A stretch of 64,000 nucleotides of DNA, taken from NCBI GenBank assembly GCA_029260715.1, contig JAJDCS010000028.1, positions 1 to 64,000 on the forward strand. The letters run 5' to 3'. A program made the translations under genes and the position numbers. The first letter of the stretch is position 1; every line of letters starts with the position of its first letter. This DNA is from Phycisphaeraceae bacterium (GTDB taxonomy: Bacteria; Planctomycetota; Phycisphaerae; Phycisphaerales; Phycisphaeraceae). The notes below the pieces were generated by a model. It worked only from the letters and a program-made list of their open reading frames with translations, was not told the DNA's origin and ran no database searches. Shown here piece by piece: positions 1 through 64,000 of the stretch.

Positions 1-495
1 AAAGGCGGTGATGCTGAGGGAGCGATCACCACACACGTACTTATCCCGGCCCGCTTATCCTCCCCGTCCCCCTTCTGTCCTCTCCCTGCCCACACACCTT
101 GGTGGCGAGTTCTCATGGGGGGCCCAAGGGCCTGCATAAAATTGCGGGGCCTCTCGGCCACCCCGGCTGGTCCTCCCGGCCGGGGCTTCTGCAGTAGGCG
201 GGACGGGCGCTTTTGTGCGCGCAGGGGGGTGGGGAAATCCAGAGTCCGGGGTCCGTTGTCCTGGGTCTAAGGTGCGGTGGGTGGCGGTGTTGGAGGCGGG
301 AATGGGTGCGGTTCCGAGTTTTTATTTTCTTGGCGACGGGGATGTGGCGTTATGCGCACCGGTATGAAGTTGAAGCACACTTTGTCCGCTTGAGGCGGAG
401 CAAAGTGTGGCACCCCGGCTGGCCATGGCGCCCGGCACTCGGTGATGAAGGCTCTTGCGTGTCCTATGCGTCGGCCGGGGGGCACTCGGTGGCGA
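1..495. other. Intergenic edge region, no convincing gene
   Basis: No reading frame here has recognisable protein features. The strand is strongly G-rich on top in 200-320. It holds a CCCCGGC/GGCCGGGG inverted repeat at about 162-187 and a long hairpin at 378-407 (described separately). The 3' end of the Kef-type gene begins at 496. A gene truncated by the left edge cannot be excluded, but nothing supports one. Confidence 0.5.
378..420. repeat. Hairpin followed by TGGCACCCCGGCT tag
   Basis: CACTTTG at 378-384 pairs with CAAAGTG at 401-407 and encloses an inner TCCGCTTGAGGCGGA palindrome. TGGCACCCCGGCT follows directly at 408-420. The same tag follows unrelated hairpins at several other sites in the window, so this is a member of a dispersed family. 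Confidence 0.7.
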
Positions 496-1647
496 TCAAT
501 CTTGCCGGGCTACATATCTTCGGATCAATGCGATCCACGCGGGGCTAAGCAGTAGCGATAGGCAGATGACCGCGATGGCGGTGTGGTAGGCGTAGTCGGT
601 GATGATGCCATTCTGCAACCCCACTGCTGCGAGGACGAAGCTAAACTCGCCGATCTGTGAGAGCATCGCTCCGCCGTAGATGCTCATCCGCCATGGGTGG
701 CCGACGACGTTGAGCACCAGGGCATTGATCAGCGTATTAATAATGAACACCACGGCTGCCAGTGTGGCGATGATCGCGGCGTTGTCGCGTAAGAAGTTTA
801 AGTCGATCAGCATGCCGATGGAGACGAAAAACAGCCCGACAAAGACAACACGGAACGGCTCCATGTGTTCTCGCACCCAGTCGGCTTGTCTGGCGGCGGC
901 GATGACGACGCCGGCGAGGAAGGCGCCCAGCGCGGCGGACAGGTGCATCAGCCCGGTGATCAGCGCGAGGCCGAAACAGATGAAGAACGCGGCGAAGACC
1001 TGCATCTCGCTGTCGCGTGTGATAAAGCTGGGCAGTGGTAGGCGGATTTCACCACGGCGTGCGATGAAGATGAATAGCCCCAAGGTGCCGAGGCCGCCGA
1101 CGGTCTGGAGCGTTATCTCGCCCCAATGGGGCTGATCACCCACGAGCAGTCCGAGCACGACGAGCATGGGGATGACGGCCAAGTCCTGTGCGATGGTGAC
1201 GCCGGTCACGTCTCGGCCGATCGGTTGATTGAGCTCGCCACGGTCGCGGAGGATGTTCAGGATCACAGCCGTGCTGCTCATGCTGATCACGAAACCGAGG
1301 AAGACGATGCGTTTGGTTGTCCATCCCATCACGGCGCCCAGCAGCCAGACGCAGCCGACGCTGAACGCGATCTCCATGGCGGTGCCGAGGATCGGCGCCC
1401 GCCAGTGCGTCACGAGGCTGCGCAGCGGCAGCTCCATGCCGATGAAGAACACAAGCAAGATGACGCCGAACGCACCGACGCGGGACATGGTCGGATAATC
1501 CGTGATCACGGAAAGGCCGAAGGGGCCGATTAATATGCCCGCTAGGATGTACCCCACGACAAGCGGCTGTCGGAAGCGGTTCAAAACCAGGCCGACGATG
1601 AGGATGGCCAGCGCCACGGAGACGAGAACCGGGATGGCGGGGTCCAT
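496..1647 (-). CDS. Kef-type / CPA2 family cation:proton antiporter (membrane domain only)
   Basis: Predicted inner-membrane cation/proton exchanger of the monovalent cation:proton antiporter-2 family. About twelve hydrophobic helices are visible. Family-typical stretches include an early RFRQPLVVGYILAGILIGP segment and an SSTAVILNILRDRGEL segment near residue 125, followed by GVTIAQDLAVIPML. The product is about 383 residues and ends after the last helix, so the C-terminal RCK (TrkA-N) regulatory domain of KefB/KefC is missing. The ATG at 1647 is preferred over an in-frame TTG two codons upstream. Other K+ transport genes lie 42 kb away. The substrate (K+ or Na+) cannot be read from sequence. 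Confidence 0.9.
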   Translation of the reverse strand: MDPAIPVLVSVALAILIVGLVLNRFRQPLVVGYILAGILIGPFGLSVITDYPTMSRVGAFGVILLVFFIGMELPLRSLVTHWRAPILGTAMEIAFSVGCVWLLGAVMGWTTKRIVFLGFVISMSSTAVILNILRDRGELNQPIGRDVTGVTIAQDLAVIPMLVVLGLLVGDQPHWGEITLQTVGGLGTLGLFIFIARRGEIRLPLPSFITRDSEMQVFAAFFICFGLALITGLMHLSAALGAFLAGVVIAAARQADWVREHMEPFRVVFVGLFFVSIGMLIDLNFLRDNAAIIATLAAVVFIINTLINALVLNVVGHPWRMSIYGGAMLSQIGEFSFVLAAVGLQNGIITDYAYHTAIAVICLSLLLSPAWIALIRRYVARQD

Positions 1648-1956
1648 GTACAAGGCGGCGGTTCCAGCGGTAAAGGTTCACACTGCATACTCGCTGAAGC
1701 GAGTGAAGCGGTGGTGGCCGACGACGTGTGATGATAATACCGACAAAGCCTGTGTTAGAAAGGTTGTCGGCGGTCCGGAGGTTTGCTTCGGGTTCGGCAT
1801 GGCCGACTCGCGTTGCTCGCTGGCCGTGGCACCCCGGCTTATCAATATAGTCTGGCGTCACGGCCAGCAGTTGGCCAGCAAGCGTGGGGAAGGTCAAGTT
1901 GACCAAACTGGGGCACGCTTCGCTCAGCCCCAGCCACCCGTCATGTGCCTCGACAG
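1648..1956. other. Repeat-rich spacer
   Basis: No gene is seen. The spacer contains a perfect ACTCGC/GCGAGT hairpin at 1689-1704, a CCGACAA/TTGTCGG hairpin at 1740-1768, a GGCC-flanked repeat with the TGGCACCCCGGCTT tag at 1801-1840, and a GGGGC/GCCCC hairpin followed by AGCCACCCG at about 1909-1940. The promoter of the antiporter should lie here, but no clear -35/-10 pair stands out. Confidence 0.6.
1801..1840. repeat. Hairpin followed by TGGCACCCCGGCTT tag
   Basis: A GGCC...TGGCC inverted repeat enclosing CTCGCGTTGCTCGC is followed by the TGGCACCCCGGCTT tag at 1827. The body is almost identical to the copy at 5738-5773, which shows that some members of the family share the hairpin as well as the tag. 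Confidence 0.7.
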
Positions 1957-2445
1957 CTAGCCCACCAGTGTTCTTGCCGTAGATTTGAAACGCCGGCTGG
2001 TATGAGGTGAAAAGGCCAGCCTGCCTCGCTTCGGTCCGCAGGCGAGGCAGTAGTAGGTTCTGCCCTTCATCGGTCGGCGGTGGCGGTCGTGTTCCAAGCC
2101 ACAACTCGGGCACTTGGCTCGGATCGCGCCGCGCGGCATCGCCGCCTCCGTGCAGGCACGCAAGGGCGCCACCCCCAAACGGCGGCAAACAGCGGCCCAC
2201 ACCGGCCCGTGGCCCGCGCGGTGGCCGGCTAACGCGTGGGCGATCTCGTGCAGGATCGTGTCACGCACCAACCCCGCGTCGTTCATCGTCACGAACAGCA
2301 CCGACAACTCAATCCGTTTGTCCGTGTAATTGCACAGGCCCATGGTCCGCCGACGGCGGTTGAATGCAAACGTCCACCCGCGACGGATCAGCCCGTGATC
2401 AGCCATCAGACCCTCGGCGGATTGTTCGGCCAATTCAACATCCAC
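1957..2445 (-). CDS. SprT-like zinc metalloprotein
   Basis: A SprT-like domain protein of 162 residues. The zinc-binding helix reads HEIAHALAGHRAGHGPVW (residues about 66-83), matching the HExxH-x-GHGxxW pattern of the family. A CPSC...CLAC zinc-ribbon-like pair lies near residues 112 and 133, as in many SprT proteins. Members of the family include the Spartan DNA-protein crosslink proteases, but bacterial SprT-like proteins are mostly uncharacterised, so proteolysis is inferred. The start is a GTG at 2445; an in-frame ATG 13 codons later is an alternative. The gene lies 55 bp downstream of the nrfA stop on the same strand, with no clear functional link. The second CxxC is encoded inside a 9-bp perfect stem (2021-2029 with 2042-2050). 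Confidence 0.85.
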   Translation of the reverse strand: MDVELAEQSAEGLMADHGLIRRGWTFAFNRRRRTMGLCNYTDKRIELSVLFVTMNDAGLVRDTILHEIAHALAGHRAGHGPVWAAVCRRLGVAPLRACTEAAMPRGAIRAKCPSCGLEHDRHRRPMKGRTYYCLACGPKRGRLAFSPHTSRRFKSTARTLVG

Positions 2446-2500
2446 GCGCCCAGTGTCATCGGACGCTGTGGGCGGGTCAAGGCGTCAATCGCGAATAGAT

Positions 2501-3955
2501 TCAGCGGGGTAGGCTCGGCATCGTGTCGGGCATTTGACTGTACCCCTTCAACTTCATCGCGGCCGCTTGCCCCTGGCGGGCGTAGTCAATCGCTTCGCCA
2601 AGGATCCGTGCCGCTTCCTGTGGAGCGTGGAACCCCATCGAATTTTCCGCTGCGATAAAGTCGAGTCGCCACTGGGCTTTGCGTTGGAGTTCGAGGGCTT
2701 CGCGCAGCTGCGGGCCCGTGGCCCCGGCTTGTTTAGCGTTTTGGATCGCGTCTAGTTGATCCATCAACGCCTGCCCGGCGCGTTGGGTGAGGTTAAAGTT
2801 GCGTTCTTGGATCGCGTCTACGCGCGCCAGGAGTTCTTTTTCCTCGACGTGGTGACAAGTCTGGCAGGCGCGGTTGACATTGAGCAGCGGGCTCCGCACC
2901 CAGTGGTCAGAAACCTTCGTGGCGCCGTCACGCTGATAAGGCATGTGGCAATCCGCACAAGACACGCCAGCCCGAGAATGAATCCCCTGCGACCACAACT
3001 CAAACTCCGGGTGCTGTGCCTTTAGAATCTCAGCGCCGGTTTCGCCGTGTTTGTAGTCGTAGAACCGAGCCCCATCCGGCAGGACCGTTTCGTTCCAGTG
3101 TGATTCTAGGTCCTCAACGCGGAGGCCTTGACTCCAGGGGAATTCGAGCGGCATCGCGCTGGAACAGTAGTATTCCACGTGGCACTGAGCGCAGACGAAC
3201 GAACGCATCTCCGTGCGGGAAGCCAGATTGTTGGGGTCGTAAGGCTCTTTTGAATTGGAGTCTCGCCACCGCTCGATCGAGGGCATTTGCGGCAGCGGAG
3301 CGTCGGATTTGGCCAGAGACTGGATCGCCTTGATGAAGCCCGGGCGCGTGACGCGTAACGTCATCGTCTGCGGGTCGTGACAGTCGACACAGGACACCGC
3401 GTGGGCGTGCCCCGATTCGTGCAGCATGGCGTTCAATTCTTGATATGACATCTGGTGGGTCTTCTCGAACCCAGCCATCGCGTCGCCTTCCCCTAGCTCC
3501 CGGTACAGGGGCATGACCGAAGCGTGGCAGTGCAGGCACGAGCCCGACTGAGGCTTGGTTAGCCGTTGCGTGGCTTCTTGGTCTTGGAGCATGTAGGCGT
3601 GGCCGCGGCGGTCCCTGTAATCAATGCTAAAGGCATAGCCCAGGAACATCCGCTTAAGCCACGGGTCGCGCTCGATCTTCGCTTCAGGCAGCGCTTCACT
3701 GCCGCCGTGGCCCCCAAACCGGGTGCGCGTTGACAAAGCGGTCAACCGGTAAGACTCGAACTGTTTGGGCCAATTGACGCCCCATTTCTCCGGGTCCGTG
3801 TCGTCTTCGGTCACTTCCACCAGGCGTAGGTAAGGGTTTTTCCCTTCCATCTTGCGTTCGAAAATATTCATCAATAGGGCGGTGACCAAAGCACTGGCCA
3901 CCGCGACGACCAGGACGACCGCGCCATAACCTACGGGTTTCTTAATTGTTGTCAT
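2501..3955 (-). CDS. nrfA: Ammonia-forming cytochrome c552 nitrite reductase NrfA (CxxCH type)
   Basis: Periplasmic pentahaem nitrite reductase that reduces nitrite to ammonium with six electrons. Five haem c motifs are visible: CLHCH (140-144), CVDCH (189-193), CAQCH (255-259), CADCH (333-337) and CQTCH (364-368). [12 protein letters not shown] and [11 protein letters not shown] are typical NrfA surroundings of haems 3 and 4 and contribute the active-site Tyr and His. The first, active-site haem has CxxCH, not the CxxCK of the E. coli enzyme, a variant known from other NrfA proteins such as Campylobacter. The N-terminus carries one hydrophobic segment (about 10-30), which may be an uncleaved signal or an anchor. 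The gene overlaps the 3' end of nrfH by 14 bp, so translational coupling is likely. Confidence 0.95.
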
Positions 3956-4517
3956 GATGTTTCAACTCCCGGCTAATCTTTTCAAAATCAACGGCTTCAA
4001 ACTTGCCAAGCCCCACCGTCTCGCCGTGCCCCACGGATCGGTGGCAGTGCACGCAATCGATCTCGCCCATTTCCGTTGTCGATGGGATCAAGGCTTGATG
4101 CATCAGATCGGCGTGGCAACGGATACAATTATGATGCAGTATTCGTTGGTTGCGTTCCCGGATAAAGATCGGTTCGTGAAAGTCTTGAAAGGTGAATGCT
4201 TTGGAGTGCAGGTAACCGTTCTCGGCTTTGGCCAGCCATTTGGGGACGAAGTCATGCGGCAGGTGGCAATCCACGCAAGTAGCCGTCGTGTGGTGGCTCG
4301 CCTTCTGCCAGGAATCGTATTGAGGCTGCATGATGTGGCAGTTGACGCACGCCGCGGGGTCTTTGCTGAAATAAGACAGGCCTTCGCCGTAATGGAATGT
4401 AAAACTTCCTAGCCCGAGTAGCGCCCCGCACATGGCGGCGATGATCAACCCGCCCATTGTCATTCCCAATGGGACAACCGGCAAGGCGGGTAAATAGGCT
4501 CTTAATTTGCCTAACAC
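3942..4517 (-). CDS. nrfH: Cytochrome c nitrite reductase small subunit NrfH
   Basis: Membrane-anchored tetrahaem quinol dehydrogenase of the NapC/NirT family that passes electrons from menaquinol to NrfA. One hydrophobic helix ([17 protein letters not shown]) is followed by four CxxCH motifs in order: CVNCH with the family-typical [14 protein letters not shown], then CVDCH, CIRCH and CVHCH. The open frame runs up to 4715, but its first part overlaps a palindromic repeat and has no resemblance to NrfH. A GTG at 4517 gives a normal short cytoplasmic head before the helix (about 191 residues). An ATG at 4463 would leave almost no head. The start is therefore uncertain, the identity is not. The gene is followed by overlapping nrfA. 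Confidence 0.92.
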
Positions 4518-4656
4518 TTTAGCGACCCTTTGGGGCTGACCTTGCCATAAATTAAAAACCCGCACTCCCGCCTCACCCCGCCCCAACACCACCAACAGCC
4601 CCTTGTTATCGCTGATCCACAGGAGATAGGAAAGATACAAGGGGTGTAGAGCGTAG

Positions 4657-4725
4657 CGAAACCCACCACGGAACGGGCTAACATCGAACAAACGAAGGTG
4701 GGTTTCGTGCCTCAACCCACCCTAC
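4657..4725. repeat. GTAGGGTGGGTT-type palindromic repeat
   Basis: CGAAACCCACC (4657-4667) is the exact inverse of GGTGGGTTTCG (4697-4707). A second arm, AACCCACCCTAC, follows at 4714-4725 and can pair alternatively with 4697-4704. A related unit lies at 5841-5872. Similar GTAGGGTGGG palindromes are common extragenic repeats in many bacterial phyla. It lies upstream of the chosen nrfH start. Confidence 0.65.
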
Positions 4726-4790
4726 TGCTGCAACTTGGCCGTAAGCATACTATGTACAACTTCGCTGTCCGTCCGGGGCCGGACCTACCC

Positions 4791-5693
4791 TCACCCAGCT
4801 TTTTTGGCTTGGGGTTTGGGTGCTAGCTTGGCGGCGGCTTTCTCCGCCGCAACACGCCCCTTCTCCTCTGCTTCGGCGACTGCGTCTAGCCAACCCTTGA
4901 GGCGGGTGTGGGCGTCGGGTAGGTATTCTTCTGCCGGGGCGAGTGAGGGTAGCCAGAGGCGGTCCCACTCGACGCTGATGTAGCCTTCGTAGCCGATGCC
5001 GAGTAGGCGCTTGACGCATTGCTCGATGCCGACGGTGCCTTGGCCTAGCGGTACGAAGCCGCTGCCTTGGCCTACCTCGGTGTCTTTGAGCTTGATCAGG
5101 CGGATGCGTGAGTTGAGGGTGGGGATGGAGACGCTGGAGGGCTCGCCCGCCGCGGCGGCGTTTGCGACGTTCCAGCTTAGGCCGATCATGGGGTGGTCCA
5201 CGACGTTGAGCAGCCACCACCATTCTTTGGCGACGGCGAGGCTGCCGGCGTTTTCGAGTAGGAGTTGCACGCCCTTGTCGGTGGCGAAGTCCATAAGCGT
5301 CTGGGCTTGGTGGGCGATTCGCTTGATCATGTTCTGGCGGTTCTCGCCGGCTTGGGAGTCTAGGCCGTAGACGCGCACGGCGGGGCAGCCGATGGCTGCG
5401 GCGAGTTCCATGGCGCTTCGTGTTTGGAAGTAGGCTTGCTTGGTGGCGGTGGCGTCGCGCGGTGCGAGCAGCAGTGAGGTGCTCAGGCAGACGGGCTCGA
5501 TGTTGTGGGCTTTGAGCGCGTCGCGTGTCTTGGCGGGGTCGCTGGTGGCGGGGTCGCAGGCCAGTGCGCCGCCGCCGGGGCCGAGCGTGCGTAGCTCGAC
5601 GCCTTGGTAGCCCATTTCGGCGGCTTGCTGAGCGACTTTTTCAATGGTCCAATCGGGGCAGGCGACGGTGCTGAAGGCGAGCTTGATGGCCAT
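4791..5693 (-). CDS. Sugar phosphate isomerase/epimerase-like TIM barrel protein
   Basis: A 300-residue member of the xylose isomerase-like TIM barrel superfamily, starting with the typical KLAFSTVACPDWTIEKVAQQ and continuing with GYQGVELR. Later strands read VQLLLENAG, IGLSWNVANA and ISVEWDRLW. The usual metal-ligand positions are partly altered: the aspartate strand reads GLSWN and the typical HxKD strand reads LIKLKD, so the common metal-dependent isomerase chemistry is not assured. The last 30 residues are a Lys/Ala-rich tail. An AAGGA ribosome binding site 8 bases before the ATG supports this start. Substrate unknown. It lies downstream of hpnH on the same strand, with 180 bp of repeats between them. 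Confidence 0.8.
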   Translation of the reverse strand: MAIKLAFSTVACPDWTIEKVAQQAAEMGYQGVELRTLGPGGGALACDPATSDPAKTRDALKAHNIEPVCLSTSLLLAPRDATATKQAYFQTRSAMELAAAIGCPAVRVYGLDSQAGENRQNMIKRIAHQAQTLMDFATDKGVQLLLENAGSLAVAKEWWWLLNVVDHPMIGLSWNVANAAAAGEPSSVSIPTLNSRIRLIKLKDTEVGQGSGFVPLGQGTVGIEQCVKRLLGIGYEGYISVEWDRLWLPSLAPAEEYLPDAHTRLKGWLDAVAEAEEKGRVAAEKAAAKLAPKPQAKKAG

Positions 5694-5737
5694 GGGGGAA
5701 GTCCTTTTCGTGTGTCTGACGTCTTGCTTATTCGCAC

Positions 5738-5773
5738 GGCCGGCTCGCGTTGCTCGCTGGCCGGGGCACCCGG
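5738..5773. repeat. Hairpin followed by GGGGCACCCGG tag
   Basis: GGCC at 5738 pairs with GGCC at 5759, enclosing GGCTCGCGTTGCTCGCT. The tag variant GGGGCACCCGG follows at 5763. It is a near copy of 1801-1840. Confidence 0.65.
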
Positions 5774-5788
5774 TTTTCTTCGGGCTGC

Positions 5789-5820
5789 ACTGACGGGCCA
5801 GCCGCCAGTGGCACCCGGCT
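5789..5820. repeat. Hairpin followed by TGGCACCCGGCT tag
   Basis: ACTG and CGG (from 5789) pair with CCG and CAGT (to 5809), a stem unrelated in sequence to its neighbour. TGGCACCCGGCT follows at 5809-5820. Two tagged hairpins thus stand 16 bases apart in the same spacer. Confidence 0.65.
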
Positions 5821-5840
5821 ATGAATTTATCCGGTTCGGT

Positions 5841-5872
5841 GGTGGGATGCGCTAGCGCTTATCCCACCCTAC
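5841..5872. repeat. GGTGGGAT...ATCCCACC palindrome after hpnH
   Basis: GGTGGGAT (5841-5848) and ATCCCACC (5861-5868) form a perfect 8-bp stem whose loop is itself an AGCGCTAGCGCT-like palindrome; CTAC follows. On the minus strand it begins directly after the hpnH stop codon, so it could also end or protect the hpnH transcript. There is no T-run. Confidence 0.6.
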
Positions 5873-7063
5873 TTACTTCGTGACCGCTCCCTTATCCGCC
5901 TGAGGCGGACGGCTCGTAGCGGTTGTCTCCTTTTGAATGACACTTGGCTTGCGCGTTGGGCCGACGGTGAGCGTGGTTAGTGGTTTGTCTTTGGTGTTTT
6001 GGCTTGCGGGCACGGTCTGCTTGAGCTTTTGTGCGGCGGCGGGGTTGGCGTATTTGTTGAACGCCAACGCTTTGACCGTGCCCCACAGGCCGCGGAAGCT
6101 GGTGAACGTGTGGTTCACAGCGGTGGGCTCGTACCCGCAGTGGACCATGCAGTCTTGACACTTGGGGTTGCCGGACGCTCGGCCGTAGTTGTCCCAGTTC
6201 GTGTCTTCGATCAGTTCTTTGAACGTGTCCACGTAGCCGTCTTGGAGGAGGTAGCAGGGCTTCTGCCAGCCGAAGAGGTTGTACGTGGGGTTGCCCCAGG
6301 GTGTGCACTCGTAATCGCGGCGGCCCATGAGAAACTCCAAAAACAGCGGCGACTGATTGAAGTTCCATCGGCTTTTGCGGTTGCTTAGGATCAACTCGAA
6401 TAGTTCGTTTGTTTCCTTGCGACGCAGGAAGTGCTCCTGGTCGGGCGCTTTTTCGTAGTGGTAGCCCGGGCTGACCATCATGCCCTCGACGCCTAGGTCC
6501 ATCATTTGATCGAAGAAACGGCGGACCTCGGCGGGGTCGGCGCCGTCGAAGAGGGTGGTGTTGGTGGTGACGCGGAAGCCACGGGCGATGGCTTGGCTGA
6601 TGGCGTCGGCGGCGATGTCGTACGTGCCCTCACGGCAGACGGCGAAGTCGTGGTGCTCTTCGGTGCCGTCCATGTGTACGCTAAACGTCAGGTACTTGCT
6701 GGGGGTGAACAGGTGCAGCTTCTCTTTGAGCAGGATGGCGTTTGTGCAGACGTAGACGTACTTGCGCCGGTCGACTAGGCCTTGGACGATTTCGTCGATC
6801 TGGGGGTGCATGAGCGGTTCGCCGCCTGGGACGCTGACCATGGGTGCGCCGCATTCGTCGACGGCTTTGAAGCACTGCTCTGGTGTGAGGTGCTGCTTGA
6901 GGATGTGTGCGGGGTACTGGATCTTGCCGCACCCGGCGCAGGCGAGGTTGCAGCGGAACAGGGGCTCAAGCATGAGCACGAGTGGATACCGTTTTTGCCT
7001 GCGTAGCTTCTGGGAAAGGACGTACGAGGCGACGGTCCACATCTGGGAAATCGGTACAGCCAT
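5873..7063 (-). CDS. hpnH: Adenosyl-hopene synthase HpnH (radical SAM)
   Basis: Radical SAM enzyme that attaches a 5'-deoxyadenosyl group to diploptene, the first step of extended hopanoid side-chain synthesis. The N-terminus shows the family start with MWTVASYVLSQKL and the [4Fe-4S] triad CNLACAGC (C38, C42, C45). PGGEPLMHP follows, then SVHMDG, and KCQDCMVHCGYEP near residue 325 is characteristic of HpnH. At 396 residues it is longer than usual because of a Thr/Pro/Lys-rich tail of about 55 residues. The last 15-16 residues of this tail are encoded by a dispersed repeat (5881-5928). No other hopanoid gene (shc, hpnG) is present in the window. Confidence 0.93.
   Translation of the reverse strand: MAVPISQMWTVASYVLSQKLRRQKRYPLVLMLEPLFRCNLACAGCGKIQYPAHILKQHLTPEQCFKAVDECGAPMVSVPGGEPLMHPQIDEIVQGLVDRRKYVYVCTNAILLKEKLHLFTPSKYLTFSVHMDGTEEHHDFAVCREGTYDIAADAISQAIARGFRVTTNTTLFDGADPAEVRRFFDQMMDLGVEGMMVSPGYHYEKAPDQEHFLRRKETNELFELILSNRKSRWNFNQSPLFLEFLMGRRDYECTPWGNPTYNLFGWQKPCYLLQDGYVDTFKELIEDTNWDNYGRASGNPKCQDCMVHCGYEPTAVNHTFTSFRGLWGTVKALAFNKYANPAAAQKLKQTVPASQNTKDKPLTTLTVGPTRKPSVIQKETTATSRPPQADKGAVTK
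5881..5928. repeat. GACCGCTCCCT...GGCTCGT repeat inside the 3' end of hpnH
   Basis: TGACCGCTCCCTTA, the palindrome TCCGCCTGAGGCGGA (5895-5909) and CGGCTCGTAGCG match the intergenic copy at 14863-14911 almost base for base. Here the copy lies within the hpnH reading frame and encodes its C-terminal residues. Confidence 0.8.
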
Positions 7064-7374
7064 ATGTTGAACAATCCTAGGCCGGGTCGGCGTTGCTATT
7101 AGCCTGTGTCGGCAGGCGGTTAGACGCGTCCAGCCAGAACATAGTAATTGATCCTATGCCTGCATCAAGCTGAGCAGTGCAGTGTTAGGGCGTAGATGGG
7201 TTTGGATTCTTCATTAGTAGACGGTGGCAGGCGGCTTGGGCTATAAAAAGTGTTGTTATTCATGGGCTATTTTGGTAAGCTGTGTGTTCACTTTAGTCCC
7301 GTAGGCGGGTGGATTGGGTCTGATTTCTCGAGGTAAGAAAGAACCCTACACATCACATGAGCGGAGATTTAGCC
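7064..7374. other. Divergent promoter region of hpnH and a PEP-CTERM gene
   Basis: No gene is seen. A TATAAA -10-like box lies at about 7240 on the plus strand without a good -35. This spacer should contain the outward-facing promoters of both neighbours. Confidence 0.4.
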
Positions 7375-8232
7375 ATGCAATCAAAATCAATTTGGACGGC
7401 TTATTATGTATCGATCGTCATGGGTGTGTTAATCTGCTTAAGCGGGGCGGCTGCAAATGCGGCAACGATGGTCTTTCTTTCCACCGACGAGGGTGAAACG
7501 CTCGGGGGTTTGAGTTTTGAAGATGAAGACTTAGCCCAATACAACACAGCGACGGGCGACGCAACCCTATTCTTCAATGGAGACGCGGCTTTTGACAGTG
7601 AGGAGGATCTCAACGCGGCGCACGTATTGCCCAATGGGCACGTCCTGCTTTCTACAGATGGTGACGTAACGCTTGGCGGCCTGACTTTCGGGGATGATGA
7701 CATTGTTGAATATGACCCGGTGACGGGCACCGCGAGCCTCTTCTTCGACGGGGGCAGTTTATTTGGCAATGATTTTGAAAATATCGACGCGGTACACGTG
7801 TTGCCCAATGGGAACCTGGTGATTTCTACAACGAATAGTACAGCGCTTGGCGGTTTGGGGTTCGAAGACGGAGACTTAGCCGAGTATAACCCTGTGACAG
7901 ACACCGCAACCCTTTTCTTCGATGAAGATTTGTTTAGCGGCAACGAGGATATCGACGCGGTACACGTGTTGCCCAATGGGAACATTGTGCTTTCCACGGC
8001 GGACGGCGCAACGCTTGGCGGTTTGACTTTCAAAGACGGCGACTTGGCTGAGTATAACCCTTCGACAGGGATCGCAAGCCTGTTCTTCGATGAAGATCTG
8101 TTCTCGGGTGCCGCAAATATCAACGCGACTTATATTATTTTTGACCCTTCGTCTTCGATTCCTGAGCCGGGGTCGCTGGTCTTGTTAGGGGCGGGGGCGT
8201 TGGGCATGGCGACGCGGCGGCGGGCGGGGTGA
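7375..8232 (+). CDS. PEP-CTERM sorting domain protein with four internal repeats
   Basis: Exported protein of about 285 residues. A signal peptide (hydrophobic core VSIVMGVLICLSG) ends at an ANA cleavage site near residue 28. The C-terminus has PEPGSLVLLGAGALGM followed by ATRRRAG, the PEP-CTERM pattern recognised by exosortase. In between are four repeats of about 55-60 residues. Each has a VLPNG(N/H)(L/I/V)V(L/I)ST segment, a LGGL(T/G)F segment, (E/Q)Y(N/D)P and LFFD, suggesting a beta-propeller or similar beta-repeat fold. The ATG at 7375 is preferred because GGAG lies about 10 bases upstream; an in-frame ATG at 7357 would put that site inside the gene. A Rho-independent terminator follows at 8309. 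No exosortase is in the window. Confidence 0.88.
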   Translation: MQSKSIWTAYYVSIVMGVLICLSGAAANAATMVFLSTDEGETLGGLSFEDEDLAQYNTATGDATLFFNGDAAFDSEEDLNAAHVLPNGHVLLSTDGDVTLGGLTFGDDDIVEYDPVTGTASLFFDGGSLFGNDFENIDAVHVLPNGNLVISTTNSTALGGLGFEDGDLAEYNPVTDTATLFFDEDLFSGNEDIDAVHVLPNGNIVLSTADGATLGGLTFKDGDLAEYNPSTGIASLFFDEDLFSGAANINATYIIFDPSSSIPEPGSLVLLGAGALGMATRRRAG

Positions 8233-8240
8233 GCCAAGCA

Positions 8241-8270
8241 CTACACAGCCTGCGGCTGTGTAGTGGCACC
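8241..8270. repeat. Perfect hairpin followed by TGGCACC tag
   Basis: CTACACAGCC and GGCTGTGTAG form a perfect 10-bp stem with a TGC loop (8241-8263); TGGCACCC follows. This is the cleanest case of the tagged hairpin family. Confidence 0.75.
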
Positions 8271-8308
8271 CATTTTCGTTTAGCCATACGCAGAAAATTT
8301 TGAAGCCC

Positions 8309-8337
8309 TAGGGCCGGCTGCCCGCCGGCTCTTTTTA
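8309..8337 (+). terminator. Rho-independent terminator
   Basis: GGGCCGGC pairs with GCCGGCTC around a TGCCC loop and is followed by TTTTT at 8332-8336. It lies 77 bases downstream of the PEP-CTERM gene stop and fits as its terminator. Confidence 0.8.
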
Positions 8338-8378
8338 ATTGTGCCTTCAGGGGGGCGTTGGCTGATTGGGCGGGGTGT

Positions 8379-8487
8379 TTTAGAGCGGTTTTATTTTTGG
8401 TTGCAATCTTGCATCTGGAGACCGCTCCCTCACGGTCGCGGCTCGTCGCGGGAGTCTGTTGCGATCAGAAATAAAACCGGTCTAAGC
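8379..8487. repeat. Long inverted-repeat element with GACCGCTCCCT core
   Basis: Outer arms TTAGAGCGGTTTTATTTTTG (from 8380) and CAGAAATAAAACCGGTCTAA (to 8485) are inverted copies with two mismatches. The interior contains GACCGCTCCCTCACGGTCGC and GGCTCGTCGCGG, which form their own hairpins. The size (about 109 bp), terminal inverted repeats and lack of coding sequence resemble a MITE or a REP-type unit. The left arm and core recur at 43509-43614. Confidence 0.75.
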
Positions 8488-8582
8488 TGACGCGCTCGCC
8501 AATCTGGAGGGATCTATTACAATCGGCGGCGATCGGTTCATACGGGTCTAGAAAAATTCGCGGTCGATGCAAGTGCGAGAAG

Positions 8583-8652
8583 AGACCGCTTCCTTACGGG
8601 CGCGGCTCGTGGCGGGGGACTCGTTATTCATCGGAATGCGTATAAGTCACCG
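8583..8652. repeat. Partial copy of GACCGCTCCCT element
   Basis: GACCGCTTCCTTACGGGCGC then GGCTCGTGGCGG, followed by ATTCATCGGAATGCGTATAA, which resembles the right part of the copy at 43551-43614 (ATTGATCGCATTCCGTATAA). The left arm is not recognisable. Confidence 0.6.
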
Positions 8653-8667
8653 TTTTGAGGTTTATAT

Positions 8668-10200
8668 ATGGCCGCGTCGCAAGCTGTGTTTGCTGATACC
8701 GGGATTAAAGCCCGGCTGATGGTGGGTATGGAGGTCCACGTGGAGCTTTCCACGCGGTCGAAGATGTTTACCAGTGCCCCGAATGTGGCGCACCCGGACT
8801 ATTACGAGGCTGGGCCGAATACGCTGTGCGATCCGGTGGTGCTGGGGATGCCGGGGGTGCTGCCGGTGATCAACAAGCGGGCGGTGGAGATGTCCATGCT
8901 CGTGGGCCTGGCCCTGGGGTGCGAGATCGCGAAGCAGACCAAGTGGGACCGGAAGAGCTACTACTACCCGGACCTGCCGAAGAATTATCAGATTAGCCAA
9001 TACGACCAGCCGCTGTGCCACGACGGGCAGGTGGACATCCCCATGGACGGCGAGGGGACGAAGACGATCCGGATCATCCGGGCGCACCTGGAGGAGGACG
9101 CCGGCAAGCTGATGCACGAAGGGCCGGGGGGCGTGAAAATTGACCACTCGATCGTGGACCTGAACCGGGCGGGCACCCCTCTGCTTGAGATTGTGACGGA
9201 GCCGGACTTCGACAGCGCCCAGCAAGCAGTGACGTTCGGGCAAACGCTGCGCAACATCTGCCGTAGCCTGGGTGTGTCCGAAGGGATTATGCAAAAAGGG
9301 CACATGCGGTTTGAGCCTAATATCAATGTGATTATCGAGAAGGACGGGCAAACCTATAAGACGCCTATCGTGGAGATTAAGAACCTCAACAGCTTCAAGG
9401 CGCTGCACGGGGCGATTGAGTACGAGTACCAGCGGCAGATTGAGGATTGGCTAGAGACGGGGCGGGTGATGAAGTCGGGGGCGAAGAGCACGCGTGGGTG
9501 GGACGACGTGAAGATGGTCACCGTGCTCCAACGCGAGAAAGAAGAAGCCCACGATTACCGGTATTTCCCGGACCCGGATTTAGTGCCGGTGGTGGTGGAT
9601 GACGCGTGGATCGAGCGTGTGCGAGCGGAGTTGCCGGAGTTGCCGCTGGTGCGTGAGAAGCGGTACACCGAGCAGCTTGGGTTGAACGTGAAGGACGCGC
9701 GGGCGCTGATTGATGAGCCGAAGGTCTGCAAATTTTTTGAAGAAGTGCTCTCCGCAGGCGTGGAGCCTAAGCGAGCCGCAGCCATGCTGCTGAACTACGG
9801 GGCCAAGCGGGCGAACGAGCGCGGGTGTGCGATCCATGAGCTTGGGGTTACGCCGGGGCAGATTAAGGAAATCGCCGAGTTGGCGGCTGCGGACAAGATT
9901 GGCTCGTCGGCGGCGGATGAGTTGTTCGGGCACTGCTGCGACCCCCGGAATCAGGGGCAGACCGCAGAGGCGTTGGCTGAAAAGCATGGGCTGTTGCAGG
10001 TCAGCGATACCGGTGCCCTTGAAGGCTATGTTAAAGAGGTGCTCGCCAACCCGAAAAACGCCAAGATCGTCGGCGACATTCAAGATGGCAAGGACAAAGC
10101 GATCGGGGCGCTCTTGGGGCAAGTGATGAAGCTGAGCAAGGGACAGGCGAACCCGAAGCTGGTGGGCGATATGATCAAGCAGCAGGTAAGGGGTTCTTAG
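8668..10200 (+). CDS. gatB: Aspartyl/glutamyl-tRNA amidotransferase subunit B
   Basis: Subunit of the GatCAB complex that converts Glu-tRNA(Gln) and Asp-tRNA(Asn) to the amidated forms in organisms lacking the direct synthetases. The family signature is clear: MVGMEVHVELSTRSKMF, then KSYYYPDLPKNYQISQYD, HLEEDAGK, DLNRAGTPLLEIVTEPD and EIKNLNSF. A C-terminal GatB/YqeY tail domain follows (about 350-510). The length of 510 residues is normal. GAGG lies 9 bases before the ATG. gatA and gatC are not in the window. The next gene starts at the base after the stop codon, suggesting cotranscription. Confidence 0.97.
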   Translation: MAASQAVFADTGIKARLMVGMEVHVELSTRSKMFTSAPNVAHPDYYEAGPNTLCDPVVLGMPGVLPVINKRAVEMSMLVGLALGCEIAKQTKWDRKSYYYPDLPKNYQISQYDQPLCHDGQVDIPMDGEGTKTIRIIRAHLEEDAGKLMHEGPGGVKIDHSIVDLNRAGTPLLEIVTEPDFDSAQQAVTFGQTLRNICRSLGVSEGIMQKGHMRFEPNINVIIEKDGQTYKTPIVEIKNLNSFKALHGAIEYEYQRQIEDWLETGRVMKSGAKSTRGWDDVKMVTVLQREKEEAHDYRYFPDPDLVPVVVDDAWIERVRAELPELPLVREKRYTEQLGLNVKDARALIDEPKVCKFFEEVLSAGVEPKRAAAMLLNYGAKRANERGCAIHELGVTPGQIKEIAELAAADKIGSSAADELFGHCCDPRNQGQTAEALAEKHGLLQVSDTGALEGYVKEVLANPKNAKIVGDIQDGKDKAIGALLGQVMKLSKGQANPKLVGDMIKQQVRGS

Positions 10201-11367
10201 ATGGCTGCAACAACATTACCAACCTCACAGAGCGCGGGCGGGGCTTCGTCCGCGTCAACAGAGTCAACCGCGAAGCCCAAGGGCGCGGGGCAGGCGCTGG
10301 CAAAGATTGCGCTGGTGTGCGGGTCGCTGGTGTTTATGTTTTTGGCTGCGGAGGTGGCGTTGCGCGTGCTGGGGATCGAGCCTCAGACGGCAACGGCGCT
10401 GAACGCGTATTTCCAATACGACTCTGAAGCGGGCTGGGGCGGGCGGCCGAATGTTGGGATGCGGTTCGCGACGACGGCGTTCGCGGGTTACACGTCGCAC
10501 GGGCCTGATGGGTTTCGCACGGTGTCCAAGGCGTACCGGGGGGCGAAAAAAGTTGTGTGGTGCGTGGGCGATTCGGGCACGTGGGGCTGGGGCGTGAACG
10601 ACGGTGAGACGTACACGGATGGGCTTAATAACCTGAGCCCGGCGGACACAGCCTTCCGCAACCTGGGCGTCTGCGGGTTCTCCACGGTGCAGGAGCACCT
10701 GATGATCCGCCACCTACTCGAAAAATTTCCGGACCAGAAGCCCAGCACGGTTCTGCTTCTGTTCTGCGAAAACGACCTGCCCGAAAACGTGGACGATAAA
10801 GACCAGTCCCCGCCTCGGCCGTACTACTTGGTGGCCAACGGCGAAGTCGAGTTGCACAACTACCCCACGCAGGCGTCGAGTATGTCCGTGCGGTCGTGGT
10901 TCAAGCGCCACTCATTGGCTTACAACCATTTAAACTTCTACTTGACGATGGCTAAACGCGCGATGAAGAACCGCGACTTCACGGGTCAACCCGCGGTGCC
11001 GGAGCAGCGACCGGGCAGCGAGTGGGCGGCGCTCCGCCACGGGTATGAGCAGATCCGAGATCTGTGCGTCCGGAACAATATTCAATTTGTGCCCGTGTTC
11101 CTGGCGGGTATCACGCTGCGGTACGGCGACCGCATGACACCGGAACTTGGGGCTTCTGAAGAAGCAACGCGGGCGAAGTTTATCGGCATGACTGAGTCGC
11201 TCGGGCTTGACGCGATTGACCTGACGCCTGACATGAAAGCCTACTTTACGACACAGGGGCAAGACGCGGAGCGGCTGTCTTTCAAACGCGACCCGCACTT
11301 CAACGCGAACGGGCACGCCCTGATCTCGCGAGCGGTTTGGGCGAAGCTGGGGCGGGAGTTGCGGTAG
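10201..11367 (+). CDS. Membrane-anchored SGNH/GDSL hydrolase-like protein
   Basis: A 388-residue protein with a Ser/Ala-rich cytoplasmic head, one transmembrane helix (about 33-52) and an extracytoplasmic SGNH-fold domain. Block I reads VGDSGTWGWG with the presumed nucleophile Ser125. An Asn-bearing FCENDLPEN lies near residue 190, and the C-terminal DPHFNANGH supplies the Asp-His pair. Such anchored SGNH proteins often add or remove acetyl or acyl groups on polysaccharides; the substrate is unknown. The ATG directly abuts the gatB stop. A second protein with the same WGWG block lies at 52861-54096. Confidence 0.8.
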   Translation: MAATTLPTSQSAGGASSASTESTAKPKGAGQALAKIALVCGSLVFMFLAAEVALRVLGIEPQTATALNAYFQYDSEAGWGGRPNVGMRFATTAFAGYTSHGPDGFRTVSKAYRGAKKVVWCVGDSGTWGWGVNDGETYTDGLNNLSPADTAFRNLGVCGFSTVQEHLMIRHLLEKFPDQKPSTVLLLFCENDLPENVDDKDQSPPRPYYLVANGEVELHNYPTQASSMSVRSWFKRHSLAYNHLNFYLTMAKRAMKNRDFTGQPAVPEQRPGSEWAALRHGYEQIRDLCVRNNIQFVPVFLAGITLRYGDRMTPELGASEEATRAKFIGMTESLGLDAIDLTPDMKAYFTTQGQDAERLSFKRDPHFNANGHALISRAVWAKLGRELR

Positions 11368-11369
11368 CG

Positions 11370-11663
11370 ATGAAAAAACCACTGACAATCGTTGCCCGGA
11401 TTGAGGCTAAAAAAGACAGCGTCGATTTAGTGAAATCTGAGTTGCTAAAGCTAATAGCACCGACGCGTAAGGAGCGGGGGTGCTTGCAATACGACTTGCA
11501 TCAGGACAACGATCATCCTGAAGTTTTTCTGTTTTACGAAAACTGGGAAAGCAGAGAGCTGTGGCAAACGCATATGAAGAATGCGCACCTTCAAGCCTAT
11601 ACGAAGGCCACAGACGGCGCTGTCATGAATTTCACTCTCAATGAAATGATCCAAATCGATTAG
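11370..11663 (+). CDS. ABM-domain putative quinol monooxygenase
   Basis: A 97-residue antibiotic biosynthesis monooxygenase (ABM) domain protein of the YgiN type, a small ferredoxin-like dimeric fold. Typical elements are TIVARIEAKKDSVDLVKSEL, RKERGCLQYDLHQD, FLFYENWESRELWQTHM and an AHLQAY helix. Members oxidise quinols or act on aromatic compounds without cofactor, but many have no assigned reaction. The ATG three bases after the upstream stop is preferred; an overlapping in-frame start upstream would add unrelated residues. Probably the last gene of the gatB group. Confidence 0.85.
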   Translation: MKKPLTIVARIEAKKDSVDLVKSELLKLIAPTRKERGCLQYDLHQDNDHPEVFLFYENWESRELWQTHMKNAHLQAYTKATDGAVMNFTLNEMIQID

Positions 11664-11765
11664 AAGCGTAGCGGCCTTGAAGCTCCAGCCCCGAACGGAC
11701 GGGGCCGGCCCGGAACGCCCCCTGCTACCCCCTGCCGCATCTGCAAGCTGGTTATACTCGGCCTC

Positions 11766-12728
11766 ATGGCCAGTGTGTCGGCGTCCTCACAGACTGATCA
11801 ATGGCGCCCCCTCAATGCAAAATGGCTTAAGCGCCAAGGCGGCGGCTTCGGCTTGGTGGTGTTGCTGCTGATTGGGCTGCCGTGCTTGGTGACGCTGCCT
11901 TGGTCGGTGTCGCGGTACGACGATCAGCGGTTGGGGGGCGACGAGTCTCTAGCTTCGCCGAGTTTCGCTGAGCCGATGGGCACGGACCTGCTGGGGCGTT
12001 CGGTGCTGTGGCGTAGCTTGCTGGGGGGTGCGGTGAGCCTGAGCATCGGGGGTTGTGCGGCGATGATCGCGGTGGTGATCGGTGTGCTGTGGGGGACGGC
12101 GGCGGGGTTCTCGGGCGGGCGGGTCGACGCGGCGATGATGCGCGTGGTCGACGTGCTGTATGGGCTGCCTTATATCCTGCTGGTGGTGCTTTTGGATATC
12201 GCGTTGTCGCCTTGGATGGAGGCGCTACTGGGGGTGGCCCTGGCGGCTGACCGCGCGGCTGGGGCGGCGCAGGTGGTGACTTTATTAATCGCGATTGGTG
12301 GCGTGAGTTGGCTGACGATGGCTCGCGTGGTGCGTGGGCAGGTTTTAAGCCTAAAGGCCCAGCCGTTTATTGAGGCGGCCAGGGCGTGCGGCGTGGGGCC
12401 TGTGCGCATGTTCACCCACCACGTGTTGCCGAACTTGATCGGTCCGATTGTCGTTTATACTACGCTGACCGTACCCACGGCGATTTTGCAAGAGTCGTTT
12501 TTGAGCTTCCTGGGGATCGGCGTGCAGGCGCCGCTGCCGAGTTGGGGCAACCTGGCGGCTGATGGTTTGGAAGAGTTGCACGCTTTGGGCCAGCCTGGGA
12601 TAGACCTGCGCTGGTGGCTGATCGTTTGGCCGTGTACGCTGCTGGGGTTGACCTTGCTTGGGCTGAACCTGGTGGGCGACTCGCTACACCGCCGGTTGGC
12701 GCCGCGCACGAAAGCGGCGGCGGGTTGA
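11766..12728 (+). CDS. Oligopeptide ABC transporter permease, OppC/DppC-like (first copy)
   Basis: Inner-membrane permease of about 320 residues. An N-terminal helix (FGLVVLLLIGLPCLVTL) is followed by a short periplasmic part with HPLGTD-like EPMGTDLLGRSVLWR. Five more helices follow, with the EAA loop EAARACGVGPVRMFTHHVLPN that docks with the ATPase, and a typical OppC end (SFLGIGVQAPLPSWGNL). It precedes the substrate-binding protein by 53 bp. A second OppC-type permease is encoded at 16020-17249, whereas only one OppB is present, so the pairing is unclear. Confidence 0.88.
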   Translation: MASVSASSQTDQWRPLNAKWLKRQGGGFGLVVLLLIGLPCLVTLPWSVSRYDDQRLGGDESLASPSFAEPMGTDLLGRSVLWRSLLGGAVSLSIGGCAAMIAVVIGVLWGTAAGFSGGRVDAAMMRVVDVLYGLPYILLVVLLDIALSPWMEALLGVALAADRAAGAAQVVTLLIAIGGVSWLTMARVVRGQVLSLKAQPFIEAARACGVGPVRMFTHHVLPNLIGPIVVYTTLTVPTAILQESFLSFLGIGVQAPLPSWGNLAADGLEELHALGQPGIDLRWWLIVWPCTLLGLTLLGLNLVGDSLHRRLAPRTKAAAG

Positions 12729-12781
12729 GTTGGATAGCGGATAGGCCTAGCCACGCATCAACACTTATAGATTGGGGTGTC

Positions 12782-14671
12782 ATGGACAATCGCTTCGGAC
12801 TGAAGGACCTGCTCCAAACCGTGCTGCTGCTGGGTGTGATCGCGAGCATCTGGCTTGGTATGAAGCAGTACGACCGTCAGTGGGAGCTTGTGCGCACGGT
12901 GAATCAGAAGGTGGACACGCAGACGCGTGAGATGTCTCGCTTGCGTCGGTTGATCGAGGCGGGCCCGGCAGTGGCAGCCCGCGTTGTGCCTGGCCAATCT
13001 CAGCCGCAACCTGCCCCCAAAGGCCAGCCTGACACACCCGCCGACCAACAGGCCACGCGGGACCAAGACGACCGCCCGTTTGACCGGATCGAAGCGGCGC
13101 GTTCTCAGGAGGGGTACACCGAAGGTGACTGGCTGGTGGACGCCTTCGGCGGCGGTGTGGCCAAGCTCACCCCCCTGCTGTCGGGCGACGTGTACGCGAG
13201 CATTATCCAGAACTACGTACTCGATACGTTGGCCACGCGCGACCCGTCATCGCTCCAGTGGAAAGGGCTGCTAGCCAAGAGCTGGCAGATCAGCGACGAC
13301 GGGTTGACCATCACGTTCCAGTTGCGCCAGGGCGTGACGTTCTCCGACGGCCACCCGCTGACGGCTGAAGACGTGGTGTACACCTTTGACCTGATCATGA
13401 ACGAGCAGATCGCGGCGCCGCGGCACCGGGCGTACCTCAAGACGATCGAAAGCGTGGAAATGAACGGGCCGTATGAGGTGACGTTTAGGTACAAAGAGCC
13501 TTACTTTGAGGCGTTCGAGTTGGCGGCGAGCATCGCGGCGATGCCGAAGCATTTTTACTCGGCTTACATGCCCGAACAGTTCAACCAGTCGGTGGGGCTG
13601 CTGCTGGGGTCGGGGCAGTACCGGCTGGAAGACCCGACGGGTTGGACGCCGAGTAAGCCGATCCAGTTGGTGCGGAACGATCGGTATTGGGGCGTGCCTG
13701 CGGCGTTTGACCGGCTGGTGTTTAAAGAGATCACCAACGACGTGGCCAGGCAGACGGCTTTCCGCAACGGGGATATTGATCTTTTCGCGGCGCAGCCCCA
13801 GCAGTACCGCGACATGCTCAACGACGAAGCGCTGGCTTCACGCACGCAGCATTACGAATACCTCTCGCCGGCTAGCGGGTACCGGTACTTGGCGTGGAAC
13901 CAGTCGCGCAACGGGCAGCCCACGGTGTTCACCGACAAGCGCGTGCGTCAGGCGATGACGCTATTGACCAACCGCCCGCAACTGGTCCAGGAAATCATGC
14001 TCGGCTACGCGGTGACGGCTTCGGGGCCGTTCAACCCGTTGAGCAAGCAGATCAGCCAGGCGGTGGTGCCCTGGGCGTACGACGTGGCGCGGGCCAAGGC
14101 CCTGCTCCAAGAAGCGGGGTTCCAAGACAATGACAAGGACGGCGTGTTGGAGACGCCCCAGGGCGAGCCGTTTGAGTTTAAGCTTACCTACCCGTCTGGC
14201 AGCACGAACTACGAGAAGATGGTGCTGTTCCTCAAAGACGCCTACGCACGGGCGGGGATTGTGCTTGTGCCCGACCCGCTTGAGTGGTCCGTCTTCACCG
14301 AGCGGCTCAAGAACAAAGACTTCGCGGTGATTACGCTTGGCTGGACCAGCGGCATCGAGACGGACGTCTACCAGATGTTCCACTCCAGCCAGATTCCTGA
14401 TGGCGGCGATAATTTTATCTCTTACAGCAGCCCCGAGCTTGATGGGTTGATCGAAACCGCGCGGCGAACGGTGGATGAAGACACGCGCATGCCGATGTGG
14501 CACAGGGCACACGAGATCCTGCACGAGGATCAGCCTTACACGTTCCTGTTTTTTAGTAAGAGCCTGCGGTTCATCGACAACCGGGTTCGCAACGTGCAGG
14601 AATTGCCCATGGGGTTGAGCCCGTCGGAGGAGTGGTGGGTGCCGGCTGACTTGCAGAAGTGGAAGCAGTGA
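12782..14671 (+). CDS. Oligopeptide ABC transporter substrate-binding protein (family 5), membrane-anchored
   Basis: Extracytoplasmic solute-binding protein of the SBP_bac_5 family, about 629 residues. In place of a lipoprotein signal it has one N-terminal helix (LLQTVLLLGVIASIWLG) followed by a short predicted coiled coil (about 32-60) and a Pro/Gln-rich linker, so it is probably tethered and not free. Family blocks visible are LAKSWQISDDGLTITFQLR, GVTFSDGHPLTAEDVVYTF, GSGQYRLE and VRQAMTLLTNR. The ATG at 12782 is chosen because upstream residues overlap the 3' end of the previous gene. The downstream 255 bp before oppB contain two copies of a dispersed repeat. Confidence 0.9.
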   Translation: MDNRFGLKDLLQTVLLLGVIASIWLGMKQYDRQWELVRTVNQKVDTQTREMSRLRRLIEAGPAVAARVVPGQSQPQPAPKGQPDTPADQQATRDQDDRPFDRIEAARSQEGYTEGDWLVDAFGGGVAKLTPLLSGDVYASIIQNYVLDTLATRDPSSLQWKGLLAKSWQISDDGLTITFQLRQGVTFSDGHPLTAEDVVYTFDLIMNEQIAAPRHRAYLKTIESVEMNGPYEVTFRYKEPYFEAFELAASIAAMPKHFYSAYMPEQFNQSVGLLLGSGQYRLEDPTGWTPSKPIQLVRNDRYWGVPAAFDRLVFKEITNDVARQTAFRNGDIDLFAAQPQQYRDMLNDEALASRTQHYEYLSPASGYRYLAWNQSRNGQPTVFTDKRVRQAMTLLTNRPQLVQEIMLGYAVTASGPFNPLSKQISQAVVPWAYDVARAKALLQEAGFQDNDKDGVLETPQGEPFEFKLTYPSGSTNYEKMVLFLKDAYARAGIVLVPDPLEWSVFTERLKNKDFAVITLGWTSGIETDVYQMFHSSQIPDGGDNFISYSSPELDGLIETARRTVDEDTRMPMWHRAHEILHEDQPYTFLFFSKSLRFIDNRVRNVQELPMGLSPSEEWWVPADLQKWKQ

Positions 14672-14694
14672 CCCCCCGGAAGAACAGTGTTTCG

Positions 14695-14725
14695 CTACGA
14701 GCCGCGACCGTCAGGGAGCGGTCCG
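14695..14725. repeat. GACCGCTCCCT repeat, inverted orientation
   Basis: The top strand reads CTACGAGCCGCGACCGTC then AGGGAGCGGTC, the reverse complement of the core at 43552-43580. It begins 24 bases after the stop codon of the binding-protein gene. Confidence 0.7.
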
Positions 14726-14862
14726 GATGGCAACAGGGTCCGATTCAACACAAAAATGCCTCGCCGCAGGCGATTTGATATCCATGCTCGAATGTAATGC
14801 TTAAGAACTCTTGCAAATGAGAAACAAGGCATCTCCTTCTGTTATTGAAGAGTTTCACCACT

Positions 14863-14911
14863 CGGACCGCTCCCTTATCCGCCTCAGGCGGACGGCTCGT
14901 AGCGAGCGGGG
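14863..14911. repeat. GACCGCTCCCT repeat with inserted TCCGCCTCAGGCGGA palindrome
   Basis: GGACCGCTCCCTTA, the palindrome TCCGCCTCAGGCGGA (14878-14892), then CGGCTCGTAGCGAGC. It ends 16 bases before the oppB start codon, so it forms the untranslated leader. It is nearly identical to the copy inside hpnH. Confidence 0.75.
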
Positions 14912-14926
14912 CGTGAGAATCTAACC

Positions 14927-16027
14927 ATGCTCAGCTACGTGATCCGAAGATTGCTGCTGATGGTGCCGACGCTGATCGGGATTACCGTGGTGGTTTTCCT
15001 GGTGATGGCCCAATCGCCCGGGGGGATCGGCGGGTCGCTGTTGAACAAAGAAGGCTCGATGCGCGCCGAGGAGGCCCAGGCGCTGCGCGCGTATTACGAG
15101 AAGCGGTACGGGCTGAACAAGCCGCTTTACGTGCAGTACGCCAGGTGGCTCAACCAGGTCTCGCCGGTCGGGTTTGATATTAATAAAGACGGGACGCTTG
15201 GGCGGTTCACGGTCAAAAAACCCGACCTGGGCAAGAGCTTCACGCGGGAGCGGCCGGTGCTGGACGTGGTGATGGACGCGCTACCGATTACGCTGATCTT
15301 GAACCTGGTCACGATCCCGATCATCTACGCGATCGCGGTGACGACGGGCATCTACGCGGCTAAACACCGTGGCAAGACGTTTGACGTGGGCACGGGTGTG
15401 GTGTTCATGGCGCTGTGGTCGCTGCCGACCATGTGGGTGGGGGTGATGCTGATCGGCTTCTTTGCGAATAAGGACTTTGTCCAGGCGTTCCCCACGAGCG
15501 GTGTGCACGACACGCTGGTGGACACGATGCGCTTTTTGCCGCACTGGGAGGCTGGGGCGGGCGAATCAAGCGGCATGTGGGCTGGGTTCCAACGCGGGTG
15601 GCTGCTTGATGCGTGCTGGCACCTGGTGCTGCCGATCGTGTGCATGACGTACGGCGGGTTCGCGTTTTTGTCGAAGCTGATGCGCGCGTCCATGCTCGAC
15701 AACCTGGCGGCCGACTTCGTTCGCACGGCCAGGGCCAAGGGCGTGGATGAACGCACGATCTTGTTCCAGCACGTGCTGCGCAACAGCGTGCTGCCGTTGA
15801 TCACGGTGGCTGCGGGGATTTTGCCGGGGCTGCTTGGCGGGTCGCTGATCATCGAGCAGATCTTCAGCATCAACGGCATGGGCAAGCTGATGATCGACGC
15901 GATCTTCACGCGCGACAGGGAGTTGGTGCTGTCGGTGACGTTTGTGATCAGCTTGATCAGCACGGTGAGTCTGCTGCTAGCTGATATTTGTTACGCGTTG
16001 GCGGACCCGAGGGTGAGCTATGAGTAA
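14927..16027 (+). CDS. Oligopeptide ABC transporter permease OppB/YejB-like
   Basis: Permease of 366 residues starting with the OppB hallmark MLSYVIRRLLLMVPTLIGIT. The EAA loop reads FVRTARAKGVDERTILFQHVLRNS and the end carries IIEQIFSINGMGKLM. The periplasmic insertions between helices (around residues 40-100 and 185-225) and the length resemble the YejB branch more than classical OppB (about 306 residues). It overlaps the following oppC by 8 bp. Confidence 0.9.
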   Translation: MLSYVIRRLLLMVPTLIGITVVVFLVMAQSPGGIGGSLLNKEGSMRAEEAQALRAYYEKRYGLNKPLYVQYARWLNQVSPVGFDINKDGTLGRFTVKKPDLGKSFTRERPVLDVVMDALPITLILNLVTIPIIYAIAVTTGIYAAKHRGKTFDVGTGVVFMALWSLPTMWVGVMLIGFFANKDFVQAFPTSGVHDTLVDTMRFLPHWEAGAGESSGMWAGFQRGWLLDACWHLVLPIVCMTYGGFAFLSKLMRASMLDNLAADFVRTARAKGVDERTILFQHVLRNSVLPLITVAAGILPGLLGGSLIIEQIFSINGMGKLMIDAIFTRDRELVLSVTFVISLISTVSLLLADICYALADPRVSYE

Positions 16028-17249
16028 CGCGGCTGCACATCCCGTTGGTCCAGGTGCGCCGCCGCCCGCCGCCGACCCGCCCCGCGCGGTGCGTGGGTGG
16101 GTGGGGCAGGCGCTGAATAGCGTGGCCAAGCGGTTCGGGGCGAGAATCGGTATGGCGTTCATCGGGATGATCGCGTTCAGCGCGGTGTTCGCGCCGTTCC
16201 TAGCAAGCTCGCACCCGCTGCTACTGAAAATGGACAGGCAGTGGACCAGCCCGGCGATGAAGCACCTGACGCCGACGGACGTGACGCTGCTGGTGGGGTT
16301 CGTGGCGTTGCTGGCGGTGGCGCCGCTGCGCAACGTGAAATTTTCTCACAAGCTGGCCCAGATACTGGGTGTGTTGGCGTTCACGATCCCGGTGGCGTTG
16401 GTGATGGCGAAGCCGCCCAGGGCGGTGGTGTACGACCAGTACCGCCAGGCGGCTAACGACGGTCGCGTGCAGTTCGTGCTCAACGCGCCGATCCCCTACT
16501 CCCCCACCGACCGGCTGCGTGACCAGTTCGACGCGGACCGCCCCCACCCGTGGGCGCCGTCGACGGCGCACCTGATGGGCACGGAGCGCAACGGGGCGGA
16601 CATCCTTAGCAGGATGATCCACGCCACGCGCATCGCGCTGGCTGTGGGGTTTATCGCCGAGGGCATTGCGCTGGTGATCGGTGTGACGATCGGTGGGCTT
16701 ATGGGGTACTTCGCGGGCGCGGTTGACCTGCTTGGCATGCGCCTGGTGGAGGTGTTCTCGGCGATCCCGCGCATTTATCTGCTGCTGACGTTCGTGGCGT
16801 TTTTCGGGCGGAACCTCTACCTGATCATGGTGATTATCGGGCTGACGAGCTGGGTGGGGTACACGCTGTACACGCGCGCGGAATTTTTGCGGCTGCGCAA
16901 GCAGGACTTTGTGCAGGCTGCGATTGCTTGCGGGCTGCCGCTTCGGTCGATTTTGATGCGGCACATGCTACCCAACGGTATGGCCCCGATTTTGGTGAAC
17001 GTGAGCTTCGGCGTGGCGTCGGCGATTTTGGCTGAGAGCACGCTGAGCTTTCTGGGGCTGGGGCTGGTTGACGAGCCGAGTTGGGGCGAGATGCTCAACC
17101 AGGCGCTGAGCGCCGGGGGCGGGTTTTACTGGTGGCTGGCGACGTTCCCCGGCCTGGCGATTTTTTTGACTGTTTTTTCGTACAACATGATCGGCGAGGC
17201 CATGCGCGACGCGATCGACCCACAACTCCAACGCGCCTCGGCGTTATAA
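16020..17249 (+). CDS. Oligopeptide ABC transporter permease OppC/YejE-like (second copy)
   Basis: Permease of 409 residues, about 100 longer than the first OppC copy in this locus. The extra length is an N-terminal region with two additional hydrophobic segments (about 85-130) between the first helix and the HLMGTERNGADILSRMIH motif. The EAA loop reads FVQAAIACGLPLRSILMRHMLPN, followed by LAESTLSFLGLGLVDEPSWGEM. It overlaps oppB and precedes the ATPase gene by 48 bp, so these two permeases are the likely functional pair with it. Confidence 0.9.
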   Translation: MSNAAAHPVGPGAPPPAADPPRAVRGWVGQALNSVAKRFGARIGMAFIGMIAFSAVFAPFLASSHPLLLKMDRQWTSPAMKHLTPTDVTLLVGFVALLAVAPLRNVKFSHKLAQILGVLAFTIPVALVMAKPPRAVVYDQYRQAANDGRVQFVLNAPIPYSPTDRLRDQFDADRPHPWAPSTAHLMGTERNGADILSRMIHATRIALAVGFIAEGIALVIGVTIGGLMGYFAGAVDLLGMRLVEVFSAIPRIYLLLTFVAFFGRNLYLIMVIIGLTSWVGYTLYTRAEFLRLRKQDFVQAAIACGLPLRSILMRHMLPNGMAPILVNVSFGVASAILAESTLSFLGLGLVDEPSWGEMLNQALSAGGGFYWWLATFPGLAIFLTVFSYNMIGEAMRDAIDPQLQRASAL

Positions 17250-17297
17250 AAGGCTGTGAACGGGCGTGTCCGTGACGCCGTGAACCGAACGTGAACC

Positions 17298-18368
17298 ATG
17301 ACCGACGAGCACCCCCTGCTAAAGATTGAAGACCTGGCGGTGAGCTTCCCGGCGACGGACGGCAGCGACCGGCGTGTGCACGCGGTGAGCGGTGTGAGCT
17401 TGTCGGTCTACCCCCGGCAGACGCTGGCTGTGGTGGGCGAGTCGGGCTGCGGCAAGTCGGTCACGGCCTTGTCCACGCTCAAGCTCATCCCCACCCCACC
17501 GGGCCGCCACGAGCACGGGCACATTTGGTGGTCTGGTGATAGCGACGGGGGTCAGCCGACCGATTTGCTATCGCTAAGCGAAAAGCAGATACGCCGCGTG
17601 CGGGGCAACCAGATCGCCATGATCTTCCAGGAGCCCATGACGAGCCTGAACCCGGTCTACACCATCGGTGAGCAGATTCTTGAGCCGATTTTGCTGCACC
17701 AGAAAGCCCCGCGCGGCCAAGCGGTGCAGACCGCGATTGATGCGCTGACTGAGGTTGGCATCGCCGACCCGGAGGCTCGCCTGCGGGAGTATCCGCACCG
17801 GCTGTCGGGGGGCATGCGGCAGCGGGTGATGATCGCGATGGCCTTGGCTTGTCAGCCGAAGCTGCTGTTGGCTGACGAACCCACCACCGCGCTGGACGTG
17901 ACCATCCAAGCTCAAATCCTGGAACTGCTTCGCAAGCTCCAGCACGAACGGGGCATGTCGATATTGCTGATCACGCACGACCTGGGGGTGGTTGCGGAAA
18001 ACGCGGACGTGGTGGCGGTGATGTACGCGGGGCGTGTGGTGGAGTACGGCTCGGTGCGGGACGTGTTCAGCAAACCGCTTCACCCGTACACCAAGGGGTT
18101 GCTCGCCTCGATGCCCGTGTTGGGCGACAAGCGGACGCGGTTGGCCACGATCCCCGGGCAGGTGCCCAACCCCACGAATTACCCCACGGGCTGCCCGTTT
18201 CACCCGCGTTGTAGCGACCGGAAGGACGACCCCCAGTGCGCCGCGGAGCACCCGGCTTTGCTTGAGGTGCGCGAGAAGCACTGGGCGGCCTGCTGGCACG
18301 CGCCGGGTTACGACCAAGCCAAAGCCACGACGCCCGATCTGGCGTACCGCATGGCATTGCAGACTTAA
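17298..18368 (+). CDS. Oligopeptide ABC transporter ATP-binding protein OppD/DppD-like
   Basis: Cytoplasmic ATPase of 356 residues. Walker A is [10 protein letters not shown], the Q-loop is [10 protein letters not shown], the signature is LSGGMRQR, Walker B is [12 protein letters not shown] and the switch His is in LLITHDLG. The C-terminal oligopeptide-family extension contains [10 protein letters not shown] and a later WAACW, the cysteine pattern seen in OppD/DppD. The usual second ATPase (OppF) does not follow; the next gene is on the other strand and ends 6 bases away. OppD may form a homodimer or the partner may be encoded elsewhere. Confidence 0.92.
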
Positions 18369-18374
18369 GAGACT

Positions 18375-19508
18375 TCACGCGGCGCGGCGCTGGTCGGATT
18401 CTTGCTCTTCGGGCTTGCGGGATTGGGACGGGGCGGTTGTTGCTTGGGGCGGTGTCACCGGTATCTTCCCCAACACGCTTAACCGCTGGGCGGCTTCTTG
18501 AGAGGCGAGCTTAAAGTCATCCTCGACCATCTCGTTGACCAGCTCTTCAAACGAGTAGGTCGGCGACCACTCCAGCACGCGCCTGGCTTTGGCCGCGTCG
18601 CCGGCCAATATGGCGCCGCTGCCTGACAATCTCGGCCCGGCGTCGTCTGACACGAACTGTCGGTAATCCATGCCCAGGTATGAAAAGGCCGCGTCGGCGA
18701 AGTCGCGCACCGCAGACACGTGCCCCGTGGCGATGACGTAATCGTCGGGCTTGTCTTGCTGGAGCATGAGCCACATGGCGTGGGCGTAGTCCCTGGCGTG
18801 CCCCCAGTCGCAGCGTGTGTCGAGGTGGCTCAAGGGCATCCGGTCGGCCAGGCCGAGCTTGACCTGTGCGGCGTGGCTGGTGATCTTGCGCGTGACGTAC
18901 TGTTGCCCGCGTCGCGGTGAGGCGTGGCGGTACATGATCCCGGCCGAGGCGTGCAGGTCGTAGGTGTCACGGTAGTCGCGGGTCAGTTCAAGGCCCACGA
19001 CCTTGGAGACGGCATACGTGGACCGCGGGCTTAACGGGGTTTGCTCGGTTTGGGGCGCGTGCGTGGCGTCTTCGAATATACGTCCCGACGCGGCGAAAAA
19101 AAAGCGGCACCGCGGCGCCGTTTCCTTGATAGCCGCCAGCAGGCAGTGCGACTGTGTCGTGCTTTCTTGGAGCGTAGCCAACTCGCTATTCAATGACAGA
19201 TTCGCAAAGCTTGGGGTCGCTAGGTGGTAGCACTCGTCAGGCTTGACCTTGCCGAACCACTCGGCCAGGTCCACGTAGCTGTCCAGCGGCACCGAGTGGA
19301 CCTCGACACGGTCCAGCAGGTGCGAGATACGGCCCATGCGCCTGCCCGGCGATTCGATCGCGGACCGGCGCACGATCCCGTGCACCTCGTAGCCCTTTTC
19401 AAGCAGCAGCTCGGCTAGGTAGGACCCGTCTTGCCCAGCGAGGCCGGTGATCACCGCCCTGCGTTTGGGGCGGGCGGTCAGGCTGTTGTGTTTGAGGGGT
19501 AGGCGCAT
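18375..19508 (-). CDS. GDP-mannose 4,6-dehydratase-like short-chain dehydrogenase, altered active site
   Basis: Extended short-chain dehydrogenase clearly related to Gmd, which makes GDP-4-keto-6-deoxymannose. The NADP site reads ITGLAGQDGSYLAELLLEKGY. Gmd-specific blocks follow: SPRSTYAVSK with the Tyr-Lys pair, YRHASPRRGQQYVTRKIT, DTRCDWGHARDY and YVIATG. Where Gmd has the catalytic segment ASTSELYG (Thr and Glu of the active site), this protein has AASGRIFE, so the Glu is replaced by Arg. The Pro/Gln/Glu-rich C-terminal tail (about 45 residues) is extra. Function may therefore differ from Gmd. ATGs at 19523 and 19508 are both possible; 19508 leaves a normal-sized head. Divergent from a glycosyltransferase gene, suggesting a role in surface glycan synthesis. 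Confidence 0.82.
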   Translation of the reverse strand: MRLPLKHNSLTARPKRRAVITGLAGQDGSYLAELLLEKGYEVHGIVRRSAIESPGRRMGRISHLLDRVEVHSVPLDSYVDLAEWFGKVKPDECYHLATPSFANLSLNSELATLQESTTQSHCLLAAIKETAPRCRFFFAASGRIFEDATHAPQTEQTPLSPRSTYAVSKVVGLELTRDYRDTYDLHASAGIMYRHASPRRGQQYVTRKITSHAAQVKLGLADRMPLSHLDTRCDWGHARDYAHAMWLMLQQDKPDDYVIATGHVSAVRDFADAAFSYLGMDYRQFVSDDAGPRLSGSGAILAGDAAKARRVLEWSPTYSFEELVNEMVEDDFKLASQEAAQRLSVLGKIPVTPPQATTAPSQSRKPEEQESDQRRAA

Positions 19509-19614
19509 CTCAATCGCTAGCATCGACACAATTAAACACCCACTGTTGCCGTTCTTGGACAACGGCTAAGCTGCGTACCGATAAATAGCTATCACAGCCA
19601 CAAGGCACACGGTC

Positions 19615-20841
19615 ATGAACCACAGCCAACCAACGTCTGATAAGCCGTCCACACACGGCGGCGTCCAAGCCCAGGGCGTGCGGCTGGTGGTTTTCTCTGA
19701 TGATTGGGGTCGTCACCCGTCGAGTTGCCAGCACTTGGTCGGTAAGCTGCTGGACCGCTACCCGACGCTGTGGGTGAACACGGTGGGGATGCGCGCCCCG
19801 CGCCTGTCGTTGGAGGACGTTGGCAAAACGCTCACTAAGATCAAGCAGTGGCTGGTGCCCGCCAACCAACCCGCAACCCCCTTGCCGGCCAACCTCACTG
19901 TGATCAACCCGCGCATGTACCCCGGGTTCCGCAAGAGGTGGCAGCGTCGGCTTAATGGCAGATGGCTGACCCGCGCGGTGAACGGGGCTATGGGGCAGCG
20001 CCAACCGGGCATTAAGCGGATCGCGATCACGACCATCCCGGTCACGGCTGACCTCGTGGGGCGGTTGGATGTCGATCGGTGGGTGTATTACTGTGTGGAT
20101 GATTTCTCGGTCTGGCCGGGGCTTGACGGGTCTGTCATGGACCGGATGGAGGCTGACTTGGTGCGGGCGGCTGACCGCGTGGTGGCGGTGTCGCAAACGC
20201 TCCAAGACCGCGTGGCTAAGTTGGGGCAGCGGTCCGACTTGCTTACGCATGGGATCGACCTGTCGCACTGGGGCTTCGCGCCCGAGGCGCCACACAACGA
20301 GCAGGCAAGTCGCGGCGAGGCGCCCCTGCCCGCGTGGTGGGCGGGGCTGGAACGGCCGATCGCGCTGTTTTGGGGCGTGGTCGATCGGCGGCTGGACACG
20401 GGCTGGTGCTTGGCGCTGGCTCAGCGGTGCGGCTCGTTGGTGCTGGCGGGGCCCCAGCAATCGCCCGACCCGAAGCTGCGCACCGCGTCGGGCATCCACA
20501 TGCCCGGGCCGGTGGCGTATCAGGATTTGCCCGGGCTTGCGGCGGCGGCTGACGTGCTGGTCATGCCGTATGCCGACCTGCCCGTCACACGCGCGATTCA
20601 GCCGCTAAAGCTCAAGGAGTACCTCGCCACCGGTAAGCCTGCGATCGTGCGCAGCTTGCCAGCGACGGTGGCGTGGAGCGACGCGGCGGACGTAGTGGAA
20701 ACGATCGATCAGTTGCTCGAAGTCACAGCCGACCGCGCCGAACACGGCACACCCGCAAGCCAACAAAACGCCAGGCAACGCCTAGCGCAAGAGTCTTGGG
20801 ACGCTAAGGCTAGGCAATTTGAGCAATACCTTTTGGCTTAA
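19615..20841 (+). CDS. Glycosyltransferase, GT-B fold (family 4-like)
   Basis: A 408-residue protein with two Rossmann-like halves. The N-terminal half contains VVFSDDWGRHPSS and ends with YYCVDDFSVWPGLDG and the AADRVVAVSQTLQDRV helix typical of glycosyltransferases that act on cell-surface sugars. The C-terminal half has LFWGVVDRRLDT, LVLAGP, the donor-site segment VLVMPYADLPVTRAIQPLKLKEYLATGKP and no membrane segment. Donor and acceptor are unknown. It is divergently transcribed from the Gmd-like gene with 106 bp between the start codons, so the two may share control. Confidence 0.85.
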   Translation: MNHSQPTSDKPSTHGGVQAQGVRLVVFSDDWGRHPSSCQHLVGKLLDRYPTLWVNTVGMRAPRLSLEDVGKTLTKIKQWLVPANQPATPLPANLTVINPRMYPGFRKRWQRRLNGRWLTRAVNGAMGQRQPGIKRIAITTIPVTADLVGRLDVDRWVYYCVDDFSVWPGLDGSVMDRMEADLVRAADRVVAVSQTLQDRVAKLGQRSDLLTHGIDLSHWGFAPEAPHNEQASRGEAPLPAWWAGLERPIALFWGVVDRRLDTGWCLALAQRCGSLVLAGPQQSPDPKLRTASGIHMPGPVAYQDLPGLAAAADVLVMPYADLPVTRAIQPLKLKEYLATGKPAIVRSLPATVAWSDAADVVETIDQLLEVTADRAEHGTPASQQNARQRLAQESWDAKARQFEQYLLA

Positions 20842-21152
20842 AGGGTAGCCTTGTTTTGTCTCGTGTGTGGCTGCCGCACGGCTGCCATACCCCCCCACCG
20901 CTAGACCGCTTTTCTTTGAAAACCCCTATTTTGACTAAGTTAACACGTCATTAACCCGTCAAATTTCGACGACCCCCGCCCCGCACAAAAATTCCTATGT
21001 ACACGAACATTGGGCTACCCAAAGGAATAAAGATGTATAAGATATAGTTGGCGAAAAAGGGTGAGATATACGGCTTGGGAGGGGACGACGGCTTCCCGGG
21101 TCTATGGTTGACTGCCTGCCTGCTTTCCCGCCTCACTTAAGGACCCGTAGCG
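20842..21152. other. Spacer and leader of the large exported protein gene
   Basis: No gene is seen. A TTGGG/CCCAA palindrome at 21010-21022 precedes an AT-rich TATAAGATATAG stretch (21036-21047) that could be a -10 region. An AAGGA ribosome binding site lies 10 bases before the ATG at 21153. Near 20860-20890 a degenerate hairpin is followed by TGCCATACCC, possibly a decayed member of the tagged family. Confidence 0.45.
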
Positions 21153-24100
21153 ATGATCGATCTTGTCCGCCTGCTTGGCTACCGCTGGTTCCGCAAGCGG
21201 GCACAGGCGCGGGTGAGTTTCGGTTTATCCACTCAATTTTTTAAGACTGAGAAACACGGCTCCCGCGTGGGCCAATATGTGCTCGACCCGCTTGAGCCGC
21301 GCGTGTTGCTCAGCGCCGAGCCGATCTTGATGGCCGCTCCGTCGCACGACGACAGCGCCACCGCGTTGATCACGACGCTGCTGCCGTACACCGAATTCGA
21401 CGAATCCGACCTTGCCGACGCCCCCTTCACTTTCAGCGTCGGCGAAACGGATGAAGCCCCCGATGCCACCACCCTGGCCGGCGCGACCACGATCGACGAC
21501 CCCGATGCGCCGACGGGGACCAGCGAAGTCCCGCTTGGTGCTGACTTCCGGGATACCTCCGAGTACATGCTCGGGACTGTTTTGGTGACCGTGGTGCTGT
21601 TCGAATCCGACGGCGGCATCGACGCGAACCTGGAGGATTGGGACCAAGCCCGGATCGATAAAGTGAAGCTGGAGATCATCGAGGGGCTCAACTGGTGGGA
21701 AGACACGCTGGACCTGCAAAACTCGCTGCACGCACTGGATTTTATTGTCGATTTCACTTACGCCGACGCGCCGGTGGCGACGGGGTATGAGCCGATCACG
21801 CGGGCGCAATCGCAAGACTCGTTGTGGATCAACGACTTCCTGGACGCGGTTGATTACAACACGGGTTCATCTCACTTCACCGACCTGAACCACTGGAACC
21901 ACGACCAGCGCGTTACCTACGGCACCGACTGGGCGTACACCGTTTTTGTGGCGGATTCGCTGGCCGACGGCAACGGCAAGTTTTCCGATGACTACTTCGC
22001 CTACGCGTACCTTGGCGGGCCGTACGTCATGATGACCTACGACAATAACGGGTGGGGCAGCAGCCGTATGGGCCAGGTCTTCGCCCACGAAACAGGGCAT
22101 ATTTTCTACGCCCTGGACGAGTACCCCGGCAGCACTTCCTACAACACAACCAGCGGCTACTACAACACACAGAACCTCAACGCCTCCGACGGCCACCCCA
22201 ACCCCGGCAGCCGGGTCGACAGCATCATGGCCGAGTCGTCAAAACAAGGCCCTGCTTACAGCAACCACACGTCCTCTCCCAGTTCGCTTGAGATGATCGG
22301 CTGGCGGGATTCCGACGGCGACGGCATCTTCGACGTGCTGGACGTGCCGCTGACCCTGACCGGCTCGGGCTCGTTTGATGCCGAAGCGAACGTCTACAGC
22401 TTCTCAGGCCAAAGCTCCGTTAACACGCTGAACAATCTTAGCCCTAGCGGTACCCGGCACGACATCACGATCAACACGGTTGACCTGATCCAATACAGCA
22501 TCGACGGCGGGGAATGGATCGACGGCAACAGCTACGGGCTGCACGACACGCCCGTCGCCCAAGCCGTGCTGGTGACTGTGCCGGGGAACCATACCATCGA
22601 GTTCCGCACGATTGTCGAGCAGACCGGCTTGTCTTCGAACATCATTGTTTCAGATTCGTTCTTCATCGAGGGGGTGATACCGGGCAGCGTCACGGTGACG
22701 CCCACGTCCGGCTTGGTGACCACCGAGACGGGCGGCGGCGACACGTTCGACGTCGTGCTCGACTCGCAACCCACCGCGGACGTGACAATCGCCATCGCAT
22801 CGAGCAACACCGACGAGGGCACCGTCTCGACGGGCCTACTCACCTTCACGCCCGACGATTGGGACACGCCACAGCCCGTCACCGTCACCGGCAAGGATGA
22901 CGACATCGACGATGGCGATACCGCTTACACGATCTTCGTCCAGCCTGCTGTAAGCGTCGACCTCGCCTACGCGGGGGTCGACCCCGACGATGTATCTGTG
23001 ACCAACAGCGACGACGACACCGCCGGTGTTACCGTAACACCCACGTCCGGCGTGGTGACCACCGAAGCGGGCGGCACTGACACATTCGACGTGGTGCTCG
23101 ATTCGCAACCCACCGCTGACGTGACCATCGCCATCACATCGAGCAACACCGACGAAGGCACCGTCTCGACGGGCCTACTCACCTTCACACCCGATGACTG
23201 GGACACGCCGCAGACCGTTACCGTCACCGGCGAAAATGACGACACCGACGACGGCGATACCGCTTACACCGTCTTTGTTTTGACCACTCTAAGCGCCGAC
23301 CCCGCCTACGCGGGGGTTGACCCTGACGACGTGGCTGTGACCAACAACGACGACGACACCGCGGGTGTTACCGTAACACCCACGTCCGGCTTGGTGACCA
23401 CCGAAGCGGGCGGCACCGATACGTTCGACGTGGCGCTCGACTCAAAGCCCACCGCGGACGTGACGATCGCCATCGCATCGAGCAACACCGATGAGGGCAC
23501 AGTCTCCACAAGCCTGCTCACCTTCACGCCAGACGACTGGGACACGCCACAGACCGTCACCGTCACCGGCGAAAATGACGACACCGACGACGGCGATATT
23601 GCTTACACCGTCTTTGTTTTGCCCGCCATAAGCGCCGACGCCGCGTACGACGGGGTTGACCCCGACGACGTGGCTGTGACCAATTTAGACGATGACGAGC
23701 CCGCCCCAGCGGGGTTATCAATCAGCTTGAACGACTACACGATCATCTCATACGGCGGGCGCCGGAATGACAACGGCGTCGCGGCGGTTGAGGACGACGG
23801 CGCCACGCTACACCTGACGGGCAACACGTGGAAAAAAATCCAACTGGACTACCTTGTCACTGAGAACACGGTGATTGAGTTTGACTTCCGCGGTGAAGTT
23901 GAGGGCGAGATCCACGGCATCGGCTTTGAAGAGAACGACACGCTGACCCCCGGTCGCGTGTTCCAGGTATACGGCACCCAAGCGTGGGGCATCGAAGACT
24001 TCAACACTTACACCACGGGGCAAGGGTGGGCGCACTACACGATCCCGGTCGGTCAGTATTACACCGGCCAGATGAGCTACCTCGTTATCAGCAACGACCA

Positions 24101-25574
24101 TGACGATTCGCCCTCAAACGCGGAGTCTCTGTACACGGCTATTCTGATCTACGAAGCCCCCGCACCGCCTGGGATTACCGTGACGCCCACCTCCGGCTTG
24201 GTGACCACCGAAGCGGGCGGCTTTGACACATTCGACGTGGTGCTCGACACGCAACCCACGGCGGACGTGACGATCGCCATCGCATCGAGCAACACCGACG
24301 AGGGCACCGTCTCGACGGGCTTGCTCACATTTACACCCGACGACTGGGACGCACCACAGACCGTCACCGTCACCGGCGCTAACGACGACGTTGACGACGA
24401 CGACGCGGCGTACACCATCTTCGTGCAAACCGCTTCCAGCTCCGATGCCCAGTACGACGGGATTGACCCCGACGACGTGGCTGTGACCAACACCGACGAC
24501 GACACCGCGGGCGTCACCGTGACGCCTACATCCGGCTTGGTGACCACCGAAGCGGGCGGTTTTGACACATTCGACGTGGTGCTCGACTCGCAACCCACCG
24601 CGGACGTGACGATCGCCATCGCATCGAGCAACACCGACGAGGGCACCGCCTCGACAAGCCTACTCACCTTCACACCCGACGACTGGGACACGCCGCAGAC
24701 CGTCACCGTCACCGGCGGTGACGACGACGTTGAAGACGGCGACGCAGCTTACACCGTCTTCGTGCAAACCGCTTCCAGTTCAGACGCCAAGTACGATGGG
24801 ATTGATCCCGACGACGTGGCTGTGACCAACACCGACGACGATGCGCTGCCCCCGAACGCTGTCACGATCGACTTTACCCAATACGAAATCCGGTCGTATA
24901 CCGGCGGTGAAGACAAGTCGGGCACCGTCACCATCGAAGACGGCGGCGACACCCTGCACCTGCAAGGCAACCTGTGGAAAAAGATCGACCTAGACTACCT
25001 GATCACACCCACGACGGTCCTCGAGTTCGATTTCCGCAGCGAGGTGGAAGGCGAGATTCACGGCATCGGCTTCGACAACAACAACTCGGTAAGCATGAAC
25101 AGGGTCTTCCGGCTCAACGGGGACCAAGGCAACGCAGCCATACTCGACTACAGCGACTACACGGTCGGCGAAGGCACGAGGCACTACACCATCCCGGTCG
25201 GGCAGTTCTACACCGGCGAGATGAGGTTCCTCATCTTTATCAACGACCACGACGCTCCGCCTTCCGACGGCGATGGCCGATTCTCCAATATCGTGATTTA
25301 CGAAGACAGCGGCCAAGCGCCGGCGGCTGCAAACACCCCAAGCCACACCACCGCGGCCGTCCCGCCTAAGCAGCCCGTCAGCCTGCCGGTGGCGACACTG
25401 CCCAGCGGCATCTTCACAACCGCCCTAGGCCCGTATGCCAAGAACCACACACCCGCCAAGCGCCCGCGTGTTACCGTGGCGTCCGTGGTGCTCGGGCCTC
25501 AGCCCGACAACGACACAGCCAACCCGTGGGACCGGGTCGCCACGGGGTACCGGCTGTCGCGGTATCGGGGATAA
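21153..25574 (+). CDS. Large exported LEPR-motif protein with M64-like metallopeptidase site and Calx-beta-like repeats
   Basis: A protein of 1473 residues. The motif DPLEPRVLLSA (45-55) after a basic head is characteristic of giant planctomycete exported proteins. Residues 312-323 read HETGHIFYALDE, followed by Y, the HExxH...DEY arrangement of M64-like metallopeptidases; a bound zinc is inferred. Five copies of a 113-residue repeat start with VTVTPTSG near residues 514, 627, 740, 1008 and 1121. Each includes a PTADVTIAI strand, a LTFTPDDWD(T/A)PQ segment and ends in acidic Asp-rich loops, suggesting calcium-binding beta-sandwiches. Two copies of a different domain of about 150 residues (about 854-1003 and 1235-1387, with LEFDFR(S/G)EVEGEIHGIGF-like cores) resemble carbohydrate-binding modules. 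Codon bias matches neighbours. Likely a surface-bound or secreted degradative or adhesive protein. Confidence 0.85.
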   Translation: MIDLVRLLGYRWFRKRAQARVSFGLSTQFFKTEKHGSRVGQYVLDPLEPRVLLSAEPILMAAPSHDDSATALITTLLPYTEFDESDLADAPFTFSVGETDEAPDATTLAGATTIDDPDAPTGTSEVPLGADFRDTSEYMLGTVLVTVVLFESDGGIDANLEDWDQARIDKVKLEIIEGLNWWEDTLDLQNSLHALDFIVDFTYADAPVATGYEPITRAQSQDSLWINDFLDAVDYNTGSSHFTDLNHWNHDQRVTYGTDWAYTVFVADSLADGNGKFSDDYFAYAYLGGPYVMMTYDNNGWGSSRMGQVFAHETGHIFYALDEYPGSTSYNTTSGYYNTQNLNASDGHPNPGSRVDSIMAESSKQGPAYSNHTSSPSSLEMIGWRDSDGDGIFDVLDVPLTLTGSGSFDAEANVYSFSGQSSVNTLNNLSPSGTRHDITINTVDLIQYSIDGGEWIDGNSYGLHDTPVAQAVLVTVPGNHTIEFRTIVEQTGLSSNIIVSDSFFIEGVIPGSVTVTPTSGLVTTETGGGDTFDVVLDSQPTADVTIAIASSNTDEGTVSTGLLTFTPDDWDTPQPVTVTGKDDDIDDGDTAYTIFVQPAVSVDLAYAGVDPDDVSVTNSDDDTAGVTVTPTSGVVTTEAGGTDTFDVVLDSQPTADVTIAITSSNTDEGTVSTGLLTFTPDDWDTPQTVTVTGENDDTDDGDTAYTVFVLTTLSADPAYAGVDPDDVAVTNNDDDTAGVTVTPTSGLVTTEAGGTDTFDVALDSKPTADVTIAIASSNTDEGTVSTSLLTFTPDDWDTPQTVTVTGENDDTDDGDIAYTVFVLPAISADAAYDGVDPDDVAVTNLDDDEPAPAGLSISLNDYTIISYGGRRNDNGVAAVEDDGATLHLTGNTWKKIQLDYLVTENTVIEFDFRGEVEGEIHGIGFEENDTLTPGRVFQVYGTQAWGIEDFNTYTTGQGWAHYTIPVGQYYTGQMSYLVISNDHDDSPSNAESLYTAILIYEAPAPPGITVTPTSGLVTTEAGGFDTFDVVLDTQPTADVTIAIASSNTDEGTVSTGLLTFTPDDWDAPQTVTVTGANDDVDDDDAAYTIFVQTASSSDAQYDGIDPDDVAVTNTDDDTAGVTVTPTSGLVTTEAGGFDTFDVVLDSQPTADVTIAIASSNTDEGTASTSLLTFTPDDWDTPQTVTVTGGDDDVEDGDAAYTVFVQTASSSDAKYDGIDPDDVAVTNTDDDALPPNAVTIDFTQYEIRSYTGGEDKSGTVTIEDGGDTLHLQGNLWKKIDLDYLITPTTVLEFDFRSEVEGEIHGIGFDNNNSVSMNRVFRLNGDQGNAAILDYSDYTVGEGTRHYTIPVGQFYTGEMRFLIFINDHDAPPSDGDGRFSNIVIYEDSGQAPAAANTPSHTTAAVPPKQPVSLPVATLPSGIFTTALGPYAKNHTPAKRPRVTVASVVLGPQPDNDTANPWDRVATGYRLSRYRG
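22690..24840. repeat. Five near-identical 339-bp coding repeats
   Basis: Units beginning at about 22691, 23030, 23369, 24177 and 24516 are spaced exactly 339 bp within each cluster (three, then two). They share long identical nucleotide stretches, for example around ATCGCATCGAGCAACACCGA. Conservation at silent positions points to recent duplication or gene conversion. Confidence 0.8.
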
Positions 25575-25614
25575 AGCGGCGCCACTATTCAACACGCCGC
25601 CCTGTCGGCTGTGA

Positions 25615-26250
<636 letters not shown>

Positions 26251-26327
26251 AATAAACTCCTAAATCTTTACTTAAGACAACGTCAAACAAACCCGAATAA
26301 CAAATTCGAGCTTCCGCGTCGCGAGTG

Positions 26328-26356
26328 TTAATTCAACAATAACAAAGGCTTATATA
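26328..26356 (+). promoter_or_regulatory. Candidate sigma-70 promoter in the sodA-sigma spacer
   Basis: TTAATT (26328-26333) and TATATA (26351-26356) are separated by 17 bases. The -10 is palindromic and could also serve the minus strand (sodA). Predicted start near 26363. Confidence 0.35.
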
Positions 26357-26666
26357 TATTTCCCGTCAAGTGCGGCGATAGGCCGATAGCAACATTCAGC
26401 ATTGGGACCAGTCGTGTAAATCCTAAGAGATGGCACATGCGTGGTCAAGATTCATCACGGTTCATAAGTGACAGCGCCCTTCGCCCGGGCGGACGCACCC
26501 CCAATATAAGGGGGGCACCATTTTTTTGGCTTCATGCGAGACACGCGGATTGAAACCCGTTTAACACGGCATAACGCCGCTCTCACAGCCACGGATGACC
26601 GAACAAGTGCCCCCGCGAACGGACAAGGCTTGCAGATGTGAAAATAGGTAAACACGGAACAATTTC

Positions 26667-26679
26667 TGGAATGATTCCA
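26667..26679. promoter_or_regulatory. Palindrome upstream of the sigma factor gene
   Basis: TGGAAT-G-ATTCCA is a perfect 6-bp inverted repeat 32 bases before a TATATT box and about 120 bases before the sigma gene start. The position and symmetry suit a binding site for a dimeric regulator; no factor is known. Confidence 0.35.
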
Positions 26680-26797
26680 AAAAAAACGAACACATTAGCG
26701 TTTTTTCGTGTATATTAAGTACAGAAAGCGTACCGGATATGACGGTCCACGGGAGGGGGAAAACAAATCTGGATTGGCTGATTAACGAATTTGGGAA

Positions 26798-27913
26798 ATG
26801 GCGGTTCGTCACTGGATGATGACCCCCCCGGCCCCTTACAGCAAGCGCACAATTATGATTTCGACCTCAAACCAAACCAAGACCACCCGCGAGCTGATGC
26901 GAAAGATGACTGGAACGACCAAACAATTTCACTACTCACCCATGGACCTGGCCCAACACCGAGGCGGGCTTGTGGTGGCGCCGTCTTCACGTCAGCTAAG
27001 CCCTGAAGACGAAGCGACGCTCCAAGCCGTGCTCTCGGGCAAGTGCGACTATGTCGAGAACGACGTGTTCAAGAAGGCCAACGCTGAGAAGCAACTGTTC
27101 GTCGAGGCTTCACAGATTAACCGGCCTGACACGAGCTGGTATCACCCGCTGATGGAGAAGATCTCCGACACGTCCGACGCGTACGGCTCGGGCAAGCGGA
27201 TCGGCACGGTACTGCTCACCGCCGCTCAAGAGCGGGCGCTGTTCCTGCAGTTCAACTACTGCCGCTACCGCATCGCTCAATTGGCCAAGCAAACGGGTGA
27301 GGGGCGGATCGACCCCGACCTGGGGCGGCAGGTGCTCCTGTGGCACAACCGCGCCGAGGCTTACAGGGACCAGATCGCTCAGACGAACCTGGCCCTGGTG
27401 CTGGCGATGGCTAAACGCACCCGCATGAGCGAGGTCGATTTTGCGGACCTGGTCAGCGAAGGGAACATGGCCCTGCTACGGGCGATCGACAAGTTCGACG
27501 TGGCCCGTGGGTTCAAGTTCTCCACCTACGCCTGCCGCGCGATCCTCAAAGCCTTTAGCCGCATGGGCGTCACCCACAGCCGGTACCGGCAGCTATTCCC
27601 CACGGACTTCGACCCGAAGTACGAGAAGTCCGACTACATGGAGCACCGCCGTGCCGAGCACGAAGACGACTGTGTCGACGAGGTGCGGTCGATCGTGCGG
27701 GAGAACCGAGCCGACCTGACCGACATCGAACGGTCGGTGATCGAGCACCGCTTCGCTCTGAGGAAGCGGCGCAAGAGTGAGCCCGAGCTACGCCCGCTGA
27801 CGCTTGAGCAGGTCGGGCGGGTGATCGGCGTCACCAAAGAACGCGTCCGCCAAATCCAGAACAAGGCGCTGAACAAGATCCGCGATTTGCTTGAGGAAGA
27901 GTTTCTTAATTAA
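26798..27913 (+). CDS. Sigma-70 family RNA polymerase sigma factor without region 3
   Basis: A 371-residue sigma factor. A region 1.2-like helix (LLTAAQERALFLQFNYCRYR, 139-158) is followed by region 2 (about 183-256), with NLALVLAMAKR, DFADLVSEGNMALLRAIDKFD and FKFSTYACRAILKAFSRM. The usual WWIRQAI is replaced by YACRAILKAF. About 45 acidic linker residues replace region 3. Region 4 (about 302-366) has LTLEQVGRVIGV and TKERVRQIQNKALNKIR for -35 recognition. The long N-terminal region (1-130) has no known domain. The ATG at 26798 is weakly supported; ATGs at residues 20 and 35 are possible. A strong terminator follows. It looks like an alternative factor, not the housekeeping one. Confidence 0.85.
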   Translation: MAVRHWMMTPPAPYSKRTIMISTSNQTKTTRELMRKMTGTTKQFHYSPMDLAQHRGGLVVAPSSRQLSPEDEATLQAVLSGKCDYVENDVFKKANAEKQLFVEASQINRPDTSWYHPLMEKISDTSDAYGSGKRIGTVLLTAAQERALFLQFNYCRYRIAQLAKQTGEGRIDPDLGRQVLLWHNRAEAYRDQIAQTNLALVLAMAKRTRMSEVDFADLVSEGNMALLRAIDKFDVARGFKFSTYACRAILKAFSRMGVTHSRYRQLFPTDFDPKYEKSDYMEHRRAEHEDDCVDEVRSIVRENRADLTDIERSVIEHRFALRKRRKSEPELRPLTLEQVGRVIGVTKERVRQIQNKALNKIRDLLEEEFLN

Positions 27914-27950
27914 TGAAGTTGTGGGCTAATGCCGTTCTATCGACAACTAT

Positions 27951-27979
27951 AAAAACCGCCTATAGAGGCGGTTTTTTAT
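27951..27979. terminator. Rho-independent terminator of the sigma factor gene
   Basis: AAAAACCGCC pairs with GGCGGTTTTTT around TATAGA, with A- and T-runs on both sides, so it can work on either strand. It lies 38 bases after the sigma gene stop. Confidence 0.85.
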
Positions 27980-28190
27980 TTTGGCATCGAGTGTACGCTA
28001 CGCTATTCTCGCCTTTTCGCTAAATAGCGGCTTATTGCAGATGTTGATCACCAAGATACACTCCCCATAAGCTTGCCAGTAAAGCAGCAGAGCTTGCAGT
28101 GATGCAAGTATCGAACAGTGGGCTGTTGTTCGTGCGTAGAGCGTGACCGCTTCGTATACCAAACTGAATCGTCAACAATGTCAAAATAAG

Positions 28191-28736
28191 ATGCTACGAC
28201 AGCTTGCAGACACACTAAATGCCGCGGGGACGACACGTAGAGTTGTCGCCGCACAATTCCCTGAAGAGATAATAGAGCTTAGTACAGCCGTCACTATTCT
28301 CGAATCATCGAACAAAAGCCCTATCGGGTGGTCACTTCGCCGGGTGCTGCAAAGGCGTGGCAACGTCGTTATCACTGACCGGCGTGTGTTCATCCAGTCT
28401 GGGTTCTGGTCGCCTCTTTCCGTTATCTGGACCGCCGCATTTATCATTGCAGCCTACATGGTGGTAGATGGTCAAACAGAAACATGGCCGATGTTGGCTT
28501 TGAGCGGTATTCTTCTGCTCCAACGCCGTCCGTATACCCAGAATCTTTTATTCGAGTCCATAAAGGACGTTCAATTCGGTAGCGTTCAAGGCATCACCGT
28601 GCGAGGGGATGTCCTTGTATTTGATCTCGGCACCAAGGCATTGCACCTTGTCACATCTAAAGTTGTGCCGACAGAACTCAAACACAAGTTAGAAGTAAGA
28701 ATCCGTGGATACGGCAAGCAGAACGAGCGAGTCTAA
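28191..28736 (+). CDS. Predicted PH-like membrane protein
   Basis: A protein of about 181 residues. The segment RRGNVVITDRRVFIQSGFW resembles the core of bacterial PH-like (bPH) domains. Two hydrophobic helices follow directly (VIWTAAFIIAAYMVV and a second around PMLALSGILLL). Beta-rich sequence then resumes with FESIKDVQFGSVQGITVRGDVLVFD. No clear family assignment can be made. Codon use is less GC-biased than in the neighbours and the surroundings are AT-richer, which may mean acquired DNA. The ATG at 28191 is preferred over a GTG 16 codons upstream. Confidence 0.55.
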   Translation: MLRQLADTLNAAGTTRRVVAAQFPEEIIELSTAVTILESSNKSPIGWSLRRVLQRRGNVVITDRRVFIQSGFWSPLSVIWTAAFIIAAYMVVDGQTETWPMLALSGILLLQRRPYTQNLLFESIKDVQFGSVQGITVRGDVLVFDLGTKALHLVTSKVVPTELKHKLEVRIRGYGKQNERV

Positions 28737-28855
28737 ACAACCGTTAGCGAAGCCTCGTCACAATTGATGGGTTCTGAGGCGAAATCACAGTGCATGCGCC
28801 ACGCACGGCTGCGTGCCCTACCCCGTCAAATCCTATTAAAGCTTGAATTGGCCGC

Positions 28856-30085
28856 TCAGTCGCGGGTGAGGACTTCTTGCTCGGACTGGGCGGCGATCTT
28901 GGCGAGCAGTTGCTGGGCGCGGCGGTCGTCGGGTTGGCGGCGCAGGGCTTCGGCGTAGGACTGGGCGGCTTCTTGGAGGCGGCCCTCGCGTTCGAGCGTG
29001 ACGCCACGCAGCAAGACGGGCGTGGAGTTGCCCGGTGCGAGCTTGGCGGCTTGGTTGAACATGCCCAACGCGCGGTCAAAGTTGTTTGTCTTGGACAGCA
29101 CCACGCCCGCCAGCAGAAAGCCTTCGTGACGGTCGGGCGCGAGCTTCATGGCTTTTTTCGCGGCTAGCATGGCGCCCGGTGCGTCGTGCAGGGTCATGGC
29201 CAACTCGCCGAGCTTGATCCAGGTGTCGACGTCCAGCGGGTTTTCGCGGGTGAGCTTGAGGTACTTCTCTTTGGCTTCGACGAACCGGCCCGCGGCAAAG
29301 TAGGCGTCGCCCAGGGACCGGACCAGGTCGCGGCGGTGCGATAGCTGGGGGTCTTCGCAGAGCCGTTCGAGCCGGCGAGCCGCTTCGGCGGGTTGGCCCG
29401 AGGCCAGCAGCGCCAGGGACAGTTCCTCGTGAATCAGCGGGTCTTCGGGTCGGATCAGCGACGCCTGCTGGAAATACTCCGCGGCTTTCTTGTAGTCCCC
29501 ACGCATGACGTAGAGCTGACCGATAGCCAAGCGCACACCCGCGTTGAGGTCGAAGTAGGTCATCTTCTCATTGAGGATTTCCATGGCCTCGTCGGTGCGG
29601 TCCAGGGCCACGAGCATCTCGGTCATGGCTAGCAAGTAGGCGGCGTTGTCGGGCTCAAGCTCGAAGGCGCGGTGGTAGTAGACCAGCGCCGCGTCGAACT
29701 GCGTCCACCGCTGCATGACGATGCCTTGGAAGTACTGCGCCAGGGCGTATTGCGGGTCGGACTCGATCGCGGACTTGAAGCGGTGGTAGGCGCGTTCTAG
29801 TTGGCTCCGCTCCAGTGCGACTCGCCCGGCGAGTGTGAAGAGCTTGGCGTTGGTGGGGTCGATCTTGATGGCTTCGGTGAGTGTTTTCTCTGATTGGTCG
29901 AGGTCGCCGGCGTCGAACTGCTGCTGGGCCATCTGGATCATCAGCGTGGACCGCATGCCCCGCCAGCGGACGTTGGCGGCGTTGACGTGCTTCTTGTGGT
30001 TGGACTGACAGCCCAGCATACTGAAGGTCAGCAAGGCCGCGGCCAGCAGTGTGGTGAGCTTATTGTTGTAACCGTTACGATTCAT
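28856..30085 (-). CDS. TPR-repeat lipoprotein of the secretion/pilus cluster
   Basis: A 409-residue protein with a lipoprotein signal: LTTLLAAALLTFSMLGC, lipobox Cys26. At least nine tetratricopeptide repeats cover the rest, with recognisable units such as GDLDQSEKTLTEAIKIDPTN, FDAALVYYHRAFELEPDNA and GDYKKAAEYFQQASLIRPED. It lies downstream of the secretin gene on the same strand, a place often taken by PilF/PilW-type pilotins that help the secretin assemble in the outer membrane. That role is inferred from position and architecture. Confidence 0.85.
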   Translation of the reverse strand: MNRNGYNNKLTTLLAAALLTFSMLGCQSNHKKHVNAANVRWRGMRSTLMIQMAQQQFDAGDLDQSEKTLTEAIKIDPTNAKLFTLAGRVALERSQLERAYHRFKSAIESDPQYALAQYFQGIVMQRWTQFDAALVYYHRAFELEPDNAAYLLAMTEMLVALDRTDEAMEILNEKMTYFDLNAGVRLAIGQLYVMRGDYKKAAEYFQQASLIRPEDPLIHEELSLALLASGQPAEAARRLERLCEDPQLSHRRDLVRSLGDAYFAAGRFVEAKEKYLKLTRENPLDVDTWIKLGELAMTLHDAPGAMLAAKKAMKLAPDRHEGFLLAGVVLSKTNNFDRALGMFNQAAKLAPGNSTPVLLRGVTLEREGRLQEAAQSYAEALRRQPDDRRAQQLLAKIAAQSEQEVLTRD

Positions 30086-30177
30086 ACAACCACCCCATTT
30101 TAACTCGCTAGGACTTCCTATCGGCGATAAAAAGGCCGGTAATCAGTACAAGACTCCAACAACCCATTGTTTTTGAG

Positions 30178-33100
30178 TTATTTCTGCTGGGGCATGTCCT
30201 CGGGCAGGAGCCACTCAACCACGGCGTTGAAGGGGTCCGTCGCGGGCACGGCGTCCGCGTGCTCGATATCGTCCGATATCTGCGTGGATTCGAACTGGTT
30301 CTCGCGGACGACGGCTGACGGGACCAGCGCGTCGATCACGGCTGAGTCATCATCAAAATCCAGCTCCACCACTTCGTCACGCGGGAAGTAATCGGACTCA
30401 ACCATCGAATCGATTGCGGTGGTCGCTTGGATGTCCTGATCAAAACCGGACTCGGGGAATTGGGAATCCTGCCAATCCAGGTCGGCTTCGGGCAGCGGGG
30501 TGACATCCGAATTAAAGCCGGGCTGGTCGTCGAACTCGTCGTTGAATTGGCTGTCTGTCTGCCAATCGAATTCGGATTCGTCGAGGGTGTCCGTCGCGCT
30601 TTGGATCAGGGACTCGTCCTCGAACTGCACGTGGGGGTCTTGAGGCTGCTGCCAATCGGTTTCAAACTCGGGCAGTGGGTCGACGGCGGTGGTCAAGCCG
30701 GCTTCGTCCTCGAAGCTGTCCTCAAATTGGTTCCGCGTGGTCTCGTTTTCCTGCCAGTCTAGCTGCGCTTCAGGCAGCGTCTCGAATTCACCGGGGTCGA
30801 AGTCGGTGGTAAACTCGGGCTGATCTTCGAATTGCACCTCCGAGGGTTCGGGCCAGTCGGCGTCCACACCGGTGTCGGTTGCGGGCAGCGGCTGGACCTC
30901 TTCGACAAACTCAAATTGGTCGGCCTGCTGCTCGTGCCAATCCGCGTCGACAGCCGAGTCCGCCGCGTCTTGCGGGGCGGGGTCTTCGGGGAACTCGATT
31001 TCGGGTGTCAGCGTTTCGTCTTCCCAGTCAAGGTTGAAGTCGTCTTCTTGAACCGCGGGCGGGGCTTGATCCACGCTGTCCACCGCGGTCTGCGGCTGGA
31101 AGAAGCTCTTAAGCCAGGGCTGAGCCTCCTGGTTAGGATCGCCGCCGACAGCGGGGTCCGCGTCAAACGAGGAGAAATCGTCCTCGACTTCAGCGGTGGA
31201 CCAGTCATCGAAGCCGGCTGTGTCTTGTGGTGACACAAATTGGTCCTGCGTAGCGGCGGCTGGCGGCGGCGCTATCGCGGTGCTTTGCGCAGGGGGAGCG
31301 GTGGGCGCCACCGGCTGTGGCGCGGGTGTCTTTGGATTGAAGCTCGACCCGGCGTCAAAACCCGGCGCGCCCGAAGGCTCCAGGGGCCAAGGCATGGTCT
31401 TGGGCGGTGCCACACGCCGGGGTGTGTTGTCCACGCGGTGTTGGATTATGTCGTCGGCGGTGTCTCGCAGGATTCTGAAATCGACCGACGGCCTGTAGAT
31501 GTGGCGGCCGGTGAGCTTCTCCTTGAGGCGGATCGCGTCGGCGGCCCTGGGGTTAAGCGTGAGGGCCATGTTGGTCGACCACAACGCCTTCTTCTTGTCG
31601 CCGTGGTTGAAGTGCTCCTGCGCGTCGCGGATGTGGGCTGCGGTGAGCTTGGTCTTGGACCAAGGCAGCAGGCCTTCGCGTGCGCCCAGCCGGGCCATCT
31701 CGGCGCCGTGTTGGGCGGCGTCTCCTTCCGCGTATAGCGATTGGTCTTTCACAATGGTCGGGGTGATCAAGAAGATCACCTCGTTGCGTTCCACGTCGTC
31801 TTCCTGGCCTTTGAACATCACACCGAGCAGCGGGACGTCGCCCAGGCCGGGGACCTGGCGGCGGCTGACGGTGGTGTCTTCCTTGAACAAACCGCCCAGC
31901 ACGACGGTTTGGCCGTTGCGTACCACGACGTTCGTCGTCAGTTCCTGGTTGGTGGTTTCGGGGATCACCGAGCCGGAGGCGGTCTCGCGGGTCGTGCCGT
32001 CAGAAATGGACGGCTTGAGTTCTAGGCGGATAAACCCGTCGTCGCTGACGAACGGGCGGAAAGTGAGCTGAGTACCAATTTCCAAAAACTCGACTGTTTG
32101 GGTGGTGGACGTGTCGGTGGCGGTGGTGCTGATATAGCCCAGCTTCTCGCCGACGAGCAGGTCCGCGCGCTGGCGGTTGAGCACCAGCAGCTTCGGGTTG
32201 GCCATGACGGTGGTGTCGGTCACCTGGTCCAGCGCTTTGATGAACGCCGCGACGTTGTGGGTTACGATGCCGATCTTCGCGCCGCTCGTGGACGCGGGGC
32301 CCGTGTTGCCCACGGTCGTCTGCAGGCCGCCCGCGGCTTCGGTGGGTTTGATCACGCTGCCGAGCATCTCGTCGACGACGCCCAGCGGGTCGGTGAACGT
32401 GTTGATCGCGAAGTCCGCCAGAATCGACAGGTCCACGCCGAATGCGTTGTCTTCGCTGAGCCTGGCTTGGAGGATCGTCGCCTCGACCAGCACCTGCTTG
32501 GGGCGTTGGTCCAGGTCTTTGATCACCTCGACGATCTCGTCAATGATCTCGGGGTAGTCGTGGATAATCAGCGTGTCGGTGTTGGCGAAGCTGTTTGCGC
32601 CGCCGTCGGCGATGCTGGGCGCGAAGCCGGGCGTCGTTTCGCCGCTGACGGTGATGGAGCCGTCGGCGGAGAGCAGCGGCGTGACAAAGGTCGACGCGTC
32701 AGACGCGGTGATATAGCTCAGCCGCACCACGCGGTGGGCCATCTTCCGTTCGGCTTCCTGGATCGCTTCGAGCTCGCTGGTGGTGTAAACGAAGATCAGG
32801 TTGCCTTTTTCGTGGTACCCGAATCCGTTGGTGTGGAGGATCGCGTCGAGGGCTTCGTAAAAATCAACGTCGTATAGGTCGGCTGAAATCGAGCCGGCCA
32901 CGTTGCGGCTGGCGATGATATTCCGCTGGGACTGGATGCTTAGTAGCTGTAAGACGCGGGAGACTTCGAGGTCTTTGACGTGCAGGTCGACCTGACCGAA
33001 CGACCCGACCTTGACCTTCTGGTCGGCGGTGTTGATGGGCCCATCGCCGTTCTCAAAAAGCCCGCCGCTATCTAGTTGTTGGGCCGCTACACGCGGCGCC

Positions 33101-33192
33101 GACACCCCGAACAGGCACACCAGTGCCAGCAGGCACACGCGACCGGTGCCGGCGGCATCTCGATGACCTATCGGCTGCGAAGGATTACCCAT
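30178..33192 (-). CDS. Secretin (GspD/PilQ family) with long acidic C-terminal repeat tail
   Basis: Outer-membrane secretin of about 1004 residues. The signal peptide ends near AAQQ. An N-domain (VKVGSFGQVDLHVKDLEVSRVLQLL, about 44-68) precedes further N-domains with SADLYDVDFYEALDAIL. The secretin core reads VLVEATILQARLSEDNAFGVD, later TTNVVVRNGQTVVLGGLF, VPGLGDVPLLG and NEVIFLITPTIV, ending near residue 475. A TPR-like stretch and a Pro/Ala linker follow, then about 360 acidic residues with recurring LPE...DWQ and FEDE/FDDQ motifs; ordinary secretins end near the core. An AAGGAG site 8 bases before ATG 33192 fixes the start; a TTG two codons upstream is rejected. Confidence 0.92.
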   Translation of the reverse strand: MGNPSQPIGHRDAAGTGRVCLLALVCLFGVSAPRVAAQQLDSGGLFENGDGPINTADQKVKVGSFGQVDLHVKDLEVSRVLQLLSIQSQRNIIASRNVAGSISADLYDVDFYEALDAILHTNGFGYHEKGNLIFVYTTSELEAIQEAERKMAHRVVRLSYITASDASTFVTPLLSADGSITVSGETTPGFAPSIADGGANSFANTDTLIIHDYPEIIDEIVEVIKDLDQRPKQVLVEATILQARLSEDNAFGVDLSILADFAINTFTDPLGVVDEMLGSVIKPTEAAGGLQTTVGNTGPASTSGAKIGIVTHNVAAFIKALDQVTDTTVMANPKLLVLNRQRADLLVGEKLGYISTTATDTSTTQTVEFLEIGTQLTFRPFVSDDGFIRLELKPSISDGTTRETASGSVIPETTNQELTTNVVVRNGQTVVLGGLFKEDTTVSRRQVPGLGDVPLLGVMFKGQEDDVERNEVIFLITPTIVKDQSLYAEGDAAQHGAEMARLGAREGLLPWSKTKLTAAHIRDAQEHFNHGDKKKALWSTNMALTLNPRAADAIRLKEKLTGRHIYRPSVDFRILRDTADDIIQHRVDNTPRRVAPPKTMPWPLEPSGAPGFDAGSSFNPKTPAPQPVAPTAPPAQSTAIAPPPAAATQDQFVSPQDTAGFDDWSTAEVEDDFSSFDADPAVGGDPNQEAQPWLKSFFQPQTAVDSVDQAPPAVQEDDFNLDWEDETLTPEIEFPEDPAPQDAADSAVDADWHEQQADQFEFVEEVQPLPATDTGVDADWPEPSEVQFEDQPEFTTDFDPGEFETLPEAQLDWQENETTRNQFEDSFEDEAGLTTAVDPLPEFETDWQQPQDPHVQFEDESLIQSATDTLDESEFDWQTDSQFNDEFDDQPGFNSDVTPLPEADLDWQDSQFPESGFDQDIQATTAIDSMVESDYFPRDEVVELDFDDDSAVIDALVPSAVVRENQFESTQISDDIEHADAVPATDPFNAVVEWLLPEDMPQQK

Positions 33193-33502
33193 CCTCAATG
33201 CTCCTTGGCCTCGTTCACCGTGCGGTTCGCCTGTGTCCCCTGGCTAAGAAGCACATTCTCCATAGTGCCGTACAACGTTGACTCTTGATGGCTGACATTC
33301 ATCACAGGCATAGCAATACCCTGGTGGGTCCGTGCAACTTGAGCACTCATCGGCTGGATCAGGGCATAACTTTTTTGTTGGTTGGCTAAAACCGTTTTAC
33401 AACCGATAAACCGCACAAATCTAAGTGGTTATAAGACCTGCCCGGTTGTTCTAATCAGGCAGTCTTCTCGGCAGAAAGGCTGATTTGCGCAACGACGGCC
33501 GG
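33193..33502. other. Spacer between secretin and pseudopilin genes, possible small ORF
   Basis: On the minus strand a hairpin (about 33441-33470, AAGAC...GTCTT plus TGCC...GGCA) follows the pseudopilin gene. A small frame (33195-33350 from its ATG, 51 codons) ends two bases before the secretin ATG and contains the secretin ribosome binding site. It matches no family that I know, so it is not listed as a gene. Confidence 0.4.
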
Positions 33503-34009
33503 CTACTGGATCGTGACACGCCCGGTAAACGGGGCCACGGTCACTAAGAGGTTGACTCTTGGCGCCACGACATTGAGCGACCCGCCGTTGATCGGCGACC
33601 CCAGCGGGTCGAACTCCAGTATCAGCGGGTCGGTGCCACCGAAATTGACGTTCTGAATCGTTACGCCGTTGAAGCTGTTGTTGGAGTCCGTTGAGAGGTT
33701 GACGGCATAGGCGTTGTTGGTCTTCCACGCCGTGACGAGTGTGTTGCCGTTTTCGTCTGCCAAGCGATAGGAGTTCAGCAGCGTGTTAAAGATGACCTGA
33801 CGGTTGCTCTGCGATGCGATCGCCTCGTTCTGAGCGATCAGGATATCGGCGACGATCATCCGGGTCGCTGCCTGGCCCGAAAAATCGCTGGGGTTTAGGA
33901 TCGCGGGCACCACCATCGCGCCCGCCAGCCCAATAATCGCGACCACCACCAGCACCTCCACGAGCGTGAAGGCTTTGTTCGGTGCGCACCGCGTCGTTGA
34001 CTGTTTCAT
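33503..34009 (-). CDS. Type II secretion pseudopilin, GspH/FimT-like
   Basis: A 168-residue prepilin. A short basic head with a peptidase site is followed by FTLVEVLVVVAIIGLAGAMVVPAI, where Glu at mature position 5 is present; the residue before Phe is Ala, not Gly, which is tolerated in some prepilins. The C-terminal part is beta-rich and ends VTVAPFTGRVTI, as in GspH, where a C-terminal GRV(T/R)(V/I) strand is typical. A minor pseudopilin of the periplasmic pseudopilus. The secretin gene lies 310 bp downstream on the same strand. Confidence 0.85.
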   Translation of the reverse strand: MKQSTTRCAPNKAFTLVEVLVVVAIIGLAGAMVVPAILNPSDFSGQAATRMIVADILIAQNEAIASQSNRQVIFNTLLNSYRLADENGNTLVTAWKTNNAYAVNLSTDSNNSFNGVTIQNVNFGGTDPLILEFDPLGSPINGGSLNVVAPRVNLLVTVAPFTGRVTIQ

Positions 34010-34043
34010 GGCTTACTCCCCCGGGTTACGCGATCGGTTGACC

Positions 34044-34343
34044 CTATTTCCCGTTGCTTTCGGTGGTCTTGACCCTTGCTTGGCCGCTGCGGAACAGGTT
34101 GATCAACGCGTCGACTTTGGATGACAGCTTCTTGATTTCGTCCACCATCTGCTGCCGCTGCTCTCCGGCGTTGGGGATCCCCGCGTACGCGGGCGTGGCG
34201 ATATCGAACGCTTGTGGCGCCGACCCGGGCGACGCCTGCCACGCCCAGAGGTGCAGCGTTAGCAACACGGCGATCACGGTGAGAACGGCGTTGAGGTATT
34301 TCACAGACTGCATCTGGATACTCCCTGCTGTTTGAGTCGCCAC
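34044..34343 (-). CDS. Small membrane-anchored protein of the secretion cluster
   Basis: A 99-residue protein of no recognised family. One N-terminal hydrophobic helix (LNAVLTVIAVLLTLHLWAW) is followed by a Pro/Ala-rich segment and a C-terminal amphipathic helix (QRQQMVDEIKKLSSKVDALI) with heptad spacing, suggesting a single-pass protein that forms a periplasmic coiled coil. It sits between two pseudopilin genes with short spacers on the same strand, so an accessory role in the secretion machine is likely. ATGs at residues 1 and 11 are both possible. Confidence 0.65.
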   Translation of the reverse strand: MATQTAGSIQMQSVKYLNAVLTVIAVLLTLHLWAWQASPGSAPQAFDIATPAYAGIPNAGEQRQQMVDEIKKLSSKVDALINLFRSGQARVKTTESNGK

Positions 34344-34419
34344 ACGCGGGGCCGCCCCACCGATGGGAACCCCGTCATGAGCCCTGGTCTTGTTGTTTTT
34401 ATCGGCTCAAAGGGAGGGG

Positions 34420-35037
34420 TCAATAATCAAAATAACGCCGCCCTTGGATATCCGTGCCGGGGGTGTTGGCGGTGAACATGCCCGTAAGCGGCTGATACAC
34501 CCAGCCTTCGGGGCCGTCCGCTTCTGTGGGGAACGCGTCGTAGAAGTCCACAAAGCGGATACGGCTGTTCTTATTGAAGGGGTTCGGCGGGACCTGCTCA
34601 ATATAGGGCCCGAAGCGGAACTCACTGCTGGGCTTGGATGAGGTGTGGCCCTGGTCGTTGGTGTACAGGGTCATCTGCGAAATAAACACCTCGTTGGTGG
34701 GGATGAGCATGGTGTTGCCCTGGGGGAAGCCCGGGGGTGTGTTGTTGTGCTGGGCTTGGTAGGCGAGGATCTGCGTGCGGAGGTTGTGCAGGTCCGTGTC
34801 GAGCAGTTGCTCGCGTTCATTGTTCGTGGCGCTTGAGAGCCTGGGCGCGACCATCAGCGTAAGCAAACCAAGCAGGATACCCGCGATGAGGATCTCCCCG
34901 CCGTAGTTGCGGATCGCCCGCCCGGGAAGTGAACCCTGCGCCTGGTCGGCTGGGTTGGGCTGCTGTTGTGGGTCTTGGTTGGCTTGGCTAGGCAGCATCG
35001 GTTTTTTGTGTCTCCGCGGCTGAACGGCGAGAGCCAA
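34420..35037 (-). CDS. GspG-like pseudopilin with degenerate prepilin signal
   Basis: A 205-residue protein. A Pro/Gln-rich cytoplasmic head of about 45 residues is followed by the helix EILIAGILLGLLTLMVAPRL. The order helix, NNEREQLLDTDLHNLRTQILAYQAQHN, then a globular part with FGPYIEQVPPNPFN and GWVYQP matches GspG major pseudopilins (YxxDxxxLP-type PPNPF region). The canonical G-FTLxE cleavage motif is absent, so processing by the prepilin peptidase is doubtful. It lies between GspG-like and GspH-like genes on the same strand. It may be a non-cleaved paralogue. Confidence 0.75.
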   Translation of the reverse strand: MALAVQPRRHKKPMLPSQANQDPQQQPNPADQAQGSLPGRAIRNYGGEILIAGILLGLLTLMVAPRLSSATNNEREQLLDTDLHNLRTQILAYQAQHNNTPPGFPQGNTMLIPTNEVFISQMTLYTNDQGHTSSKPSSEFRFGPYIEQVPPNPFNKNSRIRFVDFYDAFPTEADGPEGWVYQPLTGMFTANTPGTDIQGRRYFDY

Positions 35038-35058
35038 GGCAATGGTAGGAGCGTTGCT

Positions 35059-35095
35059 CGAAAAAGCTCACCCCGGCCGTTAAGCCGGGGTGAGC
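35059..35095 (-). terminator. Rho-independent terminator after the GspG-like gene
   Basis: On the minus strand CTCACCCCGGC pairs perfectly with GCCGGGGTGAG (11 bp, loop TTAACG) and is followed by CTTTTTCG. It lies 22 bases after the stop of the 35117-35611 gene, separating its transcript from the downstream pseudopilin genes. Confidence 0.85.
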
Positions 35096-35116
35096 GGTGG
35101 TTGCGTGGCGGTTAGA

Positions 35117-35611
35117 TTAATAGGTCTCGATATCGGTGGCGTTGAGCAGCGGTGTGCTCGGGTTGGCGGCCGCGATGACGGCCAGCAGCGCGCCGGAGTT
35201 TTCGTTGTAGGTCCAACCCACACCCGCGGCGGCGTTGCCCGTCGCGACGACTCCGCTTTGGTTCTCAAACGGATTCATCGGTGGGCGTTGCAGGTAAGGA
35301 CCGAACGCGTTCACACCCGCGGCCGCGGCGCCAGTGGCGTCCGTCGTGATGATCAGGTTGTTCCAGTTCTGCACACCGCCTGTGCCGTCGATCTGCGCGA
35401 GCGTCGGGTACTGCCCGTTGTGCTGGAGCTGGTAGAGCTCGAGCTGGCTTCGGATCGACTGGAGCTGCGAGGTCAGGTTGCTGGCCCTGGCGGCCTCACT
35501 GGCGTTGGTGAACTGCGGAATCACGATCGCGGCCAAGATGCCGAGGATCACCACCACAATCAGAATTTCGACTAGCGTAAACCCGGAGTTTCTACGTTGA
35601 CGTACGGACAT
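35117..35611 (-). CDS. Type II secretion major pseudopilin, GspG-like
   Basis: A 164-residue prepilin with a classical signal: RRNSGFTLVEILIVVVILGILAAIV, cleaved after Gly, Glu5 present. It continues with IPQFTNASEAARASNLTSQLQSIRSQLELYQLQHNG, GPYLQRPPMNPF and a C-terminal GWTYNENSG strand, the GspG arrangement. It should form the shaft of the pseudopilus or a type IV pilus-like fibre. GGGAG lies 10 bases before the ATG at 35611; an upstream TTG frame start is rejected. Its own strong terminator follows, which suits a highly expressed major subunit. Confidence 0.9.
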   Translation of the reverse strand: MSVRQRRNSGFTLVEILIVVVILGILAAIVIPQFTNASEAARASNLTSQLQSIRSQLELYQLQHNGQYPTLAQIDGTGGVQNWNNLIITTDATGAAAAGVNAFGPYLQRPPMNPFENQSGVVATGNAAAGVGWTYNENSGALLAVIAAANPSTPLLNATDIETY

Positions 35612-36049
35612 AACTTTTTCTCCCTTGAACAAAGTCCAACCTTTGCTGAACGCGGATCCACACGAACCCGACGGATGCTTTCACGTATACCATTGCCGAA
35701 AAACGTCGCCCGATCACCAAATATTTCAATCGTCCACAAACACAGCAGACTTAAACCGGCACGAACCACTGTCGGCAATTCAATCGTTGGGCTGATAAAA
35801 TCAACTCGTCTTGAACAAGAGAAACGATATAAACGCACCGAATGCAAACGACGCTGTTGCGTGAAATGGATTCAGTGGGCGCGGCGCGGCTGTCTAACCG
35901 TTACAAACGGTACAGCCCGCGCAGCGCTACGGCCGCCACGTTGTAGCGCGACTTGAAAAAGCGCAACACGACTCGCCGCAATCAGCGAGGCTAAGCCTGC
36001 CGCTCAAAGCCGTGGCGTATGTATATAGATAAAGAAAAAATACCCGGGG
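35612..36049. other. Spacer upstream of the GspG-like gene
   Basis: No gene is seen. The promoter of the GspG-like gene must be here on the minus strand. An AACCGTT-ACA-AACGG inverted repeat lies near 35896-35911. The 3' end of the next minus-strand gene begins at 36050. Confidence 0.45.
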
Positions 36050-36367
36050 CTAGGCGGGGGTGACTTCGATAAACCGCTGGACGCTGCGCAGGTCGGCCAA
36101 CACGTCGCTGGTGGCGGTCACGGTGCCGGACTCTCCGAGTTGCCCCTTGACCGGGTGGAGCTTGACCATGCGCCCGCCGTACAGCCGCCCGCCGCGCGGG
36201 CTGGGGTTGTAGTTGGACTTGCGTACTTTGTGCAGGCGCTTGTTGGCCTCGCGAACGGCGGCGTCTTTGCCCAGCACACGCACCAAGGTCTTGCCGGCGG
36301 CGATGTTCGTCGGCTGCTTGACGATCTTGATGTTTACCTGACTGCCCGGTTTGATTTTGTCCAACAT
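36050..36367 (-). CDS. Small basic protein of unknown function
   Basis: A 105-residue protein that I do not recognise. It is rich in Lys and Arg, with a basic central part (KRLHKVRKSNYNPSPRGG) and hydrophobic beta-like stretches on either side (VNIKIVKQPTNIAAGKTLVRVL and the C-terminal DLRSVQRFIEVTP). It has no signal or membrane segment. The ATG at 36367 is preferred; an open frame upstream has no support. The composition fits a nucleic-acid-associated or structural cytoplasmic protein, but nothing specific can be claimed. It stands alone between spacers. Confidence 0.65.
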   Translation of the reverse strand: MLDKIKPGSQVNIKIVKQPTNIAAGKTLVRVLGKDAAVREANKRLHKVRKSNYNPSPRGGRLYGGRMVKLHPVKGQLGESGTVTATSDVLADLRSVQRFIEVTPA

Positions 36368-36676
36368 GGCGTGGCCCGTATGGTCCCCAGCGGGTAGCCG
36401 CTGTAAATAAGAGTTAAAGCTAAAGCAAGCGGGTAATTCTGACCGGATCACGGGTTGGCGTCAAATCGAAGCCAACCAGCAAACAAACATGACCCGGCGG
36501 TGACGGCCCGAACCGCCTGCCTCAACGCGCGGCGGGGGTTGCATCCGATCCAAACATTTGGTAATTTAGGCAGTATAGGGATAGACGAGGCGACATTTCA
36601 CGTCGCTAATCCGATCGGTGCGGGGAGAAAGATGTGGTAGGGAAATCTTTCAAACACCATTTCGGAGGCAAAAGTC
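36368..36676. other. Divergent spacer before a PEP-CTERM gene
   Basis: No gene is seen. A CCAAA-CA-TTTGG palindrome lies at about 36551-36562, followed by a TATAGG stretch that may be a -10 of the plus-strand gene. GGAG lies 9 bases before the ATG at 36677. Confidence 0.4.
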
Positions 36677-37351
36677 ATGACAGCAGGGAAGTTCTTAAAG
36701 GGATGGGCGGTTGGTGCAAGTGTTGTTGTAGTGTTTGGTGTCGGCAACGCCCAAGCCCTAACGCTGGCACCAGCTAGCAGCGGTGATTTTTCAGGAGCTG
36801 CTTCTGTGGCGACATTTAGCACAGGGTTCTTCGGCGCATCATATTCCGAAGCAGGGGCTACATTCTTCGAAGAAGACGGTATCGATATCTTCATTGATAT
36901 TGTAGATCAGAATCTAAATACCTTTGACTTTGGTATCCCAGCTGATACGACACCTATCTTAATTGTTGAATTTGATACGCCTGTGAACCTGGTAGGATTC
37001 GACTGGATCAATGGGGCAATGAATCTGACGATCGATGCATTTGTTGGCAAAGACGGATCGGGCTTAACCGATCAACTTATTCTGCCAGCACCAGCCAGCT
37101 CCGTTCCTACCCCTTCTTTTCTCGCTTTTAAATCAACCGATGGGATGAGCTTTCAGCGTATCAGAATAACGATGGAAGATACTCAAGGCACTGCTTTCAT
37201 AGACGACTTCCGTTTTGAGGCAGGGTCGACCGACACTAACACCGGCGGCGCGGTCCCCGAACCCACCACGGCGGTGCTGGGGCTTGCCGGGTTGGGGGCC
37301 TTGGGGCTTCTGGTGGTCCGGTCGAGAAAATACAGCCGCCACGCGGCGTAA
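36677..37351 (+). CDS. PEP-CTERM sorting domain protein
   Basis: Exported protein of 224 residues with a signal peptide (GWAVGASVVVVFGVGNAQA, cleavage near residue 27) and a C-terminal VPEPTTAVLGLAGLGALGLL helix followed by VRSRKYSRHAA, the exosortase sorting signal. The middle is beta-rich, with segments such as ILIVEFDTPVNLVGFDW and FQRIRITMED, resembling jelly-roll domains common in such proteins. Function is unknown. Its AT-richer codon use in the first half contrasts with the GC-rich 3' end encoding the sorting tail. Confidence 0.88.
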   Translation: MTAGKFLKGWAVGASVVVVFGVGNAQALTLAPASSGDFSGAASVATFSTGFFGASYSEAGATFFEEDGIDIFIDIVDQNLNTFDFGIPADTTPILIVEFDTPVNLVGFDWINGAMNLTIDAFVGKDGSGLTDQLILPAPASSVPTPSFLAFKSTDGMSFQRIRITMEDTQGTAFIDDFRFEAGSTDTNTGGAVPEPTTAVLGLAGLGALGLLVVRSRKYSRHAA

Positions 37352-37451
37352 AGGCGGCGTGTCCGCGGGCTAGCTGATGTCACATTCGGAAACAGCCGTT
37401 GTGAATCGGCAAGCCGACAGACTCGCACGCTTCCATTAAAGGATATGACCT

Positions 37452-39038
37452 GTGCCTGTCCCGACAGGAGCGATCGACTCGCACCCGGCGAAGTCGATCG
37501 CCTTGGGCGGTTGGTACGGGCGGTGGGCGTGGGCGTTGTCGCTGCTGTTCTTGGCAGTCGGCTCATTTGGCCTGGGGTTATTCAACGGGGCGTTAGGTGA
37601 CGATCAACTGCTGCTGTCACAGCGGCTCGCTGGGGTAGACGGTTTCGCGGGCTTGTGGGGGCTGTTCACACAGAGCTATTGGGGTCCGTTGCACACGGGT
37701 GGGCTGTACCGCCCGGTCATGCTTTGGCTGCTGGGCGCCCAGCGGCTGTGTTTCGGCACGGACCCCGTCGGGTTTCACGCGGTGAGCCTGCTGCTGCACG
37801 CGGGCGTCAGCGTGTTGTGCTTCGGGCTGTTGCGCCGGTTCCTGCCCAAGCCCGCGGCGTTTATGGGCGCTGCGGTGTTCGCCTGTCACCCGATCCACGC
37901 CGAGGCCGTCATCACGGTCTACGGGCAGGCCGACCTGTGGGCAGCGCTGTTCATGCTCGTCAGCCTGGACCGGTACGCCGCGTGGCTGCACAAACCGCTG
38001 TCGCCCACGCAACGGCTCGTCATCTACGGGGCGTACCTGCTGAGCTTGGGGTGTAAAGAGTCGGCGGTGCTGGGGCCCACGGCGATGGTCTTGATCAGGG
38101 GGCTTTATGTCTCACCCGACGCCCGCGGTTGGCGTCGGTGGGTGTCGGGCCGTGAGGCGGGGTTTGCCGTGCCGCTGGCGATCTACTTAGTGGCGCGGTT
38201 CGCGGTGTTAGGCACTCGGGCTGCGCCGGTGGGCGAGGGGTCGGTGGCGTGGGGGTATCCGCTGTGGGCCAGGGCCAACCTTGTCATTGTAACGATCGGG
38301 ACGTACCTGCGGCTGCTTGTGCTGCCGTGGGGCCAAACGATCTATTACGGACACCTGCGCGACGCGATTTTCGGTCAGCCTTGGGCGCAGTTGCTGTGGC
38401 TATTGGGCGGTGTGGCGGGGTTGCTTGGCTTGGGCAGGTGGCTGGACAGGCGCGTCGTGGCTCAGGGGAACGGCTGGCTGGTATGGGGGCTGTTGCCCGT
38501 GGCGAACCTGCTGCCGATCGGTGTGGTCGTGGCGGAGCGGTGCCTCTACCTGCCGAGCATAGGGGTGGCGTTTCTGGTGGGCGGCGCGTTTGACCGGGCA
38601 CGGTCGGGCACGAAAAATTCGTTGTGGGTTATGGCGGCGATCGCCCTGGTGTTGGCCGCTTCGGTTGGACTGTCCGCCCGGACGTGCTGGCGGTGGCGCA
38701 CGCCGGTGAGCCACTGGCGCGCGACCGCGGCCGACCACCCGCGATCCCCCAAAGCCCACGCGACGCTGGGGATCGCTTTGCTCGACGAAATGGTCCAAGG
38801 CGGCGAGGTGCTCTACCCCAGCAACCCGCGGTGGGTCGAAGCCCAGCGAGCCATGGAGCGCGCCATCGAGCTAAACCCACAATCCCCCGACGCTTGGAAG
38901 GGCAAGGGGTTGCTGGCGATGTCGCGGGGCGAATACCGCGAAGCGATCCCCTATTTTGAGCGGGCGTATTCGCTAAGACCCAGCGACCAAAACACCTACA
39001 ACTATCTTTTGCGGTGTCGCGAAGCGGTCGAGCATTAG
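37452..39038 (+). CDS. GT-C family membrane glycosyltransferase with C-terminal TPRs
   Basis: A 528-residue protein with about ten hydrophobic helices followed by about 130 soluble residues. The architecture and the segments HPIHAEAVITVYGQADLWAA and GCKESAVLGP are characteristic of TMTC-like (protein O-mannosyltransferase related) proteins. An early GDDQLLL, in the place of the catalytic D(D/E) of GT-C enzymes, lies in the first extracytoplasmic loop. Tetratricopeptide repeats are visible near the end (AMERAIELNPQSPDAW and YREAIPYFERAYSLRPSD). It probably transfers a polyprenyl-linked sugar to exported proteins or glycans. The start is a GTG. Confidence 0.8.
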   Translation: MPVPTGAIDSHPAKSIALGGWYGRWAWALSLLFLAVGSFGLGLFNGALGDDQLLLSQRLAGVDGFAGLWGLFTQSYWGPLHTGGLYRPVMLWLLGAQRLCFGTDPVGFHAVSLLLHAGVSVLCFGLLRRFLPKPAAFMGAAVFACHPIHAEAVITVYGQADLWAALFMLVSLDRYAAWLHKPLSPTQRLVIYGAYLLSLGCKESAVLGPTAMVLIRGLYVSPDARGWRRWVSGREAGFAVPLAIYLVARFAVLGTRAAPVGEGSVAWGYPLWARANLVIVTIGTYLRLLVLPWGQTIYYGHLRDAIFGQPWAQLLWLLGGVAGLLGLGRWLDRRVVAQGNGWLVWGLLPVANLLPIGVVVAERCLYLPSIGVAFLVGGAFDRARSGTKNSLWVMAAIALVLAASVGLSARTCWRWRTPVSHWRATAADHPRSPKAHATLGIALLDEMVQGGEVLYPSNPRWVEAQRAMERAIELNPQSPDAWKGKGLLAMSRGEYREAIPYFERAYSLRPSDQNTYNYLLRCREAVEH

Positions 39039-39112
39039 GGCTTACGACCCGCAGCAAAAAGCCATAGTTATTTCATTTTCATATCTTTTTAGAGTAATTT
39101 GGTATTTGCCTC

Positions 39113-39140
39113 TTGTATGAAATTAACCAAAGAGTAAAAT
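39113..39140 (+). promoter_or_regulatory. Promoter of the RNA candidate
   Basis: TTGTAT (39113-39118) and TAAAAT (39135-39140) are 16 bases apart in AT-rich DNA. Transcription would start near 39148, directly before the GC-rich folded segment. Confidence 0.5.
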
Positions 39141-39147
39141 GGTGTAT

Positions 39148-39353
39148 GTGTCAGGGCAGAGGCAGAGAGGTCTTCGGGGGAAGAGGACCCCTGGAGCGGG
39201 AGCAAAGAACCCTCCGCGAGGGGTAGGAAACGGAGCACGGAACGCGGGGCCAATTGTCGGGCCCAGTTACGAGGGCGTTCCGGGAGAACCGCCGACCGCG
39301 TAAGGCCGAGTGGTCACCACGACCCAACCGACCTTGTCCGGTCGGTTTTCTTA
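39148..39353 (+). ncRNA. Candidate structured non-coding RNA of about 205 nt
   Basis: Between a promoter and a perfect terminator lies a non-coding segment with several strong helices. GGTCTTC (39169-39175) pairs with GAGGACC (39183-39189). CCCCT pairs with AGGGG, or CCCTC with GAGGG, around 39187-39223. CGGAACGC (39238-39245) pairs with GCGTTCCG (39275-39282), with GGGCC/GGCCC (39246-39263) stacked inside. GTGGT pairs with ACCAC (39311-39321). It shows none of the conserved cores of RNase P, tmRNA or the SRP RNA that I can recognise. A divergent 6S-like RNA or a lineage-specific RNA is possible. The strand is fixed by the promoter and terminator. Confidence 0.6.
39325..39353 (+). terminator. 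Rho-independent terminator of the RNA candidate
   Basis: AACCGACC (39326-39333) pairs with GGTCGGTT (39340-39347) around TTGTCC, and TTTTCTT follows. No protein gene ends just upstream, so it most likely ends the RNA candidate. Confidence 0.85.
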
Positions 39354-39503
39354 AAGGCAAACCATTTCAAACGCTGATGCCGATGGCCCCTCTCTTTTAA
39401 TCAGGGTCGATCTTCGATACGATACCCAGGCTTGATGACCAGCATCATTCACTTCGTCCGATGGCGCGCACAGGCCCGCCCAGTAGCAGAAAGATTTACG
39501 TGT

Positions 39504-40538
39504 ATGCGTTTTTCTCGATTTCTTAGTGTTGCGGTATTGCTTTTGGTCTGCGTCGGAGCGGCGCGGGGCGGCGACTTCAGCGACGAACCGGTGGGCGCCC
39601 GAATCACGCTGGCCAAAGAGCGGATTTTGATCTTCACCGACGCGATCGCTCGGCAGGCCTCGGCGGCTTACCCGTACTCCTCGGCGACGAACCCGGCGTC
39701 GGACGATTTTGTGCGTACCCCCCCCGCCGACTACAAGGGCTATGTCCTGCCGATCACCAGCGACATCTTCTTCGACAACGGGACGACGGTCGCCGGCGTG
39801 GCGGGCATCGCCTCGGTCCGCCTGCCTGAAGCGGGGAGCATCAAAGGGGCGTTCGTTCGGCTGGACTCTCACGACGGGCGCAGCCGACAGGGCGATGAAT
39901 TCATCTTAAGGTCAAACGAAGTCCTGCTCAGCTACAGCCGGCAATTCGGACCAAAGTTCGCCGTCGGAGGCAAGCTACGGCTGACGGACGCGACGCTTGT
40001 GATCCGCGACACCTTCGCCGGCTCGCCACGCCACACCGAGAGCAATACCAACGGGGTGGGGTTCGACGCGGGCATGATCGTCGCCGCGAGCCCCCGCCTC
40101 ACGCTGGGCATCCATGGCGGGTTGAAGTGGGACAAGACCAACACGGAGGGCTCCATCAGCACCGGCCCGCCCGTGTTGTTGGGGCTTAAGGACACGGCCC
40201 AGCTTTCCGAGGTGCGCGCGGGCCTGGGCTGGAAGGCCTCCGACCAACTGAGCATCTACACCGACTTGCAGTACGTCCACATGGAAAACGACTTCGGCAC
40301 CACGGAAGTCGGCAGGCTGTCCGTTGGCGGGGAATTTTTCGCGACGCCTGTGCTGGCGCTGCGCCTGGGCGGCGTGGTGGACACGCTGCCGCAAGTCGGC
40401 GTGGCTGCGGGGCTGGGCTACTACGGCATCAAAGGCGCGACGGTAGAGCTAGCCTACGCGTACAACACTTTCCCGGAGGTGCGGCGTGAATTCGGGCGGG
40501 CGCACCTGATCAGTTTTTCATACGTGCTGCTGTTTTAG
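39504..40538 (+). CDS. Outer-membrane beta-barrel protein
   Basis: A protein of about 344 residues. The signal peptide (FLSVAVLLLVCVGAARG) starts at the ATG at 39504; an upstream in-frame start lacks support. The mature part shows alternating amphipathic strands (for example NEVLLSYSRQFGPKFAVGGKLR, LTLGIHGGLKWD and LSIYTDLQYVHME) and ends in ISFSYVLLF, the C-terminal aromatic signature read by the BAM complex. It may be a porin, a transporter or a structural protein; the specific family is not recognised. A terminator hairpin shared with the convergent msrB follows. Confidence 0.75.
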   Translation: MRFSRFLSVAVLLLVCVGAARGGDFSDEPVGARITLAKERILIFTDAIARQASAAYPYSSATNPASDDFVRTPPADYKGYVLPITSDIFFDNGTTVAGVAGIASVRLPEAGSIKGAFVRLDSHDGRSRQGDEFILRSNEVLLSYSRQFGPKFAVGGKLRLTDATLVIRDTFAGSPRHTESNTNGVGFDAGMIVAASPRLTLGIHGGLKWDKTNTEGSISTGPPVLLGLKDTAQLSEVRAGLGWKASDQLSIYTDLQYVHMENDFGTTEVGRLSVGGEFFATPVLALRLGGVVDTLPQVGVAAGLGYYGIKGATVELAYAYNTFPEVRREFGRAHLISFSYVLLF

Positions 40539-40576
40539 CCCCGTGTGTATCACGGCATAGGCACCAAGACGATTCG

Positions 40577-40604
40577 ACACCGCCCTTCGGCGCGGTGTTT
40601 ATTC
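40577..40604. terminator. Bidirectional terminator between the barrel gene and msrB
   Basis: ACACCGC (40577-40583) and GCGGTGT (40592-40598) form a stem with a CCTTCGGC-containing loop, followed by TTATT on the plus strand. On the minus strand it starts right after the msrB stop codon. Confidence 0.6.
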
Positions 40605-41183
40605 CGTGTCGCCGGTGCCACCAGGTTTGAAATCCAGTGAAGCGGAGTTGATGCAGTACCGAAGGCCGGTGGGCGCCGGGCCGTCGTTGAAGATATGCCC
40701 CAGGTGCCCGCCACACCGCCGGCACAGCACCTCGGTGCGTGTCATGCCGTGGGTGGTATCGGTTTTGGTCACCACGCGGTCGTCGTCAGCGGGCGACCAG
40801 TAGCTCGGCCACCCCGTGCCCGAGTCGAACTTCTCATCGGACTTAAACAGCTCAAGGCCGCACCCGGCACAGCGGTAAACCCCGTGGCCTTTGTGGTCGT
40901 GGTATTCGCCTGTGAACGCACGCTCGGTGCCCTTCTCCCGCAGCACGTGGTACTGCATCGGTGTGAGAGACTCTCGCCACTGCTGGTCGGTTTTGTTGAC
41001 GGGTTGGCTCATGTCTGTGTCGCTGGTTTGGGTTTGTATAATCGGTTTTGCCGGTGGGTCGGGCCGCCGCTCCGCTTCGCTGCAAGCGCCCAGCAAGGCC
41101 CCCAGCAGCACATAGACCGTCGGCCACACCCATATCACGCTACGCTCGTTATAGAACAATCTGTCACACACACGCGTGGTCAT
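40599..41183 (-). CDS. msrB: Peptide methionine-R-sulfoxide reductase MsrB, lipoprotein form
   Basis: Enzyme reducing methionine-R-sulfoxide in damaged proteins. Family features are complete: YRCAGCGLELF and LCRRCGGHLGHIF (the zinc cysteines), SGTGWPSYW, and the catalytic RYCINSASLDF. The start at 41183 gives a head of about 30 residues ending in VLLGALLGAC, a lipobox, so the enzyme is probably anchored outside the cytoplasm. A shorter cytoplasmic form beginning at the MSQPVNKTD methionine cannot be excluded. A periplasmic MsrB fits the exported metabolism around it. Convergent with the barrel gene. Confidence 0.92.
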   Translation of the reverse strand: MTTRVCDRLFYNERSVIWVWPTVYVLLGALLGACSEAERRPDPPAKPIIQTQTSDTDMSQPVNKTDQQWRESLTPMQYHVLREKGTERAFTGEYHDHKGHGVYRCAGCGLELFKSDEKFDSGTGWPSYWSPADDDRVVTKTDTTHGMTRTEVLCRRCGGHLGHIFNDGPAPTGLRYCINSASLDFKPGGTGDTE

Positions 41184-41240
41184 ATCTATATATAACAATT
41201 CAGACGCTTGAGAAATTCCATGTCCGCCGCCGCGACGGCC

Positions 41241-41269
41241 TTGATCGCCTGCGCATAATAGCATATAGT
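41241..41269 (+). promoter_or_regulatory. Sigma-70-type promoter of the lipoprotein gene
   Basis: TTGATC (41241-41246) and TATAGT (41264-41269) are separated by exactly 17 bases and lie about 60 bases before the lipoprotein start codon. Confidence 0.6.
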
Positions 41270-41329
41270 AACTAATCTTAGGCACTCTTGTTCGCACTTC
41301 AAGTTTTTCAGTATAAGGAGAGAGGCGTC

Positions 41330-41713
41330 ATGGCTTACTTTAAATCTAGCGTGTTAGTGTGTTTGGCGGCGCTGGGTGGGCTGCTGCTGGTCGGTTGCAA
41401 TGGCGGCGGGGCTGATGAGAGCAAGCCCATAGGTGAAGTGCAAGCCGAGGCCCAGCAGATGGACGCGGGCGCCCTGCGTGGCAAGGCTATGGCATACAAA
41501 AAAGCGATTAAAGCGAAGATCGCAGAGGTTGAAGCCCTCCAAGACAAGATCAAAGCGATCCCGCTGACCGAGGCGCTGGGCGACAAGGCCAAGGCGCTCA
41601 AGAAAGAGTTTGATTCGGTCAGCCAATCGTTGAAAGCCCTGACGGAGCGCTTTGAAGTTTATGTCGACCAGCTTGAAGAGCTCAAGGGCGACCTGAGCGG
41701 GTTGGAATTCTAG
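41330..41713 (+). CDS. Small coiled-coil lipoprotein
   Basis: A 127-residue lipoprotein with a signal peptide (VLVCLAALGGLLLVGC, Cys23). The mature protein is almost entirely helical and charged, with heptad-like segments (KKAIKAKIAEVEALQDKI and FDSVSQSLKALTERFEVY), so a coiled-coil bundle attached to a membrane is likely. A strong AAGGAGAG site lies 10 bases before the ATG and a promoter about 60 bases upstream. No family is recognised. Confidence 0.75.
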   Translation: MAYFKSSVLVCLAALGGLLLVGCNGGGADESKPIGEVQAEAQQMDAGALRGKAMAYKKAIKAKIAEVEALQDKIKAIPLTEALGDKAKALKKEFDSVSQSLKALTERFEVYVDQLEELKGDLSGLEF

Positions 41714-41767
41714 ACCGACCCGCGCACTCCCAATCCAAACGACAAATAACCGTACAATCCACCCACG

Positions 41768-42694
41768 ATGAAGCCGTGTGTGTGGGTTATCGCGTGGTGG
41801 GTCTGTGTTGTTGGGTCGCGGGCGCCCGGTCAGGATGCGCCACGCGCGTCGCTGACCGTCGCCACCTATAACGTCCAGAACATGCTTGACGCGTTTGACG
41901 ACCCGTACGCGCTCGACGAGCGGACACCGGCCAAACCACGCGAGCAGATCGCTAAGATCGCACGGGCCGTCCGCAAGCTCGACGCGGATGTTGTCGCGTT
42001 TCAGGAAATTGAAAACGAAGGGCTGCTGCGGGCTGTGGTGCGCGAATACTTGGGCGGTATGGGCTACAGCCACATTGTGGTGGGTCAGACAAACTCCATC
42101 TTCGGGCAGAACCTGGGTGTGATCAGCCGCAAGCCCATTGTGAGCGTCACCAGCCACCGGTGGATGGAGATCGCCCCGGCGGCGGGACAAGGCGACTGGC
42201 CGGTCCGGTTCGCACGCGACCTGATGCGTGTTGAAATCCAAGCCACACCCACGCGCCGGCTGCACCTGCTGAACGTACACCTCAAGAGCCGCCGCGATGG
42301 ACGCGACGACCCCGGCTCGACGCGGTGGCGCTCCGCCGAGGCAGGGGCTGTCCGAAGCGCCGTCGAAAGCCTGCTTGTCCAAGACCCCGGTGCGTGGGTG
42401 CTAGCGGTGGGCGACTTCAACGACACACCCGGTAGCGCAGCCATACGCGCGCTGTTGGCGCCGGCTGCGGGTGGGCGGCCGCTGCTGGTGGACGTACACA
42501 AGGGGTTGCCGCCGGCCAACCGCGTGACCTACCTGCTTGAGCCACACCGCGACACGGTCGATTACATCCTGGCTACGCCCGCGCTGGCCGGGCGCCTGGG
42601 GCCGGGTGGCGCCGTTGTGTTGGAAGAGCAGCCGCTTTTAGAGGGCTCGGACCACGCCCCGATCGTCGCGGCGTTTGATTTGGGTGTAGAATAA
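41768..42694 (+). CDS. Exported endonuclease/exonuclease/phosphatase family protein
   Basis: A 308-residue protein with a probable signal peptide (VWVIAWWVCVVGSRA) and the metal-dependent EEP fold. Motifs in order are LTVATYNVQNM, VVAFQEIENEG with the metal-binding Glu, LLNVHLKSRRDG, VGDFNDTPGS, DYILATPA and the terminal GSDHAPIVAAF with the catalytic Asp-His. Substrates in this fold range from DNA to phospholipids and inositol phosphates; with a signal peptide an extracellular nuclease or phosphodiesterase is likely. Confidence 0.88.
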   Translation: MKPCVWVIAWWVCVVGSRAPGQDAPRASLTVATYNVQNMLDAFDDPYALDERTPAKPREQIAKIARAVRKLDADVVAFQEIENEGLLRAVVREYLGGMGYSHIVVGQTNSIFGQNLGVISRKPIVSVTSHRWMEIAPAAGQGDWPVRFARDLMRVEIQATPTRRLHLLNVHLKSRRDGRDDPGSTRWRSAEAGAVRSAVESLLVQDPGAWVLAVGDFNDTPGSAAIRALLAPAAGGRPLLVDVHKGLPPANRVTYLLEPHRDTVDYILATPALAGRLGPGGAVVLEEQPLLEGSDHAPIVAAFDLGVE

Positions 42695-42733
42695 AAATCC
42701 ACCGACTTAGCTACCCCTGAGAGGAGATGACAG

Positions 42734-43501
42734 ATGCGCACCTTGAGCTTCATACCTCGCACCCGGGCGGTTTTTGTGGTGGCCATAGCGTCCTGCTTGG
42801 CTGCGGGCTTGACGAGCGCGCACGGGGCGGTGCTGTACGACGGGGCGCTGAACACAGCGCCGCTGGCCCAAGGGTGGGTGTATTTCGCAGTGGGCGTGGA
42901 GACGGTCACGGGCGGGGCCGTGACGCTCGACACGACCGCAGACAGCGGGTTGCAATCCGGTTACGGGCGCACCGGCCAAACGCTGAACGCCGCGGCGGGG
43001 TATGTGCTGAGCTTCTCCGCCCGCTTGCTCAGCGAATCGCACCTGAACGACGACCGGGCGGGGTTTAGCGTGATCGCCGTTTCTTCAGCCACGTCGCAAG
43101 CGATAGAGATCGGCTTTTGGGCAGACGAGGTGTGGGCGCAAGGCCCGACTTTCACCCACGCCGAGGGCGCGACGCTTGATACCGTCAGCGGTTTCATCGA
43201 CTACGACCTGGTATTGCAGGGGTCGGGCTACGAACTCTTTGCGGATGATGTGTCTGTTCTAACCGGTGCCACGCGTGACTACCGTTCAGCGGGCGGTCCG
43301 TTCCTGCCGTACGGCATTGCCAACTCGATCTTTTTCGGGGACGACACCACGTCCGCCAGCGCGTCGTTCAGCCTGGCGAGCGTCGAGTTGAACCCCGTCC
43401 TGGTGCCCGAGCCGTTGGGCGTGGCGGTCTTGGGCGTCATGGCTTTGGGCGTGCTGACCGGGCGTCTGCGTGGCGGGCAACTACCTCATAGTCGCGATTA
43501 A
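42734..43501 (+). CDS. PEP-CTERM sorting domain protein
   Basis: Exported protein of 255 residues with a signal peptide (FVVAIASCLAAGLTSAHGA) and the tail VPEPLGVAVLGVMALGVL followed by TGRLRGG and a few further residues. The body is beta-rich and resembles concanavalin/LamG-like jelly rolls (GYVLSFSARLLSESH, LVLQGSGYELFADD). GAGGAG lies upstream of the ATG. As with the PEP-CTERM gene at 7375, a GACCGCTCCCT element begins just after its stop codon. Confidence 0.87.
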   Translation: MRTLSFIPRTRAVFVVAIASCLAAGLTSAHGAVLYDGALNTAPLAQGWVYFAVGVETVTGGAVTLDTTADSGLQSGYGRTGQTLNAAAGYVLSFSARLLSESHLNDDRAGFSVIAVSSATSQAIEIGFWADEVWAQGPTFTHAEGATLDTVSGFIDYDLVLQGSGYELFADDVSVLTGATRDYRSAGGPFLPYGIANSIFFGDDTTSASASFSLASVELNPVLVPEPLGVAVLGVMALGVLTGRLRGGQLPHSRD

Positions 43502-43508
43502 ATCTACT

Positions 43509-43614
43509 TTTTTAGAGCGATTTTATTTTTTGGTAGTCACACTGTATACGGGACCGCTCCCTGACGGTCGCGGCTCGTTGTGGACGATACTGTATTGATC
43601 GCATTCCGTATAAC
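43509..43614. repeat. GACCGCTCCCT element copy upstream of ktrB
   Basis: The left arm TTTTTTAGAGCGATTTTATT, the core GGACCGCTCCCTGACGGTCGC then GGCTCGTTG, and the right part ATTGATCGCATTCCGTATAA match parts of both copies before gatB. It fills the gap between the PEP-CTERM stop and the ktrB start (43627). Confidence 0.75.
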
Positions 43615-43626
43615 ATCACACACGGC

Positions 43627-45471
43627 ATGAGCGGTAAACCAAACGATCACGGTGGCGGTGTGCGCCAAGTGGGTGCCGCGCCGGAGGTGCGGGTGGGCGT
43701 GCTGCTGACGCGCTTGGTGTTCATCGGGGCGTGCGTGCTGTGCGCGGTGCTGCAATATGGTTTCCACACGCCGCCGGCGCCGGTGTGGGTGCTGCGTTGG
43801 TCGGGCGCGGCGCTGTTTGGGTTTTACGCCATCGACAAAATGTTGGGCGGGCGCGTTGGGCGGTACGCGTTGGCGGGCATTAAGCGTTCGTGGCTCGAAA
43901 CAGCGACCGTGTGTATTGGGCTGATAGGGATCGCCGCCGATGTCATCGGCGACGTGGGCGGCGCGTGGCGGGTGTTTGAGGTTTCGGCGCTGCTGTTACT
44001 GCTGACGGAGTTTTGGACGCTGCAGGTGGCGTTGTCGCGGCGGTTTTACAAGCCGGGCGTGCTGATGCCGTCCAGTTTTATCGCCTTGATCGCGGCGGGC
44101 ACGGTATTACTGAAGCTGCCCCTGGCGGTGCCGCCGGGTCAGAGCATCTCCTGGCTGGACGCGTTGTTCACCATGACCAGCGCGGTGTGTGTGACGGGGC
44201 TGATCGTGCGCGACACCGCCACGCAGTTCACGCCCATGGGCCAGACCATCATCGGCGTGTTCATCCAATTGGGCGGGCTTGGCATTATCGTCTTCGGGTC
44301 GATGGTCGCGATGCTGCTGGGCAGCCGGTTCACGCTGCGGCAGAACCTGAGCTTGAGTTCCATGCTCCAGGACATGCCGCTGAACAAGACGCGGTCGTTC
44401 ATTGGTTTTGTGGTGCTGACGACGCTTGGGATCGAGCTAGCCGGTGCGCTGGCGCTGATGACGCTGTGGCCGAGCAACACAACGCTTGCCCAGCGGTTTG
44501 GGCTTAGCGTGTTCCACGCGGTCAGTGCGTTTTGCAACGCGGGGTTTAGCATGCAGAGCGATAGTCTGGAGTCGTACCGCTACGCGTGGCAGGTTCATGT
44601 GGTGATCGCCGGGCTGCTGGTGGTCGGTGGGCTTGGATTCCCGGTGTTGAGCAACCTGTGGCAGGCGGGCAAGTGGCGGTGGCGCGCGTGGCGGGACTCG
44701 CGAGCGGGCCGACGCGTTGCGGTTCAAGAGCCTGTGGCGTCGCGGCGGCTGAGCCTGCACACGAAGCTGGTGCTGTGCACGTCCGCGGGGCTGTACTTGT
44801 ACGGCGTGCTGGGCATCGCGGCGGGCCAGCTTAAGCCTTACAGCGACGCATATTTTCAACAAGGGGTCACCGCGAACCAGCATCCGTCGGGCGAGTTGAC
44901 GCTCAGCCGAGTCGGCGGGGTGTTGGCGGACGCGAGCTTCTTGTCGCTGACGTCGCGCACGGCGGGGTTCAACACCACGCCGATGGACGAGGTCAGCCCG
45001 CTGGGGCGGTTCGTGGCTATGACACTGATGATAATCGGCGCGTCGCCCGGCAGCACGGGCGGGGGCATGAAGACCGCGACGGTGGCGGTGCTGCTGTTGA
45101 CCGTGATCGCGACGGCCAGGCAGCGGGCAAGGACCGAAGCATTTGCCAGGCAGCTCCACGAGAGCCTGGTGCGCAAAGCCGCCACCATGGCCGCCTGCTT
45201 CATCATGTTGATCACCACGGCCACGGGCCTGCTGTGCCTCAGCGAGCCATACCCGTTTGAAAAAATCGTGTTCGAGGCGGTCAGCGCCGCCAGCACCACG
45301 GGGCTGTCGCTTGGGATCACCGGCGACCTGACCGGGTTCGGCAAGGCGGTCATTATCGCGACGATGTACCTGGGCCGCGTGGGCCCTTTGGCCTTGCTGG
45401 GGGTATTGATGTTTAATACCCAGCGGCAGGAGTTGTATACATACCCCCACGAAGATGTGATGATGGGGTAA
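43627..45471 (+). CDS. ktrB: Potassium uptake protein KtrB/TrkH family
   Basis: Ion-conducting subunit of a Ktr/Trk potassium transporter, 614 residues. The four P-loop/filter regions are recognisable: SAVCVTGLIVRDT, SAFCNAGFSMQSDS, SRTAGFNTTPMDE and SAASTTGLSLGITG. A glycine stands at the filter site of each. The core is KtrB-like, but about 140 extra N-terminal residues with four hydrophobic segments precede it (ordinary KtrB is about 450 residues). ktrA follows 35 bp later in the same direction. A dispersed repeat fills the upstream gap, so its promoter must lie in or before that element. Confidence 0.92.
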   Translation: MSGKPNDHGGGVRQVGAAPEVRVGVLLTRLVFIGACVLCAVLQYGFHTPPAPVWVLRWSGAALFGFYAIDKMLGGRVGRYALAGIKRSWLETATVCIGLIGIAADVIGDVGGAWRVFEVSALLLLLTEFWTLQVALSRRFYKPGVLMPSSFIALIAAGTVLLKLPLAVPPGQSISWLDALFTMTSAVCVTGLIVRDTATQFTPMGQTIIGVFIQLGGLGIIVFGSMVAMLLGSRFTLRQNLSLSSMLQDMPLNKTRSFIGFVVLTTLGIELAGALALMTLWPSNTTLAQRFGLSVFHAVSAFCNAGFSMQSDSLESYRYAWQVHVVIAGLLVVGGLGFPVLSNLWQAGKWRWRAWRDSRAGRRVAVQEPVASRRLSLHTKLVLCTSAGLYLYGVLGIAAGQLKPYSDAYFQQGVTANQHPSGELTLSRVGGVLADASFLSLTSRTAGFNTTPMDEVSPLGRFVAMTLMIIGASPGSTGGGMKTATVAVLLLTVIATARQRARTEAFARQLHESLVRKAATMAACFIMLITTATGLLCLSEPYPFEKIVFEAVSAASTTGLSLGITGDLTGFGKAVIIATMYLGRVGPLALLGVLMFNTQRQELYTYPHEDVMMG

Positions 45472-45506
45472 GCGGTTGATCAAAACAACCGGTAAAGGGA
45501 TTGATC

Positions 45507-46193
45507 ATGCGTCGATTCGCGGTAATAGGCTTGGGTCGGTTTGGGGGGCGCTTGGCGGCGAACCTAGCGGCGGCGCGTCAGGAAGTGATCGCGATCGACA
45601 AGCGCAAGGCCCTCGTGGAGGAGATGCGTGACCGGGTGACGCTTGCGGTGGCGATGGACGCCACGGACGAACAGGCGCTGCGGGCACAGGGCGTCGAGCA
45701 AGTAGACGTAGCCGTCGTGGGGATCGGTAACGACTTTGAGAGCACCGCCCTGGCGACCGTCACGCTCAAGCAGATGGGCATTAAGACGGTGATCAGCCGT
45801 GCGGCCACCGCCACCGCCGGGCAGATCCTCCGCAAGATCGGGGCGGACGACGTGGTCAACCCGGAGGACGAGTCAGCCGACCGGTGGGCGGTGCAGTTGT
45901 CCAACCCGTGGTTCCACAGCTTCTTTGAGTTGGACGAAAAACACCTGATCGTGGAGCTGCCGGTGCCCAAGCCGTGGGTGGACAAGACGCTGTCCCAGTT
46001 GAGGCTACGCAACGACCACGGCGTACACGCGGTGGCGATCAAGCACCGCCACGAGACCGCCGAGGGGACGGTTTCGATCAAGCAGACGCTTCGTATCCCG
46101 CTGCCTGATCAGCCCCTGGCCGAGCACGATGTGCTGGTGCTCATGGGCAGCGAAGAGAACCTAGCCAAAGTGCCAGCGGAAAAACAACCCTAA
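45507..46193 (+). CDS. ktrA: Ktr/Trk potassium uptake regulatory protein KtrA (RCK)
   Basis: Cytoplasmic RCK gating protein of 228 residues that forms an octameric ring on KtrB and responds to nucleotides. The N-terminal Rossmann domain reads FAVIGLGRFGGRLAANL with acidic IAIDKR at the ribose site. A C-terminal RCK_C domain follows from about residue 140 (LIVELPVPKPWVDKTLSQL). The length is that of KtrA, half the size of TrkA. The ATG at 45507 is preferred over a TTG two codons earlier. Confidence 0.92.
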   Translation: MRRFAVIGLGRFGGRLAANLAAARQEVIAIDKRKALVEEMRDRVTLAVAMDATDEQALRAQGVEQVDVAVVGIGNDFESTALATVTLKQMGIKTVISRAATATAGQILRKIGADDVVNPEDESADRWAVQLSNPWFHSFFELDEKHLIVELPVPKPWVDKTLSQLRLRNDHGVHAVAIKHRHETAEGTVSIKQTLRIPLPDQPLAEHDVLVLMGSEENLAKVPAEKQP

Positions 46194-46358
46194 AGGCGTG
46201 TTTGACTAAAGCGGGATGAGGCTGAGCGGGTTAACCGCCGCTCGCCCCTCGGCGATCTTGGTGCAACGATCGCCAAACGGCGGTACAGTGGTGCGTTCAA
46301 ATACAGCTTGCCAGGGAAATAGGCCGGGTGTTGTGGGGAGTTGTCATGGAGCTTGTGG

Positions 46359-47702
46359 ATGAACGTGGTTATCTGTGGCGCCGGTGCCGTAGGGGGACAC
46401 GCAGCCGAGGTGCTCGGCGGTGAAGGGCACAACATCACGATTATCGATAAAGACGCCGACCGGCTGTCGAGCCTGGAGGAGTCGATGGACGTGCGCATCC
46501 TCCACGGCAGCGGGACGCACGCCGAAAAGCTTTTAGAGGCCGGGTGCGCCAGCGCCGACCTGTTCATCGCGGCGACCGAGTGCGACGAGATCAACCTGCT
46601 GGCCGCCGCGATCGCCTCGGGCCTGGGCACCGAGCGGACCATCGCGCGCGTACACCACAGCGCGTATTTTGAGCTGCGGGGGATCGACTACACCACACTG
46701 CTGGGGATCGACCACCTGGTCTGCCCCGACTTCACGACCGCGGTGGCGATCGCCCAGGCGCTTCGCAACCCGGGCGCCCTGGCCGTGGAGAAGTTCGCGC
46801 GTGGCAAGATCGAGATGCAGCACGTGCCCGTCAGCGACGACGCGCCTTCGATCGGCAAGAAGCTGTCTGAAATAGGCATGCCCCACGCCACGCGTCTGGC
46901 CTCAGTCGAACGCGACGGCAAGGCGTTCATCCCCGACAGCCAAACCGTCATCCAGAAAGGCGACGTGGTAACGCTGCTCTGTGAATCCGGCAGCGCCGAC
47001 AAAGCGAGGAAGCTGATCCACCCCGCGTCGCAGAAGCGCAAACGCGTGATGATCCTGGGCGGCAGCGCCCTGGCGGTGTGGCTGTGCCGACAGCTCCAGA
47101 GCCGCGAGTTCGCCGTCAAGCTGTTTGAATCCGACCGTGAGCGGGCCGATGAGTTGGCCTCCAAGCTCGAATGGGTGACGGTTCTGCTGACCGACCCGTC
47201 GGACTCGACGATCTGGGAAGAGGAGCGTCTGGAACACGCCGACGCGTTCGTGGCGCTAACCGATAGCGACGAGCACAACATCCTCGCCGCCGCCCGCGCC
47301 AAGAGCGCCGGCGCGGATTCGGCCGTCGCCGTGCTCCAGCAGCCGACCTACCTGCACCTGCTAAGCCACGTGGGCATCGACAAAGCGTTCAGCCCGCGGG
47401 TGACGGCTGTACACGAGATTCAGACGCTTCTGCACACCGGTGTGATGCGCCGGTTGGCGACGCTGGCCGAGGGGATCGCCGACGTGTTTGAGATCCAGGC
47501 CCTGCCGTCGGCCAAGGACGTGATCAGCAGACCCCTGCGCCACGTGCAGTTTCCCGACAAGACGATCATCGCCGCGATCCAGCGAGACGACGAGGTGCGC
47601 GTGCCCGGCGGGGACGACTGGATCGCGCCCAACGACACCGTGGTGGTGATCGCGCCCGCTGAAAATGAGAAGCAACTCAAAATCTTGTTCGGTATCAAGT
47701 AG
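46359..47702 (+). CDS. trkA: Trk system potassium uptake protein TrkA
   Basis: Cytoplasmic regulatory subunit of TrkH, 447 residues with two tandem RCK units. The first NAD site is VICGAGAVGGHAAEVL with TIIDKD, followed by an RCK_C domain. The second Rossmann unit reads VMILGGSALAVWLCRQL with LFESDRERA, followed by another RCK_C domain at the end. SADLFIAATECDEINLLAA is typical of the family. It is followed by trkH after 105 bp. The ATG at 46359 is chosen over an upstream in-frame start. Confidence 0.94.
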   Translation: MNVVICGAGAVGGHAAEVLGGEGHNITIIDKDADRLSSLEESMDVRILHGSGTHAEKLLEAGCASADLFIAATECDEINLLAAAIASGLGTERTIARVHHSAYFELRGIDYTTLLGIDHLVCPDFTTAVAIAQALRNPGALAVEKFARGKIEMQHVPVSDDAPSIGKKLSEIGMPHATRLASVERDGKAFIPDSQTVIQKGDVVTLLCESGSADKARKLIHPASQKRKRVMILGGSALAVWLCRQLQSREFAVKLFESDRERADELASKLEWVTVLLTDPSDSTIWEEERLEHADAFVALTDSDEHNILAAARAKSAGADSAVAVLQQPTYLHLLSHVGIDKAFSPRVTAVHEIQTLLHTGVMRRLATLAEGIADVFEIQALPSAKDVISRPLRHVQFPDKTIIAAIQRDDEVRVPGGDDWIAPNDTVVVIAPAENEKQLKILFGIK

Positions 47703-47807
47703 GCCCCCTTGAGTGCGCCAGTGAAAATGGTTTGATCTGAGAGACACCGAAGCCCGACCCGATCGTAGTCCCTAGCCCAGCCCGGCCCCACAGGAGCCCG
47801 CCACGCC

Positions 47808-49367
47808 GTGAACCACCGGTTTGTAATCAGACAACTCGGGCTACTGATGATCGTGCTGAGTCTCTCGATCTTGGCGGTGGCCGCGTGGTCCGCGGTCGAG
47901 TACCTGCTGCTGGGCGACGCCAGCGAAGCCGTCTCCATGCAGGCGCTGCTGCTCACGGTCGCCACGGGGCTTGTGGTGGCTCTGATCTGCTGGTTTAGCA
48001 GCCGCCAAGCGGATGATTTCTTAGGCAGGCGTGAGGCGTTGCTGCTGGTCGCCTTGAGCTGGCTTGGCGGGGCCGCTCTGTCCGCCATGCCTTTCTGGTT
48101 GTGGGCGGTGCTGGAAAATTTTTACCACCCCGGCGCTGACGGTGACGACCCGCACCCGTTCCTGCTATTCGTTAATTGCTACTTCGAGGCCATGAGCGGG
48201 CTGACGACGACGGGCGCTTCGGTGTTGAGCGATATCGAAGCGATGCCGAAGGGGTTGCTGCTGTGGCGTGCCATGACGCAGTGGCTGGGCGGGTTGGGGA
48301 TCGTGGTGTTGTTCGTGGCGGTGCTGCCTACGCTGGGCGTGGGCGGCAAGAAGCTCTTTCAAGTCGAGGCGCCCGGGCCGACGAGCCAGGGCGTGCGCCC
48401 GCGCATCCGTGAGACCGCGCGGGTCTTGTGGATGATCTATGTCGGGCTGACGGCGGCTCAAATCATCGCGTTGAAACTCTGCGGCATGAACTGGTTCGAT
48501 TCGGTCTGCCACACCTTAGCGACCCTGGCCACGGGCGGGTTCAGCACACGCAACACCAGTGTCGGCGCATACGATTCACTGAGCATTGAGGTGGTGCTTA
48601 TTGTGTTCATGGTGCTGGCCGGGGCCAACTTCGGCGTGTACTACCAGTTGATCCAGCGGCGGTTCCGCAGCGTCTGGGGCGACCCGGAACTGCGGCTGTA
48701 CCTGGGTGTGTTGCTGGTGGGCTCGGTGATTGTCTCCGTGAGTCTCATCGAACACCCGATGGTCGGCATGACCGGTGAGGCGCGCGAGTCGTCGGTGTCC
48801 GAATCCGTGCGCCACGGTGTGTTTCAAGTGGTTTCATTGCAGACCACCACGGGTTTTTGCTCGGCGGACTTCGAGAACTGGAAGTTTACGGCGAAGGCGG
48901 TGTTGGTCGCGATCATGTTCATTGGCGCCTCCGCCGGCTCGACGGGCGGTGGGATCAAGGTCATCCGCTGCCTGATCACAGCCAAAGTTATGCTGGCGGA
49001 GGTGGAGCGTGTGTTTCGGCCTAACGTGGTCAGGAAAATCAAGGTTGGGAAAATGACCGTTGACCCGGAGCTGCGCCAAGGCACACTGGTGTACGTCTTA
49101 GGGATTTTTTCGTTATTTTTGATAGGTTCGGTCTTGCTGATGCTGCTCGAGCCAGCGGGGAATATCACCTTCGGTACCGCGGCGACCGCGTGCGTAGCCA
49201 CACTGAACAATATTGGCCCCGGGCTCGAGTTGGTTGGGGCGACCCAGAACTATGGCTGGTTGAGCCCGGCCAGCAAGGTGGTGCTCAGCGTGCTGATGGC
49301 GCTGGGGCGGCTGGAGGTCTACGCGATATTTGTGCTGTTCGTGCCGCGGTTCTGGCACGGGGAGTGA
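47808..49367 (+). CDS. trkH: Trk system potassium uptake protein TrkH
   Basis: Membrane subunit of the second potassium system, 519 residues. It starts with the TrkH-typical RFVIRQLGLLMIVLSLSIL. The filter regions read EAMSGLTTTGASVL, ATLATGGFSTRNTS, LQTTTGFCSADFENW and ATLNNIGPGLE. SAGSTGGGIK lies before the third membrane pair and LSVLMALGRLEVYAI near the end. The start is a GTG with AGGAG 12 bases upstream. Its pairing with trkA is clear from order and spacing. Confidence 0.95.
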   Translation: MNHRFVIRQLGLLMIVLSLSILAVAAWSAVEYLLLGDASEAVSMQALLLTVATGLVVALICWFSSRQADDFLGRREALLLVALSWLGGAALSAMPFWLWAVLENFYHPGADGDDPHPFLLFVNCYFEAMSGLTTTGASVLSDIEAMPKGLLLWRAMTQWLGGLGIVVLFVAVLPTLGVGGKKLFQVEAPGPTSQGVRPRIRETARVLWMIYVGLTAAQIIALKLCGMNWFDSVCHTLATLATGGFSTRNTSVGAYDSLSIEVVLIVFMVLAGANFGVYYQLIQRRFRSVWGDPELRLYLGVLLVGSVIVSVSLIEHPMVGMTGEARESSVSESVRHGVFQVVSLQTTTGFCSADFENWKFTAKAVLVAIMFIGASAGSTGGGIKVIRCLITAKVMLAEVERVFRPNVVRKIKVGKMTVDPELRQGTLVYVLGIFSLFLIGSVLLMLLEPAGNITFGTAATACVATLNNIGPGLELVGATQNYGWLSPASKVVLSVLMALGRLEVYAIFVLFVPRFWHGE

Positions 49368-49458
49368 CCGGGCTGTGCGATGGTCCGCGCCGACGAAGGC
49401 GGGTATGATAAGACCCTTTATTACCGATTCTGTATCTCTGCCAGACGGAGTGAATATA

Positions 49459-49884
49459 TTGAGCCGTAGCCGAATGCTGATCGCGGTGAGCTCGCCGTGG
49501 GCCAGCCAAAAGCTTGCCACCCCGATCATAGACCTAGCCAAGCGGCTCGACGCCGAGGTGGTCGTCGCCCACGTTGCGCAGCTTCACGACGAAGACGAGC
49601 ACGAAACCGACGCCCACCAACGCGGCGAGCAGACGCTTAAGCTGCTGACGAACCAACTCGGAGAGTCCGGGCTTGTGACGGAGGGCCTCATGCTGTTCTC
49701 CGACGACGTCTCCAAAGCCATCCTGAACACCGCCAAGGCCCGGGGCTGCACACTGATCGTGCTGGGCCTGACGGGCAAGGGCGTGCTCAAGAGGCTGATC
49801 GCCGGGGACGTGCCCGCCAACATCATCCGCCAGGCAGACCTGCCCGTGCTGCTGTGCCCCGCCAATTGGGTGGGCATGATCTAG
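49459..49884 (+). CDS. Universal stress protein UspA family
   Basis: A cytoplasmic protein of about 141 residues with one Usp domain. The N-terminal strand is MLIAVSSPWASQKLATPII, the middle has VVVAHVAQLHDED, and the ATP-binding motif GLTGKGVLKRLIAGDVPANII near the end fits G-x2-G-x9-G. Usp proteins often regulate transporters; its place at the end of the ktr-trk gene row suggests control of K+ uptake. A TTG at 49459 with GGAG 9 bases upstream is the best start; an ATG at 49405 is the alternative. Confidence 0.85.
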   Translation: MSRSRMLIAVSSPWASQKLATPIIDLAKRLDAEVVVAHVAQLHDEDEHETDAHQRGEQTLKLLTNQLGESGLVTEGLMLFSDDVSKAILNTAKARGCTLIVLGLTGKGVLKRLIAGDVPANIIRQADLPVLLCPANWVGMI

Positions 49885-49939
49885 ACGCCGCCTTTCGCTG
49901 CTTCAACTGGGTCTCGGCGGTCTGATAGGATGACAGATT

Positions 49940-50290
49940 GTGGTGGACCGCCCATCGATTAGAAAGCGCCTGTGTGAGCGGCTGACCGTCTTGGTGATCT
50001 CGCTGCAAGCGGCGTTTTTGCTGACGCTGTGGGTCACGCCCACCTGGACGCCCCCGCGATTGAAATTCTTCGAGTTGATCTGGGCGTGGATGCACCGCCC
50101 AACGTTCTACCCGCTGATGGCGTTGCTGGCCGCGGGGCCCGTGCTGACAATTGTCGCGTGGTTGCACTCGGGTCGGCACCGCGCTTGGCTGGCCCTGGGG
50201 TGGTTGGGGTTTTCTTTTCTGTTGTTTAAGTATCACCACGAGCGGGTTGTGGCTATGGCGCGCGTGCTGTGGTGGATCTGGATGGGCTGA
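49940..50290 (+). CDS. Small membrane protein of unknown function
   Basis: A 116-residue protein with three hydrophobic segments (LTVLVISLQAAFLLTLWV, LMALLAAGPVLTIVAWL and LALGWLGFSFLLF), a basic start and many Trp and His residues between helices. No family is recognised. It begins with GTG 56 bases after the usp gene and converges with the flippase-like gene, leaving 20 bp. Confidence 0.55.
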   Translation: MVDRPSIRKRLCERLTVLVISLQAAFLLTLWVTPTWTPPRLKFFELIWAWMHRPTFYPLMALLAAGPVLTIVAWLHSGRHRAWLALGWLGFSFLLFKYHHERVVAMARVLWWIWMG

Positions 50291-50310
50291 TCGTCGGTTT
50301 TAGCCGGCTT

Positions 50311-51525
50311 TCATCTGGCCGGTGCGGGCGGGGCGGCGTCGAGACTCGCGTCGCTCGGCTCTTGCTGCTGCGGGTGCAGATGGATGTCGCCCTTGAGCAG
50401 GAAAACCGACCCCAGCAGCGAGTAGAACATCTGGTACAAGCGGATCATGATCAGCATGCCCACGACTTGATTCGGGTAGGCCCCCGACGATTGCAGCATC
50501 GTTACCGCAAAAAACTCCATCACGCCAAGCCCCTGGGGCGCGATCGGGATCGCCCCCACCAAAAACGACACCGGGATCACAATCATCAGCAAGCTGATCG
50601 GGGTTTGTATGCCCATGGCGTACCCGGCCATGGCGGTGGCGGTGACCAGCGCGACGTGCAGGGTCACGCTCATCACAATCGACCCGATCACGACCGTTTT
50701 GTGGTCGCGGTAGGCGTAGGCGGCTTGGTCAATCGACGCTAATAATTGCTTGCCCGGAAGCTTGCTGATCAGCCAATCGATGCCGAGTTTCGCCCGCAGC
50801 CTGTTTGAAAAATAGACCGCCGACCCAACCAAAAACCCCGCACAGATCAGCCACACCGTCACCGTCACGTGCCGAGCCGTGTCGTCGCGGAGCATGAACA
50901 GCCCCACCAGCCCGGCCAACACCAACAGCCCAAACAGCCCACAGACCCGGTCCACGATGACCGACACCACCGCATCGGCGCGTCGGCCGCTGCCCTTGGC
51001 CGCGTAGTAGGCCTTGATCACGTCGCCGCCGGTCGTACCGGGCATACAGAAATTAAAAAAATTGCCCACCATCGTGAGACGGAAGGCCTTCCACATCGGC
51101 ACTGACATCCCCCTGGCGTGCATCAGCCACCACCACCGGTACATCAGAATCGGGTAGATCAGTGAAACCGTCACCAGCCCAAGCAACAGAAGCAGCCGGT
51201 CAGCCGTGCGCACCATCGTGATCAACCCAGGGACGAGGCGAAGCCCGTGTTCGTCCGTGCCCAGCGCAGCTTGGGGGACGGGCATGGTCTTGGGCTTGCC
51301 GGCCTCCAAGCCGATCTGCACCGTTAACTCCCCGGCCGGGTCCGACGGGTCGTAGCTTCCTTGTATAACTTTAAAAGAGGTTGATTCTTCCAACTGCCTG
51401 CCGTCGGGCAAAGTCGTGCCGGCCGGCACCTCCACGCGGTCCCGCAGATCGACCATCCAGACAATGTAGGCGAGCCCCAGGACCGCCACAGACGTGCGCA
51501 AAATGATGGAGACGTACTTTTTCAT
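50311..51525 (-). CDS. Lysylphosphatidylglycerol synthetase TM-domain family protein (UPF0104)
   Basis: An integral membrane protein of 404 residues with about eight helices and the family segments GNFFNFCMPGTTGGDVIKAYY, VVSVIVDRVCGLFGLLVL and PIAPQGLGVMEFFAV. In MprF this domain flips aminoacylated lipids; stand-alone members in Gram-negative bacteria are of uncertain function, often near glycan or lipid genes. Unusually, about 80 soluble residues (about 25-105) stand between the first and second helix. The C-terminus is a Gln/Pro/Ala-rich tail. The ATG at 51525 is chosen; the frame upstream lacks family similarity. Confidence 0.85.
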   Translation of the reverse strand: MKKYVSIILRTSVAVLGLAYIVWMVDLRDRVEVPAGTTLPDGRQLEESTSFKVIQGSYDPSDPAGELTVQIGLEAGKPKTMPVPQAALGTDEHGLRLVPGLITMVRTADRLLLLLGLVTVSLIYPILMYRWWWLMHARGMSVPMWKAFRLTMVGNFFNFCMPGTTGGDVIKAYYAAKGSGRRADAVVSVIVDRVCGLFGLLVLAGLVGLFMLRDDTARHVTVTVWLICAGFLVGSAVYFSNRLRAKLGIDWLISKLPGKQLLASIDQAAYAYRDHKTVVIGSIVMSVTLHVALVTATAMAGYAMGIQTPISLLMIVIPVSFLVGAIPIAPQGLGVMEFFAVTMLQSSGAYPNQVVGMLIMIRLYQMFYSLLGSVFLLKGDIHLHPQQQEPSDASLDAAPPAPAR

Positions 51526-51694
51526 GCCCGCTGTCGCTACAAACCCCCACACCAACCTAACGCTGCGGCTCGCAGATGCCAAGCGACCGATCGGTGAAAA
51601 CGGATCACCGCCTAGGCACACAGTGTACACCGACCGTTTATGACCGTAATATCGGCCAAACCGGCTAGTCAACCCCAACACCGTGATGGTTTGA

Positions 51695-52225
51695 ATGTCT
51701 CGTGCCTGCACCTATTTAGTACAGCCGTCTGCCCATGACAACAACACGGGCAGCCGCTACCGCCGCGCCGCGGGCACGCTGTGGTTGATCGGGCTGATTG
51801 AGGCGGTGGTTTTCGGCCTGCTGGGGGCTTTACTGGCCGGCGTTGCCGCGATGTCACCGGACCGGCTGACCGCGGCAACCAGCGGCGAGGCGTTGGACCG
51901 GGTCTTGCAACTCCAGCCGGTGCTGGGCGCGTGGGCGGGGGCGGCTTTCGCGTTTGGCTTTGTCCCGGGGTTGGTCTACCTCGCGGCTTCGCCGGGGGTA
52001 CGCGCGGGCAGGGGTTGGCTGATTTGGCTGGGGATGGTGGTGATGGCGACGCAGTGCGCCGTGCTGATAGCCTTGCTGGCTGACAACGCCGCCGCCGCGT
52101 TCGCCTCGCACCAGCCGGCCCAACTCACGTTCCACGCGCTGACCAGCGGTAGCGTGCTGCTGCTGCTTGGGGTGGGCGTGTACCGCATGTGGCAAATAAG
52201 GCCCGCGAGCACATTCTCTGACTAA
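51695..52225 (+). CDS. Predicted four-helix membrane protein
   Basis: A 176-residue hydrophobic protein. Four membrane helices are visible (LIGLIEAVVFGLLGALLAG, AGAAFAFGFVPGLVYLA, WLIWLGMVVMATQCAVLIALLA and LTSGSVLLLLGVGVYRM) with short loops. No family is recognised. The start is uncertain because the first 20 residues overlap the upstream frame of the divergent gene. It is followed after 14 bases by another membrane protein gene, so the two are probably cotranscribed. Confidence 0.6.
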   Translation: MSRACTYLVQPSAHDNNTGSRYRRAAGTLWLIGLIEAVVFGLLGALLAGVAAMSPDRLTAATSGEALDRVLQLQPVLGAWAGAAFAFGFVPGLVYLAASPGVRAGRGWLIWLGMVVMATQCAVLIALLADNAAAAFASHQPAQLTFHALTSGSVLLLLGVGVYRMWQIRPASTFSD

Positions 52226-52239
52226 AGGTAAGCCTGCCC

Positions 52240-52845
52240 GTGAACGACTCTCCGTCTCAAAACTCGCCGACAGAGGCACCGCCCCACCCCCCCCTGCCGC
52301 AAGAGCCTCAGCCCCCGCGTGCCTTCGCCCAAGGCGTGGGTGTGTTGCTGCAGACCGTTGGGATGGTGCTGTTCCTGTCGACGTGCTGCGTCTGCTCGGT
52401 GGCGGGGGCGTGGGACCCCACGATGGACCGCGCGGAGGTGCTTAACCTGATCCAAACCGATCAGCCGGTGGGCGTGACGCTGCTGGGCCTGCTGGATCAG
52501 CCGGGCCGGGCGGGGGTGATGCTCACGGTGATGTTTACCACCGTCGGCGGGCTGGCCATGGCGGGGTTCGGGTTGGGGCTTCAGGCGCAGAAGCCCAAAT
52601 CGGGCTGGGGGGCGTTTGTTACCAACGTGCTGATGCTGTCGGTCCTAATCGTGGCCGGTGTCGGGCTGTGGGTGGGTCAAGCCTCGTGGGTGGCGCGTGT
52701 GTGGCACGCGCTGCTGACGGTTTTGGTGGCCGTGCTGACAGGGTTCGCATGGGTCGCGCTCAAGCAGATGATCGCCAACCCACCGCCGGCTGATATCGAG
52801 GTGCTGCCCAAAGATTTTGAGGTCCCTAGCCGCTACAAGCACTAG
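52240..52845 (+). CDS. Predicted four-helix membrane protein
   Basis: A 201-residue protein with a Pro-rich cytoplasmic head of about 28 residues (PPHPPLPQEPQPPRA) and four hydrophobic helices (VGVLLQTVGMVLFLSTCCV, LTVMFTTVGGLAMAGFGLGL, VLMLSVLIVAGVGLWVG and HALLTVLVAVLTGFAWVAL). It ends in a soluble tail containing NPPPADIEVLPKDFEVPSRY. No family is recognised. It starts with GTG, 14 bases after the preceding membrane protein gene, and converges with the SGNH gene. Confidence 0.6.
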   Translation: MNDSPSQNSPTEAPPHPPLPQEPQPPRAFAQGVGVLLQTVGMVLFLSTCCVCSVAGAWDPTMDRAEVLNLIQTDQPVGVTLLGLLDQPGRAGVMLTVMFTTVGGLAMAGFGLGLQAQKPKSGWGAFVTNVLMLSVLIVAGVGLWVGQASWVARVWHALLTVLVAVLTGFAWVALKQMIANPPPADIEVLPKDFEVPSRYKH

Positions 52846-52860
52846 GCGGCGTCTCTAAAG

Positions 52861-54096
52861 CTAACGAGCCGACGCCTTGGGGTGCGCAGCCACCATCAGC
52901 TCCAGGTCTTTGACCATTTCCTGTGCAACAGTCAGACAGCCGTCGCCTGCCAAGTGGCAGTAATCAACGAAGTAGGGCTGTTTAGACCTGTCGAACACGC
53001 CGCTGATATCCCGGAACACGCCGCCCTGTTTGAGTGTTTGGGAAGACGCGACCCGCTTGTAGACGTTCAGGAAGAAGCCTTTCATGTAGGCCATTGATGC
53101 GGCCCGCTCGGCTTCAAACGCCGTCATGTGTTGCTTGGTGAAGAGGGTCGGCTGAAAGTAAAACACCGTCTCACAGCCGTATCCCGATGTGAGCAGCTTG
53201 ATGGCCTGGACGTTCCGCTCGAAGACGCTCGTTGTCTCTTGGGCTACCTGGTCCCAGGCGACGGCCTGCCCTTTCGGGTTTTTGCCCGTTGAATCCGTGC
53301 CTTTTCCAAGCAGCTTCACCTGAATCCACTGGGCGGCTCTGAGAAACCCCCTGGCGTGCTTGCTCACGGCTTTGCCCAGGTATACCCGACGCAAACGATC
53401 CGTGTCTTTGCTGAGATTAAAGTCCTCTTGCCGCCGTCTTTCGGGTATGGAAACCCCAGCCACCTTGTTCCGGTAGGCGGACAACACGTCGTTCACGCCC
53501 TCCATAAACACCACGATATCGGGCACGTCGCCCTGCTGAAGGCACCGCATCAGGGCGATGACCCCCTGCGTGCTGACGTAGCCGATCTCCCCGAAGTTGG
53601 TGACCTCTACGCGGTGCCCCGCCTCGGTCAGTAGCCGTGAGACGTGGGAGGGTATGGTCTCGTCGTCCCGCGCGCCCCACCCCCACATGGTCGAGCCGCC
53701 GAAAAAGAAAATCCGCACAGGGTCTTGGGCGTTGTTCTCGGTTTGCGGTGGGTTCCAGGTCTTGCGGAGGCCGCGTTCGTCGATGTTGATGTGCACGCCC
53801 TGAAACGGCTGCCGCCGCCAATAGACGTACGGGTGCCAGTCCATCGGCCAAATCGAGTTGAGCTCTTCGTAATACTTAACGGCCCACGTCGCCCCGCCGT
53901 AGGTATCGGCGCCCGGCGAAACGCTGTGCCTTTCCGGGGGTTCCGGAGGCACCCTGCCCAGCCACACGTCGTCGATGTACACAAGCGAGCGCAGGCCCAA
54001 CTCGCACAACACGACCATCACCAACGAAAGGCCCAGAACGGACCACCACAATTGCAAGTTGTGTGCTACCGACTTGGCTTTCGCTCGGGTTCCCAT
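52861..54096 (-). CDS. Membrane-anchored SGNH-hydrolase-like protein
   Basis: A 411-residue protein with one N-terminal helix (VLGLSLVMVVLCELGLRSL) and an SGNH domain outside the cytoplasm. Block I is FFGGSTMWGWGARDDET with the presumed Ser nucleophile. The third block is FMEGVNDVLSAYR and the C-terminal Asp-His is in YFVDYCHLAGDG. The WGWG after the nucleophile is shared with the SGNH protein at 10201-11367, so the two are probably paralogues. A role in surface polysaccharide acylation is possible. A 16-base palindrome lies about 50 bases upstream of the start. Confidence 0.8.
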   Translation of the reverse strand: MGTRAKAKSVAHNLQLWWSVLGLSLVMVVLCELGLRSLVYIDDVWLGRVPPEPPERHSVSPGADTYGGATWAVKYYEELNSIWPMDWHPYVYWRRQPFQGVHINIDERGLRKTWNPPQTENNAQDPVRIFFFGGSTMWGWGARDDETIPSHVSRLLTEAGHRVEVTNFGEIGYVSTQGVIALMRCLQQGDVPDIVVFMEGVNDVLSAYRNKVAGVSIPERRRQEDFNLSKDTDRLRRVYLGKAVSKHARGFLRAAQWIQVKLLGKGTDSTGKNPKGQAVAWDQVAQETTSVFERNVQAIKLLTSGYGCETVFYFQPTLFTKQHMTAFEAERAASMAYMKGFFLNVYKRVASSQTLKQGGVFRDISGVFDRSKQPYFVDYCHLAGDGCLTVAQEMVKDLELMVAAHPKASAR

Positions 54097-54144
54097 CGCA
54101 CTTTTCTCATCTCCCCCGGATATGAAAAAATATGTCTTCGGTTC

Positions 54145-54160
54145 ATGCTATTTATAGCAT
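54145..54160. promoter_or_regulatory. Palindrome upstream of the SGNH gene
   Basis: ATGCTAT-TT-ATAGCAT is a perfect inverted repeat with 7-bp arms, 49 bases before the SGNH start on the minus strand. Its AT-rich centre could overlap a -10 box, as expected for an operator. Confidence 0.4.
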
Positions 54161-54231
54161 ATGTGTAAACCGAATGCGGGCGCCCACTCTCAAGCCGGCT
54201 AGGACGGCCAAGAAACGGCCAAACTGAAGAC

Positions 54232-54254
54232 GCGGGTTGCCCCCGCGGCACCCC
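54232..54254. repeat. Hairpin followed by GGCACCCC tag
   Basis: GCGGG and CCCGC enclose TTGCC (54232-54246) and GGCACCCC follows, another member of the tagged hairpin family, located between the SGNH gene and the rpoC 3' end. Confidence 0.6.
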
Positions 54255-54317
54255 ACAAACCGGGATCATGAGCCGACCCAAGCCGCCTATGCATCATTTA
54301 TTTAATAAAAGGCCGGC

Positions 54318-58742
<4,425 letters not shown>

Positions 58743-58864
58743 GTCTATTCAAGCTCCGATAGTGCCCTCGATCGGTCCAACAAACTCTGCCCCCCCCGCG
58801 TCCAATCTCCCTTCACACGCCCGTGGCCGATGGGCAACGCCCCGGCCACGACGCCTGCCAATTT

Positions 58865-62656
<3,792 letters not shown>

Positions 62657-62744
62657 CGATCACCTCGGGCAAGCCAGAGTTAAGTTAGTTTTGACACAAT
62701 GGTTACAGAAATCACTCGCGCGGAATCCATTTCGCAAGCAAGTC

Positions 62745-62773
62745 AGTATAAACAAAAATAAACGCAATTGCAA
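62745..62773 (-). promoter_or_regulatory. Sigma-70-type promoter of rpoBC
   Basis: On the minus strand TTGCAA (62773-62768) and TATACT (62750-62745) are separated by exactly 17 bases in AT-rich DNA, about 90 bases before the rpoB start codon. It implies that rpoBC is transcribed from its own promoter. Confidence 0.7.
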
Positions 62774-62873
62774 CAGCCTGCAAGCCGTATATTAACAAGA
62801 ATCACCCGGATGTAAAATCGCATAGCCAAAGACCTAAACCCGGCCACGCCCGGCTTGCCGCCCCAACATGTGT

Positions 62874-63473
62874 TTATTGGTCAATTTTACCTAGCAAAGC
62901 CAATCGCTGGCGCGCCCAATCCACCCACGGCACGCGCGTGTCTTTCATAATAAGGTCGCTCAATAGCTGCCGCACGCCGTCGCCACGGTCGCCCCGCCGC
63001 ACGCGGGCGCGGGCCAGGTTGCCAAGCAGGTTGGGGTTGTCCGGCTGGAGGTCCAACGCCTCGCCGTAAAGCGAGATCGCCTCATCAAGCTTCCCGACCG
63101 CCTCCAAAACCAGCCCCAGGTTATTCCGCGGCTCGGGGTGGTGGGGCATGAGCTTGATCGCGTACTGGAACTCCCACGCGGACAGGTAAAACTTGCTCTG
63201 GTGGTAGTACACCTTGCCCAGGTTGTTGTGCGCCGGGCCGAAGGTCACATCCGCAGCCAAAGCCTTCTTAAGTTGTACCTCCGCCTCGTCGTACCGGCCG
63301 TCTTCAAGCAACGCGACAGCCAAGTGGTTGCCTTCGCGGGCTTTGGTGTTGTCGCGGTTGGGCATGTCGCGCACGGTCTCGTACTGGGACGACGCTACCG
63401 ATGTGCTCGAACAACCCGCCGCGGCCATGGCTACGACGATTAAACCCGTCAATATAAAGTGTGCATGCCGCAT
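62874..63473 (-). CDS. TPR-repeat lipoprotein
   Basis: A 199-residue protein with a lipoprotein signal (FILTGLIVVAMAAAGC, Cys21) and three or four tetratricopeptide repeats (GRYDEAEVQLKKALAADVTF, FYLSAWEFQYAIKLMPHHPE and GKLDEAISLYGEALDLQPDN). Architecture is that of PilF/PilW-type pilotins. Directly upstream on the same strand, 17 bases away, ends a GspM-like gene, which supports a role in a secretion or pilus machine. It resembles the TPR lipoprotein at 28856-30085 in plan, not in length. Confidence 0.82.
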   Translation of the reverse strand: MRHAHFILTGLIVVAMAAAGCSSTSVASSQYETVRDMPNRDNTKAREGNHLAVALLEDGRYDEAEVQLKKALAADVTFGPAHNNLGKVYYHQSKFYLSAWEFQYAIKLMPHHPEPRNNLGLVLEAVGKLDEAISLYGEALDLQPDNPNLLGNLARARVRRGDRGDGVRQLLSDLIMKDTRVPWVDWARQRLALLGKIDQ

Positions 63474-63489
63474 GAATCCGCTCCCCTGA

Positions 63490-64000
63490 TCAAAATTGGC
63501 CGACGGCGCGGGCCCGATCGTCCTTGGTTATTCTCGGCGCGTAGATTAAGTAAGTCAACGTCACCTCCACAGACCACTGGTCCCCCGCTTCCTGCCCACG
63601 CGGCGCGGTTAGGCGGATGCGCGTGACTTGCGGGCCCGCGTCCTGGGCAGATAGCTGCTGAAGGAACCCCACCAAATCCGGCAGCGTCACGCGGTGGAAC
63701 AGCACCTGCGTCGGCTTCCGCTTGTACGACGTGTCGCCCACGCGTTTGGCCGGTTCGGGCCAGATGCGCACAAGGCTATCGAGCGAGATGCGCGACCGCT
63801 TGGCGGCGGTTTCTATCCGTTGTGTGAGTTCCTGGAGTTGTAATTCTTGCGACTCGGCCAGCGACGGCTGGTGGCGCAGGCTGCGGATATCGGCCACAAA
63901 GCGGGCGCACTGCTGGGCGTCGTCGACCGCCGCCCGCGCCGCGGCGCGGCTGTCCGCCAAGTGGCCGTTGAACCACAGCGTCACCACCAAGAGGCACGCG
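63490..64000 (-). CDS. Type II secretion GspM/PilO-like protein, 5' end outside the window
   Basis: The frame stays open to the right edge. The visible part begins within a hydrophobic helix (CLLVVTLWFNG) that is followed by a helical stretch (SLAESQELQLQELTQRIETAAK) and a small alpha/beta domain (VTLPDLVGFLQQLSAQDAGPQVTRIRL and WSVEVTLTYLIYAP). One N-terminal membrane helix, a coiled coil and a ferredoxin-like domain is the plan of GspM and PilO, inner-membrane platform proteins of type II secretion and type IV pili. A TTG at 63990 would be in frame but lies inside the helix, so the true start is beyond 64000. Confidence 0.65.
   Translation of the reverse strand, partial: ACLLVVTLWFNGHLADSRAAARAAVDDAQQCARFVADIRSLRHQPSLAESQELQLQELTQRIETAAKRSRISLDSLVRIWPEPAKRVGDTSYKRKPTQVLFHRVTLPDLVGFLQQLSAQDAGPQVTRIRLTAPRGQEAGDQWSVEVTLTYLIYAPRITKDDRARAVGQF

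Follow-up and report, generated by a model that had tools for sequence, protein, structure and literature searches.

What is encoded by the non-coding gap at positions 39148-39353 of the window, the stretch of 64,000 nucleotides of Phycisphaeraceae DNA analyzed here? The segment has a membrane gene on one side and a barrel gene on the other. A first-pass annotation, made from the letters alone, had described it as a possible new structured RNA with its own promoter and terminator, belonging to none of the standard bacterial RNAs and containing no protein-like reading frame. The flanking genes are located as follows:

37452-39038, + strand: membrane gene with C-terminal TPR repeats.
39432-40538, + strand: barrel gene; the ATG near 39504 is the probable true start.

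The gap between the two genes was indeed found to lack a protein-like frame: its frames resemble GC-rich chance frames, and a protein-coding reading is not supported. For the sister type of the RNA such a reading is not supported either, since the gaps in its alignment are non-triplet and the changes keep the pairing. Elsewhere in the neighborhood, a gene directly 5′ of the TPR-repeat membrane gene (36677-37351, + strand) encodes a protein whose C terminus carries a PEP-CTERM sorting signal (Pfam PF07589), and positions 40599-41297 on the - strand encode an MsrB-type methionine sulfoxide reductase, recognized by its SelR domain (E 1e-52) and preceded by a long extension at the N terminus.

The single-sequence statistics of the segment are no better than chance. 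Its minimum free energy is -80.3, compared with -81.4 ± 5.2 for shuffled sequences (z 0.22), and 110 of 200 shuffles fold equally well. The 5′ two thirds show the following features:

39148-39290, + strand: lineage-specific 5′ region with several GC-rich hairpins, predicted by single-sequence folding.
39238-39245 (CGGAACGC) with 39275-39282 (GCGTTCCG), + strand: helix within the 5′ region, predicted by single-sequence folding.
39247-39251 (GGGCC) with 39260-39264 (GGCCC), + strand: helix inside the preceding one, predicted in the same way.

The complementary strands of the strong helices proposed earlier are thus present, but the folding energy does not go beyond that of the shuffles; as modeled, both helices are plausible. 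What lifts the RNA above chance are homologous copies with covariation, which lay outside the view of the first-pass annotation. Judged by sequence comparison, the segment is almost certainly a real structured non-coding RNA and not a chance fold, and one that would have been dismissed on folding energy alone.

A blastn search of 60 relatives gave a single match, covering the last 64 bases with 80% identity (E 2e-8), in G008, which shares the family but not the genus of the source and in which the neighboring genes differ from those in the window. A covariance model (R1) built from these two copies only was searched against 400 genomes of the order and returned five further genomes of the second genus (the sister genus) as well as G041 (4e-9), a genome from another family of the same order, none of which had been part of the training set. 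The records of the sister genus are the Phycisphaeraceae MAGs OFTM29, OFTM326, OFTM355, OFTM374, and OFTM41 and Planctomycetota bacterium Dive100_bin3.48. A further model (R2), built from eight copies and applied with lax filters to 40 genomes, added five copies, each absent from its building set: a second and a third one in G008, a second one each in G035 and G136, and one in G016, which represents a further genus. The E values were 4.5e-11, 5.5e-10, and 9.8e-8 for the copies of a type named B below, 5.9e-10 for the further G008 copy and 1.4e-5 for G016; over all iterated models, the E values per genome lie between 1e-5 and 1e-21. A sequence profile from which the window copy and the one most closely related to it had been left out still recovers the window copy at 2e-12 in 64 kb.

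In total, the 3′ domain is represented by 13 copies in nine genomes, 12 of them outside the window and spread over eight further genomes of the order, which represent three more genera and two families. G008 carries three copies, and G035 and G136 carry two each. The distribution is patchy, as most other genomes of the family have no convincing copy. When the scans were extended over the order, class, and phylum, no additional convincing member emerged among the best dozen candidates scored per genome, and divergent members may be missed because of this scoring. Weak model hits in G024, G793, G080, G101, and G140 turned out on inspection to be ordinary terminators or chance. The single-motif pattern GTAARGCCGAGTGG, searched with one mismatch in 201 genomes, produced almost exclusively chance matches. 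Pattern hits in other phyla and in viral contigs had no convincing fold match, and phage and plasmid collections contained no match to the window RNA. Conservation, the absence of which had been named as grounds against the RNA, is therefore present for the 3′ domain, but no homologue of the first ~140 nt (the 5′ two thirds) was found in the searches of relatives.

The conserved part comprises the last ~62 nt of the window RNA (39291-39352) and is built from the following elements:

39291-39298, + strand: 5′ strand of P1, GCCGACCG, pairing with 39339-39346; covariation in 13 copies.
Window RNA, between P1 and P2: 3 x 3 internal loop.
39302-39308, + strand: 5′ strand of P2, AAGGCCG, pairing with 39329-39335; one recurrent C·A mismatch.
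39309-39311, + strand: 5′ side of the conserved internal loop, AGU; AGU in 10 of 13 copies (alignment A6).
39312-39324, + strand: P3 hairpin, GGUC-ACCAC-GACC; length variable among copies (alignments A3 and A6).
39325-39328, + strand: 3′ side of the conserved internal loop, CAAC; CCAACCG in 12 of 13 copies.
39329-39335, + strand: 3′ strand of P2, CGACCUU; covariation in 13 copies.
39339-39346, + strand: 3′ strand of P1, CGGUCGGU; covariation in 13 copies.
39347-39353, + strand: T-rich tract after P1, an intrinsic-terminator-like 3′ end by sequence.

The unconstrained minimum-energy fold of the window 3′ domain is the same P1-P2-P3 structure. AGU and CAAC form a nearly invariant 3 x 4 internal loop. 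Every copy has 15 nt on the strand leading from P1 to P3 and, with one exception, 16 nt on the return strand, whereas P3 differs widely in length. Covariation, which had been suggested as a check, was found at 12 of the 22 pairs of P1-P2-P3 as two-sided changes among the 13 copies, the innermost P3 pairs being uncertain in G041 and three type B copies, where the P3 inserts were shortened by hand in the alignment. Compensated cells number 40 against 16.6 ± 2.8 after shuffling, and 89% of the cells are paired against 27-50% with the partner strand slid (13 copies each). P2 shows two-sided exchanges at four of its seven pairs; in the G016 copy a compensatory A-U replaces a G-C pair. Compensatory changes were already found in the first eight copies.

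An ordinary intrinsic terminator next to a GC-rich gap structured by chance would account for a folding energy that is not below that of shuffles and for weak hits outside the family that are plain terminators. This explanation is extremely unlikely, as the unpaired AGU/CAAC and the strand lengths are conserved across lineages, and P2 and P3 hold compensatory changes which would be superfluous for a terminator. The terminator proposed earlier is a shorter structure:

39327-39333 (ACCGACC) with 39340-39346 (GGTCGGT), followed by TTTCTT: 7-bp terminator hairpin of the first-pass annotation.

Both the hairpin and the T-rich end exist in the window. The hairpin and P1 compete for one 3′ strand; since the former is not kept in the copies of a type named A below, where P1 extends to 10 bp, the conserved partner is the long P1 and not the 7-bp hairpin. 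On comparison of the copies, the short terminator fits better into a larger domain, of which 39291-39298 and 39339-39346 form the closing helix. Since the 7-bp hairpin forms poorly in type A, the idea that it alternates with P1 in a conserved switch was rejected. Most copies have a T tract, which is weak in type B.

Upstream of the 3′ domain, the RNAs differ by lineage. Type A occurs in the six genomes of the sister genus and is ~155 nt long. Its 5′ part is a three-helix head with two-sided changes at 10 of 28 pairs (shuffled mean 4.0), and an invariant, C-rich stretch of 13 nt (GGAACCCGCCCUC) lies in and beside one of the head loops. Type B was found in three genomes, is ~200-330 nt long and has a 5′ part unlike that of type A, with a strongly conserved 5′ hairpin (GGCCGACC..GAUGACCGGCC) and a strongly conserved stretch CGACCGGAACGGGCC. 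Its flanking genes are a divergent pdxJ-like gene on one side and a hemerythrin-like gene on the other, both named by eye from their translations. The type B copies and a further stand-alone copy are:

G136 C171, about 3820-4130, + strand: type B copy L167.
G035 C99, about 1080-1385, + strand: type B copy L196.
G008 C16, about 4100-4310, - strand: type B copy L197.
G016 C155, about 1970-2200, - strand: stand-alone copy L198, with TTGACA-16-TATGGT upstream.

The copies in G016 and G041, the second copy of G008 and the window RNA each have their own distinct 5′ region. The hexamer CGGAAC (39238-39243 in the window) occurs in the variable part of five of the six RNA lineages, which is reached by 1 of 300 shuffles. 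It could be a second shared element, but it was spotted after the fact and serves as a lead only.

A promoter had also been proposed for the window RNA:

39113-39140, + strand: candidate promoter deduced from the sequence, with TTGTAT (39113-39118), a 16-base spacer and TAAAAT (39135-39140).

The hexamers and their spacing are present as described, but the -35 box matches the consensus at only three of six positions, and a consensus scan of the window called neither this promoter nor the 7-bp terminator hairpin. The type A copies show a conserved CTTGTaT block, followed ~17 bases on by a TA---T box. This -35-like block (ACTTGTATTTTGA) is their best-conserved upstream stretch, with 78.6% compared with 42-56% further upstream. 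An own promoter is thus plausible for the window RNA, with a weak -35 box.

The genes adjacent to the RNA copies differ between lineages, and no protein gene shared beside them was found. Varied neighbors and orientations and several copies per genome are as expected for the free-standing gene of a trans-encoded small RNA. An association with a conserved downstream gene, as for riboswitches and leaders, was not found across the RNA family; it is seen for type B in one genus only. A cis role, as leader or attenuator of the gene that follows, i.e., the barrel gene in the window or the hemerythrin-like gene for type B, would fit the same-direction gene starts ~70-150 nt downstream in the window and in G041 and the constant place of type B just 5′ of the hemerythrin-like gene in the sister genus. 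It is nevertheless improbable, given that downstream genes are unrelated between lineages, that the next gene is convergent at the second G008 copy and that a T tract precedes the gene in most copies. Because the neighbors differ, the next gene can lie in convergent orientation and three genomes hold two to three copies, the RNA is probably trans-acting rather than a leader. On balance, we favor reading it as a free-standing, trans-acting, modular structured RNA of ~200 nt.

The RNA consists of the conserved 3′ domain joined to 5′ regions that vary by lineage. The 3′ domain would end transcription and might bind a common partner, either a protein or another RNA, via the nearly invariant internal loop, and the exchangeable 5′ region would carry the specificity. 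In type A, the sister type with the best support, the head presents the invariant loop GGAACCCGCCCUC, whose C-rich sequence would suit G-rich mRNA sites, e.g., ribosome-binding regions. Pairing with mRNA is a possible mode of action, although it falls somewhat short of being probable. More tentative still is the proposal of a new modular RNA class with a shared 3′ handle, a tertiary-contact-like loop, exchangeable 5′ heads and a putative partner protein.

Conservation is concentrated in the structured 3′ domain, whose internal loop is nearly invariant, and the 5′ regions vary freely. This would also suit a ribonucleoprotein RNA with a 3′ domain bound by a dedicated protein and a 5′ region that serves as structure, without mRNA pairing. 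Such a role is rather unlikely: a housekeeping RNA would hardly show a patchy spread with two to three copies in some genomes, Rfam contains no matching family, and 6S RNA is present elsewhere in the genome. The same spread and copy numbers could point to an RNA that serves a mobile or defense element as guide or template, but no common protein gene was found beside the copies and the window RNA had no counterpart in the phage and plasmid collections, which makes this very unlikely. Compared with both, the trans-acting modular RNA remains the preferred reading.

For Planctomycetes, Verrucomicrobia, and Chlamydiae combined, 8 distinct annotated sRNAs have been counted (2022 review, PMC9029176). 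Few small RNAs are catalogued for this group, to which an RNA family with support from sequence comparison is now added. Several RNA types with one 3′ domain and differing 5′ parts furthermore constitute a natural experiment on partner binding versus specificity.

Finally, the RNA was compared with known systems. The covariance models of Rfam 15, including those for SRP RNA, RNase P RNA, and tmRNA, gave no meaningful match in the window, whether the gathering or a permissive cut-off was applied. Neither the homologues of the window RNA nor the type B copies matched Rfam, and ARAGORN found no tRNA or tmRNA in the window. A 6S identity was rejected, since RF00013 has no match in the window and a separate 6S RNA is located at C13:136452-136631 (L064; 63.8 bits against RF00013, above the family cut-off). 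The first-pass annotation was therefore right to recognize neither 6S nor another standard RNA, and its suggestion of a new structured RNA is borne out by independent homologues with compensatory changes and the lack of an Rfam match. New means here that it is neither in Rfam nor in the literature searched, in which the Rhodopirellula-1 motif is known from a listing. This motif is a candidate structured RNA from Planctomycetes and Proteobacteria, tabulated without an Rfam accession (Weinberg et al., 2010, PMC2864571). The likeness to it, as far as the listing shows, consists in being a candidate structured RNA in Planctomycetes.

With 6S RNA (RF00013) and Ms1, the new RNA shares a similar length, the free-standing gene and a T-rich end. 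However, these two are one long rod with a central bubble, whereas the new RNA has a 5′ head and a closed 3′ domain. 6S and Ms1 bind RNA polymerase, and Y RNAs bind Ro. The 11-nt GAAA-tetraloop receptor is an internal loop of the sequence UAUGG/CCUAAG. The new RNA (AGUGG/CCCAAC) resembles it in the 3 x 4 internal loop and the adjacent A's, but the two are not identical in sequence and type A showed no conserved GNRA loop, which leaves a resemblance only. Trans-encoded bacterial sRNAs with intrinsic terminators and C-rich seed loops are known. The stand-alone gene, the terminator-like 3′ end and, in type A, the exposed C-rich loop are shared with them, and the new RNA differs by its large conserved 3′ domain with the internal-loop signature.
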